IMG/VR virus record: IMGVR_UViG_3300046534_000882 | Location: 1-36,845 of that record | Source of the DNA: a virus | Direction: 5' to 3' (one strand) | DNA length: 36,845 nt | Part shown: positions 1 through 36,845 of the stretch, one piece after another | Layout of the letters: each line of letters starts with the position of its first letter | Position numbering within the stretch: the stretch's first letter is position 1 | Program-made: the position numbers and the translations under genes | Notes under the pieces: model-generated | Seen by the model: the letters and a program-made list of their open reading frames with translations, nothing else | The model's database searches: none | What the model was told of the DNA's origin: nothing

Positions 1-127
1 CCCTTAGTGCCGGCCTCTCGCGCTTCCTTGCTAACGTCCTGCGTTACCATGCCGTGATCGCCGTATTGACTAGGATTTTCTTGGTCGATGAATACTGTTG
101 CGTCGAGGTACTTTGCGCCCTTGCCCT
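1..127. repeat. Terminal overlap repeat, left copy
   Basis: Bases 1-127 are identical to 36719-36845. Because the repeat lies inside one reading frame that continues smoothly across the junction, it shows that the molecule is a circle of 36,718 unique bp. The exact length of 127 is a common assembly k-mer size, so this is probably an assembly overlap rather than a biological direct terminal repeat. Confidence 0.95.
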
Positions 128-188
128 GAAACAAAAGCTCTTTGTCGATCTTGGTTACGTCAATCTTGATGTGTACGCCTATCTTCAT
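1..188 (-). CDS. ssb: Single-stranded DNA-binding protein, 5' part (split by contig ends)
   Basis: This is the N-terminal part of a 109-residue protein that reads off base 1 and continues at 36718 down to 36577 on the circle. The ATG at 188 follows an AGGGGA ribosome site six bases upstream. The start MKIGVHIKIDVTKID with a later TVFIDQENP segment looks like an OB-fold strand pattern, and the other part carries the Gln-rich linker and acidic DDDIPF tip typical of SSB proteins. Such a protein coats single strands during replication and recombination and recruits partners through its tip. It sits in the early-left operon near a Rad52-like annealing protein, an expected pairing. The family is much shorter than the roughly 170-residue host SSB, as is usual for phage forms. 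Confidence 0.8.
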   Translation of the reverse strand, partial: MKIGVHIKIDVTKIDKELLFQGKGAKYLDATVFIDQENPSQYGDHGMVTQDVSKEAREAGTK

Positions 189-191
189 TTT

Positions 192-485
192 CTATCCCCT
201 GTAACTGACATATTGATGTTTGTTTAACTCGATTATCTGATCCGGTACCGGCCAATCTGGATACTTAACCTCGTACTCCTGGCCTTCTTCATACACAGCG
301 CCGGTGACTGAATAGCTGGCGTTATAATGCTTGCCGTGCTTCTTCAATAATCCATGACTCAGTAGCTTGTTGATAATGTGCGCGCCGGTTGCATTGCTTA
401 TGCCAAGCCCTTCGCAAACATCCCTGTTTGTGCGCTGCACTCCGGTAGGAATCGCGTCAAGGTACTGCTGCTCGATTTCTCTCAT
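192..485 (-). CDS. Small winged-helix-like DNA-binding protein
   Basis: Encodes 97 residues from the ATG at 485, which overlaps the stop of the upstream YopX-like gene by four bases (ATGA). A longer in-frame extension to 629 exists but lies inside the YopX gene, so the coupled start is preferred. The segment around residues 20-45, with TNRDVCEGLGISNATGAHI followed by INKLLSHGLLKKHG, reads as a helix-turn-helix and wing: a predicted recognition helix, then a short hydrophobic strand. It is probably a DNA-binding regulator in the early-left operon, directly upstream of ssb (three-base gap). I do not recognise a named family. Confidence 0.7.
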   Translation of the reverse strand: MREIEQQYLDAIPTGVQRTNRDVCEGLGISNATGAHIINKLLSHGLLKKHGKHYNASYSVTGAVYEEGQEYEVKYPDWPVPDQIIELNKHQYVSYRG

Positions 486-886
486 GCCGCCTGCTCCAAT
501 AATTCTGGGTGCTGGTGAATGTTGCCGATTACTTCGTTGTGACCGTAAAGCCCAATTCCGTAGTGAGAAGATTTTGTAAACCAGCCTGTGAATCTTTCGT
601 TCCACTCTACGGTTTCTATTTTTCTCCAACTGTCGGCAATTACTTTAGGGGCAAGTATTGTTGCGGGACTCCAAGAAATAATATCGCCCTCGTAAATCTC
701 AGCACCGTTCTTATCTTTGAGGCCCGTGTATTGCATTAATGGCCAGTCTCGAGCCTTGCTGTCCGACCTAGAGAATTCGCCAAACTCAACAACTTCACCC
801 TGCTCAATAATAAAATCCGCATAACCACCTTTCCCGCAGAAAACCATTCTTGAGCCGTTCCAAGCTCTGAATTTAATTAATCTCAT
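482..886 (-). CDS. YopX-like protein (copy A)
   Basis: Encodes 134 residues. It begins MRLIKFRAWNG and carries the YopX family hallmarks MQYTGLKDKNGAEIYEGDI and the C-terminal VIGNIHQHPELLEQ. The molecular role of YopX proteins is unknown; they are common small early proteins of temperate phages and plasmids. The gene is coupled by ATGA overlaps to the Rad52-like gene upstream and the winged-helix gene downstream. A second copy lies at 1957-2316; the two share nearly identical DNA in their central and 3' parts but differ in the middle insert. This suggests duplication followed by divergence, or recombination between related phages. Confidence 0.85.
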   Translation of the reverse strand: MRLIKFRAWNGSRMVFCGKGGYADFIIEQGEVVEFGEFSRSDSKARDWPLMQYTGLKDKNGAEIYEGDIISWSPATILAPKVIADSWRKIETVEWNERFTGWFTKSSHYGIGLYGHNEVIGNIHQHPELLEQAA

Positions 887-1572
887 GCTGCCGCCCTTGC
901 TGTCAGTAATGAGAACTCAGTAGAACGGATCATGGATTTTGTTTTCTGATCGAGATCGCCGCCGTCCGTAGGAGAAAGCCACAACGATGCTTTGTCGTGC
1001 TCTGGTATTTTCGACCAATAATCTGCGGCCGCATCAATTTCTTCAGCAACAATCGCATCTAAAAAGGAATCGTAAGCAACTCTGTTTTTTACCTTCGCCT
1101 CTAAGAATTTTTGCTTCCTACTAGGCAATAACCACTGGTCATATTTGGCTCCCAGCTCTTTGAATGCCTCCTTCGTGAATTTGTATGAATTCCCAGCCTT
1201 TTCAAGCGGAACCCACCAGTTAGGCGTTTGATATAAGTACCGGCCAATGCCCCATGAAACCGCAGCACGTTTAAGGGCGTCACTAAATGCGCCCTTGTCG
1301 CCTTCTACCGCAGTATCGCCAGCACCATCTGATTTCCATACCCACTCACCATTAATCTTGATACCTATTCGACAGCACAGCTTTTTTCCATCTGACCAAG
1401 GCTGATCTGATTGCCATCCATCAATGCCGCAAATCTTGTCTAGGCGATCCATTACATCTCTTGAATCTAGGTAGGCCAATGCCATGCCCGCCGTCTTATC
1501 GCCTTTGGTGGAGCCTACGCGCCAGTGTATTTGTGACTTGTCAAACGGTTCGCTAAGTCTCTCGATGTTCAC
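883..1572 (-). CDS. Rad52/Sak-like single-strand annealing protein
   Basis: Encodes 229 residues. The core at about residues 91-110, GDKGAFSDALKRAAVSWGIG, followed by RYLY, is the signature of the Rad52/Rad22 family, which includes phage Sak-type annealing proteins. The family forms oligomeric rings that anneal complementary strands for recombination and repair of phage DNA. The start is a GTG at 1572 with AAAGGAG eight bases upstream; the stop of the preceding gene overlaps it (GTGA). SSB lies downstream in the same operon, making an annealing plus SSB module. No partner exonuclease is recognisable nearby, so strand resection would have to come from the host or an unrecognised gene. Confidence 0.85.
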   Translation of the reverse strand: MNIERLSEPFDKSQIHWRVGSTKGDKTAGMALAYLDSRDVMDRLDKICGIDGWQSDQPWSDGKKLCCRIGIKINGEWVWKSDGAGDTAVEGDKGAFSDALKRAAVSWGIGRYLYQTPNWWVPLEKAGNSYKFTKEAFKELGAKYDQWLLPSRKQKFLEAKVKNRVAYDSFLDAIVAEEIDAAADYWSKIPEHDKASLWLSPTDGGDLDQKTKSMIRSTEFSLLTARAAA

Positions 1573-1754
1573 AGTATTGACTCCTTTAATTCTCGGCGTA
1601 TCGCGCCTAGTTCAATGTTGAGGTTACGATTCATTTCTTTCCAATAATCATCATATTGGGCGCTGCTTTTTGGATAAGGGTTATCATCAAACCCAAGTCC
1701 ATTTTGGTAATCACGAGTTGCTTGAGCTGCCGGAAATTCCGATAGATCAATCAT
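1569..1754 (-). CDS. Hypothetical protein, 61 aa
   Basis: A short acidic protein beginning MIDLSEFPAAQATRDYQNG. It has a GGAG ribosome site nine bases before the ATG at 1754, two bases after the stop of the zinc-binding gene upstream, and it overlaps the GTG start of the Rad52-like gene. The tight coupling supports it being real. No recognisable domain, signal peptide or membrane segment. Its position suggests a role with the annealing protein, but this is only inference. Confidence 0.7.
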   Translation of the reverse strand: MIDLSEFPAAQATRDYQNGLGFDDNPYPKSSAQYDDYWKEMNRNLNIELGAIRRELKESIL

Positions 1755-1756
1755 TC

Positions 1757-1960
1757 TTATTTACTCCAATCAAATTGATTAAATTGCTGCCGCGCTTTCA
1801 CTAGCCCGTCAATAATTGCTGGGCCGAATATTAAGTTTTCCATTTCGATAATGCTTTCTGCTATGCGCTCGCTCTGCGAATTGTTGTAGTGTTCGCAAAC
1901 ATCACAATGGAACTTTTCATAATCTTCGAGCGGTACGTCACAGCGTTTACAGGTGCTCAT
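1757..1960 (-). CDS. Small zinc-ribbon protein, 67 aa
   Basis: The N-terminus has two CxxC knuckles: CKRC at residues 4-7 and CDVC at about 19-22, spaced to bind one zinc ion. The remainder (SERIAESIIEMENLI and onward) is predicted helical. Small zinc-ribbon proteins are common in phage early operons and act as nucleic-acid or protein binders, but no specific function can be assigned. The gene overlaps the upstream YopX-like gene by four bases and is followed two bases later by the next start. Confidence 0.75.
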   Translation of the reverse strand: MSTCKRCDVPLEDYEKFHCDVCEHYNNSQSERIAESIIEMENLIFGPAIIDGLVKARQQFNQFDWSK

Positions 1961-2316
1961 TGTTGCTCCAATAATTCTGGGTGTTGATGGATGTTGCCAA
2001 TTATTTTAATTTCTGAGGACATGGACGACATGTAATGACCATTAACCATCCAGCCAACGGCGCTCCCAAGCTCTGCTCGATACCAAACTTTCCCTATATT
2101 TGCGTCAGAATAGGAGTGTTGGTCTTTTACAATATCCCCCTCGTAAATCTCGACACCGTTCTTGTCTTTGAGGCCGGTGTATTGCATTAGTGTGTGATGC
2201 TTTACCTGACCATTAATAAGATTTATTAAAACAGAGCTGAATGCTTTTATAGTCCCCCATGAAATCATCGTCTTGTCGATGCCGTTAAATGCCCTAAACT
2301 TGATCTCCCTGCTCAT
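1957..2316 (-). CDS. YopX-like protein (copy B)
   Basis: Encodes 119 residues beginning MSREIKFRAFNG, with the YopX motifs MQYTGLKDKNGVEIYEGDI and IIGNIHQHPELLEQ. It is a paralogue of the gene at 482-886: the central and C-terminal segments are almost the same at protein and DNA level, while the middle portions differ. Its ATG overlaps the stop of the upstream gene (ATGA). Function unknown. Two copies 1.5 kb apart in the same orientation give the phage a short homologous segment that could recombine and delete the intervening genes. Confidence 0.85.
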   Translation of the reverse strand: MSREIKFRAFNGIDKTMISWGTIKAFSSVLINLINGQVKHHTLMQYTGLKDKNGVEIYEGDIVKDQHSYSDANIGKVWYRAELGSAVGWMVNGHYMSSMSSEIKIIGNIHQHPELLEQQ

Positions 2317-2711
2317 ATCCTTGCCCCTAGCACTTCGTTGTGTGCGCGTGCGAAATCTTTAGCGGACTCTCTCTTGCAATCGTCAAGGTGCTCTTGGTTA
2401 GGATTGTCTGCCACCAATCGAACAGGGCTGTCGAAATCTTGTTCTTCTGTCTTGACCCACTGCTCCGGATAATTCTTGGCCGCAAATGCTTCAACGATCG
2501 TTAAGGTGCAAACTCCGATTTGAATCTTTAGCTTTTCGAACTTAGCCAGGTTAGTTTCCTCGGCTGTCTCGATTGTCTTTGTTGCCAATTCCATCAAGTC
2601 TTGAGTGCTGGCTTCACTTAATGCGATGCCCACAAAATCTGCCTTGGTGAATCTCATTTGCTTGGAAAAGTCTTCGCTTAAAAACTGGCTTACTGCGTGA
2701 TTCATGCTCAT
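2313..2711 (-). CDS. Hypothetical protein, 132 aa
   Basis: Begins MSMNHAVSQFLSEDF at the ATG at 2711, which has a TTGGAG site six bases upstream; an in-frame extension to 2747 has no ribosome site and overlaps the upstream membrane-protein gene. The protein is predicted to be mostly helical and acidic, with no transmembrane segment or known motif. It overlaps the start of YopX copy B by four bases. I do not recognise the family. It belongs to the early-left operon by orientation and spacing. Confidence 0.7.
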   Translation of the reverse strand: MSMNHAVSQFLSEDFSKQMRFTKADFVGIALSEASTQDLMELATKTIETAEETNLAKFEKLKIQIGVCTLTIVEAFAAKNYPEQWVKTEEQDFDSPVRLVADNPNQEHLDDCKRESAKDFARAHNEVLGARI

Positions 2712-2712
2712 T

Positions 2713-2823
2713 TCAAACTCCAATAAATGGGTATAGGACGACCACAAAAAGTAGGACGCAGATTATGCAAGTGGCAATCCCCCACATGGTTTCGACAAGC
2801 AGCTCTTTAGTTTTTAATTTCAT
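2713..2823 (-). CDS. Small inner-membrane protein, 36 aa
   Basis: The ATG at 2823 is preceded by AAGGAG with eight-base spacing and overlaps the stop of the upstream gene (ATGA). The protein has a basic N-terminus (MKLKTKELLVETMWG) and one hydrophobic helix at about residues 15-34 (IATCIICVLLFVVVLYPFIG), so it should insert with the N-terminus in the cytoplasm. Small one-helix proteins in early-left operons sometimes act in superinfection exclusion or host takeover, but nothing specific can be said. Confidence 0.65.
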   Translation of the reverse strand: MKLKTKELLVETMWGIATCIICVLLFVVVLYPFIGV

Positions 2824-3188
2824 GCGAAATGCTCCTTGATTGATTTGGCTACTTCGGGGAGGAAATATTGATGAGGGTATTTTTGGAGGCGTTTTGCTAT
2901 GCGGGCGAAGCCCCAACCCTCCGAGTCATTTAGATAATATAGGTCGTAGTGATCTAGGCCCGAGGTAGTCTCGCCGAGACGATTTATAAGCCCAGTTTTA
3001 GCCGCAAAAGCCTTAGATCCGGTTTCCCTATGGCTGTAGTCCGTTCCTGTTACCGAGCACCCGTAACCTAGGCAGCAAAAACCGTCTCCTTGATTCCCCA
3101 GCATTCCTATTAACTGCTTCACTCCATCCTTCTTGGCAGCCAGCAGCTTCTCGATCCAAAGTATTGCGTTCTCGCTTTGTGTGGTCAT
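2820..3188 (-). CDS. Hypothetical protein, 122 aa
   Basis: Starts MTTQSENAILWIEKLLAAKK at the ATG at 3188, preceded by TTTGGAG at six bases; the longer in-frame form starting at 3215 lacks a site. The central GFCCLGYGCSVTG has three cysteines, and a later DHYDLYYLNDSEGWGF segment recalls phage and bacterial proteins of unknown function seen in early regions. The family label is a recollection without a name. It is the first gene of the cluster downstream of the leftward terminator at 3387-3411 and the inverted-repeat region. Confidence 0.7.
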   Translation of the reverse strand: MTTQSENAILWIEKLLAAKKDGVKQLIGMLGNQGDGFCCLGYGCSVTGTDYSHRETGSKAFAAKTGLINRLGETTSGLDHYDLYYLNDSEGWGFARIAKRLQKYPHQYFLPEVAKSIKEHFA

Positions 3189-3220
3189 GCCGTTCTCCAA
3201 ATTCATGTTGATCAAGATAC

Positions 3221-3379
3221 TTAGTGAAGTGGTGGCAGGGCTTGATACCTGCTAAATGGCGGTTGCGTTTTTAGATAGTCTTAGGTTCGCCTCCTGATAC
3301 GCCGCCCCGCAGCAGTTTTTATACTGGATTGACTGCCAGTTACTTCTGCGTGTCCATCCACGCCGCACCACTTCACTAA
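3221..3379. repeat. 14-bp inverted repeat flanking a gene-poor segment
   Basis: TTAGTGAAGTGGTG at 3221-3234 is the exact reverse complement of CACCACTTCACTAA at 3366-3379. The roughly 130 bases between them carry no convincing ORF. The segment 3189-3426 otherwise holds a leftward terminator. The repeat could close a large RNA structure in the leftward transcript, or mark a small RNA or protein-binding region. Confidence 0.5.
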
Positions 3380-3386
3380 ATATCCT

Positions 3387-3411
3387 AAAAAAACGGGCCA
3401 ACCTTCGGCCC
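3387..3411 (-). terminator. Leftward intrinsic terminator (tL1-like)
   Basis: Read on the minus strand: GGGCC, a seven-base loop, GGCCC, then G and seven Ts. It lies 15 bases beyond the stop of the second gene of the left operon, so leftward transcription from the promoter at 3939-3966 should stop here unless antiterminated. This matches lambda's tL1. Confidence 0.75.
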
Positions 3412-3426
3412 AATCTCAGGGGGTTG

Positions 3427-3582
3427 TTATGCTTTAATCCGAACAAATGGAATACCTTTGCTAACTTTCCTAGTATTTCCATGCTGGTCTAACTGATAGA
3501 GAGGAGGCTGACCCTTGTACTGAGTGTCGCCAACTGTCTGGATTGGTGCGTTGCTGTTTAAAATTCTTTGAGCTTGGTTCAT
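3427..3582 (-). CDS. Hypothetical protein, 51 aa
   Basis: The ATG at 3582 has an AAGGA site seven bases upstream; a longer in-frame form to 3636 overlaps the preceding gene and lacks a site. The product MNQAQRILNSNAPIQTVGDT and onward is basic and polar, with no cysteines or membrane segment. It is the second gene from the left promoter and the last before the terminator. No family recognised. Confidence 0.6.
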   Translation of the reverse strand: MNQAQRILNSNAPIQTVGDTQYKGQPPLYQLDQHGNTRKVSKGIPFVRIKA

Positions 3583-3613
3583 TGGTATTTCCTTGTAGTT
3601 GATATAGGGAATT

Positions 3614-3931
3614 TTAGGCTGGCGCACTCGCAACACTGTCCAATCTGTAAGAGATAACTGGGCTAGTTTGAGCGCGTCTTCGGTTGTTTAATCTGTTGTC
3701 TGTAGTAGTAGATAACGATGTGGTAATCGTGATGATCAGAAGGCCAGCTTTAGTTAGCTTGTAGATGGCCTCTTTGAAGGTGTGAGAGTGAGTTTTAAAT
3801 GTAACGCTGTCACTACGCTGCTTGATTGCTGCTGGCGAAACACCGCGCCTTTTTGCAGTTTCCTTGATCGTTAAAAGGATTCTGTCGCGGGTTGTTTCGA
3901 ACTCTTTAGCTGTTAGATTTCTCGTTTCCAT
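3614..3931 (-). CDS. First gene of the left operon (N-position, possibly leaderless)
   Basis: Encodes 105 residues from METRNLTAKEFETTRDRI. The ATG at 3931 lies only seven bases beyond the -10 box (minus-strand TATAAT at 3944-3939), so the transcript would start at or beside the AUG with no ribosome site: a leaderless message. The protein is basic. A stretch with KRRGVSPAAIKQRSD looks helix-turn-helix-like, and there is an Arg-rich stretch RLNNRRRAQ near the C-terminus. Position (first gene from the left promoter, upstream of a terminator) and length equal those of lambda N, but the sequence does not show the N-terminal arginine-rich RNA-binding helix of N. It is either an antiterminator of a different kind or an early regulator. 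Confidence 0.7.
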   Translation of the reverse strand: METRNLTAKEFETTRDRILLTIKETAKRRGVSPAAIKQRSDSVTFKTHSHTFKEAIYKLTKAGLLIITITTSLSTTTDNRLNNRRRAQTSPVISYRLDSVASAPA

Positions 3932-3938
3932 GTGGTTA

Positions 3939-3966
3939 ATTATAACCATAGTTATAACCAAGTCAA
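3939..3966 (-). promoter_or_regulatory. Leftward early promoter (PL-like)
   Basis: On the minus strand TTGACT (3966-3961), a 16-base spacer and a perfect TATAAT (3944-3939). A 14-bp operator fills the spacer and overlaps the -10 box, so repressor binding would block RNA polymerase. It would drive the early-left operon through the circle junction to the integrase. Confidence 0.85.
3942..3955. promoter_or_regulatory. Operator OL (ATAACCATAGTTAT)
   Basis: A near-palindromic 14-mer with half-sites ATAAC and GTTAT separated by four bases. The same pattern occurs at 5175-5188 and, with one change, at 5150-5163 between the repressor and cro genes. It lies within the left promoter. It is probably bound by the CI-like repressor and by Cro. 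Confidence 0.8.
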
Positions 3967-4007
3967 ACAAAATGTATAATAAATGTTATTTAATTTCTAG
4001 CAGGCAC

Positions 4008-4031
4008 AAAAAAGCCCGCGTTAAGCAGGCT
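4008..4031 (-). terminator. Terminator of the repressor operon
   Basis: Read on the minus strand: AGCCTGC, loop TTAAC, GCGGGCT (one G-T pair), then a T run (the As at 4008-4013). It lies 25 bases beyond the secreted-protein stop and upstream of the left promoter, insulating the two leftward transcription units. Confidence 0.85.
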
Positions 4032-4056
4032 TCGTGGGTCTAAAAGAGAGCGGAGG

Positions 4057-4452
4057 CTAGCCGCAGGTACTTAGAACTTTTCCTTTCAGTAACGTGCCCC
4101 CACTCAGGGCATCTATTGATTTACTTTTTCTGTTCTTAGTGTAAATAACGGTTCTTGCTTCCATATCAATCGTCCAGAACTCAAACATCCTCTCGTGTTC
4201 GCCTCCCCCTAACGCCTCACACCAAAGAACCTCTTCAGCTATGCGTATACAAAAAGTATCGCTGGGGGTAACTGATGCAGACTCGGTCTTTGTATCTATT
4301 TGAAATACTTGCTCCCCGAAACTCTTTTCTTTTTCAACAAAATTATCGCCTTTTAGGTAGGAATGCCCCGTAAATTCCCCAGCAAAGACACAGATCGCAG
4401 AGGCGATAGGGGATAGGGCCATCAAGAATATAGCAGAAACAAGTCTTTTCAC
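4057..4452 (-). CDS. Secreted protein co-expressed with the repressor
   Basis: Encodes 131 residues with a clear Sec signal: KR, a hydrophobic stretch VSAIFLMALSPIASA, and a likely cleavage after ASA; the residues before the next cysteine do not fit a lipobox. The mature part has several cysteines that could form disulphides in the periplasm. The GTG start at 4452 overlaps the repressor stop (GTGA), so its translation is coupled to CI, and the operon ends in its own terminator. This places it where lambda carries rexAB: made by the prophage. It is a good candidate for a lysogenic-conversion or superinfection-exclusion factor. No family recognised. Confidence 0.8.
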   Translation of the reverse strand: MKRLVSAIFLMALSPIASAICVFAGEFTGHSYLKGDNFVEKEKSFGEQVFQIDTKTESASVTPSDTFCIRIAEEVLWCEALGGGEHERMFEFWTIDMEARTVIYTKNRKSKSIDALSGGTLLKGKVLSTCG

Positions 4453-5114
4453 TTACCAGTCCTCATAAAGTACCCATCACAGACACCGCAAATTACAGAG
4501 TCCTCGGGGATTTTGATTATCCTTTCGGGCCAATCAGGATTGATAGCTGATAAATATTTATTATTACCATCTATCTGTAGCTGCTTAAAAGTCACAGCTC
4601 CGTCTGGCGTTCTCACAATCACATCACTACCATTAACAGCAGGCTTCACCGATTCCGGCTCAATCTTCAATATGCACCCGTCTGGATAACCTTCTCCAGT
4701 TCTGGGGTTAAACATAGAAAGCCCCGAGTTCTTTACAGCATAGGCGTTCTCGCTGCTTTTCTCAGGCCAGTCTATCCAGTCTTCCGCGTCATTTAACTCA
4801 TACGGATTCATTGCATCCCCCCAAGTTCCTGCCTGAACGAAGGAGATTAGGGGAATTTTACGACTATTTCTATAGTGAAATGTAACATTGTTATCCAAAA
4901 CTCCATTAATTTCTTGACTGTCACCAGATATTAATAATTCTGCGGTTGTGCCCAATGCTTGTGCTAGTTCTATAAGCCTGCCTGGTCTTTTAGTTTTTCC
5001 CACCAATATCTTATGCATTGCCACCTGAGAGATTCCGGCTTTTTTCGCCAGATCCTCTTGAGTCAGCTTTTTCAGCTTCATTAGTTTCTTTAGATTAGTT
5101 GATAGCATTGTCAT
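4449..5114 (-). CDS. CI-like phage repressor (HTH plus S24 domain)
   Basis: Encodes 221 residues. An N-terminal XRE-type helix-turn-helix spans about residues 7-60 (LTQEDLAKKAGISQVAMHKI). The C-terminal half is a LexA/S24 autopeptidase domain: the putative self-cleavage site A95-G96 lies in FVQAGTWG, catalytic Ser133 in NSGLSMFNP and catalytic Lys177 in AVTFKQL. The family represses lytic promoters and is inactivated by RecA-stimulated self-cleavage, so this prophage should be SOS-inducible. There is no good ribosome site. A TAAAAT box ends six bases before the ATG at 5114, so the message may be leaderless like lambda cI from pRM. An internal ATG (residue 3) is an alternative start. Confidence 0.93.
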   Translation of the reverse strand: MTMLSTNLKKLMKLKKLTQEDLAKKAGISQVAMHKILVGKTKRPGRLIELAQALGTTAELLISGDSQEINGVLDNNVTFHYRNSRKIPLISFVQAGTWGDAMNPYELNDAEDWIDWPEKSSENAYAVKNSGLSMFNPRTGEGYPDGCILKIEPESVKPAVNGSDVIVRTPDGAVTFKQLQIDGNNKYLSAINPDWPERIIKIPEDSVICGVCDGYFMRTGK

Positions 5115-5120
5115 AAGCGC

Positions 5121-5149
5121 ATTTTACGCGCATACCCTCGGTTATATAA
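5121..5149 (-). promoter_or_regulatory. Candidate repressor-maintenance promoter (PRM-like)
   Basis: On the minus strand TTATAT (5149-5144), 17 bases, TAAAAT (5126-5121), then six bases to the cI ATG. The -35 box is weak and abuts the operator at 5150-5163, as expected for a promoter that a bound repressor could activate. Transcription would start at or next to the AUG. Confidence 0.5.
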
Positions 5150-5163
5150 CTAACAATAGTTAT
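5150..5163. promoter_or_regulatory. Operator OR-a (CTAACAATAGTTAT)
   Basis: Matches the ATAAC-N4-GTTAT operator pattern with one change in the first base. It also sits inside a longer perfect palindrome at 5146-5163 (ATAACTA, four bases, TAGTTAT). It touches the -35 box of the candidate PRM on one side and the -35 box of PR on the other. Confidence 0.7.
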
Positions 5164-5191
5164 TGAATTATTTAATAACATTAGTTATAAT
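5163..5191 (+). promoter_or_regulatory. Rightward early promoter (PR-like)
   Basis: TTGAAT at 5163-5168, a 17-base spacer and a perfect TATAAT at 5186-5191. Transcription would begin near 5198, giving a leader of about 18 bases before cro. An operator at 5175-5188 lies in the spacer and overlaps the -10 box. Confidence 0.87.
5175..5188. promoter_or_regulatory. Operator OR-b (ATAACATTAGTTAT)
   Basis: Exact ATAAC-N4-GTTAT half-sites, placed in the PR spacer and -10 just as the site at 3942-3955 is placed in the left promoter. It is 25 bases from OR-a, start to start. Confidence 0.8.
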
Positions 5192-5215
5192 CCGTAAAAC
5201 GTATAAAGGTTAACC

Positions 5216-5428
5216 ATGCTAAAAAAAGATGTAGTCCAGTGGTGCCAGTCATCAAATATCACCTTAACGGCATTAGCGGGGAAGTTAAAAATCTCCCAGC
5301 CTGCCGTTTCACGTTGGGCAGAAGTTGTCCCAGAGCTTCAATCAATAAAGCTCGCTGGGCTGTCTGGCGGGTCTTTAACTCACGACCAAGATTTTTACGA
5401 TTCAAGAAAGTTTCCATGCCTCAAATAG
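5216..5428 (+). CDS. cro: Cro-like repressor, 70 aa
   Basis: A small helix-turn-helix protein beginning MLKKDVVQWCQSSNITLTAL. The residues ALAGKLKISQPAVSRWAEVVPE form the HTH and resemble P22-type Cro proteins, which begin similarly and have an AVSxW recognition helix. It is the first gene from PR, divergent from cI, with AAGG six bases before the ATG. Cro would bind the same operators and switch off CI synthesis. Its stop codon lies inside the loop of a terminator hairpin. Confidence 0.88.
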   Translation: MLKKDVVQWCQSSNITLTALAGKLKISQPAVSRWAEVVPELQSIKLAGLSGGSLTHDQDFYDSRKFPCLK

Positions 5429-5445
5429 TCGCATGGATTTTTTTT
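5414..5445 (+). terminator. Terminator overlapping the cro stop (tR1-like)
   Basis: CCATGC, an 11-base loop containing the cro TAG, then GCATGG, A and eight Ts. Ribosomes finishing cro would sit on the hairpin, so termination may be linked to cro translation. It should reduce expression of the replication genes unless antiterminated. Confidence 0.75.
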
Positions 5446-5491
5446 GGATTCAATTCTTCGATGGTCATGTGAATCCATACAGGGTTTTGCT

Positions 5492-5704
5492 ATGAGCAAG
5501 TTAGACGTAACGCCAGAAGCTAGAGAGAAGCGCATAGCTGAATTAAACGCGCAGCTAGATTCTCAAATTGAAGCAATAGAAGTATCTCGGCAAATTTATA
5601 ACGAGATCAAAGAGAAATATGACCATGCTTCCGATGAGCTGGCGGGGCGCATTCAGTACATGGAAGCTATCAGGCAAGACCTAATTTCTTGGCAGGGTGA
5701 ATAG
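5492..5704 (+). CDS. Hypothetical coiled-coil protein, 70 aa
   Basis: Starts MSKLDVTPEAREKRIAELNA at the ATG at 5492, with CAGGG seven bases upstream; an in-frame extension to 5444 begins inside the terminator T-run and is unlikely. It is highly charged and predicted to be one long helix with heptads (AELNAQLDSQIEAIE), probably a coiled coil. It lies at the lambda cII position but shows no HTH, so it is not an evident CII. Its stop overlaps the GTG of the replication gene by one base. Confidence 0.7.
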   Translation: MSKLDVTPEAREKRIAELNAQLDSQIEAIEVSRQIYNEIKEKYDHASDELAGRIQYMEAIRQDLISWQGE

Positions 5705-6489
5705 TGCATTACTACAAACGAAACCTAGGTGATTACGCTAAGAAGGCAGGGCGATTGTCCATCCTTCAACATGGCGTTTATAACCTCCTGATTGATGCTT
5801 GCTATGACCGCGAGAGCTTCCCCAATTTGGATGAAGCAATTGACTGGGTTTGGGCTTCAACTACAGAAGAACAAGAGGCGGTTAAGTTTGTTTTAAGCAA
5901 GTTTTTCATTGAAGAAGATGGGGTTTTTATCCAGAAAAGAATCCAAGAAGAGTTAGCCGACTATCAAGCCAAATCTGAAAATAACAAACGAATCGCACAG
6001 GAAAGGGAAACGAAGCGTAAACGAACCGTGAACGAAACGTGCGAAAAAGACAACGAACCGTCACCTAACCATAAACCAATAACCAATAACCATAAACCAA
6101 TAACCAATAAACCTCTCAAGACAATCGAGAATAAATTCTCTCAGGAGGATTTTCAGTTTGCTGAATACGTTTATCAAAAAATCTTAGGGCCAGCTCCCAA
6201 GACCAAGAAACCTGATTTCACCAAGTGGGCTGACTCAGTTCGATTGATGCGCGAAGTCGATAACCACACTCCCCAAGAAATCATGCAAGTTTTCACCTTT
6301 GCCAACAGCGACCCATTCTGGCAAACCAATATTTTGTCCATCCCCAAACTCAGGGTGAAATTCCCAGACCTTCATTCGAAAATGTTAGGAGCCCAAAATG
6401 CAAACAGCATCCCAATTGGCAGAACGTATCAAACGAAATCCGAGCGCGCCGACGCAAAACTCGCAGACTACCTCCAGCAACACTCCTGA
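5704..6489 (+). CDS. DUF1376 (YdaU-like) replication initiation protein
   Basis: Encodes 261 residues from a GTG with AGGG upstream. Residues 1 to about 95 (HYYKRNLGDYAKKAGRLSIL, then YNLLIDACYDRE) match the DUF1376 domain of phage replication proteins, a winged-helix-like fold. A basic, Asn-rich linker follows at about residues 95-140 and contains the doubled HKPITNN motif. The C-terminal part (about 150-230) resembles the domain found downstream of DUF1376 in replication initiators. It occupies the lambda O position. Two exact 21-bp repeats inside the linker-coding DNA may be the origin, as iterons lie inside lambda O. Confidence 0.82.
   Translation: MHYYKRNLGDYAKKAGRLSILQHGVYNLLIDACYDRESFPNLDEAIDWVWASTTEEQEAVKFVLSKFFIEEDGVFIQKRIQEELADYQAKSENNKRIAQERETKRKRTVNETCEKDNEPSPNHKPITNNHKPITNKPLKTIENKFSQEDFQFAEYVYQKILGPAPKTKKPDFTKWADSVRLMREVDNHTPQEIMQVFTFANSDPFWQTNILSIPKLRVKFPDLHSKMLGAQNANSIPIGRTYQTKSERADAKLADYLQQHS
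6067..6108 (+). repeat. Tandem 21-bp repeats inside the replication gene (candidate origin)
   Basis: Two adjacent exact copies at 6067-6087 and 6088-6108, each built from AACCATAAACC followed by AATAACCAAT, with shorter CCAAT/ACCAATA echoes inside. The strand is A- and C-rich with no G over more than 40 bases. The location inside the O-position gene is where lambdoid phages keep their origin. Confidence 0.55.
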
Positions 6490-6811
6490 CATTTTCGCAA
6501 AGGTATGGAGGGGCTTGCAGGCTTCTAGGCACATATCCAAAGACGATGGGGTTGGTGAGACAGATTACAAATACTGGAATCACATGCTCAAGGATTTGAC
6601 CAACGAGAAATTACTTGCAGGACTCAAGGCGGTTGATGGATTTCAGGGCTACATGACTATCGGCGTTTTTAAAAAGCTATGTCTTGATGCCTCGGTGAAG
6701 GTTCCAGCTTACCGGCCATTTAATTCAAGCCGTGCACTCACGGTTAAGCCTATCCAAGGTGATGTATTGCAAAGCCGATTGAGAAGCATGAAAGCGGAAC
6801 TAGGGCTATGA
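6398..6811 (+). CDS. Small replication protein overlapping the initiator (P-position)
   Basis: Encodes 137 residues. The ATG at 6398 has a perfect TTAGGAG site six bases upstream, although it lies 92 bases inside the previous gene in another frame. After a Ser/Thr/Asn-rich N-terminus, the segment FAKVWRGLQASR...DYKYWNHMLKDL and MTIGVFKKLC recalls the lambda P/helicase-loader class, but it is much shorter than lambda P (233 aa). It probably recruits or loads the replicative helicase; this rests on position and a faint resemblance. Its stop overlaps the next ATG (ATGA). Confidence 0.7.
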   Translation: MQTASQLAERIKRNPSAPTQNSQTTSSNTPDIFAKVWRGLQASRHISKDDGVGETDYKYWNHMLKDLTNEKLLAGLKAVDGFQGYMTIGVFKKLCLDASVKVPAYRPFNSSRALTVKPIQGDVLQSRLRSMKAELGL

Positions 6812-7092
6812 AAAAAGGGCTAACTCAAGATCAGATTAATGATTACTTGGCAGGGCAAAGCGTGAATGACCTAGCCGAAAACTCAGACCTGAGCCCGAGC
6901 GCGATTAGGGCAAGACTTGAACAGGCTGGCGTTCTTAGATCGAGGACTGACGCAACAAGATTGTCTTTGTTAGGCGGCAAGAAATTACGACCGATTAGCC
7001 GATTCAGCGCCAGTGAGGTTGCCGCTACATACGCCGCTCAGATGTCTCAGCTTTGGTTACAGCGGCCAATAATGGGAACCGTTGATGTTTAA
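6808..7092 (+). CDS. HTH protein, 94 aa
   Basis: Begins MKKGLTQDQINDYLAGQSVN. Residues 14-45 (QSVNDLAENSDLSPSAIRA) form a helix-turn-helix of the resolvase/transposase-like type. A basic region follows. Its ATG overlaps the stop of the upstream replication gene, and its own end overlaps the start of the methyltransferase gene by eight bases. Probably DNA-binding; target unknown. Confidence 0.7.
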   Translation: MKKGLTQDQINDYLAGQSVNDLAENSDLSPSAIRARLEQAGVLRSRTDATRLSLLGGKKLRPISRFSASEVAATYAAQMSQLWLQRPIMGTVDV

Positions 7093-7927
7093 AGTTTTGG
7101 ATCTCTTTTCAGGAATTGGCGGCTTTTCCCTTGGCCTAGAGAGAACAGGCGGATTTGAAACTGTTGCATTCTGCGAGATTGAAAAGTTCCCACAGAAAGT
7201 ATTAAAAAAGCATTGGCCTGAAGTACCAATTTACGAGGATGTGAGAAATGTCACCAGAGAACAGCTTGCAGCAGATGGGATTTTTCCCAATGTCATTACT
7301 GGGGGATTCCCCTGCCAGGATATCTCGGTCGCAGGAAAGCAAAAAGGTATCAGCGAAGGAACTAGGTCGGGATTGTGGTCAGAGTGCGCCCGTTTACTTG
7401 GGGAAATTCGACCCGATTACGCAATCTTTGAAAACGTCACAGCGCTGCTTAGTGGCGACAACGGGCGATGGTTTCAGCGAATTCTCTGGGACATTTCCGA
7501 GGTCGGGGGTTATGAAGTTGAATGGCACTGTATACCAGCTTCCAGCGTTGGCGCTCATCACCAAAGGGATAGAGTGTGGATCGTACTTGCCAACACCAAC
7601 GAGCTCCCCAATGGGCAGCAACACTTCAATGCGGCGGAGCGGCACGACAGCGAAAAAGCGTTACATAATCTGGCCGACCCCAACAGCGAGAGACTACAAG
7701 GGTTGTGGCAAGGAAGGTCGCTACAGGAATGGAGTGAAGCAACTAGACACTGTGGACAGGGTTGTAAATCATCTGGATGGTCTTGGGCAACTGAACCCAG
7801 TATTTGTCGAGTGGCTAATGGGATACCCGATAGGGCACACCGACTTAAAGGGCTAGGGAATGCTGTTGTCCCACAAATACCTGAACTAATCGGCAGAGCA
7901 ATATTAGAGGCCAATAATGGACTATAG
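7085..7927 (+). CDS. DNA cytosine-5 methyltransferase (orphan)
   Basis: Encodes 280 residues. C5-methyltransferase motifs are in order: I (FSGIGG, residues 8-13), IV with catalytic Cys77 in GGFPCQDIS, VI (ENV, 116-118), VIII (QRDRVWIV, 160-167) and X (GNAVVP, 258-263). It transfers a methyl group from S-adenosylmethionine to cytosine in duplex DNA. At 280 residues it is short, and the target-recognition segment (about 170-250) is small. No cognate endonuclease is nearby, so it probably protects phage DNA from host restriction or alters regulation. ATG at 7085 chosen; TTG at 7082 is possible. A 202-codon ORF in another frame lies entirely within it. Confidence 0.93.
   Translation: MFKVLDLFSGIGGFSLGLERTGGFETVAFCEIEKFPQKVLKKHWPEVPIYEDVRNVTREQLAADGIFPNVITGGFPCQDISVAGKQKGISEGTRSGLWSECARLLGEIRPDYAIFENVTALLSGDNGRWFQRILWDISEVGGYEVEWHCIPASSVGAHHQRDRVWIVLANTNELPNGQQHFNAAERHDSEKALHNLADPNSERLQGLWQGRSLQEWSEATRHCGQGCKSSGWSWATEPSICRVANGIPDRAHRLKGLGNAVVPQIPELIGRAILEANNGL
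7248..7856 (+). CDS. Overlapping ORF inside the methyltransferase gene, 202 aa
   Basis: Fully embedded in the methyltransferase gene in another reading frame, ATG at 7248 with GAGG nine bases upstream. The product does not look like random translation. It has SLKTSQRCL, FSGTFPRSGVMKLNGTVYQL, two LPTPT/WPTPT motifs (the second as WPTPTARDYKG), and near the end LNPVFVEWLMGYPIGHT. I recall these motifs, in this order, from phage and metagenome proteins annotated as hypothetical or methyltransferase-associated. They coincide with the part of the methyltransferase that encodes motif VIII and the recognition segment, so conservation in one frame may partly impose conservation in the other. It may be a genuine dual-coded gene or a persistent annotation artefact. 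Function unknown. Confidence 0.4.
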   Translation: MSPENSLQQMGFFPMSLLGDSPARISRSQESKKVSAKELGRDCGQSAPVYLGKFDPITQSLKTSQRCLVATTGDGFSEFSGTFPRSGVMKLNGTVYQLPALALITKGIECGSYLPTPTSSPMGSNTSMRRSGTTAKKRYIIWPTPTARDYKGCGKEGRYRNGVKQLDTVDRVVNHLDGLGQLNPVFVEWLMGYPIGHTDLKG

Positions 7928-8165
7928 CACTTTTTACAAACGCCTGGCATACGGCTACACCGTTGCAGAGGCTTTGCTGATTCCGAAGAGAATGCCGAGG
8001 TGGATGTATGCGGTTGAGCAGGAAGAAGGCTTGTCAATTATCGATGTAGTAAAGCGCGAGCGAGCGGCCGGTGTTAACAACGTCCAGATTGCTCACAGCT
8101 TTGAGGTCAACCCAGCGACTTTGTACTCTTGGATCAGAAAGTGGAGAAGGGCGGGGGTGCTGTGA
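7917..8165 (+). CDS. HTH protein (transposase-type fold), 82 aa
   Basis: Begins MDYSTFYKRLAYGYTVAEAL. The C-terminal part GVNNVQIAHSFEVNPATLYS, then WIRKWRRAG, is a helix-turn-helix like that of IS3 transposase OrfA proteins, but no transposase catalytic gene accompanies it. AGAGG lies six bases before the ATG, which overlaps the methyltransferase end. Probably a phage DNA-binding protein. The stop overlaps the GTG start of the next gene. Confidence 0.75.
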   Translation: MDYSTFYKRLAYGYTVAEALLIPKRMPRWMYAVEQEEGLSIIDVVKRERAAGVNNVQIAHSFEVNPATLYSWIRKWRRAGVL

Positions 8166-8635
8166 AGGACCGATTAACAATCAATTCAGAGCCTAGCAAG
8201 ACTGTCGCCTTTCAGCAATTGGAACAGCTATACGCCGAACACAAGTACGTGACAATCGAATACCGACTGGGCCAAGACCGTAGCTTAGATCAAAACGCGC
8301 TTCTCCATGTATGGGTAGGCGAAATGATCGAGTTTTACACACAGAAAATCCGCAAGTCATACGAAAAAAATGACTGGGAGGATCTCATGTCCGGCACTAA
8401 GCGAATGCTTAAAGCCAATTGTTACAACCAAAACCCAGATTACAGATGGCTAGTACACAAGATCAAAGATGCTCAAACAGGGAAAGAGAGGGTTGATTAC
8501 AGAAGCTCTGCAAATTACCTGCAAGGCGAGATGTTTATGTTTTTAACGTGGCTTCAGATTAAGGCCAGTTTCGATGGCATTGTTTTGGAGTCAAAAGGCG
8601 AGTACGCCAAATTAGCGCGGGAGTCAAACGCATGA
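8162..8635 (+). CDS. NinB-like recombination protein
   Basis: Encodes 157 residues from the GTG at 8162 (an upstream in-frame ATG at 8129 lies inside the HTH gene). The segment YRLGQDRSLDQNALLHVWVG carries the RSLDQN motif of lambda NinB (Orf), a protein that helps load recombination functions on SSB-coated DNA. The length is close to NinB (146 aa). It lies in the equivalent of the lambda nin region, with a NinG-like gene 1.5 kb downstream. The stop overlaps the next ATG. Confidence 0.75.
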   Translation: MKDRLTINSEPSKTVAFQQLEQLYAEHKYVTIEYRLGQDRSLDQNALLHVWVGEMIEFYTQKIRKSYEKNDWEDLMSGTKRMLKANCYNQNPDYRWLVHKIKDAQTGKERVDYRSSANYLQGEMFMFLTWLQIKASFDGIVLESKGEYAKLARESNA

Positions 8636-9831
8636 AGGCCAAATTACCCCATCACGGAATATTAGTTCACGGCTCGCCAACTGATAAGCAGAGGGAAATG
8701 ATAGAGGCTTGGATACTTCACGGCTCGTCTCACAAAGCAGCGAAGGCAACGGGCTTGGATCAGGCAAATATTGGGCGGGCTAAGAATCTAGTTCAAAAGC
8801 GTGCTGAAAAATCTGGCTGGAGTCCCACCTTCTCGGCTGGCGATTATGTCCCCAGCACAGAGGAAGTCATAGGCCGGTCAATTCTTACCAAAGACGATGA
8901 AGGGAATAATGTTTGGCTGAAAACTAAAGCCAAAAAAGAAGAAGAGGCGAACGCATTTCAAGAATTTATCACTGGGCTTTGCGACAAGATTAAGCCAGTG
9001 AGCCGAACCCCTGTACCCAAGCTGAAATTCGACCCTGATTTAATGAGCGCGATCTTTATCGGTGATGCTCATATTGGAATGTATGCCTATGGTCCTGAAA
9101 CTAAGCACTCAGACTTTGACACTGACAAAGCGGCTGCAGGACTCAGGGAGGCCATTGACGATTTGATTGACAGATCACCAAACGCTGAAACCGGCTTGCT
9201 GGTTGATGTAGGTGATTTTATGCACATGAACTCTAGCCTAAACACAACGCTCAAAGGTACTCGTTTGGATGTTGATACACGCTACTCAAGAGTATTGCGC
9301 GCTTCGGGTCAGGTGATGAACTACGCAGTCGGGCGAATGCTTAAAAAGTTTATCAAAGTGATAGTTGTTATCTCAAAAGGCAACCACAACGAAGATCCGG
9401 CGGTCGCTGTTCAAGAGATTTGCGCGGCGTATTACCACAAAGAGCCTCGGGTGACTGTCTTGGATACAGATGGTTATTTCCACTACATCGAGTGGGGCAA
9501 GTGGCTAATTGGCGTTAATCACGGCGATAAGATCAAGCCCGAGAAATTGGTCAATGTTATGTCACGCGATATGGCTCAAGCATGGGGCCGATCAACTCAC
9601 AGAATGTGGGCAACGGGCCATTTCCATCATAAGCAAGTCTTGGAACTTGATGGCTGCACCGTTTACAAGTTTGGCGCATTACCACCACCTGATGCCTGGC
9701 ACGCGGGCGCTGGATTTGGCGGCGATGGAAAGATGGAAATGATCACATTTAAGAAGCAGGGCGGCACTCATTCAAGTTTGATATTTGACGTGCCACGTCC
9801 AGTTGTCGAGCCAGATTTAAAAATAATCTAA
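8632..9831 (+). CDS. HTH-metallophosphoesterase fusion
   Basis: Encodes 399 residues. The N-terminal ~60 residues hold a helix-turn-helix-like segment (HGSSHKAAKATGLDQANIGR). The rest is a calcineurin-type metallophosphoesterase with all metal motifs: GDAHIG (144-149), VGDFMHMN (193-200), GNHNE (250-254, a variant of GNHD/E), NHGD (296-299) and GHFHH (329-333). Such enzymes cleave phosphate mono- or diesters, including nucleic acids and cyclic nucleotides. Phage members of this kind sit in replication/nin regions and their substrate is unknown. The DNA-binding end suggests DNA as the substrate (inference). Confidence 0.85.
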   Translation: MKAKLPHHGILVHGSPTDKQREMIEAWILHGSSHKAAKATGLDQANIGRAKNLVQKRAEKSGWSPTFSAGDYVPSTEEVIGRSILTKDDEGNNVWLKTKAKKEEEANAFQEFITGLCDKIKPVSRTPVPKLKFDPDLMSAIFIGDAHIGMYAYGPETKHSDFDTDKAAAGLREAIDDLIDRSPNAETGLLVDVGDFMHMNSSLNTTLKGTRLDVDTRYSRVLRASGQVMNYAVGRMLKKFIKVIVVISKGNHNEDPAVAVQEICAAYYHKEPRVTVLDTDGYFHYIEWGKWLIGVNHGDKIKPEKLVNVMSRDMAQAWGRSTHRMWATGHFHHKQVLELDGCTVYKFGALPPPDAWHAGAGFGGDGKMEMITFKKQGGTHSSLIFDVPRPVVEPDLKII

Positions 9832-9856
9832 TCAATTAGCAGCATAGGAGAATCAC

Positions 9857-10159
9857 ATGGGACAGCATGAGGAATCGTTAAAAAAAGCTTATCAGGATGC
9901 CAGAGATCTCGGCTGTGCTAGAAGCAGCGCACTAGATGTTCAGGTGGGCGGCAGTCACTACAAGGACATGAAGATTCAGCCAGCTCAGTTTATTTTAGCC
10001 AACAACATTGGATGGGGTGAAGGTTGCGCCATTGGATATCTCAGCCGATGGAGACAAAAGGGCGGCATTGATGATTTGCGAAAGGCTAAGCATTCCATTG
10101 ATTTGGTGATTGAAGAAGAGTTGGCCCGCAATGGCCAAAACTACAATGCCCAAGACTAG
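9857..10159 (+). CDS. DUF3310 protein, 100 aa
   Basis: TAGGAG lies six bases upstream of the ATG. From about residue 28 the sequence VGGSHYKDMKIQPAQFILAN and IGYLSRWRQKGGIDDLRKAK matches the DUF3310 family, common in phages and sometimes annotated as nucleotide kinase without biochemical proof. Its small helical domain follows a short charged N-terminus. The end overlaps the start of the NinG-like gene. Confidence 0.85.
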   Translation: MGQHEESLKKAYQDARDLGCARSSALDVQVGGSHYKDMKIQPAQFILANNIGWGEGCAIGYLSRWRQKGGIDDLRKAKHSIDLVIEEELARNGQNYNAQD

Positions 10160-10556
10160 AACCCTCAACAAGCTGGCTGATGATCTAGCGGTAGCTGTAC
10201 AGAAACATGTACGGCTCAAGGCTGCTGACTCTATGGGCTTCTGTGAGTGCGTTACCTGCAACAAGAAAAAGCACTGGAAGGAAATGCAAGGCGGGCATTT
10301 TATCGAGCGCGGCAAGGCTCACAAGACGCTTGAAGAGAACATCCACCCACAATGCCCCTACTGTAATCAATACGGCATGAAAAGGGCTTCTGTAGTTCTA
10401 ACTTATCGCAGGTACATGGTTGATATGTACGGGGAGAAATTTGTGACGTATTTGGAAGAGTCGGCCAATGATGTTGTGAAGCGGTTTAGACCTGATTTAG
10501 TAAAAGAGATTAAGGATTTGCGGGCACGAAATCGAGAGCTGGAGGCAGGGCTATGA
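10131..10556 (+). CDS. NinG-like (Rap-type) recombination endonuclease
   Basis: Encodes 141 residues from the ATG at 10131 (a TTG at 10110 and an ATG at 10146 are alternatives; no strong ribosome site decides). CECVTCNKKKHWKEMQGGHF, then IHPQCPYCNQY, shows the paired Cys clusters and the central GGHF of the lambda NinG family. Lambda NinG (Rap) resolves branched recombination intermediates. The family is usually about 200 aa, so this one is short at the N-terminus. ATGA overlap with the next gene. Confidence 0.8.
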   Translation: MAKTTMPKTRTLNKLADDLAVAVQKHVRLKAADSMGFCECVTCNKKKHWKEMQGGHFIERGKAHKTLEENIHPQCPYCNQYGMKRASVVLTYRRYMVDMYGEKFVTYLEESANDVVKRFRPDLVKEIKDLRARNRELEAGL

Positions 10557-10747
10557 GCAATAAGGATCAGCGCGACAGCAACCGCTTGACGGCGAGAAAG
10601 TTGGGACTAATTGCGAATCCTCTTCAAAACAAGTGCCTTAATTGCGGGCTGGCCGAATCACATTATGTGTCGCCCTTTTGGGGCATAGAGGGTTTCTATA
10701 GCTGCAATCCAAAACCAAACACAGGGTGGCAAACTCATGATCTGTAA
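10553..10747 (+). CDS. Small Cys-containing protein, 64 aa
   Basis: Begins MSNKDQRDSNRLTARKLGLI. It has KCLNCGLAESHYV and a later YSCNPKP, giving three cysteines and a histidine that may bind zinc. The start overlaps the NinG-like stop, and the stop overlaps the next small gene. Probably a nucleic-acid or protein-binding accessory of the nin region; function unknown. Confidence 0.6.
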   Translation: MSNKDQRDSNRLTARKLGLIANPLQNKCLNCGLAESHYVSPFWGIEGFYSCNPKPNTGWQTHDL

Positions 10748-10898
10748 ATACTGCCAACACGACCACGGCGAGCTCCACGAGTGCGATATTGATAACGTTA
10801 AGCAGATTTTTGATCAATTAGTCGAAGAAGCGGAAGACTATGTTGCGATAATTTGTAGCCTAAAAGGAGCGCCAAATGCAGTCGAAACCACACATTGA
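10737..10898 (+). CDS. Small zinc-finger-like protein, 53 aa
   Basis: The ATG at 10737 follows AGGGTGG at seven bases and overlaps the preceding stop. MICKYCQHDHGELHECDIDN has a CxxC knuckle and a His/Cys group that could bind zinc. The rest is acidic and helical. It overlaps the next gene start by 23 bases. Small zinc-finger proteins are frequent in nin regions. Confidence 0.55.
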   Translation: MICKYCQHDHGELHECDIDNVKQIFDQLVEEAEDYVAIICSLKGAPNAVETTH

Positions 10899-11355
10899 TA
10901 AGCTGATAAACATCTTCCTTAATCACTTGGATTCGATCTCTCAGGATGCGGGATGGGAAGGTGAGTCCATGCTGAGTCGGCTGATTGAGTTTAAGGGCGA
11001 TATCCCACAGTTCACGGGCGGCGATCAGTCCAATCTATCTATGATTATTGCCATTGAAAGGCTCGGTAATGAGCATCACGATTTGCGGATGATAAAGGAC
11101 ATTGTTTATTTCATGCTTGGGCACCCACGGCATAATCCCAACATTCTCAGCTTATTGTCTTGGAGATACCACACAGGTCAAAACGAGGCCACAGGACAGG
11201 CTTATACAGACCTAGAAAGGATGGGCGCGATTGGTTATTGGCCTATGTACAACGAAGCCACTGACAAGGCTGTAAGGCGGTTCAAGGACAGGGCTAGATC
11301 AGCGGTTAAATTTATTGACGATAGATTGATTATTAATGAAGCGGAGGCGGCGTGA
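10876..11355 (+). CDS. Putative late antiterminator (Q-position)
   Basis: Encodes 159 residues with an AAAGGAG site seven bases upstream. No strong signature, but the stretch NLSMIIAIERLGNEHHDLRM, with MIKDIVYFMLG, is reminiscent of the antitermination Q family of HK022/P22-type phages, where a similar helical segment precedes an HTH-like part. Position is the main argument: last sizeable gene of the early-right operon, followed by a promoter-terminator pair and the lysis genes. It would let polymerase read through the terminator at 11653-11686. Confidence 0.5.
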   Translation: MQSKPHIDKLINIFLNHLDSISQDAGWEGESMLSRLIEFKGDIPQFTGGDQSNLSMIIAIERLGNEHHDLRMIKDIVYFMLGHPRHNPNILSLLSWRYHTGQNEATGQAYTDLERMGAIGYWPMYNEATDKAVRRFKDRARSAVKFIDDRLIINEAEAA

Positions 11356-11546
11356 TGGAAATTTACTTGGCATACGGGGTTTTATTGGGCGCAGTGCTAT
11401 TTATGGTCGGGCCGGCATTTGTTCACACTGGCAGCATGAGTTATTTTGATTCAGTAAAAGCTACAGCGGTTCTTATTTCTCTACTTGCTGCAGCCTTCGC
11501 TATTATTTTGGCTTTGTCGTGGGCGGTGAAAGTGATTTTCCAGTAA
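11355..11546 (+). CDS. Small membrane protein, 63 aa
   Basis: GGAGG seven bases before the ATG at 11355, which overlaps the preceding stop (TGATG). Two transmembrane helices are evident: about residues 4-24 (YLAYGVLLGAVLFMVGPAFV) and 38-60 (AVLISLLAAAFAIILALSWA). It lies before the late promoter, so it is expressed early. It might be an antiholin or an exclusion protein, or a second holin. Confidence 0.65.
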   Translation: MEIYLAYGVLLGAVLFMVGPAFVHTGSMSYFDSVKATAVLISLLAAAFAIILALSWAVKVIFQ

Positions 11547-11554
11547 AATAATGC

Positions 11555-11583
11555 TTGATTTCTGACCGTAAATTCTGTATGGT
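11555..11583 (+). promoter_or_regulatory. Late promoter (pR'-like)
   Basis: TTGATT at 11555-11560, a 17-base spacer and TATGGT at 11578-11583. The initiated transcript would meet a terminator about 95 bases downstream, before any gene. This matches pR' of lambda and P22, where Q loads at the promoter. The leader also has a GGG(A)CTC/GAGCCC hairpin at about 11597-11617. Confidence 0.72.
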
Positions 11584-11652
11584 TTATGTTGACGTGGGAC
11601 TCCTCGGTTAGAGCCCAAGTAAGACTAAGACATTACCAATTAAAGAAACCAA

Positions 11653-11686
11653 AAACCTCGTTCTAGCAATGGATCGGGGTTTTTTT
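11653..11686 (+). terminator. Late leader terminator (tR'-like)
   Basis: AAACCTCG at 11653-11660, a 14-base loop, CGGGGTTT at 11675-11682 (one G-T pair) and a T-run to 11686. It lies between the late promoter and the holin gene, so late genes would need antitermination. Confidence 0.8.
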
Positions 11687-11708
11687 ATGCCCATAGGAAT
11701 CCCACTTT

Positions 11709-11915
11709 GTGAATATCCAAGAGATGGCACACCAAGCAGCCCAAGGCCCGCTAAAAGATACAATCATTAAAGCGAGCGGATTGGTTGGAGGTAGCACGTT
11801 TTTCTCTGGATTTCTTATTGAACCCGCATATTTAACCGCATGGGGCCAGTTTATGGGCGGATTAGCGGCACTAATTACGGCTGCTTACATGATTTATAAG
11901 GGCAAGGGCAAGTAA
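11709..11915 (+). CDS. Holin (two-helix, class II-like)
   Basis: Encodes 68 residues from a GTG at 11709 (AGGA ten bases upstream; the internal ATG at 11724 is an alternative). There are two hydrophobic segments, about residues 20-38 (KASGLVGGSTFFSGFLI) and 44-63 (AWGQFMGGLAALITAAYMIY), with a short turn and a basic tail KGKGK. It is followed directly by the endolysin with stop and start overlapping (TAATG). Holins open the inner membrane at a set time. Confidence 0.8.
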   Translation: MNIQEMAHQAAQGPLKDTIIKASGLVGGSTFFSGFLIEPAYLTAWGQFMGGLAALITAAYMIYKGKGK

Positions 11916-12322
11916 TGGCCAGATTTGGCAAGTCAAGTCTAACCAGGCTCGAAACTTGTCACGAAGATTTGCAATTGCTATTCCTGCAAGTGGTAAGCAC
12001 GTTTGATTGCTCGATTATCTGCGGTTATAGGGGCGAAGAAGATCAGAACGAAGCCTTTGACAAGAACCTATCCAAACTCAAATTCCCCGACTCAAAACAT
12101 AATTCTTACCCATCAATGGCGATAGACGTTATTCCTTGGCCAGTAGATTGGCACGACTTAAAGCGCATGCACTACTTCGCCGGATACGTCAAAGCTACGG
12201 CTGAACAGCTCAAGAAGGACCAGTTAATCTCTCACGATATTAGATGGGGCGGTGATTGGGACTCAGACACCGAAGTAAACGATCAAACATTCATCGATTT
12301 GCCACACTTTGAACTGATATGA
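11915..12322 (+). CDS. Endolysin, M15-type peptidase
   Basis: Encodes 135 residues. The zinc ligands of the M15 (VanY / L-alanyl-D-glutamate peptidase) family are visible: His62 in DSKHN, Asp71 in SMAIDV and His131 in DLPHFEL, with the WGGDWD motif at 111-116. It cleaves cross-linking peptides of peptidoglycan. It has no signal sequence, so export depends on the adjacent holin. The length is typical for this class. The stop overlaps the next ATG. Confidence 0.92.
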   Translation: MARFGKSSLTRLETCHEDLQLLFLQVVSTFDCSIICGYRGEEDQNEAFDKNLSKLKFPDSKHNSYPSMAIDVIPWPVDWHDLKRMHYFAGYVKATAEQLKKDQLISHDIRWGGDWDSDTEVNDQTFIDLPHFELI

Positions 12323-12756
12323 GCACTAAGCCAGCAGGCCCATTAAACGATGGTATCCACTATAAGAACAAAGGTGGAAAAGGCGGCATCTTACTCTCGG
12401 AAATTGCTTACCAGACTAAGGTTTACGGCCATAGTGTTAGTTTTGATCGCGATAGTATTCACTGCGATCTCTTTGTGGATGGGACGTTGTTGGTATACCC
12501 AAACACTGAATGGGATTACGGCACGTTCGCGATTGATACACCTGCAATGGTATATGCATCTTTAGAGCACGATGTTCTTTGTAAGCTGACTAATTACCGA
12601 CTAATCCCTTGGAAGTATAGATTTATAGCTGACAAGGGCTTGTGGTCAACGCTTGGAAGTCAGGGCGCTAAGGTTTCAAGGCTATGGCGCACTCCTGCCG
12701 TGATGATCTATTCACAGTTTGTGGGCAGATGGAAAGACAAGAAAGCAATCACTTAA
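12319..12756 (+). CDS. DUF1353-like protein, 145 aa
   Basis: Coupled to the endolysin by an ATGA overlap. The arrangement of a buried strand, a central LEHDVLCKLTN with a His-Asp pair, and a terminal helix ending PAVMIYSQFVG recalls the DUF1353 family, frequently found beside phage lysis or tail genes, with no known activity. The resemblance is moderate. No signal peptide. Confidence 0.55.
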   Translation: MSTKPAGPLNDGIHYKNKGGKGGILLSEIAYQTKVYGHSVSFDRDSIHCDLFVDGTLLVYPNTEWDYGTFAIDTPAMVYASLEHDVLCKLTNYRLIPWKYRFIADKGLWSTLGSQGAKVSRLWRTPAVMIYSQFVGRWKDKKAIT

Positions 12757-12794
12757 CAGCGTTAGAGCTGGCGGATGGGTAAGCTGGAACAAAT

Positions 12795-12947
12795 ATGAGC
12801 GATAAATTCGAGACTATCAAAACCAGAGGTGGGCACATGACGCTCAACGTCACTAGGCTCAAAAATTATCAAGAAGACAAAGCCAACAAGAAGGCAGCTA
12901 AAGCCGTCTCTGATCGTGGGTCTAAGCTCGCATGGGGCAACAAATGA
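12795..12947 (+). CDS. Hypothetical basic protein, 50 aa
   Basis: ATG at 12795 with GCTGGA seven bases upstream. The product MSDKFETIKTRGGHMTLNVT... is Lys-rich (KKAAKAV) with no hydrophobic helix, so it is not an inner-membrane spanin. Its stop overlaps the ATG of the lipoprotein gene, which supports both starts. Confidence 0.5.
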   Translation: MSDKFETIKTRGGHMTLNVTRLKNYQEDKANKKAAKAVSDRGSKLAWGNK

Positions 12948-13171
12948 CACCTAACTTCAAATACTTCCTATTAGCCCTAGCAGTCCTAATGGCTTCGGTC
13001 CTATTGACTGGCTGTGGATCTTCTCTAGCAATACTGGATGGAGCTACACACGCCAAGGGCAGCGTTCACATAGAGGGATTCTCCACAGATAGCGAGGCTG
13101 ATATTGATCTGTGCAAGGTTCCCAAGGAATACACGGCAGATGAAGCAAAGAAGTTCTGCGACCCAGAATAA
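12944..13171 (+). CDS. Small lipoprotein, 75 aa (spanin candidate)
   Basis: Starts MTPNFKYFLLALAVLMASVL, followed by the lipobox LTGC, so it should be exported, lipidated and held in a membrane. The mature part is 51 residues, acidic, with two further cysteines. The position behind the lysis genes suggests an outer-membrane spanin, but no partner Rz-like protein is visible and it is not proline-rich. ATG at 12944 (GGGG upstream) is preferred to 12932. Confidence 0.65.
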   Translation: MTPNFKYFLLALAVLMASVLLTGCGSSLAILDGATHAKGSVHIEGFSTDSEADIDLCKVPKEYTADEAKKFCDPE

Positions 13172-13220
13172 AAGAATCATACGAAGGATTTAACCAACAC
13201 AATGACCAATAAGGTGATTT

Positions 13221-13586
13221 ATGAGAAAGATATCGATAGGAAGCACAAGGCACACTGAAGTAGTTGTAAATGATGAGGCTGGAGCGGGAGGTGCATGTCA
13301 TTCCTATTCAGTTCTTTCGGTTCCCCAGACAAGTGAATCACCTATAGCGGCGTTTGCTCAAATAGACTTCCAGAATGGTCCAGTTAAAGAAAGCGGGGTT
13401 AACGGTATCCATCAAGAGGACTTGCTTGTTGTGGTGCTGGACAGGCTCAAGAGCTTTCAGGCTGGCGAATATTCATGCAGAGAGAACGCTTTAGCTATCA
13501 CCAAGATTGAAGAAGCAATGCACTGGCTTAACCACCGAACTCGTGACCGCATGGATCGAGGCGTTGAAGGCACAAGTAACACATAA
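13221..13586 (+). CDS. Acb2/Tad1-type protein (candidate anti-defence)
   Basis: Encodes 121 residues; AAGG nine bases before the ATG. The C-terminal half, IDFQNGPVKESGVNGIHQED, then LDRLKSFQAGEYSCRENA and RTRDRMDRGVEGT, fits a common phage family that I recall being labelled Acb2/Tad1 domain (formerly ABC transporter-like). Acb2 and Tad1 bind the cyclic nucleotide or NAD-derived signals of CBASS and Thoeris and sequester them. Whether this member binds a signal is unknown. The N-terminal ~50 residues are unlike the core. It lies in the lysis-to-terminase interval, a usual place for accessory genes. Confidence 0.55.
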   Translation: MRKISIGSTRHTEVVVNDEAGAGGACHSYSVLSVPQTSESPIAAFAQIDFQNGPVKESGVNGIHQEDLLVVVLDRLKSFQAGEYSCRENALAITKIEEAMHWLNHRTRDRMDRGVEGTSNT

Positions 13587-13640
13587 CGAATTAACAAGGC
13601 CCTAACCTGACACCTACCAAGGCGTATACGTTTAGCGATT

Positions 13641-13669
13641 TTGCATACATTTAACGAATTACATGTATA
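13641..13669 (+). promoter_or_regulatory. Possible promoter before 13681
   Basis: TTGCAT at 13641-13646, a 17-base spacer and TGTATA at 13664-13669. The ATG at 13681 lies about four bases after the expected start, which would make a nearly leaderless message. Weak support; there is no ribosome site for either candidate ATG of the next gene. Confidence 0.3.
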
Positions 13670-13884
13670 GACAACAACCTATGGCAACTGACATCTCAAC
13701 AATACGCAACGCTCAGATAAGCGAAGAGAAGTCAGAAGAGTTCTTTGCTAAATTGGATGATCTTATAGCCCTACACATAGAGTCAGGCACAGACCTAAAG
13801 AATGTTATCGCCACGCTACATATAACACTCACAGCAATGACTCAGGCTTATGTTGACGCTGTATACGGGGATGAAGATGATTGA
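13663..13884 (+). CDS. Hypothetical protein, 73 aa (67 from the internal start)
   Basis: An acidic helical protein with MATDISTIRNAQISEEKSEE and a later LHIESGTDLKNVIATLH. No membrane or zinc motif. No ribosome site precedes either ATG (13663 or 13681). It overlaps the start of the following gene by eight bases. Function unknown. Confidence 0.55.
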   Translation: MYRQQPMATDISTIRNAQISEEKSEEFFAKLDDLIALHIESGTDLKNVIATLHITLTAMTQAYVDAVYGDEDD

Positions 13885-14221
13885 TTACGTCATAGGCCAG
13901 AAGACAAGGCAGCAAGTAGGAAGAGAGCTGTTTTTCAAAGGTGACATAAGGACAATCACTATTAACTATGCTCCTTGGGCAGATGATAATGGAAACGTCA
14001 CAGAAGTCACCTGGACAGTAGAGAGCGGGCAAGCAAGCATCACAGCCAATACGCTATCTGATAACACGGCTACTGTAACACTAAGTACCACAGAGTCAGG
14101 CAATTCAATGATCAAGGCTATTGCTACAGATGGCACCAATCAAACAGCTTTCTACATTAGGGTAAGAGCTAAAGACCCTAGAGCTATCACTGAAGACTAT
14201 GGAATGCGTATAGATGGATAA
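13877..14221 (+). CDS. Ig-like beta-sandwich protein, 114 aa
   Basis: The ATG at 13877 has GGGG six bases upstream. After MIDYVIGQKTRQQVG, residues 20-110 are beta-rich with VTWTVESGQASITANTL, ATVTLSTTESG and FYIRVRAKDP. This pattern resembles the Ig-like fold of small phage structural or fibre-adaptor proteins. It lies upstream of the terminase genes rather than with the tail, so the role is uncertain. Confidence 0.65.
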   Translation: MIDYVIGQKTRQQVGRELFFKGDIRTITINYAPWADDNGNVTEVTWTVESGQASITANTLSDNTATVTLSTTESGNSMIKAIATDGTNQTAFYIRVRAKDPRAITEDYGMRIDG

Positions 14222-14225
14222 GACA

Positions 14226-14285
14226 ATGAAATACACCACAATCGTAAGCATGAGCCCATACAAGGGTAAGCCAGTAAAGAAGTAG
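14226..14285 (+). CDS. Possible 19-aa peptide
   Basis: ATG at 14226, product MKYTTIVSMSPYKGKPVKK. It is a short basic peptide in a 90-base gap between two genes. No good ribosome site. It could be a real micropeptide or chance. Confidence 0.2.
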   Translation: MKYTTIVSMSPYKGKPVKK

Positions 14286-14309
14286 TTATCGCTCAATAGG
14301 GTAATAACA

Positions 14310-14486
14310 ATGGATAGCCCAACAATACAAGCACTCAAAGACCTAAGACAGCACGGCAGGAAGCATCAAGCTACCTTTGAGAACTACCTAATAGTCAATC
14401 AATCCTTCTATGATCTATTACAGTCTGAGGGTTACGACATGACTGGCTACAGAGTTAATAAACCCCTAATACAATCAAACAGTTAA
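14310..14486 (+). CDS. Hypothetical protein, 58 aa
   Basis: ATG at 14310 with TAGGG eight bases upstream. MDSPTIQALKDLRQHGRKHQ and LQSEGYDMTGYRVN are compatible with a small helical protein. No recognised motif. It fits the spacing of neighbouring small genes. Confidence 0.5.
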   Translation: MDSPTIQALKDLRQHGRKHQATFENYLIVNQSFYDLLQSEGYDMTGYRVNKPLIQSNS

Positions 14487-14575
14487 TATTTACACAAAAG
14501 AACTACATATTGGTCATATTCACCACTAATTATGGTTAGAATGGCTAAATATCCCGCCTCACAAGGAAACACAGC

Positions 14576-14815
14576 ATGAATTCACTAGGATTAGCCGTAA
14601 AAGCGGTCAATCATGCCAATCACTCACCTGATTACACGATGCTCGTTAAGGCCAAGGCCAGTAGAATCAAGGCTTTCATGGATGAGGCTAACGAGAAGAC
14701 GATCCTAATGATTGCTCACGATGCTAAGGGCCGTAACGACACGATCACCCTGGATGCGCTAGTTCTCATGGATATGATCGAGCCAGCAGACACAGAAGCT
14801 CCTACAGACCACTAA
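14576..14815 (+). CDS. Hypothetical protein, 79 aa
   Basis: AAGGA lies eight bases before the ATG. The protein has alternating helices (AVKAVNHANHSPDYTMLVKA, then ASRIKAFMDEANEK) and an acidic tail. No known motif. It is the last gene before the 366-base gap that leads into the terminase genes. Confidence 0.6.
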   Translation: MNSLGLAVKAVNHANHSPDYTMLVKAKASRIKAFMDEANEKTILMIAHDAKGRNDTITLDALVLMDMIEPADTEAPTDH

Positions 14816-15181
14816 ACATCATCCCCCAAACTTGAAGGGATGCGATATTCACGGGTTTATATCAAGCTCAATATCACTGGCGAGATACGCTAAACAGCCC
14901 TAAATCACCCTCTATTTCACCCTTTTACAGCTAAGTCATTGATTTCACTAGATTCACTAATTCCAGTAATGACTATTACCGGAAATAGCGATCTTATTCT
15001 TACTTGTGTGACCTGAAAGCAGGCTGGCAAGCGATGGCGAAAAACCTCCCAGGGTAAAACGGCATAAAGCGTTTTCTGGCAAGAGGGGGGGGGTAGCACC
15101 CTGTGAGCGGGAGCTAGGGGGTCGGCGTGTATTTGTCAGATACCTCACCCACATAAATTTATATTTTTTTTTGGAAATCCC
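14816..15181. other. Gene-free region upstream of the terminase genes (candidate packaging site)
   Basis: No credible ORF. It contains an imperfect inverted repeat at 14957-14988, a six-base hairpin (AAAACG, eight bases, CGTTTT) at about 15055-15074, a run of nine Gs at 15085-15093, a G-rich tract to about 15128, and a run of nine Ts at 15164-15172 just before the TerS ATG. Packaging sites of headful phages lie in or near terS, so this is the most plausible non-coding candidate. No cos-like end is visible. Confidence 0.4.
14957..14988. repeat. Imperfect inverted repeat
   Basis: Arms CTAATTCCAGTAAT (14957-14970) and ATTACCGGAAATAG (14975-14988) with loop GACT; two mismatches in fourteen. It lies in the non-coding stretch before terS and could be a DNA-binding site or an RNA hairpin. 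Confidence 0.55.
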
Positions 15182-15640
15182 ATGAAGTGGAAAGGGCCAG
15201 AAGGAACCAATGGTGCACCTGAAGGCAATCAGAACCAAAGCGCACAGAGACCTTGGAAGGCTGCTATCAATCGAGCCTTATCTAAGAAGGGTTCTTGTGA
15301 GAGATCAGAAGAGTTGTATCTCATAGCCCGAGAGGTTGTTGAGTGTGCCCAAGACAGGACAGACCCTAATTTTGCAATGGCAGTCAAAGAGGTTGGATTA
15401 AGACTAGATGGCAAACCAACTGAACATATCGCTCTTACGGACGATACTGCCCAAAAACTTGTCGGAATATCCGCCGCTTTTGCTTCGCTTGTCGGAGCTG
15501 CCACAGGCGGAACGATTATCGACGGAGAGATTATTATGCCGAGTCGATCTTTACTTCCTGCTGAGGTATGCCCTGAGACGGGAGGACATGGAGAGGGATT
15601 GGATCTTCGAGAGATGTCGGGAAGTACAAGAGAATCCTAA
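15182..15640 (+). CDS. Terminase small subunit
   Basis: Encodes 152 residues. GTNGAPEGNQNQSAQRPWKA, then INRALSK, is the characteristic N-terminal signature of small terminases in many podophages; the ERSEELYLIAREVVECAQDR segment is helical, and a loop containing RLDGKPTEHI follows. TerS recognises the packaging site and regulates the large subunit. The final ~75 residues overlap terL in another frame and are unlike the rest. The ATG has GGAAATCCC upstream. Confidence 0.82.
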   Translation: MKWKGPEGTNGAPEGNQNQSAQRPWKAAINRALSKKGSCERSEELYLIAREVVECAQDRTDPNFAMAVKEVGLRLDGKPTEHIALTDDTAQKLVGISAAFASLVGAATGGTIIDGEIIMPSRSLLPAEVCPETGGHGEGLDLREMSGSTRES

Positions 15641-16964
15641 CGGCCATATAGATATCTGGTCTCGTGAACATTACAAATCAACAATCATCACCTTTGGTAA
15701 GAATATTCAGGACATTCTCGCTAGTCATGGAGAAGACCCTTTACCTGAGTGGAAGGGTCGTGAAGTCACTATCGGTATTTTCTCATTTAACCGACCTGCT
15801 GCGAAAAAATTTTTAAGACAGATAAAAGTAGAGTTTGAAGATAACGAAAATTTAAAATTATTATTTCCAGATATCCTTTATCAACATCCTAAGAAGGAAT
15901 CTGGCAAGTGGTCAGAAGACGATGGGTTAATCGTTAAGCGAAAATCTAACCCTAGAGAAGCAACTGTTGAAGCCTCTGGATTAGTCGATGGCCAGCCTAC
16001 GGGCATGCACTACCTGATTCGGTCTTATGACGACGTAGTGACCCTAGAAAGTGCTCGCTCTATTGAAATGATTAAAAAGACCACTCAAGCATGGGGATTA
16101 AGTCTCTCCTTGGGTACTGAGGGCGGTTCAGCTCGCTATGCTGGGACGTTCTACGCTGACGGCGATACTTATGCGGACATTATTGAAAGGGGCGCAGCGG
16201 TCCCTAGAATCCACGCAGCAACGATAGATGGAACCTCATCCGGTACGCCTGTTTTATTTTCTAAAGAATATTTGGATGAAAAGAAGTTCGCGGGTATTTA
16301 TGACTTTTCTTGTCAATACCTTTGTGACCCTATTCCTGACGAAAATGCTTATTTCACTGCTGATGATTTCCAGTGGTATGACGAGCCTCCCGAGCATTTA
16401 AGAAAGTACGGTGCTGGAGATTGCGCGTTAAGCGATGGTAAGGGTGATTTCACTGAATTAGCCATCGCTGGAATAGACCCCAATGATGATATTTATCTCT
16501 TGGACTGGTGGGCCGGTCAGAAACCAATGGATGTGTGGATAGACGCACAATTAGACCTAGCCCAAAAACACGGACCCGTTAAATGGGGAGCTGAGGGCGG
16601 AATGATTCGCCGAGCTTCCGAACCTTATTTGAATAAAAGAATGCGTGAAAGAAGAGTCTACTTCGTTATGGAGTGGTTCCCCGCAATCGCAGATAAAGCA
16701 ACAAATCTAAGATCATTCCAAGCCCGAGCTAAACAGGGAAAAGTCTACCTACCCAAAAACACACCCTGGGCTGACGATCTTGTTTCCCAGCTATGTCGAT
16801 TCCCCAAAGGAAAGTATGACGATAAGGCTGACGTGTGTGGATTGTTTGGAAGAATGATCGACGGAATGCACGGCGCAATAGTACCAGGCGCCCCCAAATT
16901 AAAATTAGTCGCTGACGCTTACGGTTTCAATGAAGAACCGGAAGAAGATTGGAAACTGGCATAG
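15408..16964 (+). CDS. Terminase large subunit (ATPase and nuclease)
   Basis: Encodes up to 518 residues. A divergent P-loop SREHYKST (85-92) has Lys and Ser/Thr as in Walker A; the putative Walker B acids D208-D209 lie in LIRSYDDVV; the nuclease domain has Asp338 in YGAGDCALSDGKGDFTE. It translocates DNA into the procapsid and cuts concatemers. Recognisable similarity starts near residue 39 (STERLLCRVDLYFLLRYALR), so the ATG at 15408, which lacks a ribosome site and gives a 233-base overlap with terS, may be too far upstream. The start is uncertain. Confidence 0.93.
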   Translation: MANQLNISLLRTILPKNLSEYPPLLLRLSELPQAERLSTERLLCRVDLYFLLRYALRREDMERDWIFERCREVQENPNGHIDIWSREHYKSTIITFGKNIQDILASHGEDPLPEWKGREVTIGIFSFNRPAAKKFLRQIKVEFEDNENLKLLFPDILYQHPKKESGKWSEDDGLIVKRKSNPREATVEASGLVDGQPTGMHYLIRSYDDVVTLESARSIEMIKKTTQAWGLSLSLGTEGGSARYAGTFYADGDTYADIIERGAAVPRIHAATIDGTSSGTPVLFSKEYLDEKKFAGIYDFSCQYLCDPIPDENAYFTADDFQWYDEPPEHLRKYGAGDCALSDGKGDFTELAIAGIDPNDDIYLLDWWAGQKPMDVWIDAQLDLAQKHGPVKWGAEGGMIRRASEPYLNKRMRERRVYFVMEWFPAIADKATNLRSFQARAKQGKVYLPKNTPWADDLVSQLCRFPKGKYDDKADVCGLFGRMIDGMHGAIVPGAPKLKLVADAYGFNEEPEEDWKLA

Positions 16965-16973
16965 AGGTTTTGA

Positions 16974-18830
16974 ATGGCAACTCCTAAAGAACAAGTAGAA
17001 CAGTTCTTAAAAGACACAGACCTTGCAAGAAGGTTGTCTCAAAAGTGTCGGGATTACTACGACTCGAAACAGTGGACAGAAGAAGAGGCTCAGAAATTAG
17101 AATCCAGAAGACAGGCTGCGATTGTTGTTAATAGAATTCGCCCCAAGGTCGAGGGTCTTGTGGGTCTTTATGACTTACGAAAATCAGATCCTAAAGCCTA
17201 TCCTCGTACTACAAAGCACGAAAAGGCCTCTCATGTAATCACGGACGCTTTACGCTTTGTCTGTGATAACAATTCTTTTGAAATGACTCGTTTAGATGTT
17301 GCTGAAGAATTCTTTATTGAAGGATACGCCGGAGTTTTTACAGGCGTTAAGCAAACCCCTCGTGGTATTGAAATTCTAATTAACCATATCCCTTGGGACC
17401 GAATCTATTTCGACCCACATTCACGCAAGAAAGATTTTAAAGATGCTCGATTCATGGGTATGTGGTTGTGGATGGATGAAGATCAAGCAATGGACACCTT
17501 TAACCTGTCCAAGGCAAAGGTTGACTCAATTATTGACGCCCCTACCGATGGCGAAGAAACAAACGCCGATCGTCCTCGATGGTATGACAACCAAGGCCGA
17601 AGACGTTTAAGAATTGCAATGCACTTCAGCATCAAGAAAGGCAAGTGGAGGCTAACCGTCTTCTCTGGCGATACGATAATTAAAAAAGAACAGGATTCCC
17701 CGTTTTTAGATGAAGACGGGCTCCCTATGAATCCAATTGAGTTGGTTTCGGCAAATATCGACCGTGATAATAATCGCTATGGTGAAGTAGCTGGCTTTAT
17801 CTCTCAACAAGATGAAATAAATCACCGAAGAAGCAAATTCTTACACTTCAACTCAACTCGGCAGACCTTTGGCAATTCAACTGCTGTCACTGATGTTGAT
17901 GCGGTTAAAAAAGAGCTTAAAAAGCCTGACGGACATATCCAATTAGAAGCCGGCGCAAAACTTGGCGAAGACTTTGGCATTTTACCTAATAACGATTTAA
18001 GTCAAGCTCAGTTCAATCTCTACCTAGACGCCAAGAGCGAGCTAGATTCCACGTCATTCAATTCAGGTTTAGCGGGCGACAGCAAGCAAGCCGAATTATC
18101 AGGCAAGGCTATTGGAAAACTCCAAGAATCGGGAACAATTGAACTAAATCGACAGTATTCATTATTGAAAGGCTGGGAAAAGAGAGTTTACGAGCAAGTC
18201 TGGTTCCGAGTTAAGCAATTTTGGAACGAAGAGAAGTGGATTCGGGTCACTGATGACCAAGATGACCTTCGATGGGTCGGATTAAACGCCGAAGTAACCG
18301 CCCAGACCTTGCTAATGGAAAACATTCAAGACGATTCCCTCCCATTACAGGCTAGACAGCAATCAGAACAGATTTTGCAGCTCCTAATGGAGACTGAAAA
18401 CCCCCGTTTAAACGAAATTGTCGAAACTCGCAATCCAACTACGGAATTGGATGTGGACATTATTATTGACCAATCGTTAGACGTAATAAATATCCAGCAA
18501 GAGCAATTCGAGCTAATTGCAACCTTCGCACAGAAGGGAGATATCGATGTAATTGAATTAATCGAGCTTTCCCAGCTACGCGGTAAGGACGATCTAATTA
18601 AGAAACTCGAAAAGCGCAGAGCGGAACAAGCCCAAGCCCAACAAGCCACTCAACAAGAGCAAATGGAAGTTGTTAAGGCTGAGACGGGCGCAAAAATTGA
18701 GAAGACTCAGGCGCAGACTCGTGAACTCGATTCGAAGGCCCTGAAAAACCAAATCGCATCAATCACGCAACAATTAGAGAATCAGGCAATCCAGGCAAAC
18801 CCTGACCCTAATCCTCAAATTAGCGTGTAG
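16974..18830 (+). CDS. Portal protein, P22-like
   Basis: Encodes 618 residues (P22 portal 725). QAAIVVNRIRPKVEGLVGLY near residue 50, NHIPWDRIYFDPHSRKKDFK near 140 and SGKAIGKLQESGTIELNRQY near 380 are typical of P22-type portal proteins. The C-terminal ~100 residues are a Gln/Glu-rich helix, the expected barrel. It forms the dodecameric ring at one capsid vertex. GAGG lies six bases before the ATG, just after terL. Confidence 0.93.
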   Translation: MATPKEQVEQFLKDTDLARRLSQKCRDYYDSKQWTEEEAQKLESRRQAAIVVNRIRPKVEGLVGLYDLRKSDPKAYPRTTKHEKASHVITDALRFVCDNNSFEMTRLDVAEEFFIEGYAGVFTGVKQTPRGIEILINHIPWDRIYFDPHSRKKDFKDARFMGMWLWMDEDQAMDTFNLSKAKVDSIIDAPTDGEETNADRPRWYDNQGRRRLRIAMHFSIKKGKWRLTVFSGDTIIKKEQDSPFLDEDGLPMNPIELVSANIDRDNNRYGEVAGFISQQDEINHRRSKFLHFNSTRQTFGNSTAVTDVDAVKKELKKPDGHIQLEAGAKLGEDFGILPNNDLSQAQFNLYLDAKSELDSTSFNSGLAGDSKQAELSGKAIGKLQESGTIELNRQYSLLKGWEKRVYEQVWFRVKQFWNEEKWIRVTDDQDDLRWVGLNAEVTAQTLLMENIQDDSLPLQARQQSEQILQLLMETENPRLNEIVETRNPTTELDVDIIIDQSLDVINIQQEQFELIATFAQKGDIDVIELIELSQLRGKDDLIKKLEKRRAEQAQAQQATQQEQMEVVKAETGAKIEKTQAQTRELDSKALKNQIASITQQLENQAIQANPDPNPQISV

Positions 18831-18900
18831 TTTTACTCGTCGCCGGAGCAACGGGCGTTAACGTGGTCGCCGCACATAATCGGGTGTTAGGAAGAAAAAG

Positions 18901-19608
18901 ATGGCTAATGAAGATACTGATGTTTTTGACGAAGTTGAGGAAGAAACCGAACAGGAAGAAACCGAAACCGAGACTGATGTAAACGAGGAAACTAAAACCA
19001 AAGTGGTGGAAGAAGAATCGACCGAGGACGCATCAACCTCTAAAGACGAAAGTGAAGATAAAGCCGGACTCATAAAGGCACTTCAAGCAGAAAGAACGAA
19101 ACGACAGGCTGCGGAAGCAAAGGTTAAGCAGCAGGAAACGAAACCAGAAGTGGTTCCCGACCCTGTAACTGATCCCGATGGATATAACAAATATGTTATG
19201 GGGAAAAGTGACGCCAATAGCCTAAAAACCAAAATTGAACTTACCCAAGAAATCATGCGCGATTCCCATGAAGACTATGACGAAGCTGAAAAAACCTTCA
19301 TTAGTCTAATCGCAGATGAAAACGGAAGTATCACCGATCAAAAGCTGGTGGACCAGTTCAATGCCTCTCCCAATCCTGCAAAATTCGCTTACAACCACGT
19401 TAAGGAGCACCAAAAAGTTCTTGAAAGAACCTCTGATGATTACGAAAGCAAAATCAGAGCTCAAGAAAGGACAAAGCTAATTAACGAGATGAAAGATAGC
19501 GGACTTTCTGCAACTGACCTGCCTGACTTTACTAATGCAACGGCGTCAGGATCTAACACCGAGTCTGAAGAAAAAGAAGCGGGAGATGTGATTGATGCCT
19601 TCGATTAA
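18901..19608 (+). CDS. Scaffolding protein
   Basis: Encodes 235 residues. The first ~55 are extremely acidic (EEETEQEETETETDVNEETK), followed by a charged helical part. Composition, predicted helicity and position between portal and coat gene match capsid scaffolding proteins, which guide coat assembly and leave the mature head. GGAAG lies six bases upstream. The 70-base gap before it is GC-rich and holds the palindrome CGTTAACG. Confidence 0.82.
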   Translation: MANEDTDVFDEVEEETEQEETETETDVNEETKTKVVEEESTEDASTSKDESEDKAGLIKALQAERTKRQAAEAKVKQQETKPEVVPDPVTDPDGYNKYVMGKSDANSLKTKIELTQEIMRDSHEDYDEAEKTFISLIADENGSITDQKLVDQFNASPNPAKFAYNHVKEHQKVLERTSDDYESKIRAQERTKLINEMKDSGLSATDLPDFTNATASGSNTESEEKEAGDVIDAFD

Positions 19609-19624
19609 ATAACGAGGCAATACA

Positions 19625-20785
19625 ATGACTGCGAGTACAATAAGTGCGGGTAATAAGACTACCCAGTTTCAAAAAGAAGTTCGCCGCGAGTACGTTCGTG
19701 ACGGTATCTACGGTGATGCAATTGGCAACGATGTCAATTCAATCATCCAAACTAACAAGAACCTGAAAAAGATATCCATTCCCCTGGTCGGCAAGGTCGG
19801 CGGTGCGGGTGTTACTGGTTCCACAGCTCTAGGCGGAAGCGAGCAAGCCCTTTCTAACTACGCCCAAACAATGCAGCCCACCTATCACCGACAGGGTGTA
19901 TTGGTTGACAACGAAGAAAATGAATTGGCTGAATTTGATCTGTTTCAAGAAGCTCGCCCGGGTCTTATGGATTGGGCGATGGAGCTTAAACGCGATCAGA
20001 TAACTCAGGCTTTGGGCGCAATCGAAGCTGGCGGAACTTACGCTAATTATGGTGGTGTAGGTGGTGCTTATGGCGCGGCTGCTGCAACTGCTGCTCAAAT
20101 GGATACCTGGAATACTAACAACGCTGACCGGCTTATGTACGGCGCTTTGATTAGTAACTATTCCGGCGGTAACCATACCGCTTCTTTGGCAACAATCGAT
20201 AATACTGCGGATAAAATGTCTGCGGCACTTATCACGCTTGCCAAGCGCAGAGCTAACAACTGTCGCCCTAAGATTCGCCCGGTTAAGTTGGGCCGTAGTA
20301 AATCAGCCGTGTACTGTATGTACATTGGCAGTTTTGGTTTCCGCGATCTTAAAAACGACACGGTAATGGCGCAAGCTAACCGAGAAGCGCGACCGCGTGA
20401 TGTAAAAGATAACCCTATCTTTGCAGATGGCGATCTTTATTACGATGGCGTGATCATCAAAGAAGTTGTCGATATGGATGTGTTTATCGACGCAGGTGAC
20501 ACCGATAGCGCATACAACGGTGTCTGGGGTGCTAACGCCACAGGTGACAGTCTGTTGGATGGCGGTAACGGCGGTACTCGTGTTGGTGTTGCGTTCTTGT
20601 GTGGCGCTCAAGCAGTAGGGTTTGTAATGGGCCGTAATGCTGAGTTCAAGCGCAAGAAAGAAGACGATTACGATCATCTGAATGGTGTTGCTATCTCAAT
20701 GAAGCACGACATCAAGAAGACGTTTTACAACAACAAGCAGCATGGCATGGTTACAGTTTTCCATTCCGCACTAGCTGATGCGTAA
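19625..20785 (+). CDS. Major capsid protein
   Basis: Encodes 386 residues. The start TTQFQKEVRREYVRDGIYGD, then SIPLVGKVGGAGVTG and LVDNEENELAEFDLFQEA, is of the form seen in podophage coat proteins related to the P22/N4 capsid groups. Size, the preceding scaffold gene and the terminator behind it support the assignment. GAGG lies seven bases before the ATG. It forms the icosahedral shell. Confidence 0.88.
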   Translation: MTASTISAGNKTTQFQKEVRREYVRDGIYGDAIGNDVNSIIQTNKNLKKISIPLVGKVGGAGVTGSTALGGSEQALSNYAQTMQPTYHRQGVLVDNEENELAEFDLFQEARPGLMDWAMELKRDQITQALGAIEAGGTYANYGGVGGAYGAAAATAAQMDTWNTNNADRLMYGALISNYSGGNHTASLATIDNTADKMSAALITLAKRRANNCRPKIRPVKLGRSKSAVYCMYIGSFGFRDLKNDTVMAQANREARPRDVKDNPIFADGDLYYDGVIIKEVVDMDVFIDAGDTDSAYNGVWGANATGDSLLDGGNGGTRVGVAFLCGAQAVGFVMGRNAEFKRKKEDDYDHLNGVAISMKHDIKKTFYNNKQHGMVTVFHSALADA

Positions 20786-20793
20786 ATAAATTA

Positions 20794-20818
20794 GGGGGCT
20801 TCGGTCCCCTTTTCTTTT
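20794..20818 (+). terminator. UUCG-loop terminator behind the capsid gene
   Basis: GGGGGC, tetraloop TTCG, GTCCCC (one G-T pair), then TTTTCTTTT. It begins nine bases after the coat stop inside the late operon. It probably terminates part of the transcripts and stabilises the coat mRNA 3' end, while antiterminated polymerase passes on. Confidence 0.85.
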
Positions 20819-20828
20819 GGAGCAATAA

Positions 20829-21014
20829 ATGAAATTTAGATACATTTCTTTTGGCGATGAGCCACCTAAATCAATTAACTTTATGGGTGCTGTTGAGTTC
20901 GAGCTTGATGGCGAGCCTGTTGAAATTACGGACAGTAAAATAATCAATAAACTCAGGGGCAATATGTGCTTTGAGGAAGTTAAGCCAGTACCTAAAACAC
21001 AAGCAAAAAAGTAA
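20829..21014 (+). CDS. Small protein after the capsid gene, 61 aa
   Basis: GGAG six bases upstream of the ATG, within the terminator tail. The product MKFRYISFGDEPPKSINFMG, FELDGEPVEITD has a short beta pattern and a basic end KTQAKK. Small proteins of this kind often follow capsid genes in P22-like phages and are called head-associated or hypothetical. No specific function. Confidence 0.7.
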   Translation: MKFRYISFGDEPPKSINFMGAVEFELDGEPVEITDSKIINKLRGNMCFEEVKPVPKTQAKK

Positions 21015-21030
21015 TTAACTAGGATTAATA

Positions 21031-21384
21031 ATGGCAACTCTTGCAGAACTTAGAGATACAGCAGCGGGATTCCTTGGCCGGAGAACACCTGGGCAGGCTA
21101 TTTCTAATGCCCTAGTGCTTGAGCTAAACAAAAGCTATGACCGAACCTATGCTCGACTAAAGGCAAAACGATTAAACACATGGGGCAAAGCTGATAACTC
21201 AGTAATCCCCGACGAAGTAGCCGATCAGGTTGCCTCAATGATGGCCTTTTCAGCCACTAGCGTCTATGGCGTTTCTCCTGATCGAATGAATCGCATTAGA
21301 GAGAAGAACGCTACGGCGATTTCTGAAATTATGGACGCGGTTAATCCCAAATACGACTCACTAGACCACGCCGAGGACTTTTAA
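21031..21384 (+). CDS. Head-tail connector protein (gp4 position)
   Basis: Encodes 117 residues, mostly helical, with FLGRRTPGQAISNALVLEL and VADQVASMMAFSATSVYGVS. It stands between the capsid gene and the gp10-like gene, where P22 has gp4, which binds beneath the portal. Similarity to gp4 (166 aa) cannot be shown by eye. The stop overlaps the next ATG. Confidence 0.65.
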   Translation: MATLAELRDTAAGFLGRRTPGQAISNALVLELNKSYDRTYARLKAKRLNTWGKADNSVIPDEVADQVASMMAFSATSVYGVSPDRMNRIREKNATAISEIMDAVNPKYDSLDHAEDF

Positions 21385-22802
21385 TGGCCTATATTCCTAT
21401 AGCCTTAGCGGGCGGGACTCATAGACATACAGATTTAAGTCTAACCGCGCAAAGGACGATTAATTTCTTCCCGCAGCATCAAGAATCTGGAAGCGAGAAA
21501 TCACCTTTTGTTCTCGAATCATTCTATGGATTGAAGTCTTTTGCCTCTGGCACCGGTTTGGATCGTGGAATGTTTGAGCACGACAACATTCTTTACAAAT
21601 TGAGCGGGACGGTTCTTTCCTCCGTTGACTCGAGTGGAACACACACCGCGCTAGGTTCTGTCCCGGGCGACTCGATAGCGGTATTTGCTGGGTTAGGATC
21701 AAGCGTTGTTTTGACTGCTGATGGGGTGCCTTATGAGTGGGACGGCTCCACTTTAACGGCCGGCACTGATCCAGACTTCGAGAATCCAAAGACAGTAACC
21801 GTGATTAACAATCAAGCCATTTACGATGGCGGCGGTACTAACGGGCGCTTTGCAATATCAGATGTTGGCTTGCCTCTTAATATTAACGCCTTGAATTATG
21901 GTACCGCTGAATCTAAATCAGACTTTTTGATCAGACCCTACGCAATGGGTACGACTGTCTTTATGTTTGGCAGCAAAACAATTGAACAATGGTGGAACAA
22001 CGGTACTGGTAACCCACCTTTACAACGAATCGAGGGCGGCACAATAGAAGTTGGTTTAGGCGCTAGAAACTCAATAGCTAACGACGATGAATTTATATAT
22101 TTCTTGGCTGACGATAATCAGCTTTATTACCTAAACGGTACGGTCCCAACTCCCTTACTACCTTTAACAATTGTTCGAGAGATTCGTAAATTTACGATTA
22201 AGTCCGATGCTATTGGCTGGACTATGCAAATCGACGGGCAATGGTTCTATGTTCTCAAGTTCCCCTCTGCTGATAGGACATTTATCTATCCCAAGGGTAT
22301 TAGGCGAGACGTCAGGGGCGAGGCTTTCGAGCTTTCCTCTGGCGTCTCTGGTGGTAGGTATTTAGGCAACAGTTACGCCTTTGCATACGGCAAACACTTA
22401 GTAGCTGATGAGATTGGCAACATCCTAGAGCTTGATGAAGACACCTACACCGAAAACGGCTCAGTAATACGCCGCTCAAGGACGTTTGCACCTGTTCACG
22501 GCGGTTTGTTTGGCAGACCTGGCAAAGAGGTCGAAGTATCCTTTTTACGCCTCATAGGGGCCACAGGAAAGGGGTCGTCTGCTAGTACAAGCATTGATCC
22601 TAAAGTGATTCTTCAATACTCCCAGGATGGTGAAAACTTTAGCACTGAGATTCAAGGCAGTGTTGGAAAGCTGGGAGTCAAAACAACTGTCGAGTTTGAA
22701 ATAGGCCAATCTTTCGAGACTTGGGTTTTCAGAATAATCTCAACAGACCCCAATTATTCAAATTGGCATTCGGCAGCAATTGAGGCGCAGATAGGAATAT
22801 GA
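21384..22802 (+). CDS. Packaged-DNA stabilisation protein, P22 gp10-like
   Basis: Encodes 472 residues, the same length as P22 gp10. MAYIPIALAGGTHRHTDLSL, then QRTINFFPQ, and later EQWWNNGTG and RYLGNSYAFAYGKHLV fit the P22 gp10 family of beta-propeller-like connector proteins. It plugs the portal after packaging and joins the tail. GAGG seven bases upstream of the ATG. Confidence 0.88.
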   Translation: MAYIPIALAGGTHRHTDLSLTAQRTINFFPQHQESGSEKSPFVLESFYGLKSFASGTGLDRGMFEHDNILYKLSGTVLSSVDSSGTHTALGSVPGDSIAVFAGLGSSVVLTADGVPYEWDGSTLTAGTDPDFENPKTVTVINNQAIYDGGGTNGRFAISDVGLPLNINALNYGTAESKSDFLIRPYAMGTTVFMFGSKTIEQWWNNGTGNPPLQRIEGGTIEVGLGARNSIANDDEFIYFLADDNQLYYLNGTVPTPLLPLTIVREIRKFTIKSDAIGWTMQIDGQWFYVLKFPSADRTFIYPKGIRRDVRGEAFELSSGVSGGRYLGNSYAFAYGKHLVADEIGNILELDEDTYTENGSVIRRSRTFAPVHGGLFGRPGKEVEVSFLRLIGATGKGSSASTSIDPKVILQYSQDGENFSTEIQGSVGKLGVKTTVEFEIGQSFETWVFRIISTDPNYSNWHSAAIEAQIGI

Positions 22803-22957
22803 AGAATCCCGCACCGAGGAAAATACCAACTCAATTAACTAGAGACCCTGAGCAAAAATCCTTTTTTGTTATGCAGGCCGAAACTATCCGGCTGCAGGGC
22901 GAGGCAATTGAAACCAACGCAGAACTAGCAAAGCGTTATACGTTTATGGTGGCTTAA
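22799..22957 (+). CDS. Small tail-region protein, 52 aa
   Basis: ATG at 22799 overlaps the gp10-like stop (ATGA), and its own stop overlaps the next ATG. MKNPAPRKIPTQLTRDPEQK... then a helical part (ETIRLQGEAIETNAELAKR). Such short helical proteins occur between connector and tail genes. Function unknown, but the double coupling makes it credible. Confidence 0.6.
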   Translation: MKNPAPRKIPTQLTRDPEQKSFFVMQAETIRLQGEAIETNAELAKRYTFMVA

Positions 22958-23292
22958 TGTTTCAAGAAAAGCAGTTAGCGCAGCACAGGGAGAACTCCAC
23001 AAGTGCTGTCAGTATTTACTCTCCGGCCAATTCAGAAACTGCGGTCATTAAAAGCATTACTTTATGTAACACAACCGGAAGTGCTGCTACTTGTCGAGTA
23101 TTTATGGACAACGATGGCACCACTTACGACGAAACCACTGCTAGGTATTACGATAAATCGGTTCCTGCGAACGATTCAATTGAGCTAAGTGTTTTTTGGG
23201 TGCTTAACAACCCGACTGGAAACATTGCTTTTCAAAACGGCACGGCTAACGCAATCACAATCACAGTAGATGGCGCTGTAATTAAAGGTTAA
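22957..23292 (+). CDS. Beta-rich virion protein, 111 aa
   Basis: MFQEKQLAQHRENSTSAVSI, then VIKSITLCNTTGSAATCRVF and SIELSVFWVLNNP, is the pattern of small phage structural proteins built of one beta-sandwich, often annotated as virion or decoration proteins. It may decorate the head or the tail tip. It lies before the large ejection-protein genes. Confidence 0.65.
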   Translation: MFQEKQLAQHRENSTSAVSIYSPANSETAVIKSITLCNTTGSAATCRVFMDNDGTTYDETTARYYDKSVPANDSIELSVFWVLNNPTGNIAFQNGTANAITITVDGAVIKG

Positions 23293-23297
23293 AAAAT

Positions 23298-25958
23298 ATG
23301 GGAACTAAAACCTCTCCGAGTATTAGCAGCATCACAGTTACAGGCAGTCGCGGCGGTGGTAATAACATAGCTGCGGGCGTAGCGGGGCAACTCTCTGGCG
23401 GATCATCTTTTGGCAATTCTTTTGATAGCGAATCCGGATACAACCCTAACAATCTAGGAGCATCTTCTGACGACTCGCCGCCTAAATCCGCGGAAGAAGT
23501 GGAAGCCCTTATTGCTGATATTGAGTCCGAAAAGTGGTCAGCGTCTAAAAAGGCGCAAAGAATTGCTGCAATAGTATCTAGCGAAGCAGCTAAAAACGGC
23601 TTATCCGCAGAGCAAAGAATCGCAGCCCTTGAAGCGGTTTGGAAGTCTTACGGGATAGATTTAAACCTTGATCCTGATTCTCTTGTGGCCAAGCAACAAG
23701 GCGAACAATACGGCGTAAGGTTGGATGCAAATGGTTTGATTGATGTGGCGGGCGCGGTTGACCCTGCTCCGTCAAGCACAAGTGGCCAAGGCTCTACTAT
23801 AGGAAAAATCATAGCGGCGATTGGTACTGTCGCCGGTATAGCTGGCATCAATTCATCTGATGGCGGGTCAGGTGCGACCAACACAACCGCGGGAGTCGGC
23901 AGAGGGGGGAATCCCGAAAGCACAACATATATAGATCCAGTAACTGGCCTTCCTACACCCGTAAACCCAAATGACAACGCCACAGCCACGCAACCCCAAA
24001 CACCGACGGAAATCCTTTCTGATATAACCGTAGACGGCTCAAGCAATGCCAATACTCCTGTGCGAGCTTCGCAGGCCACAACCACACAAAACGATGTCAA
24101 TACTCCTGTACAAGTTCCGCCCAACACAACCACGGACGCTGGCACAAATACAGGCAGCGCCACAACCATAGGCAATGCCACAACCATAAGCGATGGCACT
24201 CCCGGCGGGAATGTAGACCCTAACGCAGCCAGAAATGCAGAAGTATTAGCCGAAGTGGATGGCATTATTGGCAATGGAGATTTGACCGATCAGCAAAGAA
24301 TAGACCAAATAAACCAAGTTGCCGAATCTAAAGGCATTGACATGGGCTCGCTGATTACCATAGCTGGCGCTTCAATACTGGGCGCTGGGCTTGTCAATAT
24401 TTTCTCATCTAGCGGATCTGGAAGCGGATCAGGCTCTGAAACAGGTAACGGCGCAGGATCACAAAACACGGGAGGTAACACAACTAATACGGGCGGTGAT
24501 GGATCGCCAAGCACCACAGAAACAGTTATTGGAACCATTGGCAGTCTATTAGGCGCTTGGCTAGGTTATAGAGCCGCCGGTGATGCTGCTGACGCTCAAA
24601 CCAATGCAGCCAATAGAGCTTTAGACATATTTGAAGCAAACGCAATTACTGCAACGGGCAGAATTAACGAAACAACCAACACAGCATTATCCACAGTTAC
24701 CACAGGAGCCACAGACGCTAGAAAGAATATCACCGACTCTTCTACTTCCGCTAGAGACACGCTGGTCCAAGGCGGAACGATGGCAAGGGGTGACATTACC
24801 ACCGCGCGCAATAATTCTACTGCAACATTACTGGCTGCTTTTGGCCTTCAAAAACAAGAAATTAACAGCACAGCTTTAGCTTCTAGCGCATTAATCAGCG
24901 CAGCACGAGAAGCCTCTGCCTCTGCAATTATGGCAGGATATAGTGATGGCATTTCAGGCATTGAATCTGCCCGAGACTTGTCTAACCAAATAATCCAAGA
25001 ATCTACCGACAGCGCAGAAGAAAAGATTGATGTAGCGCGTGCCGGTGCGATAGCTGCCCAAGATCGAGGCGTTGAAGCAATTAGAAGTGACTTTCAGCCT
25101 TATTTAGACGCTGGCAAGGTCACAGTTGAGGGGCTTGAAAAGTTAATCAACGACCCCGAGACTCAGCGTGATTTTATCCTTAACAATCCATTCTTTGATG
25201 AATTTGCCAATCAAGCAGAGCGAAGGCTTTTAGCTAACCAGGCAGCAAAAGGAAGAGTGGCAGCGGGCGAGACTTCGAAGGAATTAAGAAACCAGCTTTT
25301 AGAATATGGAAATCAACTTTTAAACACTGCTATCTCTCAAAGACAAGTCTTAGTTAATACTGGCATGAATGCGGCGGCCAGTGTTGGCAATGCTGAATTA
25401 GTCAGGGCTAACGCCGTGTCTGGAATTGAGCAGGCAGCGGGACAAAGCCTCTCACAGTTGGTTCAAACTGCCGGAATTAACAAGGCTAATATTGCAACCA
25501 ATGCGGGAAGAGATATTTCAGAACTTAGTGTTGGAAGGGGTAAAGACCTTGCCACTATCGAAACCCAGTCAGCAAGGGACTTGGCGCAGATTGAAACAGA
25601 TCGCGGAACCAACATAACCAACCTCACTGGAACCAACGCAACACAGACAGCGAATATCGAAAACACGGCAGGCGCTAATCTCGCCACAATAGCCACAAGC
25701 TCTGCTGACAAGATAGCCAATTCATTCACTGGAGAGGGCGTTAATCTTGCCAACATCAACACAGGAGAGGCGAGCGCAAACGCAGAGCTAGAAGCCAATC
25801 GAGGCATTAACGAAGCCAACATCTTAACGGGCAATGCTGCAAATACTGCTGATGTGACTCTTGGCTCGGGTAACGCCGAAGCTGCTGGAATCATAGGTCA
25901 AAGCAATCAGTTAAAGAACGGGCTTCTTGACCTAACAACCATAGCGTTAAACCGATAA
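23298..25958 (+). CDS. DNA ejection/transfer protein with hendecad repeats
   Basis: Encodes 886 residues. A Gly/Ser/Thr-rich first half (about 200-310, low-complexity with NTPV repeats) is followed by a hydrophobic stretch (MGSLITIAGASILGAGLVNI near 350), a helical region (440-640), a conserved-looking DFQPYLDAGKVTVEGLEKLI segment near 600 and, from about 725 to 867, thirteen consecutive ~11-residue repeats of the form RGKDLATIETQ. Sequences like this are seen in podophage DNA-transfer proteins that form a channel across the cell envelope. By order it corresponds to P22 gp7 or gp20. Confidence 0.8.
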   Translation: MGTKTSPSISSITVTGSRGGGNNIAAGVAGQLSGGSSFGNSFDSESGYNPNNLGASSDDSPPKSAEEVEALIADIESEKWSASKKAQRIAAIVSSEAAKNGLSAEQRIAALEAVWKSYGIDLNLDPDSLVAKQQGEQYGVRLDANGLIDVAGAVDPAPSSTSGQGSTIGKIIAAIGTVAGIAGINSSDGGSGATNTTAGVGRGGNPESTTYIDPVTGLPTPVNPNDNATATQPQTPTEILSDITVDGSSNANTPVRASQATTTQNDVNTPVQVPPNTTTDAGTNTGSATTIGNATTISDGTPGGNVDPNAARNAEVLAEVDGIIGNGDLTDQQRIDQINQVAESKGIDMGSLITIAGASILGAGLVNIFSSSGSGSGSGSETGNGAGSQNTGGNTTNTGGDGSPSTTETVIGTIGSLLGAWLGYRAAGDAADAQTNAANRALDIFEANAITATGRINETTNTALSTVTTGATDARKNITDSSTSARDTLVQGGTMARGDITTARNNSTATLLAAFGLQKQEINSTALASSALISAAREASASAIMAGYSDGISGIESARDLSNQIIQESTDSAEEKIDVARAGAIAAQDRGVEAIRSDFQPYLDAGKVTVEGLEKLINDPETQRDFILNNPFFDEFANQAERRLLANQAAKGRVAAGETSKELRNQLLEYGNQLLNTAISQRQVLVNTGMNAAASVGNAELVRANAVSGIEQAAGQSLSQLVQTAGINKANIATNAGRDISELSVGRGKDLATIETQSARDLAQIETDRGTNITNLTGTNATQTANIENTAGANLATIATSSADKIANSFTGEGVNLANINTGEASANAELEANRGINEANILTGNAANTADVTLGSGNAEAAGIIGQSNQLKNGLLDLTTIALNR

Positions 25959-25974
25959 TTCTGGAGATAATTAA

Positions 25975-27303
25975 ATGCCCTTAAACCCTAGCATCCCTTT
26001 AGCGGGGAATAATTTAAGTTTCTCCCAACCTTTGATTCAATTGGGTGAGAAGCGCAGACGCGACAAGATAGATGAAAGCAATCTAGCTACTGCTTCGCAA
26101 CAAAGAGAAATTGGCGCGCAGAATATAGCCTTGAACAAATCAACCATCGAGCAAGGGCAAAGGAACCTAGACCAAGGCAAGAAAGAGCTTGAGGTTCGAG
26201 ACATGGAGCGAATCATTCTTGAAGTTGGCGCAATGAGCAACCTTGTCAATCAAGGCAACTCAGAAGAAGCGGCAAAACTGGGCATGGGCGTAAGAGAAAA
26301 GCTCATAGCCTCGGGCCAGGACGTTACCCGATGGGATGGCGTCTTGATGGGCATTAAAGACAACCCACAAGCGGCGGCACAGTACATTAATCAAATGGCT
26401 GAAGGCCTCAAGCCTGCTCTTGCCTCTTTACGCGCTGGCGCTGGTCAGAGAATGGCCGCTCCTGAGCCTCTTGTCATAAAGGAGGGTGATATTGTTTTAG
26501 ATCCTCAGACCATGCAAACCATTGCGTCAAATAAAGAAGCACCAGTAGCTGCTCCAGTAGCCCCACAGACATTATTAGAAGGACTTGACTCAACAACATC
26601 GGCTAGGGCAAGCGCAGCGTTTCAGGCGGCTGGTGGCGGCTCTACTGGTCTAGCTGCACTGAATTCAGAAGTTGAACGTGGTGCAGAAATCCAGAAGCGT
26701 ACAGAGGTTCCTAATCTTCTTAAATCGAGCTTTCCGCAAGCTAGTGAGGCAGAAATGTCTCAGATTCGGGCTGCTGTTGATGCTGCCGGTTCTGTTGAGG
26801 AAGGAATGAACGAGGCGGGGAAAATACGCGAAGGCCAGCGCACAATGAAGAAAGCGCAGGCGTTCCAAGTGAGGGCAATAGCCTTACTCGACAATATCCT
26901 ATCCTCAGACCAAATTAATGACGTAACAGGAGGCATCGAAGGCGGTTTTGTGGGCAATATTTATAGCTCCATATTTTCTCAGGCCCAGACTGATTTGTTG
27001 GCAGATATTGAGGAAGTGGGAAGCATTTTAACAACCGATAACCTTGACTTAATGACGGGCGTATTGAGTGAAACAGACATACAGTTAATTAAAGATTTGT
27101 CTGCCGGTGGACTGAACAGAAAGCGCGGAGAAGAAAGGTTTAAGAGTGATGTGCAAGAAATGAGAGACAGGCTTGCTTCACAGATTGCTCTAACAGCAGA
27201 GGACAAAGCACAGGCGCCGGAGATAAGCACAGAAGCCCAATATGACGCGCTCCCATCTGGCGCTTCATTCATTCAAAACGGTCAATCAAGGAAGAAGCCA
27301 TAA
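25975..27303 (+). CDS. DNA ejection/transfer protein 2
   Basis: Encodes 442 residues. MPLNPSIPLAGNNLSFSQPL, then a long helical N-terminal part (residues 30-85, Gln/Glu/Lys-rich) and an Ala-rich middle resemble phage DNA-transfer proteins whose N-terminus reads similarly. It is placed second of three large ejection-type genes, like P22 7-20-16. GGAG eight bases upstream of the ATG. Confidence 0.75.
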   Translation: MPLNPSIPLAGNNLSFSQPLIQLGEKRRRDKIDESNLATASQQREIGAQNIALNKSTIEQGQRNLDQGKKELEVRDMERIILEVGAMSNLVNQGNSEEAAKLGMGVREKLIASGQDVTRWDGVLMGIKDNPQAAAQYINQMAEGLKPALASLRAGAGQRMAAPEPLVIKEGDIVLDPQTMQTIASNKEAPVAAPVAPQTLLEGLDSTTSARASAAFQAAGGGSTGLAALNSEVERGAEIQKRTEVPNLLKSSFPQASEAEMSQIRAAVDAAGSVEEGMNEAGKIREGQRTMKKAQAFQVRAIALLDNILSSDQINDVTGGIEGGFVGNIYSSIFSQAQTDLLADIEEVGSILTTDNLDLMTGVLSETDIQLIKDLSAGGLNRKRGEERFKSDVQEMRDRLASQIALTAEDKAQAPEISTEAQYDALPSGASFIQNGQSRKKP

Positions 27304-29114
27304 TGCCCCAACTTTTCGGTGTTGCAGATGATCAGGACGGTCTTTTTGGTGTTCCAGATGAAACCCCAGCGGGTGGAATCATTAGCGGTGTAGTCGAGCC
27401 AATACGAGCAATGGGAAGCGGAATTAGTCGAGCCATTGGTGGCGGTCTATCTGGTATCGCAGCAGCAGCTATTCCAGGCGGGAAAACTGGCGCCGAAATG
27501 GTCGAATCTGTCCAATCTGGCGCATTCACTCCCCAAACAGAAACAGGTCAGCGCAACCTTCAATACATAGGTGATTTGGCTGAATATGGAATAGACCTTG
27601 CTCGCTTTCCCATATCGGGTATTGGCGGTCTTATCGAATTGCTATCGGGACAAGGAACACAGCAAGCGGCTAACACTGTTAGCTCGGTTCAAGAAGAAGG
27701 CGTTGGGGTAACAGCGGGTGAGCGCGTATTTGAGGAAACTGGAAGCCCTCTAGCGGCAACTATCGCCCAAGTAGCACCAGAAGGTATTGCTGAATTAGCA
27801 GCTCTTAAAGGCAGCGGTACAGCCTTGAAAGGTGCGTCAAGATCAGCAACAAACATGGTCGAGGCTGGAAGGGATATTTTCCCAATCCAAACACCTGCAA
27901 GGCGAGAGATTGCCGGAATGCTTGAAAGCGGGTCGACTGACAGAAAGACAGCGGGATTCAGACTAGAGCCGCCTAAAAAGCCCCTTTTGATTGAAGGCGA
28001 AACCCTAGTTGACGACTTGCCCTCGACCGATGGCCTACCCGCAACAGTCGCAAGACCAAAGGCAATCCCTGACCCGCTACAAAAGGAGGCCGTAAGACAG
28101 GGCTTTGACTCTGGAATAATTGCGCCTATTAGAGAAGGTACGCCAGAGACTAGAAGGCGTATGTTGAAGCAATTAAACATCATGCAACGGGGAAAAGAAA
28201 ATCTAAGAGAAGAGTCTAGGTATAGGGCATCCGATGTGTCCGGTGATTCTGTGCTAGAGCGTTTGAGTTTAGTGCGCGAAAAGAACCTAGAGGCAGGGAA
28301 GCAGATAGAGGCGGCGGCGGGAGAGTTAAAGGGCAGTCAGGTAGATGCTACTCAAGCCATAGATAACTTTAGAGGCTCGCTTAACTCTCTAGGGATTGAC
28401 TTAAATCCAGACGGAACACCCAACTTCCAAAAGTCAGATATTGAAAAACTCCCAGAGCTTGAGGGGATATTTACAAGATTAATTGACCGAATAGACGGTG
28501 CTGGCCCTATGGATGCTTACGAACTCCACAGGCTCAAGATGTACATTGATCAAAATGTCACTTGGGGCAAAGGGGCTACGGGATTGTCGGGAAAAGTAGA
28601 GCGAACCTTGAAGGAGTTGAGGGTAAACATAGACGCAACCTTAGATAATAAATTCCCTGAATATGACCGAGTAAACACCCAATATTCTGAAACCGTAAGC
28701 ATTATGAATGATCTCCAGTCTGCCGTAGGAACAAAGATAGACCTAGAAGAGAGAATGGCAAACGCTGCGGTTGGAACGGCTATGAGAGGGACCTTATCAA
28801 ACATAAAATCACGACAATCTCTGTTCAACGCCTTGGAGGATTTAGACACTATAGCAACCAAGTATGGCGGGAATTATACAGACGATGTGATTGACCAAGT
28901 ATTATTTGCCGACCAACTAGACGAAGTTTTTGGAACTAGCGCCAGAACGGGACTAGCAGCACAAACCGCAAGACAGGTTCCCACATCACAATCGGGCTTG
29001 ATCGGAAGAGTAGCCGAATCTGTTGTGGGCGGTGTGGCCGACAAGGTAAGAAACGTAAATCAAGACGCGGGATTCAAAGCAATGCGCGACCTATTAAACA
29101 GTTTTGAGGATTAA
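27303..29114 (+). CDS. DNA ejection/transfer protein 3 (gp16 position)
   Basis: Encodes 603 residues, similar to P22 gp16 (609). A hydrophobic/Gly-rich N-terminal part (GISRAIGGGLSGIAAAAIPG, then IGDLAEYGIDLARFPISGIG) could insert in a membrane; the C-terminal two thirds are helical and charged. No lysozyme or peptidase motif is evident. It overlaps the previous gene by one base. Confidence 0.75.
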   Translation: MPQLFGVADDQDGLFGVPDETPAGGIISGVVEPIRAMGSGISRAIGGGLSGIAAAAIPGGKTGAEMVESVQSGAFTPQTETGQRNLQYIGDLAEYGIDLARFPISGIGGLIELLSGQGTQQAANTVSSVQEEGVGVTAGERVFEETGSPLAATIAQVAPEGIAELAALKGSGTALKGASRSATNMVEAGRDIFPIQTPARREIAGMLESGSTDRKTAGFRLEPPKKPLLIEGETLVDDLPSTDGLPATVARPKAIPDPLQKEAVRQGFDSGIIAPIREGTPETRRRMLKQLNIMQRGKENLREESRYRASDVSGDSVLERLSLVREKNLEAGKQIEAAAGELKGSQVDATQAIDNFRGSLNSLGIDLNPDGTPNFQKSDIEKLPELEGIFTRLIDRIDGAGPMDAYELHRLKMYIDQNVTWGKGATGLSGKVERTLKELRVNIDATLDNKFPEYDRVNTQYSETVSIMNDLQSAVGTKIDLEERMANAAVGTAMRGTLSNIKSRQSLFNALEDLDTIATKYGGNYTDDVIDQVLFADQLDEVFGTSARTGLAAQTARQVPTSQSGLIGRVAESVVGGVADKVRNVNQDAGFKAMRDLLNSFED

Positions 29115-29118
29115 TTAA

Positions 29119-30426
29119 ATGGCATGGTCCCCGATCAGTCTAGCTCCACTTCAGTACCAAAACCCTGACAACAATGCGCCTTATTCGGGTGCGGTGTTAA
29201 AGGCGTATGCGAAAGGCACCACTGATAATATCGTTATGGCTTCGAGCGCGTCAGGAGCCACGACATTTAGCAGTATTGAGCTTAATTCGGCGGGCTATCC
29301 AGAGCATTTGGGTGCGCCGGTGATACCTCATATCGACAGGTCTTATAAGCTGGCTATATATGCCAACCAAGCTGCTGCCGATGCTGACACGCCCGCTCTA
29401 TGGTCAATCGATGATTTGTTTCCGCTAACAACAACGGGATCTTTTACTGTTGAGGATGCGGTGAGCGATGCTGTCACTAACGTCATTACAGCCACACACG
29501 AGACCACAGGAACGCCGGTCGATGGAATGGGAACTGGTATAGCCCTCGTCACTGAAACGGCTGACAACAACCTAGAGACGGGCTTGGTAATAGAGTCAGT
29601 TTCTACCGATGTTACTGACGGCTCAGAAAATTTTGATCTTGTTGTGAAAGCAATGGCTGATGGTGTTCTTGCCGAGGTTTTCAGAATAACTTCGGGCGGC
29701 GTAGTAACGTCAAGCGGTACTACTTTTGGTAATGCTTTTACGGCAGCAACATTGGCTCAGTTTGCATCAACCACAGCAACTCAATTAAGAACTCTTATTG
29801 CACAAACAACAGGCACAGGCTCACTTGTGTTTGGCACAGCGCCAACAATTACTCTTGCGAACGCCACCTTACTACCTTTGGCTACAGGCGTGACAGGAAA
29901 CCTACCAGTTGCAAATCTTAATTCTGGAACAGCGGCATCTGCTGCTACATTCTGGCGGGGTGATGGTAGCTGGGCTAGTGTGCAGCAAAGTCCAGGAAAC
30001 CACGAGATTGTAGTCACTACAGGCAGCGGCCACGGCTCTACTAATACAAAAATCAGACGCTTTACAACAACGCAATCTAGCGTGGGAACAGCAATTACTT
30101 ATGCCGACAGCTCTGCAAATGGTGGCTCTTTTACTATTAATGAGGCTGGGATTTATGCCATAACCTTCACGGATGGAAAGTCTGCAACCGCGGCCCAGTT
30201 CGGTATATCGGTAAATTCATCACAGCTTACTACAAGCATTGTTTCAATAACGGCCACCGACAGGCTTGGAAGCACCAACAACGGGGCGGGTAATCTGCAC
30301 ATGTCAATGACTATCTTGGCCAGCCTTTCCTCCAGTGATGTGATTAGGGCTCATACAGACGGAAACCCAGATCTTACATCGGCGGCTGGGACGGTTTTTA
30401 GAATACGAAAAATAGGAGCTGTATGA
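29119..30426 (+). CDS. Tail fibre / receptor-binding protein
   Basis: Encodes 435 residues. The N-terminus [20 protein letters not shown], with [14 protein letters not shown], is a virion-attachment region common to podophage tail proteins. The middle ([20 protein letters not shown], then [14 protein letters not shown] and [10 protein letters not shown]) is a typical fibre-shaft sequence. The last ~130 residues, beta-rich with [20 protein letters not shown], look like a C1q-type globular knob. GAGG is upstream of the ATG. Confidence 0.82.
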
Positions 30427-30518
30427 CGCTAGTTTTTACTCTAGCAAACACGCTGCAAAACAAACTAATTACAACCACCTTTCAAGGAATACAAAATGAC
30501 ACTTTTAGCAAGAGATGA
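30423..30518 (+). CDS. Possible 31-aa peptide
   Basis: ATG overlapping the fibre stop (ATGA), AGGAG four bases upstream. [20 protein letters not shown]... ends inside the following gene. The ribosome site may be accidental. Weak. Confidence 0.25.
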
Positions 30519-30789
30519 GTTCGGATTGGGAATACAAGTGGCGCGACCAGGTGCCTCACAACGCTTGGCTATTACAGGCACAGTGGCAACGTCTAGCGCA
30601 GTATCTCAGACTGTGTGTAGATTATCTTCTAACGTTGATTGCTATTATAGCCTGACAGGCACAGCCACAAACGCATCAACCTTTCTACCGGCTTTTGCTA
30701 TTGATAATGCAAAGACCGTTAACGGTGAAACCTTCTCAGTCATTTCAGACGGCGGCACAGGCTTTATAAACATTACTGACATGGGATAG
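30496..30789 (+). CDS. Beta-rich virion protein, 97 aa
   Basis: AAGGA seven bases before the ATG. LAITGTVATSSAVSQTVCRL, DCYYSLTGTATNASTFLPAF and GGTGFINITDMG follow the pattern of a small phage protein family (ending in a NITDM/NVTEM-like motif) linked to tail fibres or decoration. Placed between two receptor-binding proteins. Confidence 0.65.
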   Translation: MTLLARDEFGLGIQVARPGASQRLAITGTVATSSAVSQTVCRLSSNVDCYYSLTGTATNASTFLPAFAIDNAKTVNGETFSVISDGGTGFINITDMG

Positions 30790-30793
30790 TAAA

Positions 30794-31825
30794 ATGTTTA
30801 CATTTAATAAACTATCGCTGGGCGTTTCAAGCAAGAGGCGAAATCCATTAATTAGGCTGCGTAACTTCCTAGGCTTTGATCCTGTTCTCAACAGCTACGG
30901 AGAACTTGCCACAGCTTGGACGCCTACAGGTAACTTTGAAGCAGGGCTAAATTTCTCAACAACCAGCAGCGCAGCGCAAACTTTATTTGGTGGAGAATTA
31001 GCAGGGACAGACGAAATAAGGCTAGAGATTAATACCTCTGGCTTTGTTGTTGCTTCAGCCTATGTTGGTACTGCCCTGCAAACAGCGATAACTAGCACTG
31101 TAGCACTGGATGATGGAAAGTTTCACAGCGCCAAAATAGTCTATACAGGCACAACAGCAGAGTTATTTGTTAATGACGTTTCAATTGGAACTCAAACATG
31201 GGCCTTGAATGGCAATCAGACAATTAAATATGTTGGTCGTTTATCAACTGGGGCGTACTTTAAAGGTGTGCCAGCCAATCCTGTTTTAACTGATGTAACC
31301 ACCCCTGCAAACAGCCAAGCATATGATTTAGACCAAGCAACAGGCACAACTGAAAGCTCAACTGTAAACTCAGGCACATTAACCTACAACAACATCCCCG
31401 AAGCCAACAGATTCCAAGCGCAATTGATCGGTCGGGATTGGGTGGGTACTGCTGAGCTAGTGGCTAATCCTAACTTTGCCACCGGTAGTGCCTGGTCATT
31501 ACAGTCAGGGATTACTATTTCAGGTGGCCAACTTGTAATGGACTCTACTCAAACTTTCGCACCACTAGCGACTCAAAATCTGTCTTTAGCAGACGGCGGC
31601 ACATTCAGGCTGGGAGCCACTGCAAGCGGCTACGTGCAAGGCACTGTTAATATTCGGCAAGGCACTGCGGGTTCCGGCAACATAATTGAGATAGAGGCGG
31701 ATGGGAGCTATCAGCCAACATTTGTGGGGCTGGCAGCGTCTACACTGGGTATCCGATCTAGCGCGGGTGACACCGAGGCAGCCCTAGATACCCTTTCAAT
31801 CAAATGGTTTTTAGAGGCGCCTTAA
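30794..31825 (+). CDS. LamG-like tail protein
   Basis: Encodes 343 residues. Residues 45-155 (FEAGLNFSTTSSAAQTLFGG, then DDGKFHSAKIVYTGTTAELF and VNDVSIG) are a concanavalin/LamG-type jelly roll; a second beta-rich part follows from about 210. LamG domains bind sugars, so this may bind host surface polysaccharide. The next gene begins immediately. Confidence 0.75.
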   Translation: MFTFNKLSLGVSSKRRNPLIRLRNFLGFDPVLNSYGELATAWTPTGNFEAGLNFSTTSSAAQTLFGGELAGTDEIRLEINTSGFVVASAYVGTALQTAITSTVALDDGKFHSAKIVYTGTTAELFVNDVSIGTQTWALNGNQTIKYVGRLSTGAYFKGVPANPVLTDVTTPANSQAYDLDQATGTTESSTVNSGTLTYNNIPEANRFQAQLIGRDWVGTAELVANPNFATGSAWSLQSGITISGGQLVMDSTQTFAPLATQNLSLADGGTFRLGATASGYVQGTVNIRQGTAGSGNIIEIEADGSYQPTFVGLAASTLGIRSSAGDTEAALDTLSIKWFLEAP

Positions 31826-32191
31826 ATGTATTACGCATATCACAAAGACCACGTACCCAAAGCCTTGAAAGCCCTATACCCAAGCCACGCAATTTATGGA
31901 GGTCTAGCTATATTCGGCGAATCGATTGAAGCACTTACAGGCGTAGCTCTTAACCCTGACGAGATTAACAGCTACATCAACACGGATGCGGATGAGAATT
32001 ACATGGCTCAGTTAGCAGATGAGGCTGACCAAGAGCAAGCGCGTACTGATGCGCGTGAAGTGCTACGGCAATCACTGCAATTAGCTTTGATGGAACCAGA
32101 CGGCCGAGAGATCCGTGTAAACAGCAGTCAAGCCCACACACTGTATTCTGATTGGATGGCCTCACAGCCAGATCAAGATTCAACTCTATGA
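31826..32191 (+). CDS. Hypothetical protein, 121 aa (tail-linked)
   Basis: Starts MYYAYHKDHVPKALKALYPS, then ALTGVALNPDEINSYINTDA and a helical end REVLRQSLQLALMEPDGRE. It has no recognised fold. It follows directly after the LamG-like gene; a fibre-assembly or capping role is possible. The stop overlaps the next ATG. Confidence 0.6.
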   Translation: MYYAYHKDHVPKALKALYPSHAIYGGLAIFGESIEALTGVALNPDEINSYINTDADENYMAQLADEADQEQARTDAREVLRQSLQLALMEPDGREIRVNSSQAHTLYSDWMASQPDQDSTL

Positions 32192-32319
32192 TTAGATTAA
32201 TTATCCTAGCCATGCTTTTGGCATCTTGCGCGAGCGATCCGGCGCCACTTCAAACGGGAGAGAAAACAGAGCCTTTGCCCGGGTGCATTGAGCTTCGGAA
32301 GCGAGGCGGCAAATGCTAA
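32188..32319 (+). CDS. Tiny lipoprotein, 43 aa
   Basis: The ATG overlaps the preceding stop (ATGA). MIRLIILAMLLASC is a signal with the lipobox LASC; the mature part, CASDPAPLQTGEKTEPLPGC, has some prolines and three cysteines in all. The size and lipid anchor are like an Rz1-type o-spanin or a small exclusion lipoprotein. It overlaps the next ATG by seven bases. Confidence 0.6.
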   Translation: MIRLIILAMLLASCASDPAPLQTGEKTEPLPGCIELRKRGGKC

Positions 32320-32684
32320 AGCGGAAACTTCAAAGAGTTCTGAATCGAGCGCATCGAGGCCACGTTTACACGAGCGACCAAGACCAGTATCAGCAACCAG
32401 AATTCTGGGAAAGTGGATTGATCGGTGACTGTGAAGATTTCGCATTGTGGATCAGAGAACAGCTTACCCTCAAGGGCATAGAATCTGATCTGGTTTATTG
32501 CTTCACTGAGGGCTGGGAAGGCCACCTAGTGATTCACGTAAATGGCTGGATACTTGATAACCGATATAAGCAAGTTATGCGCCAAGACAAGTTAGATTAT
32601 CAATGGCTTAAAATCGGCAAGCCGAGCGGCGAGTGGTTCACGATAGCGCCTCACAAGCCTCTTAGTGACACGAAAGCAACATAG
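32313..32684 (+). CDS. Transglutaminase-like cysteine peptidase
   Basis: Encodes 123 residues. A papain-like triad is visible: Cys40 in GDCEDFA, His75 in HLVIHV and Asp82 in ILDNRY. These fit the bacterial transglutaminase-like cysteine proteinase family. Such phage proteins may process virion proteins or act on the cell envelope. It ends the late operon. Confidence 0.8.
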   Translation: MLKRKLQRVLNRAHRGHVYTSDQDQYQQPEFWESGLIGDCEDFALWIREQLTLKGIESDLVYCFTEGWEGHLVIHVNGWILDNRYKQVMRQDKLDYQWLKIGKPSGEWFTIAPHKPLSDTKAT

Positions 32685-32720
32685 GCGACTCATTAGGCGG
32701 GTATATGGGCTGCGTATGGC

Positions 32721-33272
32721 TCATTTGGTGTGATTGGCTTCGAGGGCTTGCTTGATTCTGTTATTTAGTTCTATGTCCATTTTCTTGCTGCTAGGAAACA
32801 AACCCTGCGAATCTATCATTTCAAGTATCATAGAGATCATTTCACCATCTTGCTCGCTAATGGTCACGCTATCGGTAGAGGGGAGGGCATTTAGGCAGTC
32901 AGTGATAAGATTTAAGAAATTCTCCCTATCGGCATTCACCCATACTTTAGGCGCATGTCTTTTCAGTGTTTCCTGTTCTGCTTTAATTCTATCCACTAAT
33001 TCACTACTGGCAGCTTGTGGGGCGCGGGTGTTCATACGAATCGCAATTGCCTGCTTAACCCTTTCGACGAATCTAGGCGCGTATTCGTGCGTTAATTTGT
33101 TATAAGCGTCCTCTTCATTCCTTTCTTCGATTGTCATGTGATCGACTATCTGCTCATCCCCGCATATTAACCCGCAATCGCCAAGGCAGACAAAATCAAC
33201 GCAAGTGCCGGCCACATATTCTATTTTAAATTCGCCGTTGCAAAACGGGCATGGTATTAATTCATCACTCAT
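32721..33272 (-). CDS. Lar-like zinc-ribbon protein, 183 aa
   Basis: ATG at 33272 with AAGG eight bases upstream; the longer frame to 33494 overlaps the next gene. MSDELIPCPFCNGEFKIEYV with PCPFC, followed by CLGDCGLIC, is the zinc ribbon of Lar-type restriction-alleviation proteins. The rest (VERVKQAIAI, RIKAEQETLKRHAP) is helical and not typical. Lar proteins modulate type I restriction, but many members have no tested role. It lies between the tail module and attP on the minus strand. Confidence 0.7.
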   Translation of the reverse strand: MSDELIPCPFCNGEFKIEYVAGTCVDFVCLGDCGLICGDEQIVDHMTIEERNEEDAYNKLTHEYAPRFVERVKQAIAIRMNTRAPQAASSELVDRIKAEQETLKRHAPKVWVNADRENFLNLITDCLNALPSTDSVTISEQDGEMISMILEMIDSQGLFPSSKKMDIELNNRIKQALEANHTK

Positions 33273-33297
33273 ATCTCTCACCTTGTTGTGTTGTGGG

Positions 33298-33942
33298 TTA
33301 GGCGGCTTCACCATGTATTTCAATAATTTCTTGCTTTTTCTGCTCATAGAAGGGCGACCAGCACTGCTTTCCTTTTTCGTTTTTCCACACCGTTCTTCCC
33401 ATTCTGCGTAGCTGTTTAGCCCGCCTAGAGCCAACCTCCCTGCCGAAGCTGCGGCCATGAGCATTAAGCCAGTCCATCGTGAATCTATGGTCATATTTGT
33501 AGTAATGATCTGAGGGGGTGTTTTCGGATAACCAGCCGTCTAGTAGCTTCTTGCTTATGTTGCTTGAGCTGAAAACATAGCAATTTCCAAGAGTCTCTAG
33601 TGTTCCAATTCCTACTTGCGCCGTCTCTTCATCATCATCTGATCCAGAACAAGACCACACGTCACCATTGCACTCAAATTCTTTTCCATCGGCCAATTCT
33701 ATTGAAAATTTTCGACCGCAAAACGCATCGCCGCAGCTTGATGACCCTTCGAGGAAAGAATAGAATCCTGAGTCGGAAGAAGTGAATCTATATCTAGTTT
33801 CTCCCCTGTGGCTTTTGCTCATAGGAGTCTGTTTGTAAATCTCGCATGGCATTCTATCCAGCAAGAGGTAGTAGCTGACATGGTTGCTGTAGGGGCTATT
33901 TCTAGCAATTACATCAATGATTTTTATAACTTCATTTCCCAC
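33298..33942 (-). CDS. Unknown accessory protein, 214 aa
   Basis: GTG at 33942 with AAAGGAG six bases upstream. The sequence has six cysteines in the first half (SSSCGDAFCGRKF, FECNGDVWSCSG) and a C-terminal basic part (GRSFGREVGSRRAKQLRRMG) that resembles a DNA- or RNA-binding helix. I do not recognise a family. It lies at the prophage end and would remain next to attR in a lysogen, a common position for genes that help the host or exclude other phages. It is followed by the Lar-like gene. Confidence 0.6.
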   Translation of the reverse strand: MGNEVIKIIDVIARNSPYSNHVSYYLLLDRMPCEIYKQTPMSKSHRGETRYRFTSSDSGFYSFLEGSSSCGDAFCGRKFSIELADGKEFECNGDVWSCSGSDDDEETAQVGIGTLETLGNCYVFSSSNISKKLLDGWLSENTPSDHYYKYDHRFTMDWLNAHGRSFGREVGSRRAKQLRRMGRTVWKNEKGKQCWSPFYEQKKQEIIEIHGEAA

Positions 33943-34003
33943 AATTAACTCCTTTCGTTAGTATTAAAATCGTAACTTACTGTTATCTATAATTAACGGG
34001 CTA

Positions 34004-34050
34004 GACTGTGACTCCGGTGGTCGCGGGTTCGAACCCCGTCAGTCACCCCA
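34004..34050 (+). other. attP: attP core: 3' half of tRNA-His
   Basis: These 47 bases read as the anticodon loop with GTG, the rest of the anticodon stem, the variable loop, the T arm (GCGGG, TTCGAAC, CCCGT), the 3' acceptor strand CAGTCAC, a C discriminator and CCA. This corresponds closely to the 3' half of proteobacterial tRNA-His. The 5' half is missing, so it is not a functional tRNA gene. It lies 80 bases from the integrase stop. Integration would reconstitute the tRNA gene with the phage copy. Confidence 0.85.
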
Positions 34051-34107
34051 ATAAAATCAAGCACTTGCAGTTTCTTCCTGTGTATCCGTACAGCCTTTTA
34101 CTAACGC

Positions 34108-34122
34108 AATACTAATAGTATT
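34108..34122. repeat. AATACT/AGTATT palindrome between attP and int
   Basis: A perfect inverted repeat of six bases with loop AAT. Adjacent TACTAA repeats are present. It may be an integrase arm site or a weak int terminator. Confidence 0.4.
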
Positions 34123-34129
34123 TTAATGC

Positions 34130-35125
34130 CTATTTTACGCGGTTGAAATCAATCACTCGTGTTTTGTCCGGCGAGCGGTTGTATCGCTCCATCATATTTC
34201 TGGATTTATGGCCTGAAAAATTCTGTTTATCGCCGTCAAAGTCTGAAATCCCCTTGGCCTTTAGATCGTGAAAGGTCCAATTGATCTTATCTGAGCCAGT
34301 ATCCTTGGCTATTTTTGCCCTAGATTTGGCCCATAGGGTTTTAAGCCCATCTGCGGTATAGGCATGGCCCCGAGTAGTAACGATCAGAAACATGCTCTCA
34401 TGGGCTAGTTTCTCCAATCTGGCCGATCTCTGAGCCAATGCCTTGTTGACTACTGCAGTCAGGCGGTCATTCCACACCTTGATTTGCGCTTTCCCTGTCT
34501 TACCCTGCTTGATTAGCAATCCTTCTAATAGCACATCGGACATTTTTAGAGTCCTGATATCCTGCCCCCTGGCTCCACATATATAAGCCAGTTCCATAAA
34601 TATCTGCAAAGTAGGGGATACACTCTTGAAGTGCGCCTCATATTCATCGTCTGTGATGTATCGGTCCCGCGGCTTTAACAAAAACGGTTTAACGTCTTTC
34701 ACTGGATTCGAATCGAGATAGTTGTACTCAAGACCCCAAGCCAAGATATTCATCAATAAGATTCGCTCAGTATTGGCTCTTTTCTTGCTTGATCTCAAAT
34801 CCATGTATTTTCGAATATGGACCGGCTTTAGCACTTGGGCCTCAACCTTGCTGAATACTGGTGATAATGCCCGCCACGCGCCTTCGTAATCTCGCTGTGT
34901 CGCCGGCTTTAAATTAATATAGCGTTCTGCCTTGGAATACTGCTTCCACAGGTGGCCAACTGATCCATCCTGACTAAACAGCTTCTCATAGGCATACATT
35001 ACCTCTAGGCGGCTCGAACCCTTGGGGGCGATAACCTTGCTACCCCCTGATTTGGGATGGAATGTATAAGCCCCTGAGTGGCTCAGATAGACCCTATCAG
35101 GTAACCAATTATGCGACTTTCTCAA
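34130..35125 (-). CDS. int: Tyrosine-recombinase integrase
   Basis: Encodes 331 residues. The catalytic pieces are Arg186 (GARGQDI), Lys209 (KTGK), His286-Lys289 (FHDLK), His306 (SGHKS) and the nucleophile Tyr315 (ERYNR). The canonical HxxR Arg is replaced by Lys, a variant I believe occurs in related phage integrases. The N-terminal ~55 residues are arm-binding-like and about 55-135 form the SAM-like core-binding domain. It recombines attP with the host tRNA-His. It overlaps the DUF4224 gene by 17 bases. Confidence 0.95.
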   Translation of the reverse strand: MRKSHNWLPDRVYLSHSGAYTFHPKSGGSKVIAPKGSSRLEVMYAYEKLFSQDGSVGHLWKQYSKAERYINLKPATQRDYEGAWRALSPVFSKVEAQVLKPVHIRKYMDLRSSKKRANTERILLMNILAWGLEYNYLDSNPVKDVKPFLLKPRDRYITDDEYEAHFKSVSPTLQIFMELAYICGARGQDIRTLKMSDVLLEGLLIKQGKTGKAQIKVWNDRLTAVVNKALAQRSARLEKLAHESMFLIVTTRGHAYTADGLKTLWAKSRAKIAKDTGSDKINWTFHDLKAKGISDFDGDKQNFSGHKSRNMMERYNRSPDKTRVIDFNRVK

Positions 35126-35300
35126 AATCTGGCTCCTCCGTTTTGTAGCGCGGATTATTAACCTGTTCCCAAGTCACAGCAACCTTGCCCTTTCCATTGG
35201 GGTATTGGTGGTCTATTCGGCACTCAAAAAGCCATGCGGATTGCTTCGCGGGCTGGTGGTAGCCGGTGTATTCTGCTATGTCTTCTTGATTTAGAAGCAT
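35109..35300 (-). CDS. DUF4224 protein (excisionase-like partner)
   Basis: Encodes 63 residues. MLLNQEDIAEYTGYHQPAKQ and VTWEQVNNPRY match the DUF4224 family, small proteins almost always directly upstream of a phage integrase and thought to act as directionality factors. ATG at 35300 or GTG at 35303; neither has a strong ribosome site. It overlaps int. Confidence 0.8.
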   Translation of the reverse strand: MLLNQEDIAEYTGYHQPAKQSAWLFECRIDHQYPNGKGKVAVTWEQVNNPRYKTEEPDFEKVA

Positions 35301-35317
35301 CACTTAGTTCTCGATGT

Positions 35318-35578
35318 CTATGGGCTAACTGTGGCTAGGCGTGATAACTCAGATCCAATCATTTCTTGTTCAAGGTCTTCACCAGCGGTGTGAAGGATAA
35401 TATCTATCTTTATGGCTGTTTGCCGCTCTATCACCGCGTTAGACTGGAGAAGGGCTATAGTTTTCTTATGAAGGTTCACGGCAAATTCTTCCTGCCCTTT
35501 TTCTCTTGATTCGGGCTGAGACTCCCAATAGCTCACATACCTTTTTATTTCTTCAAGTAATCGAAATACTTCTTTCAC
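35318..35578 (-). CDS. Hypothetical helical protein, 86 aa
   Basis: GTG at 35578 with AGGAGG eight bases upstream (the GTG at 35584 is only two bases from the site). KEVFRLLEEIKRYVSYWES and EFAVNLHKKTIALLQSNAVI are helical. No known motif. Member of the early-left operon. Confidence 0.6.
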   Translation of the reverse strand: MKEVFRLLEEIKRYVSYWESQPESREKGQEEFAVNLHKKTIALLQSNAVIERQTAIKIDIILHTAGEDLEQEMIGSELSRLATVSP

Positions 35579-35596
35579 AATCACTGCCTCCTACGG

Positions 35597-35965
35597 CTAA
35601 AGGGTTATGCTCAACTTGGCAAGATTATCGTCAAGATCCGGAAAGTGCGTGTCTGTGAGCAATTTAGATTCTTGCTTTGCTGGGTGTTGGTCCTGTAGCT
35701 GCTCAAACTTGCGCTTTATATCCCAATAATTGTTATAGTGTTCATCGCTCTCTTTTTGCAACTCAGCCTTATCAGCCTCAAGCTCGGCTATGCGTCTATC
35801 CTTTTGCTCTATCTGCATATCCCTATAAGCAAGCTCGGCAGCAAACTTAGATTTGGCATGTAAACCAAAACTTGTTATGGCTCCAACATGGAATCCATAA
35901 TGATTACTATCAACAACTTCTCCAGCCAACTCTGTGTCCCAATCTAAATACGGTGATCCAATCAC
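35597..35965 (-). CDS. Coiled-coil protein, 122 aa
   Basis: GTG at 35965 overlaps the previous stop (GTGA) with AAAGGAG eight bases upstream. Residues 45-95 (DMQIEQKDRRIAELEADKAE, then LQKESDEHY) form a long coiled coil. Many phage early operons encode a protein with this KDRRIAELEA pattern, of unknown role. N-terminal GSPYLDWDTELAGE is beta-like. Confidence 0.7.
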   Translation of the reverse strand: MIGSPYLDWDTELAGEVVDSNHYGFHVGAITSFGLHAKSKFAAELAYRDMQIEQKDRRIAELEADKAELQKESDEHYNNYWDIKRKFEQLQDQHPAKQESKLLTDTHFPDLDDNLAKLSITL

Positions 35966-36255
35966 GATCCTTGCTCCTTTGCTCGCTGTAGGTATTTTAT
36001 TGGAGTTCGGAATGCTTTATCAAAAGCCCATATAGCGTCTATAAGAGTATCTCCAAAGCCTGCAACACCGTCCTGAATATTATCTCCGTACAAAACGCAG
36101 TATTGATTCCCGTCAATTGAGACTTTTGGCTTCAACATAGAAAACAGATTCATTTCTTCTTCTTCAACAGCTTTACTTATTTGAGATTGGTGGATTTTCT
36201 GAGCAAAGTGATTGTCAGAGTTTATTTTTTCTAGCCAATAAGTTTCCTCGTTCAT
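35962..36255 (-). CDS. Hypothetical protein, 97 aa
   Basis: MNEETYWLEKINSDNHFAQK, later NQYCVLYGDNIQDGVAGFGD and DAIWAFDKAFRTP. It looks like a small globular protein of the kind with a final paired strand and helix (a phage family related to DUF551-neighbour proteins). The AAAGGAG ribosome site lies in the end of the upstream gene. Confidence 0.6.
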   Translation of the reverse strand: MNEETYWLEKINSDNHFAQKIHQSQISKAVEEEEMNLFSMLKPKVSIDGNQYCVLYGDNIQDGVAGFGDTLIDAIWAFDKAFRTPIKYLQRAKEQGS

Positions 36256-36567
36256 CTATCCTTGCTCCTTTGCTGGTGGGGTGGGTAGGGGCATCCAGTG
36301 GGTAGCTTTTGCAAAAGGTGCCTTGTGATTCGCTGCGGAAAGCACGTAAAATCCGCCTTGTGATTTACGGGCAAAACCTATTAACTTACCGTCTGTTATC
36401 AATACTGGGCATCCCTTTGGAGGGCTACGATCCTCAACACTCACCCACTGGCTTTGTAGGGATTCTTTGCAGGCTTCAAGAACAGCTTTTGTAGAATCGT
36501 GTATTTTATGTGCGCCGACTCTTGCAGCCTTTAGCTCAAAAGCTATATGTGCAATCAAGTCATTCAT
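36256..36567 (-). CDS. DUF551 protein, 103 aa
   Basis: The C-terminal part WVSVEDRSPPKGCPVLITDG, with KATHWMPLPTPP at the end, is the DUF551 domain, common in temperate phages; role unknown. Three consecutive ATGs (36573, 36570, 36567) occur; GAGG at seven bases fits 36567 best. It lies directly downstream of ssb in the operon. Confidence 0.8.
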   Translation of the reverse strand: MNDLIAHIAFELKAARVGAHKIHDSTKAVLEACKESLQSQWVSVEDRSPPKGCPVLITDGKLIGFARKSQGGFYVLSAANHKAPFAKATHWMPLPTPPAKEQG

Positions 36568-36576
36568 CATCATTCC

Positions 36577-36845
36577 TCAAAAAGGTATATCGTCGTCAAA
36601 ATTGTCGAAGTTGCTAGGCGCTGCCTGCTGTGGTTGCTGTCCATTGCTCGGTGCTTGTTGCTGCCCGCCTTGCTGAGACTCGCCCGTCCAGAACACCTTT
36701 ACATTGCCCAAGATATTCCCCTTAGTGCCGGCCTCTCGCGCTTCCTTGCTAACGTCCTGCGTTACCATGCCGTGATCGCCGTATTGACTAGGATTTTCTT
36801 GGTCGATGAATACTGTTGCGTCGAGGTACTTTGCGCCCTTGCCCT
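36577..36845 (-). CDS. ssb: Single-stranded DNA-binding protein, 3' part (split by contig ends)
   Basis: The C-terminal portion of the gene whose start is at 188; bases 36719-36845 repeat 1-127. It encodes VTQDVSKEAREAGTKGN, then a Gln/Pro-rich linker (ESQQGGQQQAPSNGQQPQQA) and the acidic tip NFDDDIPF, a hallmark of SSB proteins that bind partner proteins. Joined over the circle the protein is 109 residues. Confidence 0.85.
   Translation of the reverse strand, partial: GKGAKYLDATVFIDQENPSQYGDHGMVTQDVSKEAREAGTKGNILGNVKVFWTGESQQGGQQQAPSNGQQPQQAAPSNFDNFDDDIPF
36719..36845. repeat. Terminal overlap repeat, right copy
   Basis: Identical to 1-127. See the left copy: it closes the molecule into a circle. 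Confidence 0.95.

Follow-up and report, generated by a model that had tools for sequence, protein, structure and literature searches.

The overlapping genes and their distribution

The window, which is the whole stretch of 36,845 nucleotides analysed here (IMG/VR virus record IMGVR_UViG_3300046534_000882), carries at positions 5704-9831 a phage replication and recombination cluster with genes for a DUF1376/replication initiation protein, HTH proteins, a NinB-like protein and a DNA repair exonuclease. The cytosine-5 DNA methyltransferase gene in this region is termed alpha. An earlier note, made from the letters of the DNA, had claimed that a 202-codon ORF with a plausible ribosome site and an ordered set of motifs lies in another frame of the methyltransferase gene. 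This ORF, termed beta or EMB, is present as described: it lies wholly within the methyltransferase ORF in the +1 frame, it starts with an ATG that a GAGG precedes by 9 nt (Table 1), and the motifs KTSQR, FSGTFPRSG..NGT.YQLP, two PTPT and LNPVFVEWLMG.P.GHT were all found in its product. An antisense ORF of 159 codons (window 7558-8037, minus strand) overlaps the same methyltransferase gene and may be a by-product of constrained composition.

Table 1. Features of the alpha/beta locus in window coordinates
Feature	Position	Strand	Remark
alpha, cytosine-5 DNA methyltransferase (probable large subunit), 280 aa, ATG 7085	7085..7927	+	motifs I-VIII and X, without IX
beta (EMB), embedded +1-frame protein, 202 aa, pI 9.5	7248..7856	+	ATG start; PHROG 1008 match
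GAGG, Shine-Dalgarno-like, 9 nt 5' of the beta ATG	7235..7238	+	sequence
TGA stop in the +1 frame, two codons 5' of the beta ATG	7242..7244	+	sequence
alpha motif IV PCQ, catalytic Cys77; +1 reading falls within GDSPARIS of beta	7310..7318	+	
conserved block of beta, residues 47-107 (FDP..KTSQ..FSGTFPRSG..NGT.YQLP), over alpha motifs VI-VIII	7386..7568	+	four-fold synonymous mismatch 0.12-0.135
first PTPT motif of beta	7590..7601	+	sequence
second PTPT motif of beta	7674..7685	+	sequence
motif-IX-like block of beta (LNPVFVEWLMGYPIGHTDL)	7791..7847	+	four-fold mismatch 0.094; near-absolute alpha codon fixation; profile match
alpha motif X (LKGLGNAVVPQ), at the end of beta; beta stop TAG inside the LGN codons	7844..7876	+	

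Alpha matched the Pfam family DNA_methylase with 3.4e-49 over residues 2-201. The matches to Pfam and TIGR00675 both ended at residue 201, and the motifs of an ordinary single-chain m5C methyltransferase were not all found in this one frame. The protein-database search proposed in the earlier note had a mixed outcome for beta, which matched PHROG 1008 with 5.6e-27, whereas Pfam, NCBIfam, PADLOC and PDB gave zero matches. PHROG 1008 matched all 116 EMB proteins scanned. This family is annotated as DNA methyltransferase and, like beta, it is the +1-frame family; its name reflects the host gene, and the protein itself has no catalytic motif.

The earlier note had ascribed the motifs of beta to stand-alone phage and metagenome proteins. 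Among the homologues found there was no stand-alone copy; nearly all overlapped a methyltransferase at the same +1 offset, and the reading as a stand-alone protein was dropped for this reason. The records in question are most likely +1-frame gene calls of methyltransferase genes belonging to PHROG 1008. When prokaryotic genomes were searched with the EMB profile, all 80 retrieved loci had a methyltransferase in the overlapping frame, and so had 126 of 127 further loci, the remaining one being without a scored EMB. The record labels among the 80 loci included Pseudomonadota, Actinomycetota, Bacillota, Planctomycetota, Bacteroidota, Cyanobacteria, Spirochaetes, Chloroflexi, one archaeon and others; many of these loci come from metagenome bins, and individual host labels may be wrong. 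Phages and prophages from over 15 bacterial and archaeal phyla have the double-coded pair, and about 6% of 299 sampled Pseudomonadota species genomes held a match. The Roseovarius chromosome OX638333 has at least five near-identical alpha/beta loci (L239, L240, L241, L243 and L244), which suggests a multiplied prophage or mobile element.

Both frames are annotated in the Paenibacillus phage Likha (L249). In the Escherichia phage K1ind2, the annotated ORF28 (Mte8-like protein) is nested in the +1 frame of the C-specific methylase ORF29; it is a divergent homologue of beta, nested like beta, and its record proposes no function. The RefSeq entries examined had only alpha annotated, and in the literature on the overlap itself or on Mte8 nothing past the naming was found. 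Gene callers keep one frame, and genome databases usually show one of the two genes. Phage cytosine methyltransferases that appear as solitary genes in the databases probably lack a part and, if cloned from the annotation alone, may have no activity.

Coding signals and selection in the +1 frame

Openness of the second frame was analysed in a first set of 80 viral loci that were retrieved using the methyltransferase protein alone. The longest open stretch in the +1 frame had a median of 221 codons, compared to 55 in the +2 frame. Frequent stop codons in this frame of homologous genes, which the earlier note had named as the sign against dual coding, were not observed: 79 of the 80 loci carried a beta homologue at the same +1 offset. 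In L057 (2539-2582) and L059 (1802-1845), TAA stops break both frames at the same spot, pointing to decayed genes or sequencing errors.

The synonymous codons were then shuffled within each gene in 200 permutations, keeping the enzyme and its codon usage. In the window the +1 frame is open over 203 codons, longer than in all 200 permutations (mean 92). For 141 homologous loci, the mean open length of the +1 frame was 235 codons as observed and 103 after permutation, and at 116 of these loci no more than 1 of 200 permutations was as long as the observed frame. The similarity of the +1 product to the beta of the window, scored against the window's own protein only and with no trained profile, was above every permutation in 139 of the 141 loci. 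For a negative control, ordinary m5C methyltransferases of proteobacterial genomes were used, of which 14 of 30 loci were scored and the 16 without a plus-strand methyltransferase hit were left out. In these 14 the +1 frame was no more open than in their own permutations. They scored at most 19 bits with the EMB profile and 60 EMB-bearing genes at least 154 bits, a descriptive comparison with a profile trained on EMB-bearing loci. The EMB-bearing genes had a median of 238 bits, whereas after permutation the null median was 96 bits. Conservation of the enzyme motifs dragging the second frame along, which had been offered as the alternative, explains only this part of the similarity and had zero effect in the ordinary methyltransferases; it was dropped on the permutation and canonical-methyltransferase controls.

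Synonymous variation was compared in pairs of homologues with 85-95% identical enzymes. The four-fold sites differed at 0.077 inside the overlap and at 0.251 outside. Inside the overlap, the third codon positions (0.065) varied no more than the first positions (0.075), which is to be expected if the third base of alpha also serves as the second base of another coding frame. Since the pairs share ancestry, 62 disjoint, independent pairs were also tested, and four-fold variation was lower inside the overlap in 55 of them (sign test p=2e-10), the inside value being about half of that outside. The reduced main-frame variation that the earlier note expected of a dual-coded gene was thus seen. Along the window, the four-fold mismatch was 0.41-0.47 outside the overlap, 0.12-0.135 over the beta residues 47-107 and 0.094 over the residues 187-202, i.e. 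the synonymous constraint is centred on two blocks of beta. The codons of the alpha stretch R-V-A-x-G-I/V-P were nearly fixed as xGA GTG GCT NAT GGG NTN CCC at about 118-133 of 134 loci, with GGG at 133 of 134; the loci span 33-73% GC. Read in the +1 frame, these codons give the EWLMG(F/Y/L)P of beta.

Taken together, stop avoidance, codon permutation, the canonical-methyltransferase controls and the suppressed synonymous variation support the long dual coding over the catalytic core that had been suspected. We conclude from these sequence comparisons that beta is a real overlapping gene and not a passenger. Long overlaps on the same strand that have been kept over great evolutionary distances are rare and a matter of debate; the present one is statistically very strong.

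Proposed division of the methyltransferase motifs between the two chains

In alpha, the motifs I, IV, VI, VIII and X are present, and the PCQ, ENV and RxR residues were invariant in 100 homologues. Motif X was found in 195 of 212 alphas. The canonical motif IX was detected by pattern search in none of the 212 homologues; in the ordinary control methyltransferases it is in frame and visible in the C-termini. AlphaFold2 predicted the large domain of alpha with confidence (residues 1-170 and about 250-280), and this model superimposed on M.HhaI over 171 columns at 1.5 A. The residues 178-245, where the small domain is expected, were predicted mostly disordered.

The C-terminus of beta reads LNPxFVEWLMGxPxG. 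In the mycobacteriophage Lunsford and its relatives the core ORF stops after motif VIII, and a single chain encoded by a +1 ORF carries PTPT repeats, an IX-like LNAAFSEWMMG and, after it, motif X (IGNGVVVQQ). A profile of this actinophage IX-X chain matched beta with 2.7e-9, and it aligned in register with the canonical LTPRECxRLxGFP...GNSV (P=0.0016). When beta was compared directly with the canonical motif IX, its best alignment was at this place and weak (P=0.016). In the loci L393 and L387, the core and the IX-like element are in one frame, which an indel or an assembly error may explain. Because of the match of the actinophage-chain profile, the alignments to canonical motif IX and the single-frame loci, we read the C-terminus of beta as most likely a diverged motif IX.

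The number of xTP motifs (PTPT modules) varied from 0 to 7 per beta homologue. At L008:754-2022 and L074:1496-2710, the betas have at least 4 PTPT modules and alpha is longer in parallel, indicating that a gain of modules keeps both frames open. The methyltransferase gene of L393 apparently contains, at 1864-2806 in the +1 frame, an inserted sequence (YAAGLLDGEGCV...) that resembles a LAGLIDADG homing endonuclease. In the Streptococcus phage P0092 (L255:1598-2017), a +1 ORF is annotated within a methyltransferase of the single-chain kind with its own motif IX. The tail of this ORF resembles sequence found in the main frame of the Staphylococcus phage IME-SA4 (L254), which suggests that the target-recognition region once underwent a frame shift.

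The sequences themselves show the overlap, the selection on both frames, the lack of motif IX in alpha and an IX-like element in beta. We consider it likely, with a probability of about 0.8, that the overlapping genes alpha and beta encode an m5C methyltransferase made of two polypeptides, of the same type as M.EcoHK31I. Alpha, read in frame 0, would form the large domain, with S-adenosylmethionine binding, the catalytic residues Cys, Glu and Arg and motif X, and would have neither a motif IX nor a foldable small domain of its own. Beta would be translated in frame +1 from its own ATG inside alpha and would supply motif IX and probably the DNA-contacting parts around the variable PTPT modules. 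The two chains are expected to assemble into the working enzyme, whose activity would depend on beta, and the enzyme would methylate the phage DNA, most likely as a protection from host restriction. The overlap has an unusually clear reason in that both frames appear to build one enzyme. More tentatively, and with less than even odds, the first half of beta, i.e. about 107 residues over the alpha motifs IV-VIII, may be a new domain that arose by overprinting on the catalytic core of the same enzyme that it completes, and the PTPT modules may set the target sequence. If this is true, the same phage DNA would carry the catalytic function in one reading frame and the target specificity in the other, in more than 15 phyla.

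Beta could instead be a real overlapping gene with an independent job, e.g. as a regulator, a chaperone or an anti-restriction protein, and not the motif-IX subunit. The strongest constraint includes the residues 47-107, which resemble nothing known, and in the AlphaFold2 model of beta alone no fold of a methyltransferase small domain was found. This model had a pLDDT of 60.7, fairly confident parts were only the C-terminal helix at residues 184-191 and a short stretch around residue 55, and a fold search with it gave no match, so that it does not account for the N-terminal block of beta; such a poor fold would fit a chain that needs a partner and proves nothing. We regard an independent job as unlikely, since beta was never found without a methyltransferase among the homologues, its C-terminus runs on into motif X in the actinophages and shares the frame of the core in L393 and L387, and alpha has neither motif IX nor a folded small domain.

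Programmed ribosomal frameshifting from alpha as the main route of expression of the +1 region, giving a core-plus-IX fusion beside plain alpha, is improbable to a still greater degree. It would agree with the annotated second ORF of the actinophages, which overlaps the core ORF briefly and carries IX-X, and with the existence of single-frame variants. At the start of beta the evidence is different. An in-frame +1 stop lies a median of 5 codons 5' of the beta ATG, and 66% of 191 loci have a Shine-Dalgarno sequence of at least 4 nt before their first +1 ATG, compared to 19% of 670 ATGs of the +2 frame. In addition, constraint is also seen on the N-terminal part of beta, which would not be made if the shift took place downstream of it. 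The Shine-Dalgarno enrichment favours an independent initiation of beta, although part of it may come from the conserved P-E-V stretch of alpha. Finally, an untranslated passenger, kept open and similar by the conservation of the enzyme, can practically be dismissed: the permuted genes do keep some similarity, but the observed scores and open lengths exceed their permutations as given above, the +1 frame is not open in canonical methyltransferases, and in the overlap synonymous sites are suppressed and synonymous codons fixed.

Comparison with M.AquI and M.EcoHK31I

In M.EcoHK31I (Lee, Kam and Shaw 1995), the small-subunit gene is reportedly nested within the large-subunit gene in a different frame. 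The large polypeptide of this enzyme (YGGCCR) contains the motifs I-VIII and X and the predicted TRD, whereas the small polypeptide contains motif IX; M.AquI (CYCGRG) is an m5C methyltransferase split within the variable region (PMC3404938). Like the proposed alpha/beta enzyme, M.AquI is one m5C enzyme made of two polypeptides. The split in the actinophage relatives (Lunsford gp79/gp78) falls at a similar point, with the core first and then the variable region, IX and X. In the window, however, the large chain keeps motif X, and the small gene lies nested across the part that codes for the catalytic core.

With M.EcoHK31I the locus shares the motifs I-VIII and X in the large chain, most likely motif IX in the smaller one, and the reported overlap of the two genes in different frames. 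For beta, the motif IX of the small chain is matched through homology only (2.7e-9, then P=0.0016; directly P=0.016). M.EcoHK31I is part of a restriction-modification system, whereas the window locus, and those relatives for which the neighbouring genes were inspected, belong to phages, prophages or plasmids, and no restriction gene was seen adjoining them. A DNA-similarity search of E. coli genomes with related loci, made to find M.EcoHK31I, gave only prophage relatives among the regions inspected. The kind of two-polypeptide methyltransferase is already known; the breadth and the under-annotation of the overlapping pair appear to be new. Every defining feature of the M.EcoHK31I type that was examined was found at the window locus, which probably works like M.EcoHK31I and is an enzyme of this type.
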